Shown: positions 1-64,000 of the stretch, in pieces | Layout of the letters: every line of letters begins with the position of its first letter | Position numbering within the stretch: the first letter of the stretch is position 1 | DNA from: Alphaproteobacteria bacterium | GTDB lineage: Bacteria > Pseudomonadota > Alphaproteobacteria > Rhodobacterales > Rhodobacteraceae | NCBI GenBank assembly: GCA_030428355.1 | Contig: JAUIBL010000001.1 | Location: forward strand, 62,001 to 126,000 | Direction of reading: 5' to 3' | DNA: 64,000 nucleotides | Made by a program: the position numbers and the translations under genes | Notes under the pieces: model-generated | The model's input: the letters and a program-made list of their open reading frames with translations, nothing else | The model's database searches: none | What the model was told of the DNA's origin: nothing

Positions 1-2245
1 CGCGGGTCGCGTCGCGGTCGTCATCGGGGTGGATGTCGATGCGGATCTCGTTGTCGGAGATGTCGCGCAGCAGTTCGGCAAACACCTTGTGGGCCGTGAC
101 ATGCAGGCCCTGCCAATAGGGCGGGTAATGGCGCGCGGTCTCGACGCGGAGATCCTTGGCATCCCAGCCCTGAAGCGCATCGCGCAGGGTCTTCTTGGCC
201 TCGGCACCGCGGTTCTCGCGGTTGAGCGCTTCCATCCCGTCTTCAAGCGCGCGGCGGGTCTGGCGGTAAAGCGCCCGGATCAGCGCTGCTTTCCAGTTGT
301 TCCAGGTGCCGGGACCCACACCGCGGATGTCGCAGACGGTGAGCACGCAGAGCAGGTCAAGCCGTTCGCGGGTCTGCACCGCCTTGGCGAAATCGCGCAC
401 GGTGCGGGGATCGGCGATGTCGCGTTTCTGGGCCATGTCGGACATCAGCAGGTGATAGCGCACCAGCCATTCGACGGTGGCGCATTCCTGTTTGTTCAGG
501 CCCAGACGGGGTGCGACCTTGCGGGCGATCTTGGCACCAAGGACCGAGTGATCTTCGTCCTGGCCCTTGCCGATGTCGTGCAGAAGCAGGGCCACATAAA
601 GCACCTTGCGGTTCACACCCTCCTTGAGGATGGAGCTGGCGACGGGCAGGTCTTCCTCGAGATGACCGTTTTCGATCTCGCTCAGGTGCCAGATGCATTG
701 GATCGTGTGTTCGTCCACCGTGTAGTGGTGGTACATGTTGAACTGCATCATCGCGACGATCGGTTCGAACTCGGGGATGAAGGCCGCCAGCACGCCCAGT
801 TCGTTCATGCGCCGCAGGGCGCGTTCGGGGTTGCCGTGTTTGAGCAGCAGATCGAGGAAGATGCGTTGGGCTTCCTTGTCGTTGCGCATGTCGCGGTCGA
901 TGAGATGCAGGTTGGCGCTGATCAGGCGCATGGCATCGGCGTGGATCAGCAGACCGGTGCGCAGGGCCTCTTCGAAGATGCGCAGCATGTTCATCTTGTC
1001 GGCCAGAAACGCGGCGTCGTCGGTGATGGCGAGGCGGTTGTTCACCACCTCGTAGCCGTCGCGCGTCTTGGGCTGACGCTTGAAAAGCCGCATCAGAAGC
1101 GGCGGTTCCTTTTGCTGCGACGCTTCGAGCGAGGTCAGAAAGATGCGGGTCAGGTCGCCGACCGAGGTGGCATGGCGGAAGAAGTCCTGCATAAAGATCT
1201 CGACCCCGCGGCGACCGCCCTTGTCGGCATAGCCCATGCGGTCGGCCACCCCGACCTGCATGTCGAAGGTGAGCTGTTCGGTGGCGCGGCCCGAGGCGAG
1301 GTGCAGATGGCAGCGCACGGCCCAGAGAAAGTTCTCGGCCTTGACAAAGGTCGAGAATTCCTCGGGGCGGAAGACGCCGGCGCGCACCAGTTTGCTGAGG
1401 TCGTCAGTGTGGTGGATGTACTTGGCGATCCAGAACAGCGATTGCAGATCGCGCAGGCCGCCCTTGCCCTCTTTCACGTTCGGTTCGACCATGTAGCGTT
1501 GGCCCTGCTTGACGTGCCGGGCGTCACGTTCGGCCAGCTTGGCCTCGACGAATTCGACCTCGGTGCCCTTGAAGAGCGTGTTCCAGAGCTTGGTGTCGAG
1601 ATCGTCTGCCAAAGGCTCGAAGCCGACAAGAAACCGGTGTTCGAGCATCGCCGTGCGGATGGTGAAATCATCGGCCCCCAGTCGCAGGCAGTCTTTGACG
1701 GTGCGCGAGGAATGGCCGACCTTCAGCTTCAGATCCCACAGGATATAGAGCATGGATTCGATCACGCTCTCGGCCCAGGCGGTGATCTTGTAGGGTGTCA
1801 GGAACAGCAGATCGACATCCGAAAACGGGGCCATTTCGCCCCGGCCATAGCCGCCGACTGCCAGAACGCAGAGGCGTTCGCCCTCGGTCGGGTTGGGGTT
1901 GCGGTGGATGCGTTCGGTGACGATTTCAAGGGTCAGCCGGATGAGTTGATCGGTCAGCCAAGTGTAGCCCGTGGTGACCGGCAAGGCATTGCGGGGCTGC
2001 GCGTCAAGCCGGGCGGCGACGGCGGCACGCCCAGTTTTCTGCGCCTCCTTGAGAACGGCAACAACCGCGCTGCGGACCTCGCGTTCGTCATAGCTGTCGC
2101 CAACGGCCCCCCACATCGCATCGCGAAGGGGTTGCACATCGAGGATGTCGGAAAAATCGTCGGAGGCCGGTGCGGCCCCCGACGGGGTGGTCAGGCTCAG
2201 GGATTTAGAAGCCTGCGCCGCCGAAGCCGGATGGGGCTGGGTCAA
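1..2245 (-). CDS. glnD: [Protein-PII] uridylyltransferase / uridylyl-removing enzyme, 3' end beyond window
   Basis: The gene runs off the left edge, so about 748 residues of a protein usually near 900 are present. GlnD uridylylates and deuridylylates PII proteins according to glutamine level and so controls nitrogen assimilation in the cytosol. Seen: the nucleotidyltransferase signature GGYGRGEM followed by SDVDLLFL (about residues 130-146) and the HD-domain motif LLHDIGKG (near residue 555); the C-terminal ACT domains would lie outside. The chosen start is TTG at 2245 because AGGTGA lies six bases before it; this overlaps the 3' end of the upstream lipoprotein gene by 41 bases. GTG at 2137 or ATG at 2116 are alternatives, but both remove sequence ahead of the conserved domain that homologues appear to keep. 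Identity is certain; the start is moderately so. Confidence 0.95.
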   Translation of the reverse strand, partial: MTQPHPASAAQASKSLSLTTPSGAAPASDDFSDILDVQPLRDAMWGAVGDSYDEREVRSAVVAVLKEAQKTGRAAVAARLDAQPRNALPVTTGYTWLTDQLIRLTLEIVTERIHRNPNPTEGERLCVLAVGGYGRGEMAPFSDVDLLFLTPYKITAWAESVIESMLYILWDLKLKVGHSSRTVKDCLRLGADDFTIRTAMLEHRFLVGFEPLADDLDTKLWNTLFKGTEVEFVEAKLAERDARHVKQGQRYMVEPNVKEGKGGLRDLQSLFWIAKYIHHTDDLSKLVRAGVFRPEEFSTFVKAENFLWAVRCHLHLASGRATEQLTFDMQVGVADRMGYADKGGRRGVEIFMQDFFRHATSVGDLTRIFLTSLEASQQKEPPLLMRLFKRQPKTRDGYEVVNNRLAITDDAAFLADKMNMLRIFEEALRTGLLIHADAMRLISANLHLIDRDMRNDKEAQRIFLDLLLKHGNPERALRRMNELGVLAAFIPEFEPIVAMMQFNMYHHYTVDEHTIQCIWHLSEIENGHLEEDLPVASSILKEGVNRKVLYVALLLHDIGKGQDEDHSVLGAKIARKVAPRLGLNKQECATVEWLVRYHLLMSDMAQKRDIADPRTVRDFAKAVQTRERLDLLCVLTVCDIRGVGPGTWNNWKAALIRALYRQTRRALEDGMEALNRENRGAEAKKTLRDALQGWDAKDLRVETARHYPPYWQGLHVTAHKVFAELLRDISDNEIRIDIHPDDDRDATR

Positions 2246-3386
2246 GGATGGTCACCTGGTTGTTGCGCACGGTTGCCACGGCGAGACCGCGCTCGTTGGT
2301 TCCGTCCGGGCGCAAGCGGAAGACGCCGTTGGCGCCCTGAAAGCCCGAATTCTGTGTCAGCGCCCGCGCGGTGAGCGCGTCCGACCGGCCCTGCCGGACC
2401 AGGGCGCCGACGGCTGCGATGCCATCAAAGGCAAGGCCCGCGAGCGGATGTGGATCCTGCCCGAACTGCGCGCGGTAGCGGCTGTCGAAGGCGTTTTTGG
2501 CGGCGGTGTCGGGCAGTGTGAAATAGCTGCCCTGTGCGCCGGGCATGGACAGGATTTGCGCGGGGACGTCCCAGCGGGCGAGGCCCATATACTGGGTCGT
2601 CGCAGGGCTGACCCCCGCCTCGGGCAGCATTTGCAAAAGCATCGGCAGCGCGCCTGCGGCGTTCGAGGTGAGGAAGACAGAATCCGCCCCGGTGGCATCG
2701 ACGCTGCTGCGGATGCGCGGAACCGCCGAGGTCACACCTTCCTGCGAGAAGGGAAAGGATTCGATGGCGGCGACGCGGACGCCGTTTTGCGTCGCGGCGG
2801 CCTGGATCGCGGCCTTGCCGAATTCGCCTTCGACGTTCTGGGGATGCACGATCACAACCGAGTTGCGACCCTGACGGGCGGCGTAGCCCAAGAGACGGTT
2901 CGCGGTATTGCGGAATGTGGGCCCGAGAACAAAGACGTTGCCGCCCGCGATGGACGGGTTGTTCGAGAAGCTGAGCACATTGACGCCGTTGTCGGCCACC
3001 GCGACACCCGCGGCGTTGGCGGCTTCTCCGAAGAGCGGGCCGAGAATGATCTGGGCCCCTTCGGCGACGGCGGTTTCGGCCTGAAGCGCGGCGCGCTGGG
3101 CATTGCCGGCGGTGTCGTAGACGCGCAGGTCGATCTGCACGCCATCAAGAGAGGCGACGGCGAGGCGTGCGGCGTTCTCGAGGCTGGCCGCAACGGCGCC
3201 CGCGCCGCTGTCGCTGCGGGGAATCAGCAGGGCGGCGGGAATGGGCGCGTTGGTGTTGACGCTGGGCCCGGACCCCGCGCTTGGGGCGGACATCATCGCC
3301 GGATCACAGGCCGCGAGGCCCAGGAAGGCGGTGACCGCCACGGCTTTGCGCAACAGCTTGCGGGGGGTGGACAAAACGGCCAACAT
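2205..3386 (-). CDS. LpoA/LppC-like penicillin-binding protein activator, lipoprotein
   Basis: A 393-residue exported lipoprotein with a periplasmic-binding-protein type I fold. The N-terminus is basic, then hydrophobic, ending in lipobox LGLAAC, so it should be lipid-anchored after cleavage before Cys. The body matches the LppC/YraM family (segments such as IILGPLFGEAANAAG and VFLTSNAAGALPMLLQ). In gammaproteobacteria LpoA stimulates PBP1A in peptidoglycan synthesis; in alphaproteobacteria that role is only inferred. It is divergent from rsmI-yraN, the arrangement seen around lpoA in many proteobacteria, and its 3' end overlaps the proposed glnD start. The open frame extends further upstream, but ATG at 3386 is chosen because it places the signal peptide correctly. 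Confidence 0.85.
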   Translation of the reverse strand: MLAVLSTPRKLLRKAVAVTAFLGLAACDPAMMSAPSAGSGPSVNTNAPIPAALLIPRSDSGAGAVAASLENAARLAVASLDGVQIDLRVYDTAGNAQRAALQAETAVAEGAQIILGPLFGEAANAAGVAVADNGVNVLSFSNNPSIAGGNVFVLGPTFRNTANRLLGYAARQGRNSVVIVHPQNVEGEFGKAAIQAAATQNGVRVAAIESFPFSQEGVTSAVPRIRSSVDATGADSVFLTSNAAGALPMLLQMLPEAGVSPATTQYMGLARWDVPAQILSMPGAQGSYFTLPDTAAKNAFDSRYRAQFGQDPHPLAGLAFDGIAAVGALVRQGRSDALTARALTQNSGFQGANGVFRLRPDGTNERGLAVATVRNNQVTILDPAPSGFGGAGF

Positions 3387-3476
3387 AAAACGCACTCCCT
3401 TTGTGCGCGAACCGTCATTTCCGCACACGACATTGATTGGGGCCGATAATAGACAACGACAAAGGCGGGTCCAGAC

Positions 3477-4337
3477 ATGAATTGGCAGACACGCGAGATC
3501 GCGCCGGGGCTGTACCTGGTGGCGACGCCTCTGGGCAATGCGCGCGACATCACGCTGCGGGCGCTTGACCTTCTGGCCGGGGCGGATGTGCTGGCGGCCG
3601 AGGACACGCGGTCGCTGCGGCGGCTGATGGAGATCCACGGGGTTGCGCTGGGGGATCGTCCGCTGGTGGCTTATCACGATCACAATGGCGACCGAGCGCG
3701 GCCCCGGCTGCTGGCCGCGCTGGAGGCGGGGCAGTCGGTGGTCTATGCGTCAGAGGCGGGCACGCCGCTGATCTCGGACCCGGGGTTCGACCTGATGCGG
3801 GCGGCGTTGCAGGCAGGTTTGCCCTGCACGACGGCCCCGGGGCCGACGGCGGTGGTGGCGGCATTGACCCTGTCGGGATTGCCGTCGGACCGGTTCCTGT
3901 TTGCGGGGTTCCTGCCCAACACGTCAAGCAAGCGGAAGAGCGCGCTGGCCGAGTTCACGGGCGTTCCCGCGACGCTGATCTTCTACGAATCCCCCAAGCG
4001 GCTGGGCGCGATGCTGCGCGATGCGGCAGAGGTGCTGGGGCCGGATCGCGAGGCCGTGGTCTGCCGGGAATTAACCAAGAAATTCGAAGAGCGTTGTGCG
4101 GGGACGTTGCAGGATTTATCCACAAAATATGCGGATGAGACGCCGAAAGGCGAAATTGTGGTTCTGATCGATCGGGGGGCCGGGGTGGTCACCGATCAGG
4201 GCACGCTGGACGAAGCGTTGCAGGAGGCGTTGGCGCGGATGTCGGTGAAGGATGCGGCGACGGAAGTGTCTCGGATTTTCGGGATTTCGCGCCGTGAGGC
4301 CTATCAAAGGGCGATGGCGTTAGGGAAAAATTATTGA
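3477..4337 (+). CDS. rsmI: 16S rRNA (cytidine(1402)-2'-O)-methyltransferase
   Basis: A 286-residue SAM-dependent tetrapyrrole-methylase-fold enzyme that 2'-O-methylates C1402 in the decoding centre of 16S rRNA. Family motifs are all present: LYLVATPLGNARDI at the N-terminus, AEDTRSLRRLM, YASEAGTPLISDPG, and GPTAVVAALTLSGLPSDRF in the SAM-binding region. Length is normal for RsmI. It is the first gene of a short plus-strand group with yraN and gshB and is divergent from the LpoA-like gene, a conserved neighbourhood. The C-terminal helix-turn-helix-like tail (ISRREAYQRAM) is also typical. Confidence 0.96.
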   Translation: MNWQTREIAPGLYLVATPLGNARDITLRALDLLAGADVLAAEDTRSLRRLMEIHGVALGDRPLVAYHDHNGDRARPRLLAALEAGQSVVYASEAGTPLISDPGFDLMRAALQAGLPCTTAPGPTAVVAALTLSGLPSDRFLFAGFLPNTSSKRKSALAEFTGVPATLIFYESPKRLGAMLRDAAEVLGPDREAVVCRELTKKFEERCAGTLQDLSTKYADETPKGEIVVLIDRGAGVVTDQGTLDEALQEALARMSVKDAATEVSRIFGISRREAYQRAMALGKNY

Positions 4338-4373
4338 ATCGGTCTTAGGGTCGATGGGTGAAGGAGATGCGCC

Positions 4374-4829
4374 ATGCCATTCGATTTTCAGGTTGTCCGG
4401 GCTGATGTTCCGGGTCCCTGCGTCGGGAACGATCCCTGCGATGGGGGTAAGGGGCTGCAGGGTGCGGGCTCTGTGCACGCCGTCCACCAGACAAATTACC
4501 AGGCCGGGCTGAGTGCCGAACAGGCGGTTGCGCGCCAGTATCAGCGGCGCGGCGCGATCCTGCGCGAAACGCGCTGGCGTGGCCGGGGCGGCGAGATCGA
4601 CCTGATCCTGTCCGAGGGCGACAGCGTTGTGTTTGTCGAGGTCAAGAAAAGCCGCACCCATGCCGCAGCGGTGCAGCGCCTGACCGCGCGACAGATCGGG
4701 CGCATCCTGTGCAGTGCCGAGGAATATCTCGGGCAATGTCCCAAGGGGCTGTTGACGGATGCCCGGTTGGACGTGGCTTTGGTGGATTCGCAGGGCAGGA
4801 TCGACATCATCGCGAATGCCAGCATGTGA
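4374..4829 (+). CDS. YraN/UPF0102 family nuclease-fold protein
   Basis: A 151-residue protein whose C-terminal two thirds is a UPF0102 domain with a PD-(D/E)XK nuclease-like core: GLSAEQAVARQYQRRG, then GGEIDLI and VVFVEVKKS, the usual acidic and lysine residues. Its cellular role is unresolved in the family. The first 40 residues are unusual compared with typical YraN length (about 120), but the start is supported by AAGGAG seven bases before the ATG. It sits between rsmI and gshB, as in many proteobacteria. Confidence 0.88.
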   Translation: MPFDFQVVRADVPGPCVGNDPCDGGKGLQGAGSVHAVHQTNYQAGLSAEQAVARQYQRRGAILRETRWRGRGGEIDLILSEGDSVVFVEVKKSRTHAAAVQRLTARQIGRILCSAEEYLGQCPKGLLTDARLDVALVDSQGRIDIIANASM

Positions 4830-4901
4830 CGACGCGCGGCTGCGCTTGCACGCCTTCGAGGCTTGGGCCATTACACGGGCAGAGGTTGCAAGGGGTTGCA
4901 G

Positions 4902-5834
4902 ATGAAAATCGCGTTTCAGATGGATCCGATCCAGTCGGTCAATATCAACGCCGACAGTTCGTTCCGGCTGGCCGAAGAGGCGCAGGCGCGAGGACATGAG
5001 CTGTTCTTTTACAGCCCCGACAGGCTTGCCTATGACGAGGGGCGTGTTGTTGCGCTTGGGCAGTGGTTCACCGTGCAGCGGGTGCAGGGTGATCACGTGG
5101 CGCTGGGGCCCGAGGTGCTGGTCGATCTGGCGGAGGTCGATGTGGTCTGGCTGCGGCAGGACCCGCCGTTCGACATGCATTACATCACCTCGACCCATCT
5201 GCTGGACCGGCTGAAGGGCAGGACTTTGGTGGTGAACGATCCCTTCTGGGTGCGGAACTATCCGGAAAAGCTGCTTGTGCTGGATTTCCCGGACCTGACG
5301 CCGCCGACGATGATCGCGCGGGATCTTGGCATGATCAAGGCGTTCAAGGCGCGGTACGGGGACGTGATTCTCAAGCCGCTTTACGGCAATGGCGGGGCCG
5401 GGGTGTTTCGGCTGGATGCACAGGACCGCAACCTGTCGTCGCTTCATGAGCTGTTCACAGGGTTCTCGCGCGAGCCCTTGATCGTGCAGAAATTCCTGCC
5501 GGATGTGTCCGCCGGGGACAAGCGGGTGATCCTTGTGGACGGGGAACCTGTGGGGGCGATCAACCGGGTGCCGGCGGAAGGTGAGACGCGGTCGAACATG
5601 CATGTGGGCGGGCGACCGGAGAAGATCGGGCTGAGCGAACGCGATCTGGAGATTTGCGCGCGGATCGGGCCGCTTTTGCGCGAGATGGGACAGGTCTTCG
5701 TCGGGATCGACGTGATCGGGACGTATCTGACCGAGATCAACGTGACCTCGCCCACGGGGATACAGGAGCTTGAGCGGTTCGACGGGATCAACGTGGCAGA
5801 GAAGATATGGCAGGCGATCGAGGGCAAGGTCTAG
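4902..5834 (+). CDS. gshB: Glutathione synthetase
   Basis: A 310-residue ATP-grasp enzyme that ligates gamma-glutamylcysteine and glycine to glutathione. Characteristic segments are [19 protein letters not shown] at the N-terminus, [16 protein letters not shown] (ATP-grasp loop), and the C-terminal [18 protein letters not shown]. The open frame begins 39 bases earlier, but homologues start at MKIAFQMDP and length then matches the family. It follows yraN by about 70 bases; glutathione supply fits the two glutathione-transferase-like genes in this window. Confidence 0.97.
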
Positions 5835-5927
5835 GGATCTGCTCGTCGGGCCTTTTGGCCCGCCTCGCGGTGAGGGGGGGCGCGGTCTCAATTTAGCTGG
5901 TTGGTCTTGCGTGGGGCGCGGGCTGCC

Positions 5928-7439
5928 TCATGGAGCGTTTTGCGGCAGGCGGTAGCTGAGGGCTTCGGCGATGTGGTCGCGGGTGATGGCGTCGGTGGCG
6001 TCGAGGTCGGCGATGCTGCGGGCGACGCGCAAAACGCGGTGATAGCCGCGCGCCGAGAGACCGAAGCGGTCGGCGGCATTGGTGAGCAGGGTGCGGGCCG
6101 GCGTGTCGAGAGCGGTGGTCTGATCGAGAAGGTCGCCTTCGAGATCGGCGTTCTGGTGCATGTCGGGCCGGTCACGGAAGCGGTCCGCCTGTCGGGCGCG
6201 GGCCGCGGCGACGCGGCTGGCCAGCTCGGCGCTGCTGGCACCCGAACTGGGCAGATCGAGATCGCGGAAAGCGACCGGGGGCACATCGACGCGCAGATCG
6301 AAGCGGTCCATCAGTGGGCCCGAGATGCGGCCCATGTAGTCTTCGCCGCAGGCAGGTGCGCGGGAGCAGGCGCGGGCCGGGTCGCTGAGATAGCCGCATT
6401 TGCAGGGGTTGGCAGCGGCGACCAGCATGAAGCGGCAGGGATATTTGATATGCGCATTGGCGCGGGCGACCATGACCTCGCCGGTCTCGATGGGCTGGCG
6501 CAGGGTTTCCAGCACCGTGCGGGGGAACTCGGGGAATTCATCCATGAAGAGCACGCCATTATGGGCGAGGCTGATCTCGCCCGGTTTGGCGGTGCGGCCG
6601 CCGCCGACAATGGCGGCCATGGAGGCGGTGTGGTGCGGTTCGCGGAACGGGCGGTGACGTGAGATGCCGCCTGCTTCGATCAGGCCGGAAAGCGAATGTA
6701 TCATCGAGGTTTCCAGCGCCTCGGACGGGGTGAGAGGCGGCAGTATGCCGGGCAGGCGGGCGGCCAGCATGGATTTGCCGGACCCCGGCGTGCCCACCAT
6801 CAGGACGTGATGCCGCCCGGCAGCGGCGATTTCGAGCGCGCGTTTGGCGCGTTCCTGCCCTTTGACATCGCGCATGTCGCGACTGTCGGGGGCGTGGCGG
6901 ACCTCGCCGGGGTCACAGGGGGCGAGCGGCGTGCGTCCGGTCAGGTGCTGGATGACATCCATCAGACCGTCGGCGCCGATCACCTGGCAGGCACCGACCC
7001 AAGCCGCTTCGGCCCCCGAGGCGGCCGGGCAGATCAGGGCGCGGTTTTCCTCGGCGGCGGCCATCGCGGCGGGGAGAGCGCCGATCACCGGGATCAAGGC
7101 ACCGTCGAGCGAGAGCTCGCCAAGCGCCACACTGTCGGCCACGGCGTCTTTGGGTAGGATCTCGAGCTCGGCCAGAAGGGCCAGCGCGATGGGCAAGTCG
7201 AAATGCGAGCCTTCCTTGGGCAGGTCGGCGGGTGAAAGGTTTACCGTGATCCGTTTTGACGGCAGCGCGATATGCAGGGTCGAGAGCGCGCCGCGCACGC
7301 GATCAAGGGATTCGGAGACGGCCTTGTCCGGCAGGCCCACCACGGCAAAGGCCGGCACACCCGGCGTGACGGCGCATTGCACCTCGACCATGCGGGCGTC
7401 CACGCCTTCGAAGGCGACAGTGTAGGCATGCGCAACCAT
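5928..7439 (-). CDS. comM: YifB/ComM family Mg-chelatase-like AAA+ ATPase
   Basis: A 503-residue protein with an N-terminal LonC-like domain (start MVAHAYTVAFEGVDAR), a central AAA+ domain with Walker A GTPGSGKSMLAARLPG and Walker B VLFMDEFPEF, a cysteine-bearing insert (CKCGYLSDPARAC), and a C-terminal Mg-chelatase-like domain. In naturally transformable bacteria ComM is a hexameric branch-migration helicase that helps integrate donor DNA; related proteins occur in most proteobacteria regardless of competence. The start at 7439 is chosen by homology, 36 bases inside the longest frame. No competence genes are adjacent, so a transformation role here is an inference. Confidence 0.92.
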   Translation of the reverse strand: MVAHAYTVAFEGVDARMVEVQCAVTPGVPAFAVVGLPDKAVSESLDRVRGALSTLHIALPSKRITVNLSPADLPKEGSHFDLPIALALLAELEILPKDAVADSVALGELSLDGALIPVIGALPAAMAAAEENRALICPAASGAEAAWVGACQVIGADGLMDVIQHLTGRTPLAPCDPGEVRHAPDSRDMRDVKGQERAKRALEIAAAGRHHVLMVGTPGSGKSMLAARLPGILPPLTPSEALETSMIHSLSGLIEAGGISRHRPFREPHHTASMAAIVGGGRTAKPGEISLAHNGVLFMDEFPEFPRTVLETLRQPIETGEVMVARANAHIKYPCRFMLVAAANPCKCGYLSDPARACSRAPACGEDYMGRISGPLMDRFDLRVDVPPVAFRDLDLPSSGASSAELASRVAAARARQADRFRDRPDMHQNADLEGDLLDQTTALDTPARTLLTNAADRFGLSARGYHRVLRVARSIADLDATDAITRDHIAEALSYRLPQNAP

Positions 7440-7505
7440 GTGATCCGGTCCTCGTGTGCTCCGAGGTTTGGGCAATCATGGTTGCGAAATGGTTAACGCC
7501 GGTGC

Positions 7506-8192
7506 TCAGGCCGGGCCGGGCCAGGGTTTTGTGTCGAAGGTCTTGGCGTACCAAGGCAGCGTTTCGCCGGTCTTCAGCGCAATGCTGCGCCATTCGCGGA
7601 ACCACGGATCCGCGAGATGGGTGTCGACATAGTGCCGGGCGATGTCCGAGAGGGCCACATCATAGCCTGCGAACCGCGCGGCGACCGGGGCAAAGGCGAT
7701 GTCGGCGATGGAATATGATCCCAAGAGCCAAGGCCCCTGATCGGAATAGCGGCTGCGCGCGTGGGTCCAGAGGGTTTCGATGCGGGCGATGTCGGCGAGG
7801 GTGGCGTCGGACAAAGGCACATCGCGATAGGCGGTGCGCAGGTTCATCGGGCATTCGCCGCGCAGAGACCCATAGCCGGAGTGCATTTCGGCGGCGAGGG
7901 CACGCCCCAGACCACGGGCCGCCGGATCGGATGGCCAGAGCCCGCCATCGGGATGGCGGCTGTGCAGTTCTTCGGCCATGGCGAGCGAATCCCAGATCAC
8001 CGTGCCTTCGGGCGTGCGCATCGCGGGAACGGTGCGGGCGGGCGCGATGTCGGAAAGCTGGTCGGCGACCTCGGCCTTGGCGAAATCCACCAGATGGATG
8101 TTCGCCGCGATGTCGAGTTTGCGAAACAGAAGCCAGCCGCGCAGGGACCAACTGGAATAGGCGTAATCGCCGATGAAAAGCGCGTAAGTCAT
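7506..8192 (-). CDS. Glutathione S-transferase family protein
   Basis: A 228-residue protein with a thioredoxin-fold N-terminal domain (FIGDYAYSSWSLRGWLL, then VPAMRTPEGTVIWDSLAMAE with the Pro and Glu-Ser-like glutathione-contact region) and an all-helical C-terminal domain (SIADIAFAPVAARF). GSTs conjugate or reduce electrophiles using glutathione; the substrate cannot be predicted. The start MTYALFIGDY gives a normal GST length; the longer frame adds 30 residues without family similarity. It is a single gene between comM and the rpoH promoter, transcribed away from rpoH. Confidence 0.85.
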   Translation of the reverse strand: MTYALFIGDYAYSSWSLRGWLLFRKLDIAANIHLVDFAKAEVADQLSDIAPARTVPAMRTPEGTVIWDSLAMAEELHSRHPDGGLWPSDPAARGLGRALAAEMHSGYGSLRGECPMNLRTAYRDVPLSDATLADIARIETLWTHARSRYSDQGPWLLGSYSIADIAFAPVAARFAGYDVALSDIARHYVDTHLADPWFREWRSIALKTGETLPWYAKTFDTKPWPGPA

Positions 8193-8341
8193 GCAGGGGG
8201 TGCTCCGATTGCTCATCTTTCGCGCAAGACTACCGCGCCCGGTGCGTCCTGCCCAATTTCGAATTGTGCGCGCGCCCATCACCGAAGCGAATGAAGGACA
8301 CGGGCGTTGGGCCGGTGTTGAAACTTTTTTTCATGGAACTT

Positions 8342-8369
8342 TGATCCACGGGCCGGGGACCCCCGTAGA
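8342..8369 (+). promoter_or_regulatory. Candidate RpoE/ChrR (ECF)-type promoter of rpoH
   Basis: TGATCC at 8342-8347 is followed after 16 bases by CGTAGA at 8364-8369, 31 bases before the rpoH start codon. This resembles the TGATC / CGTA-like promoters of the singlet-oxygen-responsive RpoE-ChrR sigma factor described in Rhodobacter, one of whose targets is rpoHII. The match is by eye; a GGAAC at 8335-8339 overlaps and could belong to a different ECF promoter. Confidence 0.5.
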
Positions 8370-8399
8370 CAGTACAAGGAACAAGATCAGGGGGCACTC

Positions 8400-9278
8400 A
8401 TGGCACTGGATTCGTTTAACGACCAAACCCTGTCGCGCCGCGCGATGAAGGCAGAATTGCTGGACGCGGAGACGGAGCTCAAGCTGGCCTATGCCTGGCG
8501 CGATGAGCGGGACGAAGTGGCGCTTCACCGTTTGATCAACGCTTATATGCGGCTTGCCATCTCGATGGCGTCGAAATTCAAGCGCTATGGCGCGCCGATG
8601 AACGATCTCATCCAGGAAGCCGGGCTTGGCCTGATGAAGGCGGCTGACAAGTTCGACCCCGATCGCGGTGTGCGGTTTTCGACCTATGCCGTTTGGTGGA
8701 TCAAGGCGTCGATCCAGGATTACGTGATGCGCAACTGGTCCATCGTGCGGACCGGGTCCACGTCTTCGCAGAAATCGCTGTTCTTCAACATGCGCCGGGT
8801 TCAGGCGCGTCTGGAGCGGGAAGCGGCGGCCGAAGGCAGGGTTCTCGAAGGGCACGAGATGCGGCGGATGATCGCCGACGAAATCGGCGTGCCGCTACAT
8901 GATGTCGAGATGATGGAAGGCCGTCTTTCCGGGTCGGATTATTCGCTGAATGCGACGCAATCGACCGAGGATGAGGGGCGCGAGTGGATCGACGCGCTTG
9001 AGGACGAAAGCGCGCAGGCGGATGAGCGGGTCGAAGAGGACCTTGATATGGCGCAACTGCGTCAGTGGCTGATGATGGCGCTGAACCAGTTGAACGAGCG
9101 GGAGCGGTTCATCGTGCGCGAACGCAAGCTGCGGGAAGACGCGCGCACGCTGGAAAGCCTTGGCAACGAGCTGGGCCTGTCCAAGGAACGGGTACGCCAG
9201 CTTGAGGCGGCGGCGTTTGCGAAGATCCGCAAGTCTCTTGAAGCGCAGAGCCCTGAGGTGCATCACTTCCTTTCATGA
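8400..9278 (+). CDS. rpoH: RNA polymerase sigma-32 factor, RpoHII type
   Basis: A 292-residue group-3 sigma factor. Region 2 is clear: LAISMASKFKRYGAPMNDLI and FDPDRGVRFSTYAVWWIKA; region 4 has the helix-turn-helix SLGNELGLSKERVRQLEAAA. The RpoH box reads QKSLFFNMRR instead of the classical QRKLFFNLR, which together with the MALDSFNDQTLSRRAMKAELL start resembles Rhodobacter RpoHII rather than RpoHI. RpoHII directs heat and singlet-oxygen defence genes. The start is supported by AGGGGG five bases upstream. Its stop overlaps the next start (ATGA), so chaN-like is translationally coupled. Confidence 0.93.
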   Translation: MALDSFNDQTLSRRAMKAELLDAETELKLAYAWRDERDEVALHRLINAYMRLAISMASKFKRYGAPMNDLIQEAGLGLMKAADKFDPDRGVRFSTYAVWWIKASIQDYVMRNWSIVRTGSTSSQKSLFFNMRRVQARLEREAAAEGRVLEGHEMRRMIADEIGVPLHDVEMMEGRLSGSDYSLNATQSTEDEGREWIDALEDESAQADERVEEDLDMAQLRQWLMMALNQLNERERFIVRERKLREDARTLESLGNELGLSKERVRQLEAAAFAKIRKSLEAQSPEVHHFLS

Positions 9279-10054
9279 AGTATGCATTGATTTCCCTCAT
9301 GCTCGCCCCCACGGCCTTGGTCGCTGGGGGCGTTTTTGAATCTGCGGACGTGGTGTTCCTTGGGGAGTTGCACGACAACCCGGCCCATCATCTGCGGCAG
9401 GCGGAGTACGTAGCGGAGTTGGCACCGACCGCGCTGGTGTTCGAGATGCTGACACAGGCGCAGGCCGATCTGGTGACGCCGGAGTTGGTGGCTGACGAGG
9501 CCGCGTTGGAGGCCGCCTTGGGCTGGAACGACAGCGGGTGGCCGGATTTCTCGATGTATTACCCGATCTTTGCGGCGGCCCCCGAGGCGGCGTACTTTGG
9601 CGCTGCCGTGCCAAGAGACGTGGCGCGGACGGCGATGGCCGAGGGCATGGCATCGGCGTTTCGCGGGGATGCGGATGTCTATGGTCTGACGACGGTTTTG
9701 CCGGAGGATCAGCAAGCAGAGCGCGAGGCGTTGCAACTGGCTGCGCATTGCGATGCGATGCCCGCAGAGATGCTGCCGGTGATGGTCGACATTCAGCGGC
9801 TGCGGGATGCGGAGCTGGCCTTTTCGGCGGTTCAGGCGTTCGAGGCGCATGGCGGGCCAGTGGTGGTGATCACTGGCAACGGGCATGCGCGGATGGATTG
9901 GAGCGCGCCGGTCTACCTGATGGCGGCAGCGCCCGGTTTGCGGGTGATGTCTTTGGGACAGGGGGAGGAGGACGTGCCGCCTTCGGGCCTGTTCGATGTG
10001 GTCGAAAGCGCGCCGGAGGTGGATCGGGGCGATCCCTGCGCCGCGTTCCGCTGA
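9275..10054 (+). CDS. ChaN-family protein (iron/haem-associated fold)
   Basis: A 259-residue protein with an N-terminal signal-like segment (MKYALISLMLAPTALVAGG) followed by a ChaN domain: VVFLGELHDNPAHHLRQAEYV, ALVFEMLTQAQADL and VVITGNGHARMD. Family members bind haem or belong to the Tiki/TraB-like metalloprotease-fold group; enzymatic activity is not settled. The signal peptide implies an envelope location. It overlaps rpoH by four bases, suggesting that it is produced under the same stress conditions. Confidence 0.82.
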   Translation: MKYALISLMLAPTALVAGGVFESADVVFLGELHDNPAHHLRQAEYVAELAPTALVFEMLTQAQADLVTPELVADEAALEAALGWNDSGWPDFSMYYPIFAAAPEAAYFGAAVPRDVARTAMAEGMASAFRGDADVYGLTTVLPEDQQAEREALQLAAHCDAMPAEMLPVMVDIQRLRDAELAFSAVQAFEAHGGPVVVITGNGHARMDWSAPVYLMAAAPGLRVMSLGQGEEDVPPSGLFDVVESAPEVDRGDPCAAFR

Positions 10055-10112
10055 TTGAGTTTTGCCCGGCGGCCCCGTAACAAGGTGCGGGGACCTGTCA
10101 GGACTGTGCCTT

Positions 10113-11306
10113 ATGTTGAGCGGCAAACGTATCCTTCTGATCATCGGCGGCGGCATCGCGGCGTATAAATGCCTCGACCTGATCCGGCGCTTGCGCGAAC
10201 GCGGTGCGGCGGTGACGCCGGTCATGACGCGGGCGGCGGCGGAGTTTGTGACGCCTTTGTCGGTGTCGGCGCTGGCGGGGGAGAAGGTCTATACCGAGCT
10301 TTTCGATCTGACGGACGAGGCCGAGATGGGGCATATCCAACTGTCCCGCGTGGCCGATCTGGTGCTCGTGGCCCCGGCGACGGCGGATCTGATGGCGAAG
10401 ATGGCGCAGGGGATGGCGGGGGATCTGGCGACGACGCTGCTTTTGGCGACCGACACGCCGGTGATGATCGCACCTGCGATGAATGTTCGGATGTGGGACC
10501 ACCCGGCGACACAGCGCAATCTGGCGGTTCTGAAAGGCGACGGGGTTTCCGTGGTTGGGCCGAATGACGGCGATATGGCGTGCGGCGAATACGGGCCGGG
10601 GCGCATGGCGGAGCCGTTGGAGATTGTCGATGCGGTGGTGGGCGCGCTGGCGGATGGGCCTTTGCGCGGCAAGCGGATTGTCGTGACATCCGGCCCGACG
10701 CATGAGCCGATTGATCCGGTGCGTTATATCGCAAACCGGTCCTCGGGTGCACAGGGCACGGCGATTGCGGCGGCGCTGCGGGCGTTGGGGGCCGAGGTGG
10801 TGTTCGTCACCGGGCCTGCGGATGTGGCACCGCCGGATGGTGTCGAGGTGGTGCGCGTGGAAACCGCGCGCGAGATGCGGGCGGGCGTGCTGGCTGCTCT
10901 TCCAGCCGATGCGGCTGTCTTCGCGGCGGCGGTGGCTGACTGGCGCGTGATCGGTGCATCGGACAGCAAGATCAAGAAGGTGGCGGGTGCGCTGCCGACA
11001 CTGGCGTTCGAAGAAAATCCGGACATTCTGGCCGAGGTGTCTCAGATGTCGGAGGACCGTCCGGGACTGGTGATTGGCTTTGCGGCCGAGACCAATGACG
11101 TGATCGAGAACGCCACCGCCAAGCGGACGCGCAAAGGCTGTGACTGGATAGTGGCTAATGACGTATCGCCTGCGACGGGCATCATGGGCGGGACCGAGAA
11201 CGCGGTGACGCTGATCTCGGATACCGGGGCCGAAGCGTGGCCGCGCATGGGCAAGGATGCGGTGGCGCGTCAATTGGCAGCACGGATTGCCGACGCGCTG
11301 GTCTGA
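10113..11306 (+). CDS. coaBC: Bifunctional phosphopantothenoylcysteine decarboxylase / phosphopantothenate-cysteine ligase
   Basis: A 397-residue fusion of CoaC and CoaB, catalysing two steps of coenzyme A synthesis. The N-terminal flavoprotein domain has [20 protein letters not shown], the region around [20 protein letters not shown] with the catalytic His, PAMNVRMW and the CGEYGPGRM Cys loop. The C-terminal ligase domain starts near residue 187 with [20 protein letters not shown] and contains [11 protein letters not shown] and ANDVSP. The start at 10113 is chosen by homology; the frame is open 51 bases upstream. It precedes dut and the MoeB-like gene, as in related genomes. Confidence 0.97.
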
Positions 11307-11329
11307 CGGCGCGGTTGGACCATTTTGCA

Positions 11330-11350
11330 TATTTGGAAAGAGAAGAAGGG
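11330..11350 (+). repeat. 21-nt leader repeat, copy 1 (upstream of dut)
   Basis: TATTT, then G, then GAAAGAGAAGAAGGG. The same 21 bases occur at 32891-32911 with one substitution (C for G). In both places the last base is followed by six bases and then a start codon, so the repeat supplies the ribosome-binding site. Confidence 0.6.
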
Positions 11351-11356
11351 CAAGGC

Positions 11357-11815
11357 GTGGTCGCAATCAGGCTGACTTGGGATGAAGACGCGGACAGGTC
11401 CCTGGGGCTGCCGGTCTATGCCAGTGCCGGGGCGGCAGGGGCGGATTTGCGGGCGAATTTTCCGGATCGCGGATCTGTGGTGCTGGAACCGGGCGCGCGG
11501 GCGCTGGTGCCAACTGGGCTGCGCATGGCGATCCCGGAGGGGTATGAGGTGCAGATCAGGCCGCGTTCGGGATTGGCTCTGAAGCACGGGATCACGTTGC
11601 CCAATACACCGGGGACCATCGACAGCGATTATCGCGGGCCTTTGGGGGTGATCGTGATGAATGCCGGGCAGGATGCTTTTGAAATCGCGCATGGCGACCG
11701 GATTGCGCAGATGATTGTCGCCCCGGTGCTGCGGGCGGAGTTTGCTTTGGTGGACACGCTGGACGACACCGTGCGTGGTGCGGGTGGTTTTGGATCGACC
11801 GGAGTGTCGAAATGA
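11357..11815 (+). CDS. dut: dUTP diphosphatase
   Basis: A 152-residue trimeric dUTPase that hydrolyses dUTP to dUMP, preventing uracil misincorporation. All five motifs are visible in order: [45 protein letters not shown] and [13 protein letters not shown] at 11357 is selected because it gives the usual dUTPase length and follows AAGGG with good spacing; an upstream in-frame ATG lies inside coaBC. The stop overlaps the next gene's start by four bases (ATGA). Confidence 0.95.
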
Positions 11816-12879
11816 TCGTTGTCTTTGCGATGGCAGCAGCCCTCTGGGGGCTGGGCGCGCTGATGAAGATCCCGCGGTCTGCGCGGCTCTACATGATCGG
11901 GCTGCTTTATGTGGGCGTGTTGTTCATCCAGATCGCGTTGCCTTTGGGACATCCGCTGCGGATGGCGACGGGCGAAAGTGCTGCGCTGTGGATTCTGCTG
12001 GGCGTGTTTGCGGCGATTGCCGTTCTCTATGGAAAGGTCGTCAAACGGCTCAAAGACCGTGCGTTGGTCAAGGAGAAGGGCGACGCACCGCCTGTGCAGC
12101 GGTCGGCCAGTTTCTCGGCCTCGGAATTGGAGCGCTATGCGCGTCATATCGTGCTGCGCGAGGTCGGTGGGCCGGGGCAGAAGGCGCTGCGGGATGCCAA
12201 GGTGCTTGTGATCGGGGCTGGGGGTCTCGGTGCGCCTGCGTTGCAATACCTGGCAGCGGCGGGCGTGGGCACCATCGGGGTGATCGACGATGATGTGGTC
12301 GAGAACGCCAATCTGCAACGGCAGGTGATCCACCGGGATCAGGACATCGGGATGCCCAAGGTGTTTTCCGCACAGGCCGCGATGCTGGCGCAAAACCCGC
12401 ATGTGGAGGTGCGCCCCTATCACCGGCGGCTGACCGAGGATGTGGCCGAAAAGCTGGTGGCGGAGTATGATTTGGTGCTGGACGGCACCGACAATTTCGA
12501 GACACGGTATCTGGCGAACCGCGCTGCCGTTGCCATGGGCAAGCCGTTGATTTCAGGGGCGTTGTCGCAGTGGGAAGGGCAGATTTCGGTGTTTGATCCA
12601 GCGTCGGGTGCCCCGTGTTACCAGTGTGTTTTTCCCGAAGCGCCTGCGGCGGGACTGGCCCCGTCCTGCGCCGAGGCTGGCGTGATCGGACCTTTGCCCG
12701 GTGTGATCGGGTCGATGATGGCGGTCGAGGCGATCAAGCTGATCACCGGGGCGGGGCAGGCGCTCAGGGGTGAGATGCTGATCTATGATGCGCTCTGGGG
12801 CGAGACGCGGAAAATCGCGCTGAAGCCGCGTTGCGATTGCCCGGTTTGCGGAGGAGCAAAGGCTGCCGCTGCGCGCTGA
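11812..12879 (+). CDS. Membrane-anchored MoeB/ThiF/HesA-family adenylyltransferase
   Basis: A 355-residue protein. Residues 1-80 carry about three hydrophobic segments (around 1-18, 26-45, 57-76), then a charged linker, then a complete E1-like domain: [20 protein letters not shown] (nucleotide loop), [19 protein letters not shown], and zinc-type CYQC and CPVC pairs. [11 protein letters not shown] matches the active-site region of MoeB. Such enzymes adenylate the C-terminal Gly-Gly of MoaD or ThiS-like proteins for sulfur transfer. No partner genes adjoin it, so molybdopterin versus thiamine use cannot be decided. The membrane extension is unlike E. coli MoeB. Confidence 0.85.
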
Positions 12880-12960
12880 AGTCCGTTTGCCGCGTGCAAG
12901 ACCCATTGTTGTTGTCTCCGGACGGACCTAGGTTTTGATCAAACCGGATAGGAGCGTTCG

Positions 12961-14973
12961 ATGACCAACCCGTTGCTTGAGACTTGGGAGACCCCTTTTG
13001 GGCTGCCGCCGTTTGACCTGATCGAGGACGCGCATTTCGCGCCTGCGATCGAGGCCGCGATGGCGGACGGGCTGGCAGAGGTCGAAGCGGTGGCGACCAA
13101 CCCGGAGCCGCCGACATTCGAGAACACGATCGAAGGGTTGATGCAGACGGGCGCGGCGTTGGACCGGGTGCTGGGGGTGTTCTACAATCTGGCTGGGGCC
13201 GACAGCACCGACATGCGCGAAGAGATCATGCGGGAGTTTTCGCCCAAACTGGCCGCACATTCGGCGGCGATCTATGGCAATCAGGCGCTGTTTGCGCGGA
13301 TCGAACAGGTGTGGCTGGCGCGGGATGCGCTGGACCTGACGCCCGAACAGGCGCGGGTGCTGATGCTGACCCATCGCGGGTTCGTGCGCGCAGGCGCTGC
13401 GCTGACCGGGGATGAGGCGGCGCGGATGAAGGAGATCAAGGGGCGGTTGGCGACCTTGGGCACGCAGTTCGGCCAGAATCTTCTGGCGGATGAGCGGGAT
13501 TGGCAGCGGGCGCTGTCCGAGGACGAGTTGGAGGGTTTGCCTGCATTTGTGCTGAACGCGGTGCGTGCGGCGGGCAAGGAGCGGGGGGCGGATGGCCCTG
13601 TTCTGACCCTGTCGCGGTCGGTGATCGTGCCGTTCCTGCAGTTCTGTCCGAACCGGTCCTTGCGCGAAGAGGCGTGGCGCGCGTGGGTCGCGCGTGGGGA
13701 GAATGGCGGTAAGACCGACAATCGGGGCGTTGCAGCCGAGATTTTGCAACTGCGGGCCGAGCGGGCGAAGCTGTTGGGCTATGCGGATTTCGCGTCTTAC
13801 AAGCTTGAGACGGAAATGGCGAAAACGCCCGAGGCCGTTCGCGGTTTGTTAATGGATGTGTGGGAGCCTGCGAAAGCGCGGGCCTTGGCGGATGCTGCGC
13901 TGCTGGAAGAAAGGATGGTGGCCGATGGTGTGAACGGGCCGTTGCAGGCGTGGGATTGGCGGTATTACTCCGAGGCGCGGCGCAGCGAGGAATTTGCGCT
14001 CAACGAGGCGGAGCTGAAGCCCTATTTCCAGTTGGAGAAGATGATCGAGGCATCTTTTGCCTGTGCGAACCGGTTGTTCGGGCTGGAGTTCCGGCCTTCG
14101 GATGTGCCGCTCTATCACCCGGATGCACAGGCGTGGGAGGTGACGCGGAACGGGCAGCATGTGGCGGTGTTCATCGGGGATTACTTTGCGCGGGCGTCGA
14201 AACGGTCGGGTGCCTGGTGTTCGGCGATGCGGTCTCAGCGGAAGTTCCCGGATGTGCAGGCGCCGATTGTGGTGAATATCTGCAACTTCGCCAAGGGTGA
14301 TCCCGCGCTCCTGTCTTATGACGATGCGCGGACGCTATTCCACGAGTTCGGCCATGCGCTGCATCAGATGTTGTCGGATGTGACCTATGACATGATTTCG
14401 GGCACATCGGTGGCGCGGGACTTTGTGGAACTGCCGAGCCAGCTTTACGAGCATTGGCTGGAAGTGCCGGAGGTGTTGCAGGAATTCGCCGTGCATGCGG
14501 AGACTGGCGAGGCAATGCCGCAGGAGATGCTGGACAAGGTGCTGGCGGCGGCGACTTATGACATGGGGTTCCAGACGGTGGAATACGTGGCTTCGGCGCT
14601 GGTCGATCTGGCGTTCCACGAAGGCGAACCGCCCGCCGATCCGATGGCGGCGCAGGCCGAGGTGCTGGCAGGGTTGGGAATGCCCGAGGCCATCGTCATG
14701 CGCCACGCGACGCCGCATTTTGCGCATGTCTTCACGGGCGACGGCTATTCGTCGGGGTACTACAGCTACATGTGGTCCGAGGTGATGGATGCGGACGCGT
14801 TCGAGGCGTTCGAGGAAGCGGGCGGCGCATTCGATCCGGCGATGGCGGGCAAGCTGGAGGAGTTCATCCTGTCGGCAGGCGGGTCCGAAGAGGCGGATGT
14901 GCTTTACACCAAGTTCCGGGGGCGGATGCCGGGGGTTGAGGCGTTGCTGAAGGGGCGCGGGCTGGCTGCGTGA
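12961..14973 (+). CDS. M3 family oligopeptidase (oligopeptidase A / Dcp type)
   Basis: A 670-residue zinc metallopeptidase. The active site is LFHEFGHALHQML (HEXXH) with the third ligand in a downstream helix, RDFVELPSQLYEHW. Length and the long helical N-terminal half match PrlC/Dcp-like enzymes, which degrade short peptides, including signal-peptide remnants, in the cytosol; no signal peptide is seen. AGGAG lies seven bases before the start codon. It stands alone; the downstream convergent interval holds a hairpin array. Confidence 0.92.
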   Translation: MTNPLLETWETPFGLPPFDLIEDAHFAPAIEAAMADGLAEVEAVATNPEPPTFENTIEGLMQTGAALDRVLGVFYNLAGADSTDMREEIMREFSPKLAAHSAAIYGNQALFARIEQVWLARDALDLTPEQARVLMLTHRGFVRAGAALTGDEAARMKEIKGRLATLGTQFGQNLLADERDWQRALSEDELEGLPAFVLNAVRAAGKERGADGPVLTLSRSVIVPFLQFCPNRSLREEAWRAWVARGENGGKTDNRGVAAEILQLRAERAKLLGYADFASYKLETEMAKTPEAVRGLLMDVWEPAKARALADAALLEERMVADGVNGPLQAWDWRYYSEARRSEEFALNEAELKPYFQLEKMIEASFACANRLFGLEFRPSDVPLYHPDAQAWEVTRNGQHVAVFIGDYFARASKRSGAWCSAMRSQRKFPDVQAPIVVNICNFAKGDPALLSYDDARTLFHEFGHALHQMLSDVTYDMISGTSVARDFVELPSQLYEHWLEVPEVLQEFAVHAETGEAMPQEMLDKVLAAATYDMGFQTVEYVASALVDLAFHEGEPPADPMAAQAEVLAGLGMPEAIVMRHATPHFAHVFTGDGYSSGYYSYMWSEVMDADAFEAFEEAGGAFDPAMAGKLEEFILSAGGSEEADVLYTKFRGRMPGVEALLKGRGLAA

Positions 14974-14980
14974 AGGGGCC

Positions 14981-15085
14981 AGTCCTTTGAAGGGCTGAGG
15001 CGAACCCTTTGAAGGGTTCGAGGCGCGCGGTTTGGGACGGTGGGTATGCCTTTGAAGGCTTGCGGCCAACTCTTTGAAGAGTTGG
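14981..15085. repeat. Array of four covarying TTTGAA-centred inverted repeats
   Basis: Four hairpins lie in 105 bases between convergent genes: 14981-14996 (AGTCCTTTGAAGGGCT, one G-T pair), 15001-15020 (CGAACCCTTTGAAGGGTTCG, perfect), 15048-15059 (GCCTTTGAAGGC) and 15066-15085 (CCAACTCTTTGAAGAGTTGG, perfect). All share the TTTGAA centre while the flanking stem bases differ yet remain complementary. They may terminate transcription from both sides or form a REP-like element. Confidence 0.7.
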
Positions 15086-15147
15086 TGCTGGCGGTGGAGT
15101 GGGCGGTGAGATGTGTCTCAGAATGCCTCAGCGCGCGCCGTGATCTG

Positions 15148-16104
15148 TCAGGGCAGAATACGGCCGCTGGTTTGCGGGCCGAACTGCGCGATGACGCGGT
15201 CGGCCATGGCGGGGTTGTGGCGGACCAATGCGGCCACTTCTCGGGCGATGCTGCGGCGGGTGGCGCTGCGGGCGGCGCGGTATTGCAGGGCAAGCGCGTC
15301 GAGCAGCTTGTCCTGCACGCTTTGTGTCACAAGCCCCGGCTTGAGATAATGCGCGACAATGGCTTCGACGGCGGGCTGGCCTTGCAATTCGATCAACGCG
15401 GTCACGTACGCGCCAAGATGGGCGGTGTCCTGCAGAACGGCGCTGTGCAAGGCGGTGGCCAGCGGCGCGGCAAAGCTGCGGTCGCCCGAGAGACCTGCTA
15501 GTAGGATGCGGATCGGGCGCCGGTCGGGATCGCCCGTTTCGATATCCTGTATCAGGTTGCGCAGGGGCGGGACGCGTAGGTCTTTCAGCGTGGGATAGGG
15601 CAGACGGTCGAGCTCTTGCAGGGCGAGGCGTTGAAGGTCCGGATTGGGGTCGTTGACGAGCGACGCGAAGAGCCGCCGTCGCTCTGAGTCCCGTCCCATT
15701 TGCCATGCGGACTGGTTTTCGATCACGGTGTCGATCACGCTGCGGTAGCGGGTGTCGAGCAGCGCGGCTTCGGTCCAGGGGCCATAGGCGCCGTCGCGCA
15801 CCAGCAGGACGGTCGCGCCGCTTTCCTGCGATATAGCGGTGCGGAACGCGGCGCTGGCGGCGATGGGGATGGTGCCGAGATCGGGACCTAGCAGGGCGTC
15901 AATCGTGTCATAGGTGCCCGATGCATTCGGGCGCGCGATGACCGCCTGTTCGGTTTCGAGCAGCATGTCCACCAGTGTCGGGTCGGGAATATAGCCGTGA
16001 AACGCGCAGGCAACTGCATCCTGCGCCGGGGTCAGCGCGAGCAGGAGGGCCGCTGTCCATCCCAGCTCAGGCCTGTAGGTCGATTTGCCCAATACGCGCT
16101 CCAC
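15148..16104 (-). CDS. Secreted protein of unknown function
   Basis: A 318-residue protein that I do not recognise. The N-terminus (GWTAALLLALTPAQDAVAC) resembles a signal peptide with a Cys after it. The remainder is mainly helical, with a middle segment (SLVNDPNPDLQRLALQELDR) and C-terminal stretches that look HEAT-like, and no obvious catalytic motif. The start shown is GTG at 16104; another nearby start is possible. It is a single minus-strand gene, convergent with the M3 peptidase and separated from it by the hairpin array. Confidence 0.7.
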   Translation of the reverse strand: MERVLGKSTYRPELGWTAALLLALTPAQDAVACAFHGYIPDPTLVDMLLETEQAVIARPNASGTYDTIDALLGPDLGTIPIAASAAFRTAISQESGATVLLVRDGAYGPWTEAALLDTRYRSVIDTVIENQSAWQMGRDSERRRLFASLVNDPNPDLQRLALQELDRLPYPTLKDLRVPPLRNLIQDIETGDPDRRPIRILLAGLSGDRSFAAPLATALHSAVLQDTAHLGAYVTALIELQGQPAVEAIVAHYLKPGLVTQSVQDKLLDALALQYRAARSATRRSIAREVAALVRHNPAMADRVIAQFGPQTSGRILP

Positions 16105-16159
16105 GATGTGATAAGTGACCTCAGAATACCGCAGTCGCGTTGTCGGTCAAAGGGCGCTG

Positions 16160-16504
16160 TCAGTCCTGCGACGGGGGCGCAGTGGTCAGATTTTCGGTTT
16201 CGAGGAAGCGTTCGAAGGCATCCAGGTTGATGGCTTCGAACTGACCGAAGGCCTGCATCCAGATGCTGGCATCGCGCAGCGCATCGGGTTCGAGTTTGCA
16301 CCATTTCACGCGGCCGCGTTTCTCCTGACTGATCAGCCCCGCGTCGGCCAGCACTCCGAGATGTTTCGAGATCGCCGCAAGAGACATGTCGAACGGGTCT
16401 GCCACATCGGTCACGGCCATGTCATCCTCGAGCAGCATCGTCAGGATCTGACGGCGCGTCGGGTCGGCAAGGGCTGCAAAGACAGTGTCGAGGGATATGG
16501 GCAT
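16160..16504 (-). CDS. ArsR-family winged-helix transcriptional regulator
   Basis: A 114-residue HTH regulator: FAALADPTRRQILTMLLEDD (helix 1-2), then MSLAAISKHLGVLADAGLIS (recognition helix) and a wing with KRGRVKWCKLEP. It lacks the metal-binding CXC pair of ArsR/SmtB sensors, so it belongs to the metal-independent branch often found with SRPBCC proteins, though none adjoins it here. An inverted repeat just upstream (16536-16551) is a plausible self-operator. Its promoter region faces that of the ATP synthase operon. Confidence 0.9.
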   Translation of the reverse strand: MPISLDTVFAALADPTRRQILTMLLEDDMAVTDVADPFDMSLAAISKHLGVLADAGLISQEKRGRVKWCKLEPDALRDASIWMQAFGQFEAINLDAFERFLETENLTTAPPSQD

Positions 16505-16535
16505 GGGGCGGAGTAGACGAAGCTGCGGTGAAAAC

Positions 16536-16551
16536 TCAACCGAAAAGTTGA
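16536..16551. promoter_or_regulatory. Candidate ArsR operator (inverted repeat)
   Basis: TCAACCGAAAAGTTGA: 5-bp arms TCAAC/GTTGA around six bases, 32 bases before the ArsR start codon. Arms and spacing resemble operators of metal-independent ArsR regulators; no binding data are implied. Confidence 0.45.
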
Positions 16552-16623
16552 ATATGCGGAATATGCACGAAACGGCAGGTCGGCTGCTGCGGCGGATTGG
16601 TGCGGCGTTTTTGGACGGGCGAT

Positions 16624-16637
16624 AAATTTATAAATTT
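16624..16637. repeat. 14-bp A+T palindrome upstream of the atp operon
   Basis: AAATTTATAAATTT is a perfect palindrome made only of A and T in an otherwise G+C-rich chromosome. It lies about 40 bases before the predicted -35 element of the atp promoter, a position suited to an UP-like element or regulator site. Confidence 0.4.
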
Positions 16638-16676
16638 CAGCATCTTAAAGGGTTCTCGGGTGCGCCATCCAGTGCC

Positions 16677-16705
16677 TTGACTCAGGCCATGCTGCACCGT
16701 AGCAC
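16677..16705 (+). promoter_or_regulatory. Predicted housekeeping promoter of the F0 operon
   Basis: TTGACT (16677-16682), a 17-base spacer, then TAGCAC (16700-16705), with the atpI start 30 bases further on. The -35 is near consensus and the spacing optimal. Confidence 0.5.
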
Positions 16706-16735
16706 AGGCGCAACGTTCCAACCGGAGTGGAGTGC

Positions 16736-17083
16736 GTGTCTGACGACGATCCAAAGCAACGGCTGAGAGAGCTGGAAGCGCGGATCGCGGCGGCCAAAGG
16801 GGCCAAAGAGGACAAGCCGCACCAGGAGGAACATTACAGCCAGGCGCAGCAAGCGTGGCGCATGGTGATCGAGATGGTGTCCGGTCTTGGGATCGGATTT
16901 GGCATCGGATACGGGCTTGATGCGGTCTTCGGGACCGATCCGTCGTTGATGGTGCTTTTTACATTGCTGGGCTTCGCGGCGGGGGTGAATGTGATGATCC
17001 GCACCGCCAAGGAGTTTCAGGTGAAGCAACTGGCCGATCTGGCCGGAGAGAACGAGAGGAATCGACATGGCGACGGAAGCTGA
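16736..17083 (+). CDS. atpI: ATP synthase protein I (AtpI)
   Basis: A 115-residue protein with a charged N-terminal half and two transmembrane helices (around [19 protein letters not shown] and [18 protein letters not shown]). AtpI assists assembly of the c-ring in the membrane. The start is taken as GTG at 16736, eight bases after GGAG; GTG at 16727 is in the same frame but coincides with that site. It opens the F0 operon and overlaps atpB by 17 bases. Confidence 0.88.
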
Positions 17084-17825
17084 CGGTCACAGCGAAGGCG
17101 GGCTGGTGTTCCACCCGATGGACCAGTTCATCGTCAAGCCGCTTTTCGGCGACGGTGCAGTGGGCATGTTCACCTTTACCAACGTGGCGCTGTGGCTTGT
17201 GCTGGCGGTAATCTGCGTGATCGCACTCATGGTTCTGGGCACATCGAAGCGCGCCACAGTTCCGACGCGGACGCAATCGGTGGCCGAGCTGGCCTACGGT
17301 TTCATCTACAAGATGGTCGAGGATGTGACCGGCAAGGATGCGGTGAAATACTTTCCGTATATCTTCACGCTTTTCCTGTTCATCCTGTTCTCGAATTTTC
17401 TTGCTCTGATCCCGATGTCCTTCTCGCCGACATCGCATATCGCGGTAACGGCGGTTCTGGGCTTTGGTGTGTTCATCGCGGTCACGATCCTTGGCTTCGT
17501 CAAGAACGGTGCATCCTTCCTGAGCCTTTTCTGGGTGTCGTCGGCACCTCTGGCGTTGCGTCCGGTGCTCGCAATCATCGAAATCATCTCGTATTTCGTG
17601 CGTCCCGTCAGCCATTCGATCCGTCTTGCCGGCAACATCATGGCAGGCCACGCGGTTCTCAAGGTGTTCGCCGGTTTTGCCGCCATCACCGCCGTCGCGC
17701 CGCTGGCGATCTTCGGGATCATCGGCATCTACGCGCTCGAGGTTCTGGTGTCCTTTATCCAGGCCTACGTGTTCACCATTCTGACCTGCGTGTACCTCAA
17801 GGACGCGCTGCACCCGCATCACTAA
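17067..17825 (+). CDS. atpB: F0F1 ATP synthase subunit a
   Basis: A 252-residue integral membrane protein, the stator half of the proton channel. Several transmembrane helices are evident; the essential Arg lies in [18 protein letters not shown], and the C-terminal helices ([19 protein letters not shown]) are typical. The N-terminal DQFIVKPLF segment matches alphaproteobacterial AtpB. It overlaps atpI and precedes atpE by 66 bases. Confidence 0.97.
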
Positions 17826-17891
17826 TGTTCGGTGCGTGACAACACGCGCCCTACGACTCAACGCAAACTTCCAATCGTAAGGAGAATTCAC

Positions 17892-18116
17892 ATGGAAGGC
17901 GATCTCGCACACATCGGCGCAGGCCTGGCAGCAATCGGTTCCGGCGCAGCCGCAATCGGGGTGGGCAACGTGGCCGGCAACTACCTCGCAGGTGCCCTGC
18001 GTAACCCGTCCGCTGCTGCATCGCAGACAGCAACGCTCTTCATCGGTATCGCGTTCGCAGAAGCGCTGGGGATCTTCGCGTTCCTCGTGTCGCTGCTGCT
18101 GATGTTCGCCGTCTAA
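17892..18116 (+). CDS. atpE: F0F1 ATP synthase subunit c
   Basis: A 74-residue hairpin of two transmembrane helices that forms the rotor ring. The first helix is rich in Gly/Ala ([17 protein letters not shown]), the polar loop is LRNPSAA, and the proton-carrying Glu is in [20 protein letters not shown] lies upstream of the ATG; the longer frame starts 60 bases before and is not used. The better ribosome-binding site fits the need for many copies of c. Confidence 0.97.
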
Positions 18117-18201
18117 GCTTCGGACTTTTATCCTTACGCGCGGGCGGTGCCGTGATCACGCGGCCCGCCCGATGTAACGACAAGTTCCGACGGAGGACGA
18201 C

Positions 18202-18747
18202 ATGGCAACCGAAACCACTGGTACAGCCAGCGCATGTGTGGGCCCGGATGGCAGCGCCATCGGCATGCCACAGCTTTGCGCCGACTGGATGCCGAACCAG
18301 ATCTTCTGGCTTCTGATCGCGCTGATCGCGATTTACTTTGTCCTGTCCCGCATCGCGTTGCCGCGCATTGCGACGGTTCTGGCGGAACGACAAGGCACGA
18401 TTACAAACGACCTCGCGGCTGCTGAAGATCTCAAGCAGAAAGCCGTGGAGGCCGAAGAGGCCTATAACAAGGCTCTGGCGGATGCCCGCGCGCAGGCGCA
18501 GGCCATCATCGCCCAGAACAAGGCCGACATGCAGGCCGAGTTGGACAAGGCTATTGCCAAGGCTGACGCCGAGATCGCTGCGAAGGCTGCGGAATCCGAA
18601 AAAGCAATTTCGGAAATCCGGGCATCGGCTGTCGAGAGTGTCGAAGCTGTGGCCAAGGACACCGCTGGCGCCATCGTGGCGGCATTGGGTGGACAGGCGG
18701 ATGACGCAACGGTCGCTGCCGCCGTCGACGCGCAGATGAAGGGGTGA
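18202..18747 (+). CDS. atpX: F0F1 ATP synthase subunit b'
   Basis: A 181-residue peripheral-stalk subunit with one N-terminal transmembrane helix ([19 protein letters not shown]) and a long Ala/Glu/Lys-rich coiled coil. Alphaproteobacteria, like photosynthetic organisms, use a b/b' heterodimer; the gene is named atpX, atpG or atpF' in different genomes. It ends inside the ribosome-binding region of atpF. Confidence 0.93.
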
Positions 18748-18752
18748 GCGAC

Positions 18753-19316
18753 ATGAACCGTATCATGACCATTGCTGCGGCCACCCTTGCTGCGAGCCCC
18801 GCGCTTGCGGCTGGTGACAAGCCGTTCTTCTCGCTCGCGAACACCGATTTCGTGGTCACCATCGGCTTCCTCGTCTTCATCGGTGTGCTGCTGTACTTCA
18901 AGGTGCCGTCGCTGCTGATGGGCCTTCTGGACAAGCGCGCCCAGGGCATCAAGAGCGAGCTGGACGAAGCCAAGGCCCTGCGTGAAGAGGCGCAGGCCCT
19001 GCTCGCGTCGTATGAACGCCGTCAGCGCGAAGTGCAGGAACAGGCGGATCGCATCATCGCTCATGCCAAGGAAGAAGCTGTTCTTGCTGGTGAGCAGGCG
19101 AAGGCGGATCTGGAGAAGTCGATCGCACGGCGTCTCGCCGCTGCCGAGGACCAGATCGCGTCGGCTCAGGCCAGTGCGGTGAAAGAGGTTCGTGATCGCG
19201 CGATTGCGGTTGCCATCAAGGCGGCCCGTGACGTTGTGGCCAAGCAGATGACCGCCAAAGACGCGGCCAAGAGCATCGACGATGCGATTGCCGAGGTTGG
19301 GCAAAAGCTTCATTGA
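18753..19316 (+). CDS. atpF: F0F1 ATP synthase subunit b
   Basis: A 187-residue stalk subunit with an N-terminal signal-like stretch (MNRIMTIAAATLAASPALA), a transmembrane helix (FVVTIGFLVFIGVLLYFKV) and a coiled coil to the C-terminus. ATG at 18753 is preferred because AAGGGG sits nine bases upstream; the in-frame GTG at 18744 would have no usable site. This is the last gene of the F0 operon, followed by a strong terminator. The F1 genes lie elsewhere. Confidence 0.95.
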   Translation: MNRIMTIAAATLAASPALAAGDKPFFSLANTDFVVTIGFLVFIGVLLYFKVPSLLMGLLDKRAQGIKSELDEAKALREEAQALLASYERRQREVQEQADRIIAHAKEEAVLAGEQAKADLEKSIARRLAAAEDQIASAQASAVKEVRDRAIAVAIKAARDVVAKQMTAKDAAKSIDDAIAEVGQKLH

Positions 19317-19342
19317 GCTTCTTTAATTGCCTAAATGAAAAG

Positions 19343-19369
19343 AGCTCCGGTTGTCCGGGGCTTTTTTTG
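19343..19369 (+). terminator. Rho-independent terminator of the F0 operon
   Basis: An 8-bp stem (AGCTCCGG with CCGGGGCT, one G-T pair, loop TTGT) followed directly by seven T, 27 bases after the atpF stop. Confidence 0.85.
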
Positions 19370-19444
19370 TTTTTCAGGGGCCGTGTTAACTGTGTTTTGA
19401 CCAACTGCGCTTAGATGCCTACGGTAAAGAGGAGAAAAGCTGCT

Positions 19445-19675
19445 ATGGTCGACAATGTGACAAACGCCCTGATCCTTGAGCATCTGAAAGCGATCCAGTC
19501 CCGGATCGGAGTGATGTCGTCGGATCTGTCCGATGTAAAGACAGATGTGCGCAGCATGAAAAGCCACATGGCTGCGTTCCGGCAGGCAGAAGTCGCGCAG
19601 GACAACGCGATGGCTTCCATGCAAGCGCGGCTTGATCGTATCGAACAACGTCTGAACTTGCAGGACGGGAATTAA
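19445..19675 (+). CDS. Small coiled-coil protein of unknown function
   Basis: A 76-residue predicted cytosolic protein, strongly helical (ILEHLKAIQSRIGVMSSDLS, then QARLDRIEQRLNLQ), with heptad-like spacing of hydrophobic residues and no catalytic motif. The start MVDNVTNAL is chosen because AGAGGAG lies ten bases upstream; the frame begins 30 bases earlier without a ribosome site. It follows the atp terminator and is convergent with the yggS-like gene, their stop codons overlapping. Similar short proteins are common in alphaproteobacteria but uncharacterised. Confidence 0.7.
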   Translation: MVDNVTNALILEHLKAIQSRIGVMSSDLSDVKTDVRSMKSHMAAFRQAEVAQDNAMASMQARLDRIEQRLNLQDGN

Positions 19676-20331
19676 CCGGCGGGTGGCACCCGTTCTCCGA
19701 ACAAGGCTGAACCAACGCGGATATGGGTGGCTCCGAAGGCGATGGCCTGTTCGAAATCGTCGCTCATGCCCATGGACAATTGGCTGAGACCGTTGCGGTC
19801 GGCCAGTTTGCGCAACAGAGCGAAATGTAGCGATGGGGTCTCGTCCACCGGCGGGATGCACATCAAGCCTTCAACGGGCAGGTCGAGGGCGCGGCATTCC
19901 GCGACGAACGCATCGGTGTCTGCAGGCGCGATCCCGGCTTTCTGAGGCTCTTCACCGGTGTTCACCTGTATGAAGAGCGGCGGGCATTTTCCCATCTCCT
20001 GAGCCAGCCGGGCAAACGTATTGGCCAGTTTCGGCCGGTCGAGCGTGTGGATCGTATCGAAGAGATCAAACGCTTGACGCGCCTTGTTGCTTTGCAGCGG
20101 GCCGATCAGGTGCAGGTCGATGCCGTCATATGTTTCGCGGAAGGTCGGCCATTTGCCGGCCGCTTCCTGCACGCGGTTTTCGCCAAAGCTGCGCTGGCCT
20201 TCCTTGAGTACGGCTGCCACCCGTTCATTGGGCTGGACCTTGGACACCGCGATCAGGGTTATGTCCGACGGATCGCGACCGGCGTCTTTGGCGGCCTTGG
20301 CGATACGTGTGGTGATGTCGGTCAATCCCAT
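19672..20331 (-). CDS. YggS/PROSC-family pyridoxal-phosphate homeostasis protein
   Basis: A 219-residue single-domain PLP-binding TIM-barrel protein. The PLP-lysine lies in TLIAVSKVQPNERV; SFGENRVQEA, HLIGPLQSNKA and the C-terminal SMGMSDDFEQAIAFGATHIR are diagnostic. Members buffer PLP and affect vitamin B6 and amino-acid balance. Start MGLTDITTR at 20331 follows GGGGAGA. It overlaps the upstream sulfotransferase gene by ten bases, so the two are probably cotranscribed. Confidence 0.95.
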   Translation of the reverse strand: MGLTDITTRIAKAAKDAGRDPSDITLIAVSKVQPNERVAAVLKEGQRSFGENRVQEAAGKWPTFRETYDGIDLHLIGPLQSNKARQAFDLFDTIHTLDRPKLANTFARLAQEMGKCPPLFIQVNTGEEPQKAGIAPADTDAFVAECRALDLPVEGLMCIPPVDETPSLHFALLRKLADRNGLSQLSMGMSDDFEQAIAFGATHIRVGSALFGERVPPAG

Positions 20332-21791
20332 GGTGTGTCTCCCCAAGCGTCGATGAAGGGTTGCAGCTCGGTCTCGTAGCGGCGCCATGCAGCGGCAGAG
20401 CTCTTGTAGATGGGTTGGCGCACCTGATGCAGACTGAGGGTTTTGACGGTGCCGCCCTTTTCGTGGAACTTAAGACACTGGTCTTCCCAGTCGAGACCGG
20501 CTGCGGCAATCAAGTGCCGCGACTGCGTTTCCGGGTCCGCGACGAGATCTTCGTAACGGATTTCGGCGAACCGGTCGGGCAGGACCGATCTCCAATGCGC
20601 AATGATGTCCCGGAAGGATTTGATCACTTCGGCAATGGCAGCGAGATCGTTGGCGTAGCGATGTGTGCCTGCGTTGAAATGGTTTTTGTAGATCGAAAGG
20701 GCAATGTCGCGCGGATCGCGATGAACCACGATGAAGCGCGCATTGGGCAATGCTGCGTGCAACAGGCCGTAGATCAGGAAGGCCATGATCGACTTGTCGG
20801 TCAGATGGGGCTTGGCCGGGTTGGCGAAGGCCCGATTGGCCAGGTTCAGGCGATCCGTAAAGTCATGAAAGGCAGCGGCGGGTTCTTTGGTCAGGAGGCG
20901 CATGTCGGCCCCCTGTCCAAAGACAGCGTAGGCACTGCGCAGTGCTGTCGCCATTTCGCCGCCGGCCTGAACTCTGCTGTGACTGGCGATGATCTGTTCG
21001 ACAAGGGTGGTGCCCGAACGCGGCAGGCCGGTGACGAAGATCAAGGCCGGGTCGGTGCCCGTGGCACCTGGAACGGGCTGCAAACCCGACTGTGCGGCAA
21101 GCACGCCGCGGCGTTCCGCAGCCCGCGCTTCGGGGTCATCCGGGAACAGGTCGGCCTGGGCTTTGTTGGCGATGCGAAGATGTGGAAAGACCTTTGCCGT
21201 GTTCCTCGTGTCCTCCATCGCTTTTGCCAGAGCGAAGTTGATGTGCATGCGACCCTGCACAGACAGGCGGGGATGATTGGCCAGACGGCGCATCGCACCT
21301 ATCATCGGATCTTTTGCATCTATGCGGATGATTGTGGCAAGCATCCGGTGGAGTTCGGCATCGTGCGGATGTTTTTTCTGCAGCTTGCGCAGCAGGGCCT
21401 CCGACTCGTCGAAACGGCCTGCGGTCTGAAGATAGAGCGCCTTTTCCGCCTGAGGTTTGACGGCCTTGGGATCCAGAGCGATCAGCCGGTCATAGAGGTC
21501 GAGAACCGTCTGGTGATGTCCGGCGGCGGTGTGCGCCGCGATGGCTTCGGTCAGGATTGCCGGTTCCGTCCCGCGCAATGCAACGGCACGATCAATCGAG
21601 GACAGTCGTTTGTCGTGATCTCCCATGCGGGCGGCAAGGCGCGCGCGCTGGAAGTGGATTTCGGGCAGGTTGGGCGCGGTCAGGGCAAGACCATCCAGAA
21701 GCCCCGCAGCCTTGCTGAGGTCACCCTCGCGGGCGAGAGCGAGCGCCTGATCATATGTCGATTTGATCTTTTGGAGGGGAGTGGTCTGCAT
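20322..21791 (-). CDS. TPR-repeat sulfotransferase family protein
   Basis: A 489-residue protein. The N-terminal half has tetratricopeptide-like repeats (ALALAREGDLSKAAGLLDGL, LDLYDRLIALDPKAVKPQAE, and onward). The C-terminal half is a PAPS-dependent sulfotransferase: FVTGLPRSGTTLVEQIIASH (5'-phosphosulfate loop) and FIVVHRDPRDIALSIYKNHF (3'-phosphate loop). The acceptor is unknown; related enzymes modify proteins, polysaccharides or small molecules. The start MQTTPLQKIK omits 14 residues from the longest frame. It overlaps the YggS-like gene downstream. Confidence 0.9.
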   Translation of the reverse strand: MQTTPLQKIKSTYDQALALAREGDLSKAAGLLDGLALTAPNLPEIHFQRARLAARMGDHDKRLSSIDRAVALRGTEPAILTEAIAAHTAAGHHQTVLDLYDRLIALDPKAVKPQAEKALYLQTAGRFDESEALLRKLQKKHPHDAELHRMLATIIRIDAKDPMIGAMRRLANHPRLSVQGRMHINFALAKAMEDTRNTAKVFPHLRIANKAQADLFPDDPEARAAERRGVLAAQSGLQPVPGATGTDPALIFVTGLPRSGTTLVEQIIASHSRVQAGGEMATALRSAYAVFGQGADMRLLTKEPAAAFHDFTDRLNLANRAFANPAKPHLTDKSIMAFLIYGLLHAALPNARFIVVHRDPRDIALSIYKNHFNAGTHRYANDLAAIAEVIKSFRDIIAHWRSVLPDRFAEIRYEDLVADPETQSRHLIAAAGLDWEDQCLKFHEKGGTVKTLSLHQVRQPIYKSSAAAWRRYETELQPFIDAWGDTPWD

Positions 21792-21839
21792 CGGAGCCTT
21801 CGCCTTTTGCCCTTTGCTACTTGGCCCCCGCACAAAAGA

Positions 21840-21864
21840 AAAGAGCGGGCAATGCCCGCTCTTT
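21840..21864 (-). terminator. Rho-independent terminator of the porin gene
   Basis: A perfect 11-bp stem (AAAGAGCGGGC / GCCCGCTCTTT) with a 3-base loop, 27 bases after the porin stop; on the minus strand it is followed by a T-rich run (TTCTTTTGTG). Confidence 0.85.
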
Positions 21865-21890
21865 CCCTAACCAGAAGTGGTTATGAGCTA

Positions 21891-22865
21891 TTAGAAGCTC
21901 ATTGCCACGCCGAGCGAGTAGGTGTCTTCGTAGTTGCCGCCGTCGATGTCGCCACCGCCGTAACCCAGCTGAGCCTGGAGGCCGCCACCGAGGTCGTAGT
22001 TTACAGCAACACCGAAGCCGGATGCGTCGGCTGCGAAGTTGTCGTCGAAGTCGTACTCACCGTAGTTCACACCGATGGTCAGTGCGTTCATGGTGTAGCC
22101 AACGCCAACACCCCAATGAGTTGCGTCGTCAGCACCACCGGCGCTGTCGTCGGACCAGCTGGAGTAGTTCAGGATGGCTGTCAGGCCGTTGTCGAACTTG
22201 GTCGACAGGCTCAGACCGATGCGCGAGTCGTACAGAGCAGCTGCTTCGTCGATCTGCTGGTAGCCGAGGCCAACGCCCAGATCGAGACCGGTGAGAGCGG
22301 TGTTGTAGGACACACCAACCGACCAGGATGTGTCGAAGTCGGTTGCGTTACGGTCAGGAGCGACCGACAGCGATGCTGTGAAGGCATCGAAGGAGTAGTC
22401 AAGACGCATTTCCTGGCCGCCGTATGCTTCGTCCAGCGCGGAGTTGCCGTTGTAGCCCGGGTGCACGGTGTGGTCATCGTTGATGGCGCCACCGATTGCG
22501 GTTTCTGTCAGGCGTGCGTCGAAGGCCGAATCGGTGTCACCGACTGTCAGGCGCATCGGGCCGTATGCCATGAAGATTGTTGCGTTCGGCAGACGCGCTG
22601 CGTCGGTCTGATCCGGGCCGATCGCCTCGTCGAGGTCGATGGACGCGCCGAAGGACAGGCCGCCGTCGGTTTCACCGGTCATCGAGAATGTGACGTCGAT
22701 GTCCGAGAACACGCGTGTTTTGCCCAGATCGCCCGTCGACGCATCGCCGGAGCCGTTTTCGTTCTGGAAGATACCCAGTTCGGCCATACCGGAGATCGAG
22801 ACCTCGGCGGCAGCGATACCAGCAGTTGCGACCAGCGCTGTGGAAGCAAGAAGAAGAGTTTTCAT
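21891..22865 (-). CDS. Outer-membrane porin, Rhodobacter type
   Basis: A 324-residue precursor with a classical signal peptide (MKTLLLASTALVATAGIAAA, cleavage before EVSISG). The mature part is Gly/Asp/Thr-rich with alternating beta-strand patterns and ends in Phe (SLGVAMSF), as trimeric 16-strand porins do. It forms a general diffusion channel in the outer membrane. GAGGGA precedes the start, a terminator follows, and codon use is strongly biased, which fits high expression. It is monocistronic. Confidence 0.93.
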   Translation of the reverse strand: MKTLLLASTALVATAGIAAAEVSISGMAELGIFQNENGSGDASTGDLGKTRVFSDIDVTFSMTGETDGGLSFGASIDLDEAIGPDQTDAARLPNATIFMAYGPMRLTVGDTDSAFDARLTETAIGGAINDDHTVHPGYNGNSALDEAYGGQEMRLDYSFDAFTASLSVAPDRNATDFDTSWSVGVSYNTALTGLDLGVGLGYQQIDEAAALYDSRIGLSLSTKFDNGLTAILNYSSWSDDSAGGADDATHWGVGVGYTMNALTIGVNYGEYDFDDNFAADASGFGVAVNYDLGGGLQAQLGYGGGDIDGGNYEDTYSLGVAMSF

Positions 22866-22927
22866 GTTTTTCCCTCATGTGTTCGTAAGGCACGTACCAA
22901 ACCGGATGGTCCGGATTAGCTGGAAAC

Positions 22928-22957
22928 TCTATGCTCTTTGGCAGGGCGTGTTTGCAA
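22928..22957 (-). promoter_or_regulatory. Possible porin promoter
   Basis: Read on the minus strand: TTGCAA (22957-22952), 18-base spacer, CATAGA (22933-22928), about 63 bases before the porin start codon. It is a weak match to the housekeeping consensus, offered because the gene needs its own promoter. Confidence 0.3.
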
Positions 22958-23141
22958 GCCAAGTGGCCCAAGACACGGCAACTTCGCTATCTGTGATGCG
23001 CATTTGCCACAAGCCTTTCGCCCGGTTTTTCAGGCTGGAAGATCACGACCTTACCGGGATGCGTTCAAGTTCGGCTTGTCGCGGTAGGGATCGGCTTGTA
23101 TGCAAAGCACAAGGCAAACAGGCATATGAGGGCAGTCTCCC

Positions 23142-23651
23142 ATGGACCTTACACGTTTCAGGACCGGTTTTGGCGTTGCTCTTGTAGCCGTTGCAGTTTC
23201 GGGTTGCGGCTTTTTCGGCGGATCATCCGAGCGTCAGCCCGTCGACACGCCTGCTGCCGAAGATATCGTCGATGAAATCCTTCTGGAGCGTAATCCGAAC
23301 CGTCCGCAAACCTCCATTCTCGACTTTTTCCGCAATCGCGGGGACATCGGGCAGGTCGGTGCGGTCAACCGGTACATCTGGAATGCTGCGCTCGAGACAT
23401 TGGATTTCCTCCCGGTCGAGTCGGTCGATCCCTTTACAGGTGTGATCACGACGGGCTTCGGCACGCCTCCTGGTGGCGGACAGGCTTATCGGGCAACCAT
23501 TCTTGTGAACGATCCTGCGCTGGATGCCCGATCATTGAATCTTGCGTTGATGACGCGGAACGGGCCTGCCAGCGCGGCAACTGTGCGGGCCGTCGAAGAC
23601 GCGATCCTGACACGGGCCCGTCAACTGCGCCAGCAGGACAGCCGTCTGTAA
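23142..23651 (+). CDS. DUF3576 domain-containing lipoprotein
   Basis: A 169-residue lipoprotein: signal peptide ending in lipobox AVSGCG, an acidic linker, then a DUF3576 domain (GQVGAVNRYIWNAALETLDF, FGTPPGGGQAYRATIL). The family is restricted largely to alphaproteobacteria and has no established function. It is divergent from the porin across about 276 bases, which otherwise hold only promoters, and is followed convergently by a glycosyltransferase gene. Confidence 0.88.
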   Translation: MDLTRFRTGFGVALVAVAVSGCGFFGGSSERQPVDTPAAEDIVDEILLERNPNRPQTSILDFFRNRGDIGQVGAVNRYIWNAALETLDFLPVESVDPFTGVITTGFGTPPGGGQAYRATILVNDPALDARSLNLALMTRNGPASAATVRAVEDAILTRARQLRQQDSRL

Positions 23652-23684
23652 TCCTTTGGCCCTGTCTCGCAAAATCGCGCGGCG

Positions 23685-24947
23685 TCAGTCCATCGGCTGA
23701 CGTACAGGATAGACCGCTGCCAGATCGTCAACCCACTTCAATTGTCGCGGCAGGCAGATTCGTTTGAGATCATAGCGTTCACGGGCGAATCGACGGGCGT
23801 TCGCACCGAGGAAATCGCGCCGTTCCGGAGCATCGAGCAGCGCGCAGGTTTCCTCGATCAATTTGTCCTGATCGAAGAAATCGACCAAGACGCCGGTCTG
23901 GCCTCCGATGATCGCCTCGCGCACGGGTGCCGTGTCGGAGGCGACGATGGCGCATTTCGCGCTCATGGCTTCGATGAGCGACCAGGACAGCACGAAGGGG
24001 TAGGTCAGGTAGACATGGACTGTGCTGACCTGGATCATCGACAGGAATGTGTCGTAAGGCACGCGGCCCATGAAATGCACGCGCGCCCAATCGGCGTCCG
24101 GGATCTGGCCGCGCACCTCGTCGATGAAGATCTGTTTCCACGTTTTGCCGGCCGGGGGTTTCGCGCCATAGCTGGTCTCGTCACCGCCCAGCAGCACGAT
24201 CTCGGCCGTCGGGCGGCGGCGCAGAAGGTCGGGCAGGGCGCGCATGAACCTGTGATAGCCGCGATAGGGCTCCAGGTTGCGGTTGATGAAGGTGATGACC
24301 TCGTCGCGCTTGGTGACGGTCTTGCCATTGGGCAGCGTCAGCGCCGCATCAGGGTTGGCGACAATCGCATCGGTGTCGACGCCATCGTGACAGATTGTGA
24401 TCCGTGACTGGTAGCTGTCGGGAAACGTGCCCGCCTGGAAATGCGTCGGGCTGATCCCGGCATCCATGACCTCTTCGTGCAGGCGGTTGTTGATGTTCTT
24501 GAGTCGCAGGCGCATTGCGTCGCGGTCTGGAGTCGGGCTTGGGAATTCCGGGTCGAACCCTGTCTCGGCCTTGCCGGAGCGGTGGTAGAGTTCACAATAA
24601 AGGCCAAGCCGTGCCTCGGGCCAGACATCCTTGAGGAAAAGGCTTTCACCCCAGCCATGATGGGCGAGGATGACATCGGGATCAAACCCCCGTTTCTTCA
24701 GCGCCAGAGCTGCATCATAGCAACTTGTCCCACGCAGGATCTTGGTTTCGAAATCGGCGAGCCACGGGTGGATGCCCTGCGTGGTCGATCCCTTGACGAC
24801 ATAAGGCAGGACGGTGATCCCCTTCCACTTGGTCGCTTCCTTGACCTTGGGGGTCAGCACGACCACCTGATCGCCGCGTTCTGCCAAGGCTGGGCCAAGG
24901 TGCTTGAACTGCGCGGGAAAGTTCTGGTGGATCAGCAGTATTTTCAT
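23685..24947 (-). CDS. Family 4 glycosyltransferase
   Basis: A 420-residue GT-B-fold enzyme. N-terminal segment [20 protein letters not shown], then [13 protein letters not shown] and [20 protein letters not shown] at the domain junction, GGDETSYG, and the C-terminal nucleotide-sugar motif [19 protein letters not shown] followed by [15 protein letters not shown]. Such enzymes transfer sugars in polysaccharide or lipopolysaccharide synthesis; donor and acceptor cannot be told. It stands alone, divergent from leuS. Confidence 0.9.
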
Positions 24948-25095
24948 CTGTCCGGTCGTTTTGCCTGTGGTTTCACCGGGTATGACCGCAAAATTCCGAC
25001 ATCACAATGGCGCAGGTAGGGGCGGGACTGGACGATCCTGTGGCATCGGCCTATCACCCTGCCAACAGCAGATGCACACCCGAAGGACCCATTCC

Positions 25096-27715
<2,620 letters not shown>

Positions 27716-27729
<14 letters not shown>

Positions 27730-28210
27730 ACGCCAGACGTTTTTCGCGTTGTCCGCGCTTGTCGCGGGCGCGGCTTGCGGGTTCACGCCGGCCTATGGGC
27801 CTGAGGGCGGTGCGTCGGTGTTTCAGGACAACCTGCGGGTTGTGGCACCGGACCGGCGGGACGGCTTTCTGATCGCGCAACGGTTGGAGGACCGGTTCGG
27901 GCGCAATGACGGGGGGCGCTACGTGCTGACCGTGACGCCGACGATCCAGCGGCAGGGGCTCGCGACCTCGGTCGAGGGGACGACAAACCGGTTCCAGTTG
28001 ACCGGTCGCGCGGATTACGCGCTGAAGGACACGCAAAGCGACAGCGTGGTGCGTCAGGGCCGCGTGATTGATTTCACCGGGTTTTCCGCCACGGGATCGA
28101 CGGTGGCGACCCTTGCTGCTGAACGCGATGCGACGGCGCGCCTTATGGTGATCCTGGCCGATCAGATCGTTGACCGTCTGGTCATCTCGGCCAGCGGCCT
28201 GCCCGCATGA
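27716..28210 (+). CDS. lptE: LPS-assembly lipoprotein LptE
   Basis: A 164-residue lipoprotein: signal peptide with lipobox VAGAAC followed by GFTPAYG, a hallmark of LptE, then a small alpha/beta domain. LptE plugs the LptD barrel and helps insert lipopolysaccharide into the outer membrane. It overlaps leuS by 14 bases and holA by four (ATGA), so expression is coupled. Confidence 0.9.
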
Positions 28211-29232
28211 AGCTCCCCCCGCGCGAGGCGTCGGGGTATTTTGCCCGTCCAGATCCGGCGAAGCTGGGCATCCTGATCTATGGCGAAGACGCGATGCGGG
28301 TGGCGCTCAAGCGGCAGGAGTTGATCGCGGTGCTGATCGGGCCGGAGGGTGAGGGCGAAATGCGCCTCACGCGGATTCCCGCAGCGGAGCTGCGCAAGGA
28401 ACCCGCACTTCTGGGCGATGCGATCAAGGCGGTCGGGTTCTTTCCGGGACCGCGCGTGGCCTTTGTCGAGGACGCGAATGACACGGTGATCAAACCGATT
28501 GAGGCGGCAGTCGAGGATTGGCAGCCGGGCGATGCTCAGATCGTTGTGACCGCCGGGCAGTTGCAGGCCAAGTCGGCGCTGCGCAAGCTGTTCGAGGGGC
28601 ATCCGAATGCCTATGCGGCGGCTTTGTACAACGACCCGCCGTCGCGCGCAGAGATCGAGGCGGAACTGACACGCGCGGGTCTGGCACGACCCGATGGGGC
28701 CGCGATGGAGATGCTGACGTCCTTGTCGAAGGAGTTGGACCCCGGCGATTTCCGACAGACGCTGGAGAAGATCGCGCTTTACAAACTGGGAGATGCCGCA
28801 CCGTTGACGCCGGATGAGGTGACTTTGTGTGCCCCGGGCTCGACCGGGGCCGATCTGGACGATGTGCTCAACATCGTGGCCGAAGGCCGGACCGGAGAGA
28901 TCGGTCCGGTGATGTCGCGGCTGGAGGCGCAGGGCACGGCGGCGGTGACGCTGCTGATCATGGCGACCCGGCATTTTCGCGCATTGCACACGGCGGCGTC
29001 AGATCCGGGCGGAGTGGGGCAGGGGATGGGGCGGTTGCGGCCGCCGGTCTTTGGCCCGCGAAGGGATCGGATGTCGCGGCAGGCGTCGGGCTGGGGCATG
29101 CATCGTCTGGAACAGGCGCTGCAGATGCTCTTGGAGACCGACCTGTCGTTGCGCTCGGCGGGGCAGCACGGGCCTGCATTGGCGATTGTGGAACGGGCGT
29201 TCATCCGGCTCGCGATGCTGGGACGCAGGTAG
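28207..29232 (+). CDS. holA: DNA polymerase III subunit delta
   Basis: A 341-residue clamp-loader subunit that opens the beta clamp. The N-terminal portion (ILIYGEDAMRVALKRQELIA) corresponds to the AAA+-like domain, and the C-terminal domain has LLIMATRHFRALHTAA and the typical RPPVFGPRRD segment. Length fits HolA. Translation is coupled to lptE. Confidence 0.93.
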   Translation: MKLPPREASGYFARPDPAKLGILIYGEDAMRVALKRQELIAVLIGPEGEGEMRLTRIPAAELRKEPALLGDAIKAVGFFPGPRVAFVEDANDTVIKPIEAAVEDWQPGDAQIVVTAGQLQAKSALRKLFEGHPNAYAAALYNDPPSRAEIEAELTRAGLARPDGAAMEMLTSLSKELDPGDFRQTLEKIALYKLGDAAPLTPDEVTLCAPGSTGADLDDVLNIVAEGRTGEIGPVMSRLEAQGTAAVTLLIMATRHFRALHTAASDPGGVGQGMGRLRPPVFGPRRDRMSRQASGWGMHRLEQALQMLLETDLSLRSAGQHGPALAIVERAFIRLAMLGRR

Positions 29233-29270
29233 GATTTGCCGGGCGGAGACCCGGTTTTGGGAGGACGAAG

Positions 29271-29855
29271 ATGTACAAACTGGTGGGCAATCGCGCAACG
29301 CGGGCGTTCCGGCCTTTGTGGCTGCTGGAGGAGTTGGGTGTTCCCTACGAACATGTGCCTGCTGCGCCCCGATCTGAAGAGGTGCGCGCGGTCAGCCCTT
29401 TGGGCAAGGTGCCGGTGCTGGTCGATGGCGACGCCGTGATCGCCGATTCGACGGCGATCCTGACCTATCTGGCGGACAGGCACGGCGCGTTTACGCACCC
29501 GGCGGGTACGGTGGCACGGGCGCGGCAGGATGCGTGGACCTTCCGCGTGCTGGACGAGGTGGATGCGGTTCTCTGGACGGCGGCGCGGCACAGTTTCATT
29601 CTGCCAGAGGACCAGCGTGTGCCGGAGGTGAAGGACAGTCTAAAAGTGGAATTTGCCCAGAACCTCGAACGGATTGCAGGTGAATTGACCTCGGAGTGCC
29701 TTGCCGGAGATCAACCCACGGTGCCGGATTTCGTCTTGGCCCATTGTCTGGGCTGGGCGCGGAACGCAAAGTTCCCGGATGCGCCTGAGGCTCTGGTCGA
29801 CTACCTGCGGCGCTTGCGGACACGGCCTGCCTTTGAGAGGGCGGCGGCGCTCTGA
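29271..29855 (+). CDS. Glutathione S-transferase family protein
   Basis: A 194-residue GST-like protein: thioredoxin-fold domain with MYKLVGNRATRAFRPLWLLEE, SPLGKVPVLVDGDAVIADSTAI (cis-Pro and Glu/Asp-Ser contact), and a helical C-terminal domain (TVPDFVLAHCLGWARN). It is slightly shorter than usual. GGGAGGA precedes the ATG. It follows holA by 38 bases and may share its transcript. The substrate is unknown. Confidence 0.88.
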   Translation: MYKLVGNRATRAFRPLWLLEELGVPYEHVPAAPRSEEVRAVSPLGKVPVLVDGDAVIADSTAILTYLADRHGAFTHPAGTVARARQDAWTFRVLDEVDAVLWTAARHSFILPEDQRVPEVKDSLKVEFAQNLERIAGELTSECLAGDQPTVPDFVLAHCLGWARNAKFPDAPEALVDYLRRLRTRPAFERAAAL

Positions 29856-29998
29856 GGCAAAGGGCGTCCCGCGCTTCTTCCGAGAGAATTGTTCGCATCG
29901 GAAACCGGTCAGCCGCAAATCCGCGCCAAGGTGTCGGGATTGTTGATCCACGACACGTCTGATTTGCGGTTAGAGTGTCCCCGACAAGGGAGACCGCG

Positions 29999-32767
29999 AT
30001 GACTGATACGATCCGCTTTACTCTGGATGGCAAAGAGGTCGAGGCCCGCAAGGGTGAGACCATCTGGGAGGTGGCCAATGGCCGGGGCCTCGTGATCCCG
30101 CATCTGTGTCACAAACCGGCACCCGGCTATCGCCCCGATGGCAATTGCCGCGCCTGTATGGTCGAGGTCGAAGGCGAGCGCACTCTGGTGGCGTCCTGCA
30201 TCCGCGAACCCGTCGAAGGGATGGTGGTCACGACCGACTCGCACCGTGCCAAATCGGCGCGCAAGATGGTGGTCGAGATGCTGCTGGCGGACCAGCCCGA
30301 GCGCGACGCGGCGCATGACAAGTCTTCGCATCTTTGGGATATGGCCGAGCTGAACGGCGTGACGGAAAGCCGTCTGCCGACGCTTGAGGCCGAACGCATC
30401 CCGCTGCTCGACGACAGCCATGTCGCCATGCGCGTGAACCTCGATGCCTGCATCCAGTGCGGTCTCTGCGTCCGCGCCTGCCGTGAGGTGCAGGTCAATG
30501 ACGTGATCGGCATGGCAGGGCGGGGGCATGATGCCTATCCGGTGTTCGACTTCGACGATCCGATGGGGGCGTCGACCTGTGTGGCTTGCGGCGAATGTGT
30601 GCAGGCCTGTCCGACGGGCGCGCTGATGCCTGCGACCGTGCTGGATGAACAGCAGGTGGGTGACAGCAAGGATTACGACAAGGAGGTCGACAGCGTCTGC
30701 CCGTTCTGCGGTGTCGGCTGTCAGATCTCGCTCAAGGTCAAGGACAACAAGGTGGTCTATGTCGAAGGGATCAACGGGCCTGCGAACGAGGGGCGTTTGT
30801 GCGTCAAGGGCCGGTTCGGCTTTGATTACATCCACCACGACCACCGACTGACCAAACCGCTGATCCGGCATGCCGATGCGCCCGAGAAGGGGTTGAACGT
30901 CGATCCTAACAACTGGCACGAGGTGTTCCGCGAGGCGACATGGGACGAGGCGCTGGACTTTGCCGCCAAGGGGCTGAAAGGCCGGGGGCGCGAGGTTGCG
31001 GGATTTGGGTCCGCCAAGTGCACGAACGAAGAGGCGTATCTTTTCCAGAAGTTCATCCGTCAGGGCTTTGGCCACAACAACGTCGACCACTGCACGCGCC
31101 TCTGCCATGCCTCTTCAGTGGCGGCGCTGTTGGAGAACGTGGGATCGGGCGCTGTGACCGCGACATTCAACGAGATTGAAAACGCCGATGTGGCCATCGT
31201 CATCGGCGCGAACCCGATCGAGAACCATCCGGTGGCGGCGACCTATTTCAAGCAGTTCACCAAGCGCGGCGGCAAGCTTATCGTGATGGATCCGCGCGGT
31301 CAGGCACTCAAGCGGTTTGCCACGCATATGCTGCAATTCCGGCCGGGTGCCGATGTCTCTATGCTCAACGCGATCATGCATGTGATCGTCGAGGAGGAGC
31401 TCTACGACCGCCAGTATATCGAGGCCTATACCGAGAACTGGGAGGCCGAGAAGGCGCATCTGGCGGATTTCGCACCGGAAAAGATGGCCGAGATCTGCGG
31501 CATTGACGCCGAGACCCTGCGGGCGGTGGCCCGTGATTTTGCCGGTGGTAAGGCGGGGATGATCTTCTGGGGGATGGGAGTCAGCCAGCATATCCACGGC
31601 ACGGACAATTCGCGTTGCCTGATTTCTCTGGCGCTGATGACCGGGCATGTGGGCCGTCCCGGTGCCGGGCTGCACCCTCTGCGGGGTCAGAACAACGTGC
31701 AGGGCGCGTCCGATGCGGGGCTGATCCCGATGTTCCTGCCGGATTACCAGTCGGTGATGGACGACGGTGTGCGCTCCGCCTTTACCGAGGTCTGGGGGTC
31801 GGAGGACTTCTCGAACCAGAAGGGCCTGACCGTGACCGAGATCATGGATGCGGTCCATGACGGGCACATCAAGGCGATGTATATCCTTGGTGAAAACCCG
31901 GCCATGTCGGATCCGGATGTTGAACATGCGCGCGATGCGTTGGCCAAGCTCGACCATCTGGTCGTGCAGGACATCTTCCTGACCGAGACCGCCAACTATG
32001 CCGACGTGATCCTGCCCGCCGGTGCCTTTGCCGAAAAGTCGGGCACTGTGACCAACACCAACCGTCAGGTGCAGATGGGCCGTCCGGCCGTGACGCCCCC
32101 GGGTGAGGCCCGCGAGGATTGGGCGATCACAACGGAACTGGCGCGGCGCTGTGGCATGGACTGGCCGTACGAAAGCCCGGCAGATGTGTTCGCGGAGATG
32201 AAGCTGAACATGCGGTCGCTGGAGAACATCACCTGGGACCGTCTGGCGCGGGAAAACGCGGTGACTTACCCGTCTCTGTCGCCCGAAGACCCCGGCCAGC
32301 CGATTGTGTTCGGCGATGGCTTCCCCCGTCCGCAGGGCCGCGCGCGGTTCACGCCTGCATCGGTGATCGCGCCGGATGATGTGCCGGACAAGGATTATCC
32401 GATGATCCTGACCACAGGGCGGCAGTTGGAGCATTGGCATACCGGGTCGATGACGCGGCGGTCGGCGGTGCTGGACGCGGTGGAGCCGGAGGCGAACTGT
32501 TCGTTGCATCCCAGCACCCTGCGCAAGCTGGGGGTTGAGCCGGGCGGCCATGTGCGCCTGACCACCAAGCGCGGATCGGTTACGGTGATGGCACGGGCGG
32601 ATCGGGCGGTGGCGCCGGACATGGTGTTCCTGCCCTTCGCCTATGTCGAAGCGGCGGCGAACATCCTGACCAACCCGGCGCTGGACCCCTACGGCAAGAT
32701 CCCCGAGTTCAAGTTCTCGGCGGTGCGGGTCGAAGCGGCGGATACAGGCGCGGTGGCGGCGGAATAA
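29999..32767 (+). CDS. Formate dehydrogenase alpha subunit, molybdopterin type, stand-alone
   Basis: A 922-residue molybdenum or tungsten enzyme. Domains in order: a 2Fe-2S ferredoxin-like domain (CHKPAPGYRPDGNCRACMVE), a NuoG-like segment near residues 88-110 lacking the usual His-Cys cluster ligands, two 4Fe-4S sites (CIQCGLCVRAC and CVACGECVQAC), the MopB 4Fe-4S domain (CPFCGVGCQ), the catalytic domain with Cys369 in CTRLCHASSV where related enzymes have Cys or Sec, and a C-terminal cofactor-binding domain. It oxidises formate to CO2. No beta, gamma or maturation subunits adjoin it, so its electron acceptor is unknown. Confidence 0.88.
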   Translation: MTDTIRFTLDGKEVEARKGETIWEVANGRGLVIPHLCHKPAPGYRPDGNCRACMVEVEGERTLVASCIREPVEGMVVTTDSHRAKSARKMVVEMLLADQPERDAAHDKSSHLWDMAELNGVTESRLPTLEAERIPLLDDSHVAMRVNLDACIQCGLCVRACREVQVNDVIGMAGRGHDAYPVFDFDDPMGASTCVACGECVQACPTGALMPATVLDEQQVGDSKDYDKEVDSVCPFCGVGCQISLKVKDNKVVYVEGINGPANEGRLCVKGRFGFDYIHHDHRLTKPLIRHADAPEKGLNVDPNNWHEVFREATWDEALDFAAKGLKGRGREVAGFGSAKCTNEEAYLFQKFIRQGFGHNNVDHCTRLCHASSVAALLENVGSGAVTATFNEIENADVAIVIGANPIENHPVAATYFKQFTKRGGKLIVMDPRGQALKRFATHMLQFRPGADVSMLNAIMHVIVEEELYDRQYIEAYTENWEAEKAHLADFAPEKMAEICGIDAETLRAVARDFAGGKAGMIFWGMGVSQHIHGTDNSRCLISLALMTGHVGRPGAGLHPLRGQNNVQGASDAGLIPMFLPDYQSVMDDGVRSAFTEVWGSEDFSNQKGLTVTEIMDAVHDGHIKAMYILGENPAMSDPDVEHARDALAKLDHLVVQDIFLTETANYADVILPAGAFAEKSGTVTNTNRQVQMGRPAVTPPGEAREDWAITTELARRCGMDWPYESPADVFAEMKLNMRSLENITWDRLARENAVTYPSLSPEDPGQPIVFGDGFPRPQGRARFTPASVIAPDDVPDKDYPMILTTGRQLEHWHTGSMTRRSAVLDAVEPEANCSLHPSTLRKLGVEPGGHVRLTTKRGSVTVMARADRAVAPDMVFLPFAYVEAAANILTNPALDPYGKIPEFKFSAVRVEAADTGAVAAE

Positions 32768-32890
32768 GCTTTATTGAGCGCTGACGCGCGCAGGTTTTCT
32801 CGGCCACGGGCTTGCACCCCGTGGCCGATCTGCGTTTGGTGAGGTGACGCGTCTGACGGGTCTGTCGCATGTGGCACGGTCGGATGGAAG

Positions 32891-32911
32891 TATTTCGAAA
32901 GAGAAGAAGGG
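32891..32911 (+). repeat. 21-nt leader repeat, copy 2 (upstream of M20 hydrolase)
   Basis: TATTT, then C, then GAAAGAGAAGAAGGG; 20 of 21 bases match the copy at 11330-11350, with the same six-base gap to the start codon. Confidence 0.6.
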
Positions 32912-32917
32912 ACAGCC

Positions 32918-34117
32918 ATGTTGCCTGTGAAACCGGAGCGTTTTTTGGCAGACTTGCATGCTCTGCGCAGCTTTGGCGCATCAGGTATGGGCAAGGGCGT
33001 TGTGCGCCCGGCCTATTCCGATGCGGACATCGCGGCGCGCGAGTGGTTGGCCGGGCGGATGCGCGAGGCGGGGCTTTCGGTGCATGTGGATCCCGTTGGG
33101 TCCGTATTCGGGCTGGCCGAGGGCACATCGCTTTTGATGGGGTCGCATTCCGACAGCCAGCCCGAGGGCGGCTGGCTCGACGGCGCGCTGGGTGTGGTCG
33201 CGGCACTGGAGGTGGCGCGGGCCTCGGTCGAGGCGGGTGGGCCGCCGGTGTCGGTTTTGTCGTTTCAGGATGAGGAAGGCCGTTTCGGCGTGACCACAGG
33301 ATCGGCGGTCTGGTCGGGGAACTTGTCCCTGGAAAAAGCCGACAGGCTGACGGACCGGGACGGTGTGACCTTTGCCGAAGCGCGGGCGCGGATGCTGGGG
33401 CGATCGGAGTTGTTTGTCGACGCCAGCCGATTCAGCGGGTTTCTCGAAATGCATATCGAACAGGGGCCGGTGCTGGACCGCGAGGGTGAGGCGATTGGCG
33501 TGGTCGATGCGATTGTCGGCATTCGCGACATGAAGATCACGCTTGTGGGCGAACAGAACCACGCAGGCACCACGCCGATGCAGGGGCGGCGCGATGCGTT
33601 TCAGGCGTTGTCACGGTTCAACAGCCTGATTGCCGAACGGTTCGCCAACGTCGTCACGCCCGCGACGGTTTGGACCATCGGGCATGTGAGCTTGCATCCG
33701 AACGCTTCGTCCATTGTGCCGGGAAAGGTGACGTTTTCGATGCAGTGGCGTGATGGCGATGCTGACAGGCTGGCCCGGATGGAGCGTATCATACGCGAAG
33801 CGGCTGAAGAGGTGGCTGCGACCGGCGGGTTCGAATTGAGCTTTGGGCCGATGCTTGGGCTTGAGCCGGTGGACATGGATGCCCGCCTGAGAGGCGCGCT
33901 TGAAAGCGCCGCCGAGGCTGAAGTGCCCGGCCGCTGGCGCAGAATGCCGTCCGGCGCGCTGCATGATGCGACCAACGTGTCGAAACTGATGCCGGTGGCG
34001 ATGCTTTTTGTCCCGTCGATTGACGGGATCAGCCATGCCTTCGGCGAAGACACGGCAGAGAGCGATCTTGTGACCGGGCTGAAGGTGCTTGCCGGTGCCG
34101 TTCATGCACTGGCGTAA
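32918..34117 (+). CDS. M20-family Zn-dependent amidohydrolase (allantoate amidohydrolase / N-carbamoylase type)
   Basis: A 399-residue dinuclear-zinc hydrolase. Metal ligands are visible in [20 protein letters not shown] (His and Asp), [10 protein letters not shown] (Glu-Glu), [13 protein letters not shown] (His), and [14 protein letters not shown] (His); [17 protein letters not shown] is the dimerisation-lid segment. Family members release ammonia and CO2 from N-carbamoyl amino acids, allantoate or ureidoglycolate-like substrates. No purine or pyrimidine catabolic genes adjoin it, so the substrate is open. It follows the formate dehydrogenase on the same strand after 150 bases. Confidence 0.87.
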
Positions 34118-34127
34118 TGTCGCCCGC

Positions 34128-35375
34128 TCAGCTGCATGTGATGGCAGATTGCAACCGGGCCGCGGTTTCAAAGACGTCTTCGAGGTCTTGTTGAACCCGC
34201 TTGTGGCTTTCGTCGATGTCCGCGATGAGACTGTCGAGCCCCTTGGCCTTTTCCCCAAGACGGTGTGTCTCCACACGCAGCGAAACGCGCACGGCGGACA
34301 GACCAAGCAGGGTTTGGCGCAGGCTGTCCATCCGACCAAGCACCTGACGGCATTCGTTTTCCATCCGGGCCACGACATCGTTTGATTGCGTGACATAGGC
34401 ATCTTGCAGGACATCAAGACAGGCGGATTCCCTGTCTTTTTCAGCCTGTGTCATGGCTTCATCGCCCTTCGCAAAGGTGTCCACCACCTCGGACATGATG
34501 CCAGAGGCACAGAGCAGGAATTGGCTTTCCTTGGATTGGCGGAAATTCGCGGTCGAGGCGTCTGACATAAGCGTCCCAAGCCGCGTGATGCCGCTTTTGA
34601 TGTCTGCAAGGATCAAATCGTAGTTGTTTGAAATTGCATCGATCGCGGCACGGTCCCGTCCCAGTTTCGTGGCTTTCAGTTTCATGTTCAGAATATAGAT
34701 GGCCCCCTGGGCCAATTCTGCCATGATCGTGACGATCCTGTTGCAGATCGTCCGCTGCGCCTCGGCAACCTCAAGCGCCTTGGTCAGGCTGGCAAGGGGC
34801 GTGCGCCCCAACTGGCGTTCACGTGCCTGAAACTCGGCGACAATGGCATGCGCCTGAAAATCCGAATAATCCTCGAACCCCAGTGCCGTGAGGTTTTGCA
34901 TCAGCAGTGCTGCGCTGTCTTTGGGCGACAGGGCCTTGTCCCGCTCTTGTTGCAGGATGGATTTGTAGAGGGCCTGCACCTTGCCCAGCGTCGGGCTTGT
35001 TGGTTTCATGCGAACAGACAGGTATCCGCCCGGGATTGGCAGGATCAAGGCATAGACCCAGTAATACTTGCCTGATCTTGCGCGGTTCTTGACATAGCCG
35101 GACACGGGCTTGCCGGATTTCAGTGTGTCCCAGATCAACCAGAACACCGCTTTCGGCATGTCGGAATGACGGATCAGCTTGTGCGGTGCGCCGCGTAAGG
35201 CGTCTTCCGGATATTCCGAGATCCGTGTGAACACAGTGTTGAATGCCTGAATGACGCCGCGTTCGTCGGTGCGCGAAAAGAAGAGTTCGTCAATCTGAAA
35301 GGGGCTTTCCTGATCGGTCTCGAATGTTTTTCCGGCGGCCTGATTGGCGTGGGGGTCAAGTATCAATGTCGTCAT
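34128..35375 (-). CDS. PAS-domain protein, Aer-like sensor without transmembrane region
   Basis: A 415-residue soluble protein. Residues about 25-130 form an Aer-type PAS domain (FFSRTDERGVIQAFNTVFTR, LIRHSDMPKAVFWLIWDTLK, YVKNRARSGKYYWVYALILP), which in Aer binds FAD and senses redox state. The remaining 280 residues are helical and coiled-coil-like, without the conserved hairpin tip of chemoreceptors and without membrane segments. A chemotaxis role is therefore possible but not shown. It is minus-strand, separated from the GNAT gene by about 180 bases with no other feature. Confidence 0.75.
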   Translation of the reverse strand: MTTLILDPHANQAAGKTFETDQESPFQIDELFFSRTDERGVIQAFNTVFTRISEYPEDALRGAPHKLIRHSDMPKAVFWLIWDTLKSGKPVSGYVKNRARSGKYYWVYALILPIPGGYLSVRMKPTSPTLGKVQALYKSILQQERDKALSPKDSAALLMQNLTALGFEDYSDFQAHAIVAEFQARERQLGRTPLASLTKALEVAEAQRTICNRIVTIMAELAQGAIYILNMKLKATKLGRDRAAIDAISNNYDLILADIKSGITRLGTLMSDASTANFRQSKESQFLLCASGIMSEVVDTFAKGDEAMTQAEKDRESACLDVLQDAYVTQSNDVVARMENECRQVLGRMDSLRQTLLGLSAVRVSLRVETHRLGEKAKGLDSLIADIDESHKRVQQDLEDVFETAARLQSAITCS

Positions 35376-35554
35376 CTACTGATTTCCCAAAAAGGCATCC
35401 CTTGATCTGTTGAACGCCCTGCAAGCGAGATGCCAAGGCAGCGCCGCGTCGGGGCGGCGGATGCAGACTCTCGAATTCAGGTGGGTGTTCGGCCATATGC
35501 CGCCGGTTTGGCCGTGCCTTTGACCGGTGTGGTCTCGGAGCCTCGGAGGTGATG

Positions 35555-36022
35555 CTAGACGGCGAGCCTGTAGGTGATTGAGGTGGGGTGATTGTATCCC
35601 GGATGGGCGGTGCGACCGGTTTCGCGGAAACCCATCGCTTCGAAGGTCGCGTGGTTTTCCACGAGTTCGATCCGGGTTTGCAGTTCCACGCAGGGCAAGC
35701 GCAACTCTGCGGCGCGGGACTTTGCAAGGGCAATGAGGTGGCGAGCCAGCCCCTGGCGTTGGGCATCCGGGGCGACGGCGAGTTTTCCCAAGTAGAGGCT
35801 GTCGGCTTTTGGCGTGAGAAACACACAGGCCTGAACCGGATCGCCGATCACCCAAACCTCGCCGTGTCCGGCTTGCTCTGCGACGCTTTCGAGGCTCAGC
35901 CTGTGCATCGAGGAAGGTGGGTCGATGCGCCCGTCCATGAAGGCAAACGAGGAACGGATCAGGGTCAGAACGTCTGTCAGATCGGCATCGCCGGGCACAA
36001 GACGGCGCGGTGTCAGCTCCAT
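35555..36022 (-). CDS. GNAT-family N-acetyltransferase
   Basis: A 155-residue acetyltransferase: beta-strand YLGKLAVAPDAQRQGLARHL carries the acetyl-CoA pyrophosphate loop (R/Q-x-x-G-x-A), and the C-terminal NHATFEAMGFRETGRTAHPG matches motif B. Substrate unknown. Its start overlaps the response-regulator stop by ten bases, so it is probably in the same transcript as the two-component genes. Confidence 0.9.
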   Translation of the reverse strand: MELTPRRLVPGDADLTDVLTLIRSSFAFMDGRIDPPSSMHRLSLESVAEQAGHGEVWVIGDPVQACVFLTPKADSLYLGKLAVAPDAQRQGLARHLIALAKSRAAELRLPCVELQTRIELVENHATFEAMGFRETGRTAHPGYNHPTSITYRLAV

Positions 36023-36714
36023 GTGACCTCGCCCAGAAAGATATAGCCCGCGCCATAGATCGTCTTGATCAGACGCGGGTTTTTCGGGTCCTCGCGCAGT
36101 TTGGTCCGCAGGCGCGAGATGCGCACATCCATCGCTCGGTCGAAACTGTCGCCTGCAGCGCCGCCCAGCGTGTCCTGCATGTAATCGCGGGTGATCAGGC
36201 GGTTCGGGCTTTCGAGGAAGAGCCGCAACACCTCGCCTTCAGCATGGGAAAACGGCGTTTCAGTGCCGCTTTCGTCCTCCAGCGAATAACGGTCGAAATG
36301 CGCAGTCCAGCCGTTGAAGCGGGCGGTCTGCCCCGTGGGTGCCGGGGTGGCGCGGGTGCGCAGACGGGCGCGGACACGGGCGACCACCTCGGCCGGATCA
36401 AAGGGTTTGATAATGTAATCATCAGCCCCAAGCTCCAGCCCGGTGATCTTGTCCTGCACCTGTGCGCGGCCAGAGATGATGATCACCGTCGCACCCTGTT
36501 CCAGCGCCAGACGGTGCACAAGGCTGAGGCCATCGCGGTCGGGCAGGCCGAGATCGACGAGGCAGACATCCGGGGTTGTGCGGCGCAGCGCGGTTTCGAA
36601 CTCTGCGGCGCGGCCAAAGCTTTGGGTGTCATAGCCTGCGTCTTCCAAAGCTTCGGACAGCATGGTGCGTATTGCGGGTTCGTCGTCGAGGATGGTGATC
36701 AGGGGTTTGGTCAT
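36013..36714 (-). CDS. OmpR-family response regulator
   Basis: A 233-residue two-domain regulator. Receiver: acidic pocket DDEPAIR, phospho-acceptor Asp54 in CLVDLGLPDRDG, Ser/Thr in VIIISGRAQ and Lys in DDYIIKPFDP. The DNA-binding domain is a winged helix ending TIYGAGYIFLGEV. It overlaps the hybrid kinase gene upstream by four bases and the GNAT gene downstream by ten. As the genes are divergent from the acyl-CoA ligase/ABC operon, that operon is the obvious candidate target, by inference. Confidence 0.94.
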   Translation of the reverse strand: MTKPLITILDDEPAIRTMLSEALEDAGYDTQSFGRAAEFETALRRTTPDVCLVDLGLPDRDGLSLVHRLALEQGATVIIISGRAQVQDKITGLELGADDYIIKPFDPAEVVARVRARLRTRATPAPTGQTARFNGWTAHFDRYSLEDESGTETPFSHAEGEVLRLFLESPNRLITRDYMQDTLGGAAGDSFDRAMDVRISRLRTKLREDPKNPRLIKTIYGAGYIFLGEVTWS

Positions 36715-38597
36715 GTCGGAACGGCCTCGTGGCCCAGAAACGCGGCCAGATCGGATTTGGTAAAGGGTTTGGGCAGCACGGCGGTTTTCGCAGCCGCGGT
36801 TTGGTGGCGCGGGTCAGACGCGGGCAGGGACGTCATCAGGTAGACAGGTTTCTTCGGCAAAGCTGCGACCAATTCGGTGCCAAGCGCCGGGCCTTCAAGA
36901 GAGATGTCCGACAAGACAAAAGCGATGTCGGGCACGCCTTGCGCAAGGGCAAGCGCTTCGTCTACCGATGTCGCCTCGATCACGCTGTGGCCAAGACTGG
37001 TGAGCATGTCGCGGATCGTGGTGCGCAGGTCAGGGCTGTCTTCCACCAGCAGAACAAGATCGTTGGTGAGGTGTCGTGCGGCATGGCGCAGCGGCAGGCG
37101 CAGGGTGACGCGTGCGCCTGTATCGGTGTTGCCGACCTGAAGCTGTCCGCCCGCCAGTTTGGCCATGTCATAGACCATCGACAGCCCAAGTCCCGATCCG
37201 CCATCACCCTTCGTGGTGAAGAACGGGTCCAGCGCGTGTTTCAGCGCCTCTTCGGAGAAACCGGCACCAGTGTCTTCGACGGTGAAGTCGATCCAGGTGT
37301 CGCGCATTTCGGTGGCTTTCAATCGGATCGCGCCCTGTTCGCCGCAGGCATCGCGGGCGTTCAGGATGAGGTTGAGAAGGCTGTCCTGAAGCTGACCGGG
37401 ATCAAGCAGGGCGCGTTCTGTGATCGAGGTGCTGACATGCAGGGCGATGCTGTCTGGCAGTGACGGCGCTGCCAGAGTGTGCAGATCCGACAGGAAGCTT
37501 GCCACATCAAGCGGTTCAGGCCGCCATGCCCGATGCGCGGTGATGTCGGCAATGCGGTTCAGAAGGTCACCCCCGCGCCGGGCAGCCTGCAATGTGGCAG
37601 TGATCAGCGGGTCCGCGTCAGGGGGCAGATCCATGCGGGCCAGTTTCGACTGCATGCCAAGAATGATTGTCAGCAGGTTCGAGAAATCATGTGCGAGGCC
37701 CGAGGTCAGTTGCGCAGCCATTTCGCGGCGGCGGGTCTGCTGGAGTGCGGCGCGGGCCTGCGTTTCCTCGGTCACGTCCATCGACAGGATGTAGACGCCG
37801 TTTTCGGTTTCGTCAGGGGTGAAGGCCACACGGATGCGGCGGGAACTGTGGATGTCGGTAAATTCGAACGTGGAGGGATCGCCCGCCAGCGCCATCTGAA
37901 GATGCGGCAGAACACGGGCATAGGCATCGTCGCCCAAGGCCTCGGAAATATGCAGCCCGACGATCTTGGATGGCCGTCCCGGCATGACATTCGAAAGGCG
38001 CCGGTTGGAAAACGTATAGCGCCCGGCGCTGTCCACATGGGCGATATGGGCGGGCATCATTTCGGTGGTCAGGCGTGTGCGTGCTTCCATCTCGGTCAGT
38101 TCGCGCTGCGCCTCTTCCAAGGCTGACACGGTTGCCGCGAGTTTGCGGTTGGTCGCCGCCAGTTCCTCGGACCGGGCCAGCACCTCTTCGGACAATAGCT
38201 CGGACCGGGTGCGCAGCAATTGCTCCTGCGATTTCACCTCGGTGATGTCGGTATAGACCGTGACCCAGCCGCCCTGTGGCAATGGTGCGCCTTCGACACT
38301 GATCGTGCGGCCATTGGCGCGGGTGCGTTCCATGTAGTGCGGCTGAAAGGCGCTGGCCTGTTCGACGCGGGTGCGGATGAAGGTTTCGACATCGTCGATC
38401 TCGCCGTATTCCCCACATTCGACCAGGTGGCGGATCGTCGTTTCGAAATCGGCACCAGGGCGGGTGAGGGCCTGCGGGAGATCGAACATCTCGGCAAAGC
38501 GCGCGTTGCAGGCGGCCAGTTTGAGGTCGCTGTCATAAATCGACAGCGCCTGACCGATCAGGTTCAACCCGGCCTGAATAAGCGCGTCTGTCTGCAT
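36711..38597 (-). CDS. PAS-containing hybrid histidine kinase
   Basis: A 628-residue kinase without clear membrane segments. Order: PAS domain (about 10-120), a coiled coil (SELLSEEVLARSEELAATNR), a second PAS (about 185-280), HisKA with His303 in LAHDFSNLLTIILG, HATPase with LLNLILNARDA, VEDTGAGF, DPFFTTK and GSGLGLSMVYD, and a C-terminal receiver with Asp564 in LSDISLEG and Lys in VLPKPFTKSDL. All catalytic residues look intact. The start is ATG at 38597; a TTG nine bases upstream is an alternative. It is cotranscribed with the response regulator. Confidence 0.93.
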   Translation of the reverse strand: MQTDALIQAGLNLIGQALSIYDSDLKLAACNARFAEMFDLPQALTRPGADFETTIRHLVECGEYGEIDDVETFIRTRVEQASAFQPHYMERTRANGRTISVEGAPLPQGGWVTVYTDITEVKSQEQLLRTRSELLSEEVLARSEELAATNRKLAATVSALEEAQRELTEMEARTRLTTEMMPAHIAHVDSAGRYTFSNRRLSNVMPGRPSKIVGLHISEALGDDAYARVLPHLQMALAGDPSTFEFTDIHSSRRIRVAFTPDETENGVYILSMDVTEETQARAALQQTRRREMAAQLTSGLAHDFSNLLTIILGMQSKLARMDLPPDADPLITATLQAARRGGDLLNRIADITAHRAWRPEPLDVASFLSDLHTLAAPSLPDSIALHVSTSITERALLDPGQLQDSLLNLILNARDACGEQGAIRLKATEMRDTWIDFTVEDTGAGFSEEALKHALDPFFTTKGDGGSGLGLSMVYDMAKLAGGQLQVGNTDTGARVTLRLPLRHAARHLTNDLVLLVEDSPDLRTTIRDMLTSLGHSVIEATSVDEALALAQGVPDIAFVLSDISLEGPALGTELVAALPKKPVYLMTSLPASDPRHQTAAAKTAVLPKPFTKSDLAAFLGHEAVPT

Positions 38598-38807
38598 GAA
38601 GCACAAGCCCGAACTTGGTGTACGTATGACTGGCTAGCATCGGATCGGCGCGGCGCAAAGACCGTCCGACCGCCTGTTACAATTCGTAAGGATTGAGAAA
38701 ACTTTAGGAAAAAGTTGACCCCCACCCTGCCTTTTGTCCAATCTTGAGACAGAGTCGCGCAAAGCGAACGGTTCGGGGAATGCACCCGGGCAACGGGAGG
38801 AAAAGTT

Positions 38808-40781
38808 TTGGCACATCTGACCATGGGCGCAGAAGGTCTGCGCTCGGTTCCGGCGCTGTTGGCGCGCAACGCTTCGCAGTTTGGCGCATCGCCCGCCTAC
38901 CGCGAAAAGGAATATGGCATTTGGCAAAGCTGGACCTGGGCGGAAACCGCCAAGGAGGTCGAGGCGCTGGCACTGGGTCTGCTGAACCTGGGTGTGAACG
39001 AAGGTGATTTCATCGCCATCATCGGGCGCAACCGGCCTTACCTATATTGGTCGATGGTCGCCGCGCAATCCGTGGGGGCGATCCCTGTGCCGCTCTATCA
39101 GGACGCGGTGGCCGAAGAGATGGAATACGTGCTGGATCATTGCGGCGCGCGCTTTGCCATTGTCAGCGATCAGGAGCAGGTGGACAAGGTGATCGAGGTG
39201 CAGGACCGCTTGCACCAGTTCGAACACATGATCTATCTCGACCCGCGCGGCCTGCGGAAATACGACCATCGCCGGTTGCATCAGTTCAGCCATGTGCAGA
39301 ACCAGGGTCGCGCCGCCTATGATGAATATATCAACGACTTGCAGGCACGCACCGCCAGGCTGGATTACGACAGCACCTGCGTGATGCTCTACACCTCCGG
39401 CACCACCGGCAAGCCCAAGGGTGTGGTGCTGTCGAACCGCAACATCATCGAGACCGCCAAGGCGTCGTCGGACTTCGACCATCTGCGGGCCGATGACGAG
39501 GTTCTGGCCTACCTGCCGATGGCGTGGGTCGGCGATTTCATCTTCTCGATCGGGCAGGCCTATTGGACGGGCTTCTGCGTCAACTGTCCGGAAAGCCCGG
39601 AGACCATGATGACGGACCTGCGCGAGATCGCACCGTCCTATTACTTTGCGCCACCACGCGTGTTCGAGACACAGCTCACGCAGATCATGATCCGCATGGA
39701 AGACAGCGGCGCGTTCAAGAAAAAGACGTTCGACTATTTCATGGACCATGCCCGCAAGGTCGGCCCGGCGATCCTCGATGGACATCCGGTCAGTACTCTG
39801 GACCGGCTGAAATACAAGCTGGGCGAGGTGATGGTCTACGGGCCGTTGAAAAACGCGCTGGGCTTTTCGAACGTGCGCGTGGGCTATACGGCGGGTGAGG
39901 CGATCGGCCCTGAGATCTTTGATTTCTATCGCTCTTTGGGCATCAACCTGAAGCAGCTCTACGGCCAGACCGAAGCGTCGGTCTTCATCACCCAGCAGCC
40001 GGACGGCGAAGTGCGGTCGGACACGGTGGGTGTGCCGTCGCCGGGTGTGGAGATCCGCATCGCAGAGAATGGCGAAGTGTTCTACCGTTCGCCCGGTGTC
40101 TTTGTTGAGTACTACAAGAACGCGGAATCGACGGCCGATACGAAGGACCCGGAAGGCTGGGTTGCTACAGGCGATGCCGGGTTCATCGAAGAGGCCACCG
40201 GGCATCTGCGCATCATCGACCGCGCCAAGGACGTGGGCGCGATGGCAGATGGTGCGATGTTCGCGCCAAAATATGTGGAGAACAAGCTCAAGTTCTATCC
40301 GAATATCTTGGAAGCGGTGGTCTTTGGCGCAGGGCGCGATCGCTGCTGTGCCTTCATCAACATCGACCTGACGGCGGTTGGCAACTGGGCGGAGCGCAAC
40401 AACATCGCCTACGCGTCCTATCAGGAGCTCGCGGGGCACAAGCAGGTGCTAGACACGATTCAGGCGCATATCGAAGAGGTCAACGCGAGCGTGGCACAGG
40501 ACGAGATGCTGTCGGGATGCCAGGTGCACCGTTTCCTTGTGCTGCACAAGGAGCTGGATGCGGATGACGGCGAACTGACCCGCACGCGCAAGGTGCGTCG
40601 CAAGATCATCGGCGAGAAGTTCGAGGATCTGGTGAACGCTCTCTATGACGGATCGACCTCGGTCTATACCGAGACGGAAGTCACCTATGAGGACGGGCGC
40701 AAGGGCAAGATCAAGGCGACGCTGGAAATCCGTGACGCCAAGGTCGTCGCGGCCACACCGCAGCGGATGGCGGCGGAATGA
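38808..40781 (+). CDS. AMP-binding long-chain-type acyl-CoA ligase
   Basis: A 657-residue adenylate-forming ligase. Canonical P-loop YTSGTTGKPKG (about residues 193-204), then YLPMAWVGDFIFSIGQAYWT, GYTAGEAIG, YGQTEAS (A5), and the hinge VATGDAGFIEEATGHLRIID with the A8 Asp. It activates a carboxylic acid with ATP and CoA. Start is TTG at 38808, seven bases after GGAGG; ATG at 38823 is less well placed. It heads the Liv-type transporter operon and is divergent from the kinase. Substrate class (fatty, aromatic or other acid) cannot be read reliably. Confidence 0.92.
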   Translation: MAHLTMGAEGLRSVPALLARNASQFGASPAYREKEYGIWQSWTWAETAKEVEALALGLLNLGVNEGDFIAIIGRNRPYLYWSMVAAQSVGAIPVPLYQDAVAEEMEYVLDHCGARFAIVSDQEQVDKVIEVQDRLHQFEHMIYLDPRGLRKYDHRRLHQFSHVQNQGRAAYDEYINDLQARTARLDYDSTCVMLYTSGTTGKPKGVVLSNRNIIETAKASSDFDHLRADDEVLAYLPMAWVGDFIFSIGQAYWTGFCVNCPESPETMMTDLREIAPSYYFAPPRVFETQLTQIMIRMEDSGAFKKKTFDYFMDHARKVGPAILDGHPVSTLDRLKYKLGEVMVYGPLKNALGFSNVRVGYTAGEAIGPEIFDFYRSLGINLKQLYGQTEASVFITQQPDGEVRSDTVGVPSPGVEIRIAENGEVFYRSPGVFVEYYKNAESTADTKDPEGWVATGDAGFIEEATGHLRIIDRAKDVGAMADGAMFAPKYVENKLKFYPNILEAVVFGAGRDRCCAFINIDLTAVGNWAERNNIAYASYQELAGHKQVLDTIQAHIEEVNASVAQDEMLSGCQVHRFLVLHKELDADDGELTRTRKVRRKIIGEKFEDLVNALYDGSTSVYTETEVTYEDGRKGKIKATLEIRDAKVVAATPQRMAAE

Positions 40782-40838
40782 TGGCCCGGTTTGCACCGCA
40801 ATCCGACGCCAGCGCCCCAAGAATTTTATGGGCGGGCC

Positions 40839-40864
40839 CGAGAATCTTCGTACGAAGATTCTCG
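40839..40864. repeat. 26-bp perfect palindrome between ligase and livG
   Basis: Arms CGAGAATCTTCG and CGAAGATTCTCG flank a central TA, with no mismatch. It lies 58 bases after the ligase stop and 54 before livG. There is no T-tract, so it is not a standard terminator; it could be an mRNA-stabilising hairpin, an attenuator or a protein-binding site. Confidence 0.7.
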
Positions 40865-40917
40865 AACAACCTTAAGAAATCATGGAGCCACGCGGCAGAT
40901 GCCGGGGGAAGGGCGCA

Positions 40918-41730
40918 ATGAAAGACACCGAAGGATATGTCACCGCAGACGGGCGTCAGATCGGCGGCACGCTCATGGAAATGCGCAACATCACCCTGCG
41001 GTTCGGCGGTGTGGTGGCCATTCAGGACATCAGCTTCGACATCCGCGAAGGCGAAGTGCGCGCCATCATCGGCCCCAACGGCGCGGGCAAGTCGTCCATG
41101 CTCAACGTCATCTCGGGCTTCTACACGCCCTCGGAAGGTGAGGTCTGGTACAAGGGTGCCAAGCGCCCCCCGATGAAACCGTTCGAGGTGGCCCGGCAGG
41201 GTGTGGCGCGGACGTTCCAGAACATCGCGCTGTTTGAAGGGATGACGGTGCTCGACAACGTCATGACCGGGCGGCTGACCCACATGAATGCCGGGATCGC
41301 AAGCCAGGCGCTTTGGTGGGGCAAGGCGCGGGACGAGGAAATGGAGAACCGCGAAAAGGTCGAGCGGGTGATCGACTTCCTCGAGATCCAGAACATCCGC
41401 AAGACGCCGGTGGGCCGTCTGCCCTACGGTCTGAAAAAACGGGTCGAACTGGCCCGCGCGCTGGCGGCAGAACCGTCGCTGCTGCTGCTGGACGAACCGA
41501 TGGCAGGCATGAACGTCGAAGAGAAAGAGGACATGAGCCGCTTCATCCTCGACGTGAACGACGAATTCGGCACCACGATCTGCCTGATCGAACATGACAT
41601 GGGGGTCGTGATGGACCTCTCCGACCGCGTGGTCGTCATGGATTACGGCAAGAAGATCGGCGACGGCACCCCGGACGAGGTGCGCAACAATCAGGATGTG
41701 ATCGACGCCTATCTTGGCGTGCCGCATTGA
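40918..41730 (+). CDS. livG: Branched-chain amino acid-type ABC transporter, ATP-binding protein LivG
   Basis: A 270-residue ATPase. Walker A IIGPNGAGKSSMLNVI, Q-loop ARTFQNIALF, signature LPYGLKKRVELARALA (variant of LSGGQ), Walker B LLLLDEPMAGMN and switch His in LIEHDMG. Characteristic of the HAAT (Liv) family is the GVARTFQN segment. GGGAAGGG precedes the chosen ATG at 40918. Gene symbol reflects homology, not substrate: a coupled acyl-CoA ligase suggests the importer may not carry amino acids. Confidence 0.9.
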   Translation: MKDTEGYVTADGRQIGGTLMEMRNITLRFGGVVAIQDISFDIREGEVRAIIGPNGAGKSSMLNVISGFYTPSEGEVWYKGAKRPPMKPFEVARQGVARTFQNIALFEGMTVLDNVMTGRLTHMNAGIASQALWWGKARDEEMENREKVERVIDFLEIQNIRKTPVGRLPYGLKKRVELARALAAEPSLLLLDEPMAGMNVEEKEDMSRFILDVNDEFGTTICLIEHDMGVVMDLSDRVVVMDYGKKIGDGTPDEVRNNQDVIDAYLGVPH

Positions 41731-41740
41731 GGGAGCAGAC

Positions 41741-42694
41741 ATGCTGAACGACATTTTCATCGCGCCCTTCGCGGATATGATTTCCGCACCGGACTTCCTG
41801 ATGCAGGTGCTTTGGGAGGGGCTGGTCTCGGGCATTCTCTATGCGTTGATTGCGCTGGGCTTCGTGCTGATCTTCCGGTCGAGCCGCATCTTCAACTTCG
41901 CCCAAGGCATCATGGTGGTGTTTGCCGCGCTGACGCTGGTGGGGCTTTTTGCCATGGGCATCCCCGCATGGATCAGCGTCGGTCTGACGCTGGGTGTCAT
42001 GTTCGTGCTCGCGGTCGCCATCGAACGGGTGGTGCTGCGCCCTCTGGTGGGCCAGCCCGACATCATCCTCTTCATGGCGACCATCGGGATCACGCTCTTC
42101 CTCATTGGCTTTGGTGAGACGATTTTCGGCGGTGAAAACAAGGTCATGATCACCGAAGAACTGGGCATCCCGACGGGTGACACCGTTCTCGAACCCTTCG
42201 GCGGCCTGCTGATCCTGCAGCATCTCGACATCACCGTGGTGGTCGTGGCGACGCTGCTGGTGCTGGCGCTCCTCGCCTTCCTCAACTACACCCAGATGGG
42301 CCGCGCCATCCGCGCGCTGGGCGACGACCATCAGGCGGCGCTGTCAGTGGGGATCAGCCTGCAGACGATCTGGGTGCTGGTCTGGTTCATCGCAGGCATC
42401 ATCGCGCTGGTCACCGGCATCGCTTGGGGCGCGCGCGCCGGTGTGAGCTTTGCGCTTGAGGTGATCGCCTACAAGGCGCTGCCGGTTTTGATGCTGGGCG
42501 GGCTGGAATCCATCACCGGGGCCATCGTCGGCGGGTTGATGATCGGCATCCTCGAAAAGCTGTTCGAGATTTACTGGGGCCAGCCGCTGCTCGGCGGCAA
42601 CACCGAGACGTGGTTCGCCTTCGTGCTGGCCCTTATCGTGCTGCTCTTCCGTCCGCAGGGTCTGTTCGGGGAACGGATCATCGAACGGGTCTAG
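41741..42694 (+). CDS. livH: HAAT-family ABC transporter permease LivH
   Basis: A 317-residue inner-membrane permease with about eight helices. Diagnostic stretches are GLVSGILYALIALGFVLIF, NFAQGIMVVFAALTLVG, and the coupling segment MGRAIRALGDDHQAALSVGI followed by LGGLESITGAIVGGLMIGIL. GGGAG precedes the start at 41741. It lies ten bases after livG and forms the membrane pore with LivM. Confidence 0.93.
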   Translation: MLNDIFIAPFADMISAPDFLMQVLWEGLVSGILYALIALGFVLIFRSSRIFNFAQGIMVVFAALTLVGLFAMGIPAWISVGLTLGVMFVLAVAIERVVLRPLVGQPDIILFMATIGITLFLIGFGETIFGGENKVMITEELGIPTGDTVLEPFGGLLILQHLDITVVVVATLLVLALLAFLNYTQMGRAIRALGDDHQAALSVGISLQTIWVLVWFIAGIIALVTGIAWGARAGVSFALEVIAYKALPVLMLGGLESITGAIVGGLMIGILEKLFEIYWGQPLLGGNTETWFAFVLALIVLLFRPQGLFGERIIERV

Positions 42695-42770
42695 CGCAGC
42701 GCGGGGCGCGCTGTTCGCAGGGGATGCCGGGCAAAGGCCCGGTCTACGGAAAGATCGAAAGTAACATCAC

Positions 42771-43010
42771 ATGGCCAAACTGATCGCAGTTCTGAACGTT
42801 ATCGCCTGGTCCGGCTTCTGGGCCTTCGGATACCTTGCCCTGTCGAGCGGGTCAGAGGCGGGCAGCCAGACGGTTGTCGCCATCCTCTTGGCGGCTCTTG
42901 GCGGTGCGTTGGGGCTTTGGGCGTATTTCTGGCTCATTCGCCATTCCGAGGCGACCGGCTATGCCAAACCGCGCAACCGCGTGACGATCAAGGAAGAGGA
43001 GACCGCCTGA
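42771..43010 (+). CDS. Small membrane protein within the transporter operon
   Basis: A 79-residue protein with two transmembrane helices (LNVIAWSGFWAFGYLALSS and VVAILLAALGGALGLWAYFW) and a basic, cytoplasmic-looking tail (KPRNRVTIKEEETA). I do not recognise a family. Its stop overlaps the livM start (TGATG), which implies translational coupling and probably a stoichiometric link to the permease. Confidence 0.8.
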   Translation: MAKLIAVLNVIAWSGFWAFGYLALSSGSEAGSQTVVAILLAALGGALGLWAYFWLIRHSEATGYAKPRNRVTIKEEETA

Positions 43011-44239
43011 TGCTCTACCGCACGGCTGGCCAGTTCAAGACGAGCTATATCGCCGATCAGGCCCTGTTTCCGGTCAAGCAGGATGCGTTTCTGCTGGGTA
43101 TCATCCTCGCGCTTGCGTGGATCGTGTTCCCGCTGACCGCGTCGGAATTCACCTTCCAGACGCTGCTGATCCCGATCCTGATCTATGCGCTGGCTGCGAT
43201 GGGGCTGAATATCCTGACCGGGTTCGCCGGTCAGCTCAGCCTTGGCACCGGGGCCTTCATGGGGGTGGGGGCCTATGCCTGCTACAAGATGGTCACGCTT
43301 TTTCCGTGGATGAACCCGATTGTCGCGATCCTGCTGTCGGGCGTGTTCAGCGCCGGGATCGGGGTGGCCTTCGGCATTCCCAGCCTGCGGATCAAGGGGT
43401 TCTACCTCGCCATTGCGACGCTTGCCGCGCAGTTCTTCCTTGTCTGGCTGTTCGAAAAATGGTCGTGGCTCTACAACTACAACGCCTCGGGCGCGATTCA
43501 GGTGCCGAACCTTGAAATGTTCGGTGTGTTCGTGTCCGGCCCGCAAGCGGCCTCGGTCACCGAATACTATATCGTGCTGTTTGTGGTCACGCTGCTGACG
43601 CTGCTTTGCATCAACCTCACACGCGGCAATCTGGGCCGCACGTGGAAAGCCACACGCGACATGGACATCGCGGCAGAACTCATTGGGATCAACCTGATGA
43701 AGTCCAAGCTCACTGCCTTTGCCGTCTCGTCCTATGTCGTGGGCGTCGCGGGCGCGCTGTATGTCTTCATGTGGAAAGGTGCGGCAGAGCCCAACGTGTT
43801 CGACATTCCGCTGTCGTTTCAGGTTCTGTTCATCGCCATCATCGGCGGCCTTGGGTCGATCATGGGCAATTACCTTGGCGCGATCCTGATCGTCGGACTG
43901 CCGGTTGTGCTCAACGTGATCGCGGGCACTCAGGTGTTCCAGATGTCTGCGCTGGGCGCAGCGGTTCTTGTGGCTCTGGCGGCGGCGGTGGCCTTTCTCG
44001 GCTGGGTGGCGCGCAGCGGCTGGACGGTTGGCGCGGTGGCAGGCTTCGTCGTGCTGACCCTGATCTACGGCTATGCGCAGACCCAAGGCTTCCGCATCGA
44101 CAGCGCCCTGATCGAGCACATCAACGTGATGATCATCGGCGGGCTGATCATCTTCTTCCTGATCATCGAGCCGCACGGACTGAACCAGCTTTGGCGGTTG
44201 ATCCGTGAAAAACTGATTATCTGGCCCTTCCCGCACTAA
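43010..44239 (+). CDS. livM: HAAT-family ABC transporter permease LivM
   Basis: A 409-residue permease, longer than E. coli-independent LivM cores because of an N-terminal leader and two extra helices near the C-terminus (LGAAVLVALAAAVAFLGWVA and VAGFVVLTLIYGYAQ). Core motifs are LNILTGFAGQLSLGTGAFMG, GIPSLRIKGFYLAIATLAAQ, the coupling helix WKATRDMDIAAELIGINLMK and FIAIIGGLGSIMGNYLGAI. Start at 43010 is coupled to the small membrane gene. Confidence 0.92.
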   Translation: MLYRTAGQFKTSYIADQALFPVKQDAFLLGIILALAWIVFPLTASEFTFQTLLIPILIYALAAMGLNILTGFAGQLSLGTGAFMGVGAYACYKMVTLFPWMNPIVAILLSGVFSAGIGVAFGIPSLRIKGFYLAIATLAAQFFLVWLFEKWSWLYNYNASGAIQVPNLEMFGVFVSGPQAASVTEYYIVLFVVTLLTLLCINLTRGNLGRTWKATRDMDIAAELIGINLMKSKLTAFAVSSYVVGVAGALYVFMWKGAAEPNVFDIPLSFQVLFIAIIGGLGSIMGNYLGAILIVGLPVVLNVIAGTQVFQMSALGAAVLVALAAAVAFLGWVARSGWTVGAVAGFVVLTLIYGYAQTQGFRIDSALIEHINVMIIGGLIIFFLIIEPHGLNQLWRLIREKLIIWPFPH

Positions 44240-44301
44240 GGCGGGCGGGCCCAAGACCAAGAACCTGAAAGCACCATGACAGTTCCAATGGGAGGACAAC
44301 C

Positions 44302-45603
44302 ATGAAACACTTTACCAAACTGGCGATTGCCGCGGCGCTCGGCACCGTGCTTGGCACGGCAGCCGTCGCGCAAGAGCTTTACACACCGAACCTCGCCTAC
44401 CGGACCGGCCCCTTTGCCGCGACAGGTATTCCGCTGATGAACGGTCAGGCGGACTACATGACACTGCTCAACGAGCGCGACGGTGGTGTTGGCGGAGTTC
44501 GGATCAACGCAGAAGAATGCGAGACGGGCTACTCCACCGAAAAAGGTGTGGAATGCTACGAGAAGACCAAAGGTACGGCGATCGTGACCCAGCCCTGGTC
44601 CACTGGCATCACGCTGCAGGTTCTGCCCAAGACCAACGTGGACGAGATCCCGATCCTTGCTCCGGGGTACGGCTTCTCGCCGATGGCCGATGGCAAGGTG
44701 TTCCAGTGGGCGTTCAACATGCCTGCCGGATACTGGGATGCCGCTGATATGATCATCCAGTACCTCGAAGGCGAGGGTGGATCGCTGAGCGGCAAGAAGA
44801 TCGCGTTCCTGCATCTTGACCACCCGTTCGGCAAGGAACCGCTTCCGGTTCTTGAAATGCATGCCGCAGGCAAAGGCTTCGAGCTGCTGCCGATCCCGGT
44901 CGGTCTCAAGGAAATGCAGAACCAGTCCGCACAGTGGTTGCAGATTCGCCGCGAGCGTCCCGATTATGTCGTGATGTGGGGCTGGGGTGCGATGAACGCC
45001 GGGGCCATCACCGAAGCCGTGAAGACCAAGTTCCCGATGGAAAACTTCATCGGCGTCTGGTGGGCCGGACACGATGCGGACCTCAAGCTCGTTGGTGATG
45101 ACGGCAAAGGCTACAAGTCGATTTCGTGGTCTTTCCCGAACCCGGATGCGCCTGTGATGAAGCAGGTCAAGGAAATGGTCTTCGACAAAGGGTTGAGCCA
45201 GTCCAACGAAGAAGAGATGCAGGGCGTTTTCTACGGCCGTGGTCTCGTGATGTCTGCGATCCTCGCGGAAGGCATAAAGAATGCGCAGGAAAACTTCGGC
45301 ACAGGCCAGATCGACGCGACGCAGTTGCGTTGGGGTCTCGAGAACATCAACCTGACCGAAGAGCGGATTGTCGAGCTGGGTCTCGAAGGCATGGTGCCAC
45401 CGTTCTCGACCTCCTGCGGCAACCACACCGGCCATTCGGGTGGCTGGATGCTCGAATGGGACGGTGCCAAGTTCGTCAAGGCGTCTGACCTGCTCAAGCC
45501 AAATGTCGATGCCTATGCCGACTTGATCGCGACTTCGGCTGCAGAATACGCCACCTCGAACGCGCCTTGGGCGATGAACGAAGAGTGCTCGGCCACCAAC
45601 TAA
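44302..45603 (+). CDS. ABC transporter periplasmic substrate-binding protein (LivK-like)
   Basis: A 433-residue type I periplasmic-binding protein with signal peptide (MKHFTKLAIAAALGTVLGTA, cleavage before QELYTPN). Segments GPFAATGIPLMNGQADYMTL, KKIAFLHLDHPFGKEPLPVL and the paired cysteines around ECETGYSTEKGVECY are visible. GGGAGGA precedes the start. It is the specificity component of this importer; sequence resembles the branch found with acyl-CoA ligases rather than classical leucine binders, but ligand is not assignable. Confidence 0.92.
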   Translation: MKHFTKLAIAAALGTVLGTAAVAQELYTPNLAYRTGPFAATGIPLMNGQADYMTLLNERDGGVGGVRINAEECETGYSTEKGVECYEKTKGTAIVTQPWSTGITLQVLPKTNVDEIPILAPGYGFSPMADGKVFQWAFNMPAGYWDAADMIIQYLEGEGGSLSGKKIAFLHLDHPFGKEPLPVLEMHAAGKGFELLPIPVGLKEMQNQSAQWLQIRRERPDYVVMWGWGAMNAGAITEAVKTKFPMENFIGVWWAGHDADLKLVGDDGKGYKSISWSFPNPDAPVMKQVKEMVFDKGLSQSNEEEMQGVFYGRGLVMSAILAEGIKNAQENFGTGQIDATQLRWGLENINLTEERIVELGLEGMVPPFSTSCGNHTGHSGGWMLEWDGAKFVKASDLLKPNVDAYADLIATSAAEYATSNAPWAMNEECSATN

Positions 45604-45675
45604 GGCCACGCTTCGCCACCGGCGGCGACCCGCGCCGCCGGTGGTTTCCCCGAAATTTTATCACTTGGTAAAATC

Positions 45676-46500
45676 ATGCTGGACGCCACACGCACAGACG
45701 AGACCCTGCTCGAGGTCAACAACATCGAGGTGATCTACAATCACGTGATCCTCGTTCTGAAAGGTGTGAGCCTGACCGTGAAGAAAGGCGGCATCACCGC
45801 GCTTCTGGGCGGCAATGGCGCTGGCAAGACCACCACGCTCAAAGCGATCTCGAACCTGCTGCATTCCGAGCGCGGGGAGGTCACCAAGGGCTCGATCATC
45901 TACCAAGGCGAACGGGTGCAGGATCTGGACCCGGCCGCGTTGGTCAAACGCGGCGTGATCCAGGTGATGGAAGGTCGGCATTGTTTCGGCCACCTGACCG
46001 TCGAAGAAAACCTGCTGACCGGGGCCTATACCCGCAAGGATGGCAAGGGCGCCATCGAAGCCGACCTTCAGATGGTCTACGACTATTTCCCCCGCCTGAA
46101 AGAGCGCCGCAAATCGCAGGCTGGCTACACCTCGGGCGGTGAACAACAGATGACAGCAATCGGTCGTGCGCTGATGTCACGCCCCCAGACGATCCTTCTG
46201 GACGAGCCGTCGATGGGTCTCGCGCCGCAGTTGGTGGAACAGATCTTCGAGATCGTGAAATCGGTGAACGAGAATGAAGGCGTGTCCTTCCTTCTGGCTG
46301 AACAGAACACCAACGTGGCCCTGCGCTATGCGCATTACGGCTACATCCTTGAAAACGGGCGCGTCGTGATGGATGGCCCCGCGTCTGAACTGCGCGAGAA
46401 CCCGGACGTCAAGGAATTCTATCTCGGCGTGTCCGACGAAGGCCGCAAATCCTTTCGCGATGTGCGCAGCTACCGCCGCCGCAAACGTTGGCTGGCCTGA
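45676..46500 (+). CDS. livF: Branched-chain amino acid-type ABC transporter, ATP-binding protein LivF
   Basis: A 274-residue second ATPase. Walker A LLGGNGAGKTTTLKAI, signature region YTSGGEQQMTAIGRALM (SGGEQQ), Walker B TILLDEPSMGLAPQLV and switch LAEQNTNVAL, all typical of LivF. The C-terminal basic tail (FRDVRSYRRRKRWLA) is an extension. It lies between the binding protein and the PaaK-like gene. Confidence 0.92.
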   Translation: MLDATRTDETLLEVNNIEVIYNHVILVLKGVSLTVKKGGITALLGGNGAGKTTTLKAISNLLHSERGEVTKGSIIYQGERVQDLDPAALVKRGVIQVMEGRHCFGHLTVEENLLTGAYTRKDGKGAIEADLQMVYDYFPRLKERRKSQAGYTSGGEQQMTAIGRALMSRPQTILLDEPSMGLAPQLVEQIFEIVKSVNENEGVSFLLAEQNTNVALRYAHYGYILENGRVVMDGPASELRENPDVKEFYLGVSDEGRKSFRDVRSYRRRKRWLA

Positions 46501-46547
46501 GGCGCGCGACATTGAACCAAGAACTGACCAGACAAGGCGTTGCTGTC

Positions 46548-47720
46548 ATGAGCACCCATTTCGACGATTTGGAAACCCGCAGCCCGGATCAGCGCGTGGC
46601 GGACCAGCTAGAGGCGCTGAACGCGCTGTTGCCGGCGCACGGGTTTGATCCGCTTGGCGACCTGTCGGACCTTGCCAAACTGCCGGTGCTGCGCAAATCC
46701 GACCTGAGCCAGCGGCAAAAGGACAAGCCACCCTTCGGCGGTCTGCCGGTGTCGAACCTTGCGCATATCTTCCAGTCGCCGGGGCCGATTTATGAACCCG
46801 GTGGTGTGACCCGCGACTGGTGGCGGATGGGCCGGTTTCTGCATGCGGCCGGTTTCGGCACGACGGACATCGTTCAGAACTGCTTTGGCTACCACCTGAC
46901 CCCGGCAGGCATGATCTTTGAGAACGGCGCGCGCGCCGTGGGCGCGGTGGTGCTGCCCGCAGGCACGGGCCAGACCGAATTACAGGTGCTGGCCGCGCAT
47001 GATGTCGGTGTGACGGCCTATGCGGGCACGCCGGATTACCTAAAGGTGATCCTGGAAAAAGCCGACGAGATGGGTGTGCAGCTTGGCATCACCAAAGCGG
47101 CCGTGTCCGGCGGAGCGCTCTTTCCATCGCTGCGGTCTTGGTACAAGGATCGCGGCATTTCCTGCCTTCAGTGCTATGCCACAGCCGATGTCGGGCATAT
47201 CGCCTACGAGACCCCGGCGATGGAGGGGATGATTCTGGACGAAGGCGTGATCGTCGAGATCGTCACGCCCGGTACTGGCGATCCGGTTCCGGAAGGCGAG
47301 GTGGGCGAAGTGCTGGTCACATCGCTGAACCCCGATTATCCGCTTGTCCGCTTCGCCACAGGCGACATGAGCGCCACGATGCCCGGACAAAGCCCCTGCG
47401 GCCGGACAAACGCCCGCATCAAGGGCTGGATGGGCCGCGCCGATCAGACGACCAAGATCAAGGGCATGTTCGTGCGCCCCGAACAGGTGGCCGCCTTGGT
47501 CGCAAAACATGCCGAGATCGACCGCGCCCGTGTCGTGGCCAGCCGCGATGGCGAGATGGACGTGATGACTGTCCGGATTGAAACCGCCGCCGATGATGCC
47601 GCACGGTTCGAGTCGAGCATCGTCGAAACGCTCAAGCTCAAGGGCCGTGTGGAACTGGTGCCGCCGGGGGCCTTGCCGCGGGACGGGCTCGTGATCGAAG
47701 ACGCGCGCAGCTACGACTGA
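46548..47720 (+). CDS. PaaK-like adenylate-forming protein with altered P-loop
   Basis: A 390-residue protein related to phenylacetate-CoA ligase (usually about 430). N-terminal LAKLPVLRKSDLSQRQ and C-terminal hinge/insert regions (EVLVTSLNPDYPLVRFATGD, RADQTTKIKGMFVRPEQVAA, with the mobile Lys region) match PaaK. Where PaaK has the ATP loop SSGTTGKP, this protein has QSPGPIYEPGG (about residues 75-86), so ordinary ATP binding is doubtful. CYATADVGHIAYE replaces the usual YGLSE-type segment. It ends the operon, 48 bases after livF. Confidence 0.85.
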   Translation: MSTHFDDLETRSPDQRVADQLEALNALLPAHGFDPLGDLSDLAKLPVLRKSDLSQRQKDKPPFGGLPVSNLAHIFQSPGPIYEPGGVTRDWWRMGRFLHAAGFGTTDIVQNCFGYHLTPAGMIFENGARAVGAVVLPAGTGQTELQVLAAHDVGVTAYAGTPDYLKVILEKADEMGVQLGITKAAVSGGALFPSLRSWYKDRGISCLQCYATADVGHIAYETPAMEGMILDEGVIVEIVTPGTGDPVPEGEVGEVLVTSLNPDYPLVRFATGDMSATMPGQSPCGRTNARIKGWMGRADQTTKIKGMFVRPEQVAALVAKHAEIDRARVVASRDGEMDVMTVRIETAADDAARFESSIVETLKLKGRVELVPPGALPRDGLVIEDARSYD

Positions 47721-47818
47721 TGGGGTGTTTCGGGGCATATGCCCCGCAATCGGTGCCCGTTATTGGATAACTTTTGCGTTTCATGCGTTAGTCTGCCGAA
47801 AGGACGGAGGACCACCGC

Positions 47819-49486
47819 ATGAACCGACTCGCTTTCTCCATGACCGCTGCCCTTTCGCTGGCAGCACCCGTCTGGGCGGACAACATTGACCTGTTGATCA
47901 TCGGCAACAGCGATCCGGGCATGGTGCAGCGCCTGACCGGAAGCGGCGACATGACGGCGCTGCAAACGGCGTTCGAGGCACGCGGCGCCGAGGTCAGCCT
48001 GTCCACCGGTGCCGATGCCGACGCGATGCGCGCCGCGTTCCAATCCTTTGCGCAAGGTCTGGACGCCACCACCGATGACGTCGGCATCTTGCTCACCGGG
48101 CGGATCGTGTCGACCATTGCTGGCAGCTACCTGCTGCCTGCGGAACTGTCCGAAGACATGACGCTTGCGGATGTCCTGACCGACGGGTTTCCGCTGGATA
48201 GCGTCTATGCCGTCGCAGCACGGTATCCCGGCCGCGCGCTGATCGTCATTGGCGAGGTCGAAACCGACTGGGTGCTGCCGGATGGCCTGTCCCTCGCTCT
48301 GGCCCCGCAGGATATTCCGCAAGGAGTGACCGTGGCCATAGGGCCCGCCAGCACAGTCGCGCGGTTCCTCGACACACTGCCCGAAGCGCCCGGCGAGGAC
48401 GTTCTGCCACGGGCGCGCGAAGCAGGGCTGAGCCTATTGGGGTTCGTGCCGCGTCACTTGCGCATGTTTGCAGGGGCCGATGCACCCTTGCCACAGGTCG
48501 TTGAGGACACACCTCCCGAAGACCGCAGCGCCGAGGATGCTGCGGCGTGGCAAAGCGCCCTGTCGGCGGACACGGAAGACAGCTATGTCACCTATCTCGC
48601 CGCCTTCCCCGAGGGCCGGAACGCGGCCGAAGCGCGTCAGCGCCTGACCGCAATCCGCGCCGAACCCTTCTTTCGCGAGAAACAGACCGAAGACTCGCTT
48701 TCCCTGTCCCGCGATGCCCGCCGCGAGATCCAGCGCGACCTGTCGCTTCTGGGGTACAACACACGCGGGATCGACGGCATTTTCGGCCGTGGTACACGCG
48801 GGGCAGTGACCGCGTGGCAGAATGAAAACGGCCTGACGGCGTCGGGGTATCTGAATGCCGACCAGATCGCGCGTCTTGATGCGCAGGCCGAACGCCGCGC
48901 CGCCGAGCTCGAGGAAGAGGCGCGCCAGAGACAGGCGGAACTTGAACGTCAGGACCGCACCTTCTGGTCAGAAACCGGCGCACGCGGCGACGAGGCCGGC
49001 TTCCGCGCGTATCTCAATCGCTTCCCGGATGGTCAGTTCGCCGATGTGGCGCAAGACAGGTTGGACGCAATCGAGGAACAGCGTCGCGCGCAGGCCGAAG
49101 GAGAGGAACGCCGCCGCTGGCAGCAGGCCCGCGAGATCGACACCGAGGCAGGCTATCGCGGCTACCTGGCCGAGCGTCCAAACGGGGCCTTTGTCGAAGA
49201 AGCGCGGGCGCGGATTGCATATTTCCAGAACAATTCGGAACAGATTGCCCTGCAACAGCGGGCACAGGCCGACGAGGCGGCCCTGGGTCTGAACGACGTC
49301 GCCCGCCGTCTGGCCGAGGCACGGCTGGCCGATCTGGGTCTGCAACCCGGCGCGGTGGACGGCATCTTCGACGAAGAGTCCCGCCGTGCGATCCGCAGGT
49401 ATCAGGATGCGCGCAAGCTGCGGGTCTCGGGCTATCTGGATCAGGCCACGGTGGTGCGCCTGATGGCGGACACGATTCTGCGCTGA
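47819..49486 (+). CDS. Secreted caspase-like (degenerate) protein with two peptidoglycan-binding domains
   Basis: A 555-residue exported protein (signal MNRLAFSMTAALSLAAPVWA). Residues 22-200 resemble a caspase/metacaspase fold (DLLIIGNSDPG for the usual IGN start; SYLLPAEL after the position of the catalytic His), but Arg95 occupies the His position and Val147 the Cys position, so protease activity is unlikely. Two PG_binding_1 domains follow (about 298-354, LGYNTRGIDGIFGRGTRGAV; about 490-551, LGLQPGAVDGIFDEESRRAI), joined by a Glu/Arg-rich coiled coil. It probably acts at the cell wall. Confidence 0.8.
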   Translation: MNRLAFSMTAALSLAAPVWADNIDLLIIGNSDPGMVQRLTGSGDMTALQTAFEARGAEVSLSTGADADAMRAAFQSFAQGLDATTDDVGILLTGRIVSTIAGSYLLPAELSEDMTLADVLTDGFPLDSVYAVAARYPGRALIVIGEVETDWVLPDGLSLALAPQDIPQGVTVAIGPASTVARFLDTLPEAPGEDVLPRAREAGLSLLGFVPRHLRMFAGADAPLPQVVEDTPPEDRSAEDAAAWQSALSADTEDSYVTYLAAFPEGRNAAEARQRLTAIRAEPFFREKQTEDSLSLSRDARREIQRDLSLLGYNTRGIDGIFGRGTRGAVTAWQNENGLTASGYLNADQIARLDAQAERRAAELEEEARQRQAELERQDRTFWSETGARGDEAGFRAYLNRFPDGQFADVAQDRLDAIEEQRRAQAEGEERRRWQQAREIDTEAGYRGYLAERPNGAFVEEARARIAYFQNNSEQIALQQRAQADEAALGLNDVARRLAEARLADLGLQPGAVDGIFDEESRRAIRRYQDARKLRVSGYLDQATVVRLMADTILR

Positions 49487-49489
49487 GGC

Positions 49490-49798
49490 TTAATCGAGGT
49501 CTGTCCACGGCCAGGGTTTGACGTTGCTCGCCGCTGTCTGATACCGCGCGGCCTTGGCGATCCAGATGCCAAGGTCGGTGCCGAACTCGGCAAGTCTCTC
49601 GTTGGGGCGCTTGTTGTTGACCAGCATGATCACGAACTGGACGACCGTCATCACGCCCAGCACGGTCTGCGCAACCGAGATCATGATCGCGATCAGGATC
49701 ATGTAGATCAGCCGTTCCAGCAGGCCGTCGGTCTTTTCCGGTTCGTGCTGTTCGCCGTGCAGACGGCCGGCAACCTTGTCTTCGTCAGAGGCGGGCAC
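49490..49798 (-). CDS. DUF4389 family membrane protein
   Basis: A 102-residue inner-membrane protein: charged N-terminus, one or two hydrophobic segments (LIYMILIAIMISVAQTVLGV and onward), then LNNKRPNERLAEFG-like, a hallmark of DUF4389 (here LVNNKRPNERLAEFG). Function unknown. It is convergent with the caspase-like gene with only three bases between them. The following 195 bases (49799-49994) contain no recognisable gene. Confidence 0.8.
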   Translation of the reverse strand: MPASDEDKVAGRLHGEQHEPEKTDGLLERLIYMILIAIMISVAQTVLGVMTVVQFVIMLVNNKRPNERLAEFGTDLGIWIAKAARYQTAASNVKPWPWTDLD

Positions 49799-49994
49799 TT
49801 CGGCGATCCTTTCGTGTCGGTGTCGGGGCGACTTTATGCATGTTCCGCCTTCTGCGCCAACCCGCTTTGCCCCGAACGTCGGGGATCGTGGACAAGATCA
49901 GCCCTTGTTTGACCTCTCTGTGGCGCAGGACTAGGCAAGGTCATGTGGTCTAAGCGACCCGCTTTGGAGGGCTGGGATCGAAAGGAGACAGAGA

Positions 49995-50402
49995 ATGGAC
50001 AAGCTGGCAACCGGTCAATGTTTGTGCGGTGCCGTCAAATTCCGCATCTCCGGCGCATTCGAGAGCTTCTTTCTGTGCCACTGCAGCCGGTGCCGCAAGG
50101 ACAGCGGATCGGCCCATTCGGCAAATCTGTTCGCGACCTGCGCCAATCTGGACTGGCTGACAGGCAAGGATCAGATCCGCATCTTTCACTTGCCCGGCAC
50201 GCGGCACGTGAAAAGCTTTTGTGCAACATGCGGTTCGGCGCTGCCATATGCGCCCCCGAACGGGAATATGCTTGTCGTGCCGGCCGGGGCGCTGGACACG
50301 CCCGTCGGCCTGCGACCCGACGCGCATATCTGCGTGTCCAGCCGGGCAGACTGGGATTGCGATCTGGCAGATGTGGCGGAAATCAGCGGACTTCCCGGCT
50401 GA
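49995..50402 (+). CDS. GFA-family (glutathione-dependent formaldehyde-activating-like) zinc protein
   Basis: A 135-residue mostly beta protein with the zinc ligands of the GFA/Mss4-like fold: CLCG, CHCSRCRKDSGSA and CATCGSALPY. The family name comes from Paracoccus Gfa, which was proposed to accelerate glutathione-formaldehyde adduct formation; most members are uncharacterised. AAGGAG precedes the start. It is followed by a terminator shared with the convergent L36 gene. Confidence 0.88.
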   Translation: MDKLATGQCLCGAVKFRISGAFESFFLCHCSRCRKDSGSAHSANLFATCANLDWLTGKDQIRIFHLPGTRHVKSFCATCGSALPYAPPNGNMLVVPAGALDTPVGLRPDAHICVSSRADWDCDLADVAEISGLPG

Positions 50403-50484
50403 GGTCCCAAAGTCAGGCCCCAAGACCGGCGCATCCTTCGGCACTGCGCAGCGGCTTGGGCCTTGAAACCATCCTGCACAAACA

Positions 50485-50512
50485 AAAAAGCCGTCCCGAA
50501 GGACGGCTTTTT
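50485..50512. terminator. Bidirectional Rho-independent terminator between GFA and L36 genes
   Basis: GCCGTCC / GGACGGC with loop CGAA, flanked by five A on the left and five T on the right, so it can serve transcripts from both directions. Confidence 0.85.
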
Positions 50513-50532
50513 CGCGCAATCTGCGTGTCCGC

Positions 50533-50658
50533 TCAGCCCTGACGGGCTTTGTACCGACGCTGCGTCTTGTTGATCACGTAGACGCGGCCTTTACGGCGCA
50601 CAACGCGGCAGTCGCGATGGCGGTTCTTCAGCGAACGAAGCGAGTTCTTGACCTTCAT
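50533..50658 (-). CDS. rpmJ: 50S ribosomal protein L36
   Basis: A 41-residue basic protein, [20 protein letters not shown] and onward to RRYKARQG. It matches the alphaproteobacterial L36 form, which has one Cys rather than the four zinc ligands of the classical 38-residue type (a zinc-free variant). It binds 23S rRNA. A GGAGAG-type site precedes the start. It stands alone next to the tRNA gene. Confidence 0.95.
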
Positions 50659-50740
50659 CGGGTCTCTCCTCTTATCGCGGCGCGCGAGCGCCTTGGTGGT
50701 TGCGGGTGCCCCGAGCCGAAGCCCGAGACGGCGAATTCAA

Positions 50741-50815
50741 TGGTGGGCGATACAAGGTTCGAACTTGTGACCCCTTCGATGTCAACGAAGTGCTCTACCA
50801 CTGAGCTAATCGCCC
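50741..50815 (-). tRNA. tRNA-Val (anticodon GAC)
   Basis: 75 bases with encoded CCA. On the minus strand the acceptor stem GGGCGAT pairs with ATCGCCC; D-arm GCTC/GAGC; anticodon arm CTTCG-TTGACAT-CGAAG gives GAC; T-arm ACAAG-TTCGAAC-CTTGT. All stems are intact, and no duplicated tRNA end indicating integration was seen. Confidence 0.96.
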
Positions 50816-50961
50816 TTTGAACCAACCCGATTCACGTACCCCAAATAAAAGGGGCGCGTGAAGCCGCGCCGGTGGAGCGGTCTATAAAAGGAGTCGTAGC
50901 GGGGATCAAGGGCTTTGGTCATAGAAAAAATCGGTCTATGTATAGCGGATAGGGAGAGCAT

Positions 50962-51825
50962 ATGCCCAAAGTCGCGTACCACCTCGTTCAGCCTGAAGTG
51001 CACACCTCACGGGTGGTGTTCGCGTCGCCGCATTCGGGCCGCGACTATAGCTGGAATTTCCTGCGCTACACCGTTCTGGACGAAGTCACGATCCGCTCTT
51101 CGGAAGACGCCTTTGTCGACCGCCTGTTCGATTGCGCACCCCAATTCGGCGCGCCCTTCATCAAGGCAGGTGCGCCCCGTGCCTATATCGATCTCAACCG
51201 ATCCGCCGAGGAACTGGACCCCGCGCTGATCGAAGGGGTGCGCCGACAGACCCACAATCCACGCGTGGCCTCTGGTCTGGGTGTGGTGCCGCGTGTCGTG
51301 GCAAACGGGCGACCGATCTATCAGGGCAAACTGCCCCTGGTCGAAGCGGAACGCCGTATCGCGCAGTTCTGGCATCCCTACCATTCGCAGTTGCGCAATC
51401 TCATGCAGCAGGCCCATGCCCGCTTTGGCGAGGCGATTCTGATCGATTGCCATTCCATGCCGCACGAGGCTCTTGACGGTGTTGCAAAATCGACATCGCG
51501 GCGGCCCCAGATCGTGCTGGGCGACCGGTTCGGTGCCTCGGCCAGCCAGACCGTCGTTGACCAGATCGAGGCGGCCTTCACGGATGCCGGTCTGATCGTG
51601 GCGCGCAACACGCCCTTTGCGGGGGCTTATATCACGCAGGCCTATGGCCGTCCGTCGCGCAATCAGCACGCGGTGCAGATCGAGATCGACCGTTCAATCT
51701 ACATGGACGAACGCACGATCCGTCCCAATGCCAATTTCCATAATTTCCGCAAGCTCCTGCGCAGCGTGATCGCAGAAATCGCCGCCACCGGGCAGGCCGA
51801 GGACATGCCTCTGGCCGCGCAATAG
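50962..51825 (+). CDS. N-formylglutamate amidohydrolase family protein
   Basis: A 287-residue zinc hydrolase-fold protein: FASPHSGRDYSWNFL (metal site), RAYIDLNR, ILIDCHSMP and YITQAYGRPSRNQHAVQIEI are family motifs. Classical members hydrolyse N-formylglutamate to glutamate and formate in histidine degradation; no hut genes adjoin it, so the true substrate may differ. It is convergent with lpxK, two bases separating the stops. Confidence 0.9.
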   Translation: MPKVAYHLVQPEVHTSRVVFASPHSGRDYSWNFLRYTVLDEVTIRSSEDAFVDRLFDCAPQFGAPFIKAGAPRAYIDLNRSAEELDPALIEGVRRQTHNPRVASGLGVVPRVVANGRPIYQGKLPLVEAERRIAQFWHPYHSQLRNLMQQAHARFGEAILIDCHSMPHEALDGVAKSTSRRPQIVLGDRFGASASQTVVDQIEAAFTDAGLIVARNTPFAGAYITQAYGRPSRNQHAVQIEIDRSIYMDERTIRPNANFHNFRKLLRSVIAEIAATGQAEDMPLAAQ

Positions 51826-51827
51826 GC

Positions 51828-52820
51828 TCAGTCGAAAAGCTGCGCCAGCGCTGCTTTCAAAGCATGGCTGTCCGGGACAACCAACCGCACGGGCACCGTC
51901 AGAACCTTCATCCGATAGCTTTGCGGCAAGCGCACCGCGTCTTTTTCCGTTGTCACCAGTTGCGCGCGGGCGGTCTGCGCGTCTTTCTCCAGCCGCGCCA
52001 GAAGGGTGGATGTCAGCGGTTGATGGTCATCCAGCGCGCGGGTTTCGACCAGATCGACCCCCAGATCCCGCAGGGTCAGAAAGAACTTCTCGGGATGTCC
52101 GATCCCGGCAAAAGCCAGGCAGCGCAACCCCTCCCAATCCATTCCGGTCTGCAAAGGCATCAGATGTCCGGTCAGGTGGGGCAGGGGGATTCTCGCCCCC
52201 CAGGTTTCGGCAAACTGCGCCTGCGCTGCCTCAGGTCCGATCGAAAGCACCAGATCCGCCCGGGCCATCGCGGCCGCGACCGGCTCGCGCAGTGGCCCTG
52301 CCGGGATGCAGCGCCCGTTGCCGAAGCCGCGCGTGGCATCGACCACGATCAGCGACAGGTCCTTGGCAAGGCTCGGGTTCTGCAACCCGTCATCCAGCAG
52401 GATCACCTCTGCCCCCGCAGCCTTGGCCGCCAATGCGCCCTGCGCCCGATCCTTCGACACCCAGACCGGCCCAAAAGCCGCCAGCAGCAACGGTTCGTCC
52501 CCCACGTCCCCCGCGCTGTGGCTGCGCGGATCAACTTGCACCGGCCCCTCCAGCGATCCGCCATACCCGCGCGACACGACATGGGCGGTCTTGCCCATAT
52601 CCGACAGCATCTGCATCAGCGCGATCACCGTCGGAGTCTTTCCGGTTCCACCCGCATTCACATTGCCGACGCAGATCACCGGGACCCCCACGCGCAACGG
52701 CGTCCCCCGCCGCAGACGACGGGCCGTCGCGAGGCCATAGAGCGCACCCAGCGGGGCAAGCAGTCGCGGCCACGGTCCGGGCCGGTCCGGCGGCGTGTCC
52801 CAGTAGGCTGGTGGCCTCAT
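51828..52820 (-). CDS. lpxK: Tetraacyldisaccharide 4'-kinase
   Basis: A 330-residue kinase of lipid A synthesis. N-terminal membrane-associating segment ([19 protein letters not shown]), Walker [18 protein letters not shown], then [22 protein letters not shown] and the Asp-rich [16 protein letters not shown] are diagnostic. It phosphorylates the 4' position of lipid A disaccharide at the inner membrane. It overlaps the WaaA-like gene by four bases (start MRPPAYWD, chosen by homology). Confidence 0.96.
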
Positions 52821-54043
52821 CGTGCGCCCTCCATCGCATCCAGCCATTCGCTGATTTGCGCAAGGATCAGATCGGCGGTTTCGGCCCCGGCAGACACCAC
52901 GTTCCAGCCCGCATGGGCCATCGCCGCCGCCCGGTCCGGGGCGATCAGGTGCGACACCGCCGCGCTGAGCGAATCCATGTCCTTGACGATCCGCGCCGCG
53001 CCCGCCGCGACAAGCCGGGAATAGGACTCTAGATGTCGGCCCACATTCGGGCCATAAAGGATGGCCGATCCCAACGCCGCCGCCATCATCGGAGACTGGC
53101 CACCACCTTTCCCGGCGAGCGATCCGCCCAGAAAACACAAGGGGGCCAGCCGGTACCACAGACCCAGCTCGCTGTCGTCCCCCGCCAGAAGGACCTGCGT
53201 GTTCTCGTCCGGCATGTCACCGTTTTCCCACCGCGCCAGACGCAGCCCGATCTCCTGACAGAGATCCGCCATGACCGGCTCGTCCTCGGGATCGGCGGGA
53301 ACGGCCACAAGCAAAAGCCGATGCGCCAGACGGGCGGCACGGCGATGGGCGCGCAAGACGGCATCCGCCTCGTCGCGCTGCACATGCGCGGCAAGCCAGA
53401 CGGGGCGTCCGGCCAGAACAGCCGTCATTTCCTCGTGCAGACCGTCATGGCTCATCAGGGGAAACACTTCGGGCTCCAGCGGTGAGGCGACCTCGATCCG
53501 GTCATCGGGCACACCCAGACGCCGCATCCGAAGGGCCGCCTTCTTGTCCTGCGCCAAAAGTGTTTGAAACAGGCTGAGCGCGCCGGCCGACGCATCCGGG
53601 AGGAACCGCTTTGACGGCTGGCGCCACGGCGCATCGGCTGCATCGGCCAGCAGAAGATGTGCGCCCGACAGGGCGGTTTCGTGGATCAGTGCCGGACGCA
53701 GACCATTGCCCGCCCACACCAGAATATCGGGCCGCCAGTGATCGAGGAACCGGTGGACATCACTCAGGGTTTCGGCGGGGGGAGTGCCGACGGCCTGACC
53801 GTCGATCACCAGACCCTCCGCAGGGATCGAGTCGCAGGTCAGCAACAGGGAAAAATCCTCGCGCTGCAACCGCAGCCGTTTGATGAGGGTCAGAAGCGTC
53901 TCAAGCCGGGTGCGCGTATCGCTGTGCAACCACAGAACCGGACCCGCCGGACGCGCGGGCCAGCGCGCCGCCTCTGCGGTCAGCCGGTCCGATCCCCGCG
54001 CCAGCGCCAGATAGGCGGTCAGACTGAACGGCCTGCGCGCCAA
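52817..54043 (-). CDS. waaA: 3-deoxy-D-manno-octulosonic acid transferase (WaaA/KdtA)-like protein
   Basis: A 408-residue GT-B-fold protein in the position of waaA, between lpxK and DUF4170. C-terminal [20 protein letters not shown] matches WaaA. However, the catalytic Glu motif (ASVGE in E. coli/Aquifex) aligns with HSDTRTRLE (residues 40-48), and the GGxNPLEPA motif reads GGQSPMMAA (about 313-321). Kdo transfer activity is therefore uncertain; a related or structural role is possible. The start is TTG at 54043, with AGGA eight bases upstream; no clear N-terminal transmembrane helix is seen. Confidence 0.75.
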
Positions 54044-54047
54044 ACGG

Positions 54048-54284
54048 TCAGTCCTGTGCTTCGGGCGACGACGTGCTGGCGTCCATCAGTTTTTGCAGAT
54101 CCCCAAGGAAATAACGCATATGCGCATTATCCACCGTGCGCTGCGCCTCGGTTTTCCACGCGTCATAAGCCGACTGTCGGTCCGCGAAAATTCCCACGAT
54201 GTGGATGTTCTGCGGGTCCTTGAACACGTTTTCCGACGGCGTCACCAGTTCTCCGCCAAAGACGATGTGCAGATGCTGGGCCAT
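54048..54284 (-). CDS. DUF4170 domain-containing protein
   Basis: A 78-residue soluble protein (HLHIVFGGELVTPSENVFKD, VGIFADRQSAYDAWKTEAQR, MRYFLGDLQKLM). The family is alphaproteobacterial and habitually linked to waaA and lpxK, so a role in lipopolysaccharide core synthesis or its control is likely by context only. Its stop lies four bases before the WaaA-like start. Confidence 0.88.
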   Translation of the reverse strand: MAQHLHIVFGGELVTPSENVFKDPQNIHIVGIFADRQSAYDAWKTEAQRTVDNAHMRYFLGDLQKLMDASTSSPEAQD

Positions 54285-54347
54285 GGGCCATTCCTTCCTT
54301 GCTGCGGTGCAGCCAACCTAAGAAGCTCCGGGTCGGGGTCAAGGTGC

Positions 54348-54968
54348 TTAGGGGAGGCGCTGCGCAATCATCCCCTTGATCGCGCGGGCATGCTCGGCTG
54401 TGGCCCCGCAGACATCCTCGGTCAGCGCGCGGGCGCGGTCGATCAGCGCGTCAGGCTCTGCCACCTCGTCGATCAGACCCCAGGTCAGCGCCTCGTCGGT
54501 CGTGATCTTCTGCCCCGCCATCAGGATCATCTTGGCCCGTGACGGCCCGACAAGGGCCGACAGGCGCGCCGGGTCAGATGGCTGCGGCAGAAAGCCCAGC
54601 TTCATCACCGGGTAGAACACCTTGGTCCCCGGCACCGCGATGCGCAGGTCGCAGGCCAGCACCATGCCCATCGCGCCCCCGGCAACCGTGCCGTTCAGCG
54701 CGGCGATGGTCAGGCCGGGATGCCGGGCGATGGCCCCCGACAGCCTTTCCCAAAGCGGGCTGAGCGCAAGACCGGCCTTTGCCGCCTCGAGATCCGCCCC
54801 GGCGGAAAACACCTTGCCGACCCCGGTCAGAATGACCGCCCGCGCGCCGCGCGCCTCTTCGACACCGACGCAGAGCGCCTCCAGCATCTCTGCGGTGAGC
54901 GAATTGGCCTTGTCTGGCCGGTTGATCGTCAGCACACACAGAGTGCCGTCATTCTGAACCTCGATCAT
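54348..54968 (-). CDS. Crotonase-fold (enoyl-CoA hydratase-like) protein lacking both catalytic glutamates
   Basis: A 206-residue member of the crotonase superfamily, shorter than the usual 255-260. Oxyanion-hole segments are preserved: FSAGADLEAA and NGTVAGGAMGMVLACD. At the two positions of the hydratase glutamates stand Gly101 and Val121 (PVMKLG for PEIxLG), so water addition by the standard mechanism is unlikely; isomerase, hydrolase or dehalogenase-like chemistry, or no activity, are alternatives. It overlaps the SDR gene by four bases. Confidence 0.8.
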   Translation of the reverse strand: MIEVQNDGTLCVLTINRPDKANSLTAEMLEALCVGVEEARGARAVILTGVGKVFSAGADLEAAKAGLALSPLWERLSGAIARHPGLTIAALNGTVAGGAMGMVLACDLRIAVPGTKVFYPVMKLGFLPQPSDPARLSALVGPSRAKMILMAGQKITTDEALTWGLIDEVAEPDALIDRARALTEDVCGATAEHARAIKGMIAQRLP

Positions 54969-55717
54969 ATCAGTCCCACCTTCCTGCGGACGTCCTCGTC
55001 TCTAAGCGAGATTTCTTCGCCCAGATACGCATCCGCCTCCGGGCCGCACATCCACAACAACGCCTTGGCCGGCCAGTCCGCCGGGATGTGGACCGACCAG
55101 TCAAGCTGGCTCACTGGGTTGATCCCGCTCGCCTTGATCTCGCGTTGCATCTGGGTCGCCACGGTGCCCGGCGAAAGGCCCATCGCGCGGATGCCCTTGT
55201 CGCCCATTTCCTTGTGCAGACACATGGTAAGCATTGCCGCCCCCGCTTTGGACGCACAATAATGTGACCATGCCTCGATGGGATTATGCGCCGCACCCGA
55301 GCTGACGGTCAGGATCGTCCCGCCACCGGCGGCCTCCATCACCGGCAAAGCGGCCCGCATCCCGTGGAACACGCCCTTGAGGTTGATGTCGATCACCTGC
55401 CCCCAGCCATCGGGATCGGCTTCGTCCATGCGGGAGATGGGTTCGATCACTCCTGCGTTGTTGATCAGAATGTCGAGCCCGCCAAAGGCGGTCACGCAGT
55501 TCTCAACCGCCTGTGCCACTTCCCAGTAGCGGCTGATGTCGCAGGGAATGGCCACGGCCTTTTGCCCGATTTCCCCGGCCAGATCGGCGATGCTGTCCGC
55601 CGACCGCGCCACCAGAGCGACATTGGCACCCGCTTCGGCGAAAACCTGCGCAGCCTCGGCGCCGATGCCGCGGCTGGCCCCTGTGATGAGAACAGTGCGT
55701 CCTGTGAGATCGGTCAT
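54965..55717 (-). CDS. Short-chain dehydrogenase/reductase
   Basis: A 250-residue NAD(P)-dependent SDR: cofactor loop TGASRGIG, NNAG (LINNAGVIEP), catalytic Ser in TVSSGAAHN and YxxxK in HYCASKAGAAML. The LVARSADS segment suggests preference for NADP. The chosen ATG at 55717 follows GGAGG. It is coupled to the crotonase-like gene downstream, implying a shared pathway on an acyl-CoA or hydroxy-acid, not further identifiable. Confidence 0.9.
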   Translation of the reverse strand: MTDLTGRTVLITGASRGIGAEAAQVFAEAGANVALVARSADSIADLAGEIGQKAVAIPCDISRYWEVAQAVENCVTAFGGLDILINNAGVIEPISRMDEADPDGWGQVIDINLKGVFHGMRAALPVMEAAGGGTILTVSSGAAHNPIEAWSHYCASKAGAAMLTMCLHKEMGDKGIRAMGLSPGTVATQMQREIKASGINPVSQLDWSVHIPADWPAKALLWMCGPEADAYLGEEISLRDEDVRRKVGLI

Positions 55718-55842
55718 GCGATGGCCTCCGTTATCCGTTCCCCGCAGTGCTACTTCGGACATGACGAAGGGTCCACCCACTTGACCCTGTCAGGCAGGAG
55801 GTTGAAGCTGCCTGCGGGAATTTGAGTCATCAGGAAATCATC

Positions 55843-57369
55843 ATGCGTCGCCTACAACGCCTTTCATCTTGCTCCGTTCTGGCCCTTTTTCTGGCCAGCC
55901 CACCCGCCCTTGCCGATCTGACCGCGCCTCAGGTCTGGGACGGGATCGAGTCCGCCTTGCAGGGCTTCGGCTATTCCGTCACAGCCACCGAAACGCCCAC
56001 CGGCGACGGGCTTGACGTGACCGATGTCACGATGCGGTTCGACGCCCCCGAAGACAATGCGACCGTCGAAATCAGCATCGAATCCATCGATCTTGTCGAA
56101 AATGGCGATGGGTCCGTGTCGATGACCTTTCCCGCGTCCATGCCCATCACCATCGATGCCGCCCCCGAAGGCGAAGATGCGGTGACGATGGTGCTCGACT
56201 ATGGCAACAGCGGTCTGGAACTGGTGGTGTCCGGCGCACCGGGCAATATGACCTACACCTACAGTGCCGACACATTGTCGGTCGCTCTGGCGGACATGCA
56301 GATCAATGGCGCGCCGGTGTCCCGCGAAGAGGCACGCTTTGACTTTGTGCTCGAGGATGTCGCCGGATCGACCGTCGCCGTCACAACCGCGGGCACCAGC
56401 ATCACCCAGAGTGTGGAAGCGTCCGCAGCCCGCTACGATTTTGCCTTCAACGATCCCGAAAGCGATGATGCCGCGCTGGTGTCGGGGTCGATGGAGGGTT
56501 TGTTCATCATCAGCGCGACTGTCCTGCCCGAAGGCTTCGACGCCAATGATCCGCAATCGCTCGCGGCAGGCGGGTTCTCGGCTGAAGGTTCCATGGGGTA
56601 CACGGGGGGCGAAATGCAGTTCGCCGCGACCGAACCTGCAGGCACCACATCGGGCACCACGCGGAGCGGCTCTGTCCGGCTGGATTTCGCGATGGACGAC
56701 GCCGCCCTGCGCTATGAGGTGAAGGCGACCGATCAGGCAGTCAGCCTGTCCGGGCCGGAAATGCCCCTGCCTGTGGATGTGCGCATGGCCGAAAGCGCCT
56801 TTCGCATCACCGCGCCGATCGCCAAGGCCGAGGAGCCGCAGGATATGGCCTTCGGCCTGACGCTGGGCGGGTTCGAGATGTCGGACCTGCTCTGGAACGT
56901 GTTCGATCCCGGCGCGGCCTTGCCCCGCGATCCCGCCACCATCGCGATGGACCTGAGCGGACAGGTCACACCGTTCTTCAACCTCTTCGATCCGGACCAG
57001 ATGGCCCAGCTTGACGCCACGGGCGGATCACCGGGCGAGCTGAACGCGCTGACCCTGAACAACCTCACGATCGAGGCCGCCGGGGCCAAGCTGGGCGGAT
57101 CCGGGGCTTTCACCTTCGATAATGACGATCTGCAGACTTTCGGCGGTTTCCCGCGCCCGAATGGTGAGATCAACGTCACTCTCGATGGCGCCAACACCCT
57201 GATCGACAAGCTCATTGCGATGGGTCTGCTGACCAGCGAGGATGCAATGGGCGCGCGGATGATGATGAGCATGTTCGCGGTGCCGGGGGATGGGCCGGAC
57301 AGTCTGAAATCCACATTGACGATCAACGACCAGGGGCATGTTCTGGCGAACGGCATGCGGATTCAATAA
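55843..57369 (+). CDS. DUF2125 domain-containing exported protein
   Basis: A 508-residue secreted protein (signal RLQRLSSCSVLALFLASPPA, cleavage around ALADL). The mature part is beta-rich and repeats motifs such as LEDVAGSTVAVTTAGTSI and LRYEVKATDQAVSLSG, matching DUF2125, an alphaproteobacterial family of unknown function that resembles large lipid-handling or barrel-associated proteins. Acidic composition suggests periplasm. AGGAA precedes ATG at 55843; a TTG 21 bases earlier is not used. Confidence 0.8.
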   Translation: MRRLQRLSSCSVLALFLASPPALADLTAPQVWDGIESALQGFGYSVTATETPTGDGLDVTDVTMRFDAPEDNATVEISIESIDLVENGDGSVSMTFPASMPITIDAAPEGEDAVTMVLDYGNSGLELVVSGAPGNMTYTYSADTLSVALADMQINGAPVSREEARFDFVLEDVAGSTVAVTTAGTSITQSVEASAARYDFAFNDPESDDAALVSGSMEGLFIISATVLPEGFDANDPQSLAAGGFSAEGSMGYTGGEMQFAATEPAGTTSGTTRSGSVRLDFAMDDAALRYEVKATDQAVSLSGPEMPLPVDVRMAESAFRITAPIAKAEEPQDMAFGLTLGGFEMSDLLWNVFDPGAALPRDPATIAMDLSGQVTPFFNLFDPDQMAQLDATGGSPGELNALTLNNLTIEAAGAKLGGSGAFTFDNDDLQTFGGFPRPNGEINVTLDGANTLIDKLIAMGLLTSEDAMGARMMMSMFAVPGDGPDSLKSTLTINDQGHVLANGMRIQ

Positions 57370-57431
57370 CACTTGCCAAGGGCCGCGTTTGCATCAACGC
57401 AAACGCGGCGATGCGCCGACGCATCGCCCCC

Positions 57432-58181
57432 CTACCGTCGCAACGCAGGCAAACCCACACCGGTCGACTCGAACCCGCCATCCGCGGCGATCACCTGCCC
57501 GGTGACGTAGGACGCCCTGTCCGAGCACAGGAAGGTGATCACCTCGGCGATCTCCTGCTCCGACCCGTAGCGGTTCAGCGGGATCGCATCGTGATAGGCG
57601 TCGATAATCTCTTGCGTGTGCACCGCCATCGCCAGCTTGGTTCGCACCGGGCCGGGGCAGACGCAGTTGACGCGGATGCCGTATCCGCCCAGTTCCGCCG
57701 CATGCTGCTTGGTCAGATGGATCACGGCAGCCTTCGACGTGACATAGGCCACCCGCAGGGTCGAGGCGCGCAGCCCGCTGATCGACCCGATATTGACGAT
57801 GCTGCCCCGGCTGGCCTTGAGCGCAGGCGTTGCCGCCTGCGTACACAGGAACACCCCGTCTAGATTGGTCGCCATCACCCGCCGCCAGCCCGCGAAATCG
57901 GTCTCTTCCACCGGGCCGAACTCTGCCACACCCGCATTGTTGACCAGCGCATCAACCCGCCCCGCCCAGTCAAGCGTCCGTATGACCATCGCCCCCGCGT
58001 CTTCGGGCTTTGACACATCTAGCGGCAGCAAAAGCGTGTCGGGCACGCCCTCCTGCTTTGCCAGTTCCTCGGCATCGCGGTCCAGAAGCGCCACGCGCCA
58101 GCCCTGTTCAAGAAACAGCCTCGCCGTGGCCAAACCGATGCCGCGCGCGGCCCCGGTCACGATTGCGCAGTTCTGGCCCAT
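57432..58181 (-). CDS. Short-chain dehydrogenase/reductase, NAD(P)-dependent
   Basis: A 249-residue classical SDR: TGAARGIGLATARLFLEQGW, LDVSKPED, NNAGVAEFG, Ser in IVNIGSISG, YVTSKAAVIHLTKQ and CPGPVRTKL. The LDRD after the second strand suggests NAD preference. Substrate unknown; related enzymes reduce or oxidise sugars, hydroxy-acids or acyl intermediates. GGGGAGG precedes the ATG at 58181. It stands alone, next to the UbiH-like gene on the same strand. Confidence 0.9.
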   Translation of the reverse strand: MGQNCAIVTGAARGIGLATARLFLEQGWRVALLDRDAEELAKQEGVPDTLLLPLDVSKPEDAGAMVIRTLDWAGRVDALVNNAGVAEFGPVEETDFAGWRRVMATNLDGVFLCTQAATPALKASRGSIVNIGSISGLRASTLRVAYVTSKAAVIHLTKQHAAELGGYGIRVNCVCPGPVRTKLAMAVHTQEIIDAYHDAIPLNRYGSEQEIAEVITFLCSDRASYVTGQVIAADGGFESTGVGLPALRR

Positions 58182-58248
58182 GTCGTCCTCCCCGTTTGCG
58201 CAACCTCTGGCATGGGGAGGCGACGCTGTCATGCAGGAAGAGGCCGGA

Positions 58249-59466
58249 TCAGCCCGCCATCAGATCGGGCAGGTCGCCGTTCAACCCGGCGGCTTCGCGG
58301 ATGAAGGTGCGCCGTGCGCCGGGGATCGCGTTGATCGCCGCCATGCCCAGATCGCGCCCGGCCCGCAGGATTGGATTGTCGTTCGAGAACAACCGGTTGA
58401 ACACATCCGTCGCGGTCAGCAACGTCGCCGTATCGAATCGCCGCCACTGTTCATAGCGGTCCAGAACGAAGGGGCTGGCAAAATCCTCGCCGCGCCGGAC
58501 CGCGTGGCCGATGACATGCGCCAAGGCCGCCACATCGCGCAGCCCCGCGTTCAGCCCTTGGCCCGCAATCGGGTGCATCCCATGCGCGGCATCGCCCACC
58601 AGCGCCAGACGATCCCCGATAAACCGGTTGGCCATAGTCAGACCCAGCGGATAGGTGAACCGCTCTCCAGCAAGGGAAATCTCGCCCAGAAAATCGCCGA
58701 AGCGCGGGCGCAGCACCGTCAGATAGTCCTCTTCCGGCAGCGCGTTGATCTCTTCCGCCAGCCCGCGCTTTTCGCTCCAGACAATCGACGACCGGTTGCC
58801 CGTCAGTGGCAGGATCGCCAGCGGCCCAGCGGGCATGAATAGCTGATGCGCCACGCCGCCATGGGGCTTTTCATGCGCAATCGCACAGACCAGTGCGGTC
58901 TGGTTATAGTCCCACGCGGTGCGCCGGATGCCTGCGCGCTGCCCGGTGCCGGTTTGACGTCCATCCGCACCGACGATCATCTGGCCGGTCAGCATGGTGC
59001 CCGACGCAAGGGTGACATTGGCTCCGGTCGCTGTCACGTTCTGATCCACAACGGTCTCGCCCGCCAGATGGGTGACCAACGGCTCGGCCGCCATCGCCTC
59101 AAGCAACGCGCGTCGCAGATACCGGTCCTCAATCATGTGGCCCATCGGGCCTTCCTCGATCTCCGCGCTGTTGAAATGCAGGCCCAGAAACACTTCGGCA
59201 TCGCCCGCGCGCCCATCGCTGACCTTGATCTCGGTCATAGGTTGCGCATTCGCCTTCAACCCGTCCCACAGGCCCAAAGCATTCAACATCCGCACCGACG
59301 CCAAAGCCAGAGCATAGGACCGCCCGTCGAAATTGTCGCTGCGCCGCGTGCCTTCAGGGCGCGCGTCGATGACGGTGCTGGACAGGCCCGCCTTGGCAGC
59401 GGCAAGAGCCAGCGTCGGACCGTTCAGCCCGCCGCCGACGATCAGAATATCGGAGGTATTGGTCAT
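58249..59466 (-). CDS. UbiH/UbiF/VisC-family FAD-dependent hydroxylase
   Basis: A 405-residue flavoprotein monooxygenase. FAD loop ILIVGGGLNGPTLALAAAKA; second motif GADGRQTGTGQRAG; third motif GDRLALVGDAAHGMHPIAGQ followed by GLNAGLRDVAALA. These hydroxylate the ubiquinone ring at C5, C6 or C1; the exact position cannot be set from sequence. The start MTNTSDILIV removes 12 residues of the longest frame. It is divergent from the amidase gene. Confidence 0.92.
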   Translation of the reverse strand: MTNTSDILIVGGGLNGPTLALAAAKAGLSSTVIDARPEGTRRSDNFDGRSYALALASVRMLNALGLWDGLKANAQPMTEIKVSDGRAGDAEVFLGLHFNSAEIEEGPMGHMIEDRYLRRALLEAMAAEPLVTHLAGETVVDQNVTATGANVTLASGTMLTGQMIVGADGRQTGTGQRAGIRRTAWDYNQTALVCAIAHEKPHGGVAHQLFMPAGPLAILPLTGNRSSIVWSEKRGLAEEINALPEEDYLTVLRPRFGDFLGEISLAGERFTYPLGLTMANRFIGDRLALVGDAAHGMHPIAGQGLNAGLRDVAALAHVIGHAVRRGEDFASPFVLDRYEQWRRFDTATLLTATDVFNRLFSNDNPILRAGRDLGMAAINAIPGARRTFIREAAGLNGDLPDLMAG

Positions 59467-59554
59467 AGGCCGAAATATGGAAGCGCTGCCGGGATTGTCC
59501 ATGCGCTTCTCTGCCGCTACCGTCGCGCGAAACCACAGGTCAGGGAATGATCAC

Positions 59555-60883
59555 ATGAGCGAATGGCAGGCCATGACCGCCGCCGAATTGGGGCGCGGCA
59601 TCGACAAGGGCGAGATTGATCCGGTCGACCTGACCCGGTTCTTTCTGGATGCCATCGACACGCATGAACACCGTGACCGTATCTATGCCCGCCTGACCCC
59701 GGATCGCGCCATGGCCGAAGCCACCGCCGCGCAGGAACGCGCCCGGCTCAAACTGCGTCGGTCTCCGCTTGATGGTGTGCCGATCAGTTGGAAGGACCTC
59801 TTCGACACCGCTGGCGTGGCAACCGAATCTGGCTCGCAGCTTCTCAAGGGCCGCACGCCCGATGCGGATGCAGAGGTCCTGCAGGCGGCCACCCATCAGG
59901 GTCTGGTCTGCCTTGGCAAGACGCATCTCAGCGAACTGGCCTTTTCCGGGCTTGGCTTGAACCCCAAGACCGCGACGTCGCCCAATATCCACAATCCCGA
60001 CAATGCACCCGGCGGATCGTCGTCCGGGGCCGCCGCCTCGGTCGCGTTTGGCCTTGCCCCTGCGGGCATCGGTTCTGACACCGGTGGCTCCGTCCGTGTG
60101 CCGTCGGCCTGGAATGATCTGGTCGGCCTCAAGACCACCTCGGGCGTACTGAGCCTCAAGGGCACGGTGCCGCTCGCCGCCAAATTCGACACGGTTGGCC
60201 CACTTTGCAAATCGGTCGAAGATGCAGCACTGCTTTTCGCCGTGATGAAGGGCGACGCCCCCATCGACATGACGCCGACCGCGCTCAAGGGCAAACGGCT
60301 GGCCATTCTGACCACAACCGCGCTGGACGATCTGCGCGACGACCCGCGCAAAGGGTTTGACCACGCCGTGCACCGCTTCCGCGAGGCCGGGGCCGAGATC
60401 ATCCAGGTTGCGGTGCCCGAAGTCGATACGGCGATGGCGCTGGCACCGATCCTCTTCGGCTGCGAGGCGTATGGCACCTGGAAAGACGTGATCGAGGCGA
60501 ACCCCGACCTGATGTTCGCGGAAATCCTCGCCCGGTTCCGGGGCGGCAAGGATTTCACCGGGGCCGATTACGTCGCGGCCTGGCACACGCTCGAGCGGTG
60601 CCGCGACACCTATCTTGCGGCCACCGCCGGGTTCGACGCAGTGCTCTGTCCGACCAGCCCGATCACCCCGCCGAACGTCGCGCGTCTGCTCAGCGACAGT
60701 GACTATTATGTCACGGAAAACCTGATGACTCTGCGCAATACACGGATCGGAAACCTCATGGGACTGTGTGCCTTGACGCTGCCGACCGGCATCCCGGCCT
60801 GTGGCGTGACGCTCATGGCAGCACCCCGCGATGAACGGCGGCTTTTGCGGCTGGGTTTGGCGGCCGAGGCGGCGCTGGCCTGA
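59555..60883 (+). CDS. Amidase signature family protein
   Basis: A 442-residue Ser-cisSer-Lys hydrolase: catalytic Lys in GVPISWKDLFDTAGV, GGSSSGAAASVAFGLAP, and nucleophile region GSDTGGSVRVPSAWNDLVGLKT. It lacks partners of the GatCAB transamidase, so it is likely a metabolic amidase; the substrate (amide, urea derivative or peptide) is unknown. ATG at 59555 fits family length; the longer frame starts 74 codons earlier. Confidence 0.9.
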   Translation: MSEWQAMTAAELGRGIDKGEIDPVDLTRFFLDAIDTHEHRDRIYARLTPDRAMAEATAAQERARLKLRRSPLDGVPISWKDLFDTAGVATESGSQLLKGRTPDADAEVLQAATHQGLVCLGKTHLSELAFSGLGLNPKTATSPNIHNPDNAPGGSSSGAAASVAFGLAPAGIGSDTGGSVRVPSAWNDLVGLKTTSGVLSLKGTVPLAAKFDTVGPLCKSVEDAALLFAVMKGDAPIDMTPTALKGKRLAILTTTALDDLRDDPRKGFDHAVHRFREAGAEIIQVAVPEVDTAMALAPILFGCEAYGTWKDVIEANPDLMFAEILARFRGGKDFTGADYVAAWHTLERCRDTYLAATAGFDAVLCPTSPITPPNVARLLSDSDYYVTENLMTLRNTRIGNLMGLCALTLPTGIPACGVTLMAAPRDERRLLRLGLAAEAALA

Positions 60884-61005
60884 ACCTTGGCCGGAAAGCC
60901 ACAACCGACTGATCCCTGCGCTCTTTTTCTGGACGCACCCGCCCTTGCTATGTAATTTGGCTGCAAAGAGGGCGTGAACGACCCTCAATCTGAGGCAGTA
61001 TTGGC

Positions 61006-62196
61006 ATGTTTCCCGAGCGGTTCTCGAACCTTCCGGCTTATGCGTTTCCGCGTCTGCGCGCCCTGTTGGACGTGCACGAACCCGGTGGGCCGGTCGTGCA
61101 CATGACAATCGGAGAGCCGAAACACGCATTTCCCGCATGGATTTCCGACATTCTTGCCCAGAACATCGCCGGTTTTAACAAATACCCGCCGAACGAAGGT
61201 ACCCCCGAACTGCGTGCCGCGATCAGCGACTGGGTGCAGCGCCGCTACGGTGTTGCCCTTGATGCCGATACGCAGATCATGGCGCTCAACGGTACACGCG
61301 AGGGGCTGTACAATGTCGGGATGGCGTTGTGTCCCGAGACCAAGAACGGCGCGAAACCGGCTGTTCTGATGCCGAACCCGTTTTATCAGGTCTACCTGAT
61401 TTCTGCGATTTCCGTGGCCGCCGATCCGGTCTTCGTGAACGCCACCGACGCAACCGGCCATCTGCCCGACTTCGAAAGCCTGCCCGAAGACGTGCTGAAC
61501 CGCACGGCGCTGGCCTATATCTGTTCCCCGGCCAACCCGCAGGGCACCGTGGCCGATCACGATTACTGGGAACGGTTGATCACGCTAGCTGAAAAGCACG
61601 ATTTCCAGATCCTCGCCGATGAATGTTACTCCGAGATCTACCGCGACACGCCCCCTGTGGGCGCGCTTCAGGTCGCGCAGGAGATGGGGGCCAACCCCGA
61701 ACGCGTCGTGATCTTCCACTCGCTCTCCAAACGCTCCAACCTGCCGGGTCTGCGGTCGGGCTTTGTCGCTGGTGGGCCTGAATCGATCAAACGCATCCAG
61801 CAATTGCGCAACTATTCCGGCGCGCCGCTTCCCCTGCCGCTGCAGGCGGTGGCCCAAGCGGTCTGGAATGACGAGGCGCATGTCGAGGAAAACCGGGCGC
61901 TCTACGCCGAAAAGTACGATCTGGCCGACCGTATTTTCGGCAATGTGCCGGGCTACAGGTCCCCACAGGCGGGGTTCTTCCTGTGGCTGCCGGTCGAGGA
62001 TGGCGAAACCGCAGCGCTCAAGCTCTGGAAAGACACTGGCGTCCGCGTGCTGCCGGGGGCTTACCTGTCGCAGGACACAGAGGCCGGGAATCCCGGCAAA
62101 GGCTATATCCGGGTCGCCATGGTGGCCCCAAAAGAAGAAACCGAACGCGGCCTGACGCAGATCAGGGACTGCCTTTACGGCGGTGAAGACCAATAA
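61006..62196 (+). CDS. PLP-dependent aminotransferase, DapC-like
   Basis: A 396-residue class I aminotransferase: MTIGEPKHAFP, FNKYPPNEGTPELRAAI, SPANPQGTVAD, ADECYSEIYRDTPP, PLP-Lys in FHSLSKRSNLPGLRSGFVAG and the C-terminal YIRVAMVA. Closest by feel to succinyldiaminopimelate transaminase of the lysine/peptidoglycan pathway, but alanine or other transaminases are close relatives. It precedes ftsK by 11 bases, so the two may be cotranscribed. Confidence 0.85.
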   Translation: MFPERFSNLPAYAFPRLRALLDVHEPGGPVVHMTIGEPKHAFPAWISDILAQNIAGFNKYPPNEGTPELRAAISDWVQRRYGVALDADTQIMALNGTREGLYNVGMALCPETKNGAKPAVLMPNPFYQVYLISAISVAADPVFVNATDATGHLPDFESLPEDVLNRTALAYICSPANPQGTVADHDYWERLITLAEKHDFQILADECYSEIYRDTPPVGALQVAQEMGANPERVVIFHSLSKRSNLPGLRSGFVAGGPESIKRIQQLRNYSGAPLPLPLQAVAQAVWNDEAHVEENRALYAEKYDLADRIFGNVPGYRSPQAGFFLWLPVEDGETAALKLWKDTGVRVLPGAYLSQDTEAGNPGKGYIRVAMVAPKEETERGLTQIRDCLYGGEDQ

Positions 62197-62207
62197 AGAG
62201 GCGAACG

Positions 62208-64000
62208 ATGGCATATCAGGCGCGGGGGCGGGACCCCCTCTTTGACAGCAACATGCAGGCTGCGCTGGAGAAGCGCGGCAAGGAACTGGGTGGCTTCGTC
62301 CTGATGGCGCTGGGGGCGATGGCCGCCGCGATGATCTATTCGTATTCGCCGCAAGATCCAAGCTGGCTGTCCGCCACCGATGCGCCCGTGCAGAACTGGC
62401 TTGGCCGGGCAGGGGCCTCGGTCGCAGCGCCCTTGTTCATGATCGTCGGCTGGGCAAGCTGGGGTCTCGCGCTGGTCCTGCTGGTCTGGGGCGCGCGCTT
62501 TGCCCTGCACCGGGGCGAGGAACGCGCGCTGTCCTGCCTTATCTTCGCGCCGATCTGGGTGGCCTTGGCCGCCGTCTATGCCGCTGGCGTGCCGGAAAAC
62601 AGCACATGGACCCACAGCTTTGGCTTGGGTGGTCTGTTCGGCGACATGATGATGGGTTCGATCCTGACGGTCCTGCCTTTGGGCACCACATTCGCGCTCA
62701 AGCTCATGATGCTCCTGCTGGGCGGTGTCGTTCTTGTGATGGGCGCTTTTGTTCTGGGCTTCACCCGCCTGGAACTGTCCCGCCTTGCCCGGTTCCTGCT
62801 GGTTGGTGTGATCATGGTCTATGCGACGATGCTCAACCTTCTGGGCAAAGGCGCGTCCGGTGCGCTGGTCGCCGCCCGCCATATGCAGGCGAAGAACGCT
62901 GAACGCCGCGCGATCCGCGCTCAGGAAGAGGCTGAAGCCGCCGAATGGGCCGCCGCACAAGAGGCCGTGCGGGCCGAACCGCGTGTCACCCGTATCGCGG
63001 CCAAGGCAGCGCCCGCAACCTATCCCGAAGACGACCTGATCGACGATCCCTATCCGGCACCCGCACCGCAGAAGACCGGCTTCCTCTCCAAGATGCCGTC
63101 GCTGATCCGCCGCGCCGATCCCGAGCCGGAACTCGTCGAAACATGGCCCACCGGAGACCTGCCCGAGACGCTGCCGGGCGACGACCGTGTCCGCGCCAAG
63201 ATCGCCGACGCCATCAAATCGCGCGTGCGCCAGAATCCGGCGGTGACCTCGGCCAAGGCCGCGCCCCTGACCAAGGGACGGGGCCGTGGCCCCGATCCGC
63301 TGATTTTCAAACCCTCCGTCACCCTGCCGCCGGAACCCCCTGTCACCGCCCGCGCACCCGCGCCATTGCGGGCCGAACCCCCTGTGACCGCGCCGAAACC
63401 GGCCGCCTATCAGCCGCAGCCGCAAGCGCCGCTCTATGACGACGAGCCGGAAAACATCTTCGACGACATGACTGACTGGGACGATTACGGCGATGACACG
63501 CAGGCTTACGCGCCGGTGCCGCCCGCTCCGCCCGTGGTCCCGCAGCCCGAGGCGCGCAAGGTCGTCCAGCAACCTCAGCGCAGACCGCTCCAGCCGTCCA
63601 AGCGGGCGCAGCAGGAAGCGCAGCCGCAACTTCAATTCGAGGACAAGCAGGTCGATTACGACCTGCCGCCGCTGGGCCTTCTCATGGACCCGGCCAATAT
63701 CGAACGCCACCATCTGAGCGACGAAGCGCTTGAGGAAAACGCCCGCATGCTCGAGGCGGTGCTCGATGATTACGGCGTGAAGGGCGAGATCGTCAGCGTC
63801 CGCCCCGGCCCCGTGGTGACGATGTACGAACTGGAACCCGCACCGGGCCTCAAGGCGTCCCGCGTCATCGGTCTGGCAGATGACATCGCGCGCTCCATGT
63901 CCGCACTCTCCGCCCGTGTCTCCACCGTGCCGGGCCGCAGCGTGATCGGCATCGAACTGCCGAACGAAAAGCGCGAGATGGTCAGCTTCCGCGAAATCCT
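62208..64000 (+). CDS. ftsK: DNA translocase FtsK, 5' part (cut by right edge)
   Basis: The first 597 residues of FtsK. Four transmembrane helices occupy about residues 25-200 (for example GASVAAPLFMIVGWASWGLA and LMMLLLGGVVLVMGAFVLGF), then a Pro/Ala/Glu-rich linker to about residue 480, then the start of the FtsK alpha domain (DYDLPPLGLLMDP, VTMYELEPAPGLKASRVIGL). FtsK coordinates chromosome dimer resolution with septation. The ATPase motor and gamma domain lie beyond the window. The start follows the aminotransferase stop by 11 bases. Confidence 0.95.
   Translation, partial: MAYQARGRDPLFDSNMQAALEKRGKELGGFVLMALGAMAAAMIYSYSPQDPSWLSATDAPVQNWLGRAGASVAAPLFMIVGWASWGLALVLLVWGARFALHRGEERALSCLIFAPIWVALAAVYAAGVPENSTWTHSFGLGGLFGDMMMGSILTVLPLGTTFALKLMMLLLGGVVLVMGAFVLGFTRLELSRLARFLLVGVIMVYATMLNLLGKGASGALVAARHMQAKNAERRAIRAQEEAEAAEWAAAQEAVRAEPRVTRIAAKAAPATYPEDDLIDDPYPAPAPQKTGFLSKMPSLIRRADPEPELVETWPTGDLPETLPGDDRVRAKIADAIKSRVRQNPAVTSAKAAPLTKGRGRGPDPLIFKPSVTLPPEPPVTARAPAPLRAEPPVTAPKPAAYQPQPQAPLYDDEPENIFDDMTDWDDYGDDTQAYAPVPPAPPVVPQPEARKVVQQPQRRPLQPSKRAQQEAQPQLQFEDKQVDYDLPPLGLLMDPANIERHHLSDEALEENARMLEAVLDDYGVKGEIVSVRPGPVVTMYELEPAPGLKASRVIGLADDIARSMSALSARVSTVPGRSVIGIELPNEKREMVSFREI

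Follow-up and report, generated by a model that had tools for sequence, protein, structure and literature searches.

A probable TTG start codon for glnD, inside the 3' end of an lppC-like gene, is conserved in most sampled genera of Rhodobacteraceae

Near one end of the 64,000-nucleotide stretch of DNA analysed here (the window), a glnD gene adjoins an upstream lipoprotein gene on the same strand, which raises the question of where GlnD translation begins and why a TTG would serve as its start codon. The identity of the downstream gene is clear, as its product scored 1038.2 bits against the equivalog model NF003467 (cutoff 959) and 713 against TIGR01693 (cutoff 519.4), both above the curated cutoff, and contained the nucleotidyltransferase-linked domain (PF08335; E 3.8e-45) and the HD domain (PF01966; E 3.4e-12). 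The glnD frame counts 939 codons in its own genome; the window ends within the gene. The upstream gene encodes a protein with a periplasmic-binding-protein fold (PF13458; E 9.9e-43), which carries the sequence LGLAAC, spotted by eye and taken by us to be lipobox-like. The name lppC serves as a label. No NCBIfam match to an LppC/LpoA-specific model was found for this protein up to E 0.001, and its Pfam matches were PF13458 and PF01094 only; hence, the gene is written as lppC-like (lppC for short below). Based on sequence identity, the window comes from a Marivita-like bacterium within the Rhodobacteraceae/Roseobacter group, since the closest named loci were those of Marivita; records bearing this name in their title matched the query at identities of 93% down to 79% over its length, and Marivita sp. 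GX14005 at 73%.

The initial annotation had placed the start of glnD at a TTG within the lipoprotein gene, with AGGTGA at a suitable spacing, 36 residues more than the next start would give and an overlap of 41 bases with the preceding gene, and all of this was retrieved from the sequence (Table 1). On the minus strand, a spacer of 6 nt separates AGGTGA (2257-2252) from TTG (2245-2243). Two codons 5' of TTG, the glnD frame is interrupted by the TGA within this motif (2254-2252), so that no start is possible further upstream in this frame. In the window, TTG 2245 is the sole in-frame ATG, GTG or TTG ahead of GTG 2137 (36 codons further on), which is followed by ATG 2116 (43 codons further on than TTG). 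With TAA (2207-2205) as the stop of the LppC-like frame, 41 nt are shared by two frames of the same strand, making this a unidirectional overlapping pair with dual coding. The AGGTGA motif itself is made by lppC codons for Gln-Val.

Table 1. Coordinates in the window of glnD, the upstream lppC-like gene and the features at their junction.
Feature	Position	Strand	Evidence or remark
glnD, [protein-PII] uridylyltransferase, 5' part, running off the window	2..2245	-	NF003467, PF08335, PF01966
ATG, second alternative start of the initial annotation, judged an internal Met codon	2114..2116	-	ATG in 11/16 overlap-sharing genus loci
GTG, alternative start of the initial annotation, judged an internal Val codon	2135..2137	-	GTG in 8/16 overlap-sharing genus loci
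Remainder of the 36 codons preceding GTG 2137, GlnD-only coding	2138..2204	-	pN/pS; NF003467 match from residue 26
Overlap of LppC C-terminus and GlnD N-terminus, 41 nt, two frames	2205..2245	-	No lppC-frame silent variation in 16 genus loci
Predicted TTG start codon of glnD	2243..2245	-	Kept in 16/17 genus loci; TTG in 85/106 in-frame family loci
AGGTGA, Shine-Dalgarno-like	2252..2257	-	AGGTGA wherever TTG is kept (16/16 genus loci), AACTGA in the locus lacking it
ORF holding the upstream LppC-like lipoprotein gene	2205..3683	-	PF13458; true start inside the listed ORF

The explanation that very probably holds is that glnD is initiated through a Shine-Dalgarno (SD) sequence at TTG 2245 in the 3' end of lppC, within an old dual-coding overlap in which the LppC codon determines the TTG. 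Ribosomes would thus initiate at this codon by ordinary SD pairing inside the 3' end of a co-directional gene, the 41-nt overlap being an old and conserved dual-coding junction. TTG shares its first two bases with the end of an LppC codon that has to encode Ile, Leu or Val. SD pairing combined with low local structure, both brought about by the codon choice in lppC, probably compensates for the weak start codon. Initiation at the TTG itself is inferred, as would be any effect on the GlnD level.

Alignment of relatives at the GlnD N-terminus, proposed earlier as a check on the start, bears strongly in favour of it. The glnD gene was present in 17/17 genomes of the genus, that of the window included, and 16/17 loci had TTG in the corresponding position, preceded by AGGTGA; both the start codon and the SD motif are thus conserved. 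The anti-SD sequence was found in 15/17 of these genomes and not in the incomplete genome of the window. Across the overlap, both frames are constrained. Indeed, among the 16 genus loci sharing it, pS in the lppC frame was 0.000 in the overlap, versus 0.366 in the 13 codons before and 0.518 in the 60 codons before, and GlnD codons 1-13 showed a pN of 0.000 and a pS of 0.034. Only three overlap columns were variable in these loci; two are third positions of GlnD codons and silent there, but cause missense changes to Ser in LppC, from Pro in one case and from Gly in the other. The third belongs to the stop codon of lppC, which is either TAA or TGA, and alters GlnD codon 14. The remaining genus locus, that of Marivita sp. 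GX14005 (L017 in the genus set and L030 in the family set), has AACTGA and CTC where the others have AGGTGA and CTT, its LppC tail being unchanged, and an ATG in its glnD frame follows the stop codon of lppC at a distance of 9 nt. This locus seems to have lost the SD sequence and the start codon together and to have gained a new ATG start beyond lppC.

The survey was extended to the family with one genome per genus (149 genomes, 147 of which gave a match), and 130 loci were fetched (30 and 100). As the 17/147 matching genomes outside this sample comprised the 15 weakest matches and two partial ones, the sample is tilted towards nearer kin. An order-level search returned 61 genomes, all with the same family code, so that the survey covers the family; loci L227 to L251 stand outside the counts. 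In 130/130 fetched loci, glnD was preceded by the lppC-like gene in the same orientation. Anchored on the conserved LppC tail, 126/130 loci could be scored, those without the anchor motif (L193, L202, L224 and L226) being dropped; a set of 121 loci (9 of the 130 left out) underlies the tree, the SD-candidate counts and the residue counts over 97 loci given below.

In 106/126 loci, glnD was in frame and uninterrupted as far as the site that corresponds to TTG 2245, and 86 of these had a start codon there (85 TTG and one GTG), with an overlap of exactly 41 nt in 82 of these 86. Where glnD was out of frame or closed, a start codon (TTG) occurred at the site in just 2/20 loci, and start codon and frame were linked (86/106 versus 2/20; Fisher p 1.5e-9, loci treated as independent). 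In addition, TTG at the site exceeds chance, with 85 cases seen versus 20.45 expected (sd 3.69) from the codon usage of each lppC gene itself, over the 101 testable loci (those in frame whose LppC residue at the site is Ile, Leu or Val). Codon choice in lppC is biased around the start as well. In loci with a start codon, SD pairing before the site was -8.89 versus -7.09 for codon shuffles (p 5.8e-7, kinship ignored) and local folding around it was -5.52 versus -7.22 (p 1.2e-7, kinship ignored). In-frame loci without a start codon displayed neither an SD-pairing excess nor weak folding relative to codon shuffles. Both departures were likewise absent from out-of-frame loci, SD pairing being, if anything, weaker there than in the shuffles (p 0.033). 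Kinship was considered with a FastTree tree of the 121 loci, on which at least 27 changes of start state and 18 of frame linkage were counted. In 11 independent pairs with contrasting frame linkage, the start codon went along with the linkage in 7.9 and against it in 0.4 (averages), giving a median p of 0.016 (range 0.002-0.29); this kinship-aware test, which also took four loci of other sets, is weaker than the locus-wise p values.

The start is less sharply defined in part of the family. Indeed, 20 of the 106 in-frame loci keep the frame open, yet have no ATG, GTG or TTG at the site. Among these is the Falsiruegeria/Tropicibacter group (L066, L068, L069 and L109), in which TCG replaces TTG, with the glnD frame open through the overlap, and the first usual start codon is a GTG located 14 nt before the lppC end, with a weak SD (L109). 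Among the 86 loci with a start codon, the frame is closed within 6 nt upstream in 44 and open further in 42; in the latter, therefore, the frame alone leaves an earlier start possible. All five SD 5-mers tested were absent from 36/86 of these loci, and the site had the best SD pairing among the in-frame candidates near the junction in 67/77 loci and not in 10/77. A second in-frame TTG, located some 20 nt ahead of the lppC stop in the Phe-Gly codons TTT GGC, recurs in many genera and is a possible minor start.

The genetic code offers a sufficient reason for the TTG. Read in the LppC register, an ATG at this site gives His, Asn, Asp or Tyr and a GTG gives Arg, Ser, Gly or Cys; with TTG alone, the residue is Phe, Leu, Ile or Val. 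The site would thus carry TTG, and neither ATG nor GTG, as it is the only one of the three to leave a hydrophobic residue in LppC. The LppC residue at the site was Ile, Leu or Val in 96/97 in-frame loci and Arg in one, the latter belonging to a family genus (L211) with GTG at the site, where the start codon appears to have been kept at the cost of the upstream LppC protein. In lineages that have left the overlap, the start candidate with the best SD was ATG in 9, TTG in 7, GTG in 6 and none in 1 (n = 23). A return to ATG outside the overlap is thus weakly borne out (9/23) and, given this mixture, the notion that TTG occurs only because it is forced is not clinched.

That TTG is a deliberately weak start, kept to hold the PII-modifying enzyme GlnD low, as the initial annotation had hinted, is quite improbable; of that earlier interpretation, it is the start assignment that is strongly supported, by its conservation among relatives. 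Its persistence in 85 of the 106 in-frame loci would fit such a role, and the retention of UUG is notable given that selection generally acts against a switch of the start codon from AUG to UUG (Belinky et al., PMC5622118). The overlapping LppC codon, however, accounts for the TTG without selection on its strength, so that its conservation is no evidence of selection for a weak start. Moreover, SD pairing and low structure beyond those of codon-shuffled controls are the reverse of what a tuned-down signal would show. GTG occurs at the site in one genus, and the lineages out of frame show the mixed start candidates given above. The signal around the TTG rather looks tuned for good than for poor initiation. 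A start at GTG 2137 or ATG 2116, with an accidental open frame upstream, is very improbable. Both codons lie in the glnD frame, but they are poorly conserved within the genus (Table 1), and they were rejected as starts on these grounds. Furthermore, the codons just ahead of GTG 2137 evolve as protein. In 14 gap-free genus loci (L015 and L016 being excluded from the segments downstream of the overlap), the pN/pS of GlnD was 0.415 for codons 14-36, in which codons 14-27 alone were loose (0.60) and codons 28-36 reached 0.20, compared with 0.27 for codons 44-100, which supports translation upstream of GTG 2137. The NF003467 match, too, begins before both codons, at residue 26 counted from the TTG.

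Translation of glnD may be coupled to that of lppC, so that GlnD output would follow that of the lipoprotein; this is possible, albeit doubtful. The same-strand adjacency in all fetched family loci and the nearly fixed overlap length agree with it. However, termination-reinitiation has been found to require that the overlap or distance between the genes be very short (PMC10666635). Here, the distance from the TTG to the lppC stop beyond it is 38 nt, more than the few nucleotides of such pairs and, hence, termination-reinitiation is not expected. Also, the glnD site has an SD sequence of its own. It is unlikely that the buried start ties GlnD output to LppC-like translation in such a way that coupling, rather than ancestry, keeps the 41-nt overlap; if true, nitrogen signalling would be tied to envelope synthesis across the family. 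Finally, that the conserved 41 nt form an RNA or DNA regulatory element rather than a dual-coding start is extremely improbable. Although the stretch is near-identical within the genus, the two substitutions before the lppC stop codon sit in GlnD third positions, and, in family loci with a start codon there, folding around the site is weaker than in codon shuffles. An RNA element was rejected, as an Rfam scan of positions 1800-3600 gave no match at gathering score and 121 nt around the start folded no better than shuffles (z -0.07).

SD-directed initiation at a TTG within lppC would be an ordinary mechanism that is unusually well conserved. Long same-strand overlaps and UUG starts with a strengthened SD are already known, and the glnD case is a well-conserved instance. 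In PMC3887535, overlaps of 1 and 4 nt belong to phase 2 and those of phase 1 are essentially long; the glnD overlap of 41 nt falls outside the former class and resembles the long unidirectional phase 1 overlaps, in that the downstream gene starts inside the upstream one on the same strand. Whereas that source explains long overlaps without selection, the lppC-glnD overlap is under two-frame constraint across many genera and, unlike the overlaps described there, its lppC codon choice carries the SD and start codon of glnD. The pair shares co-directional overlapping genes with the ATGA and TGATG termination-reinitiation pairs covered in PMC10666635, but differs from these in the length of its overlap and in a start with its own SD. 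Similarly, it is like the UUG starts compensated by a stronger SD in PMC5622118, as its SD pairing is above the codon-shuffled expectation; in contrast to those cases, the weak codon of glnD is explained by the overlapping frame and not by a tolerated start-codon switch. No description of the glnD overlap start was found in the titles and abstract openings searched, and its absence from print is not claimed.

The assignment would settle where GlnD, which regulates nitrogen assimilation, truly begins across a large group of marine bacteria; start callers that avoid TTG or overlaps would drop about 36 GlnD residues. The locus also provides a clean natural example of the protein sequence of one gene dictating the start codon of its neighbour, with the escapes in Marivita sp. 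GX14005 and in L211 (GTG) available for comparison. On the plus strand, a 790-codon open frame (2..2374), open at the window edge, runs antisense to glnD and is probably a by-product of GC-rich codon use.
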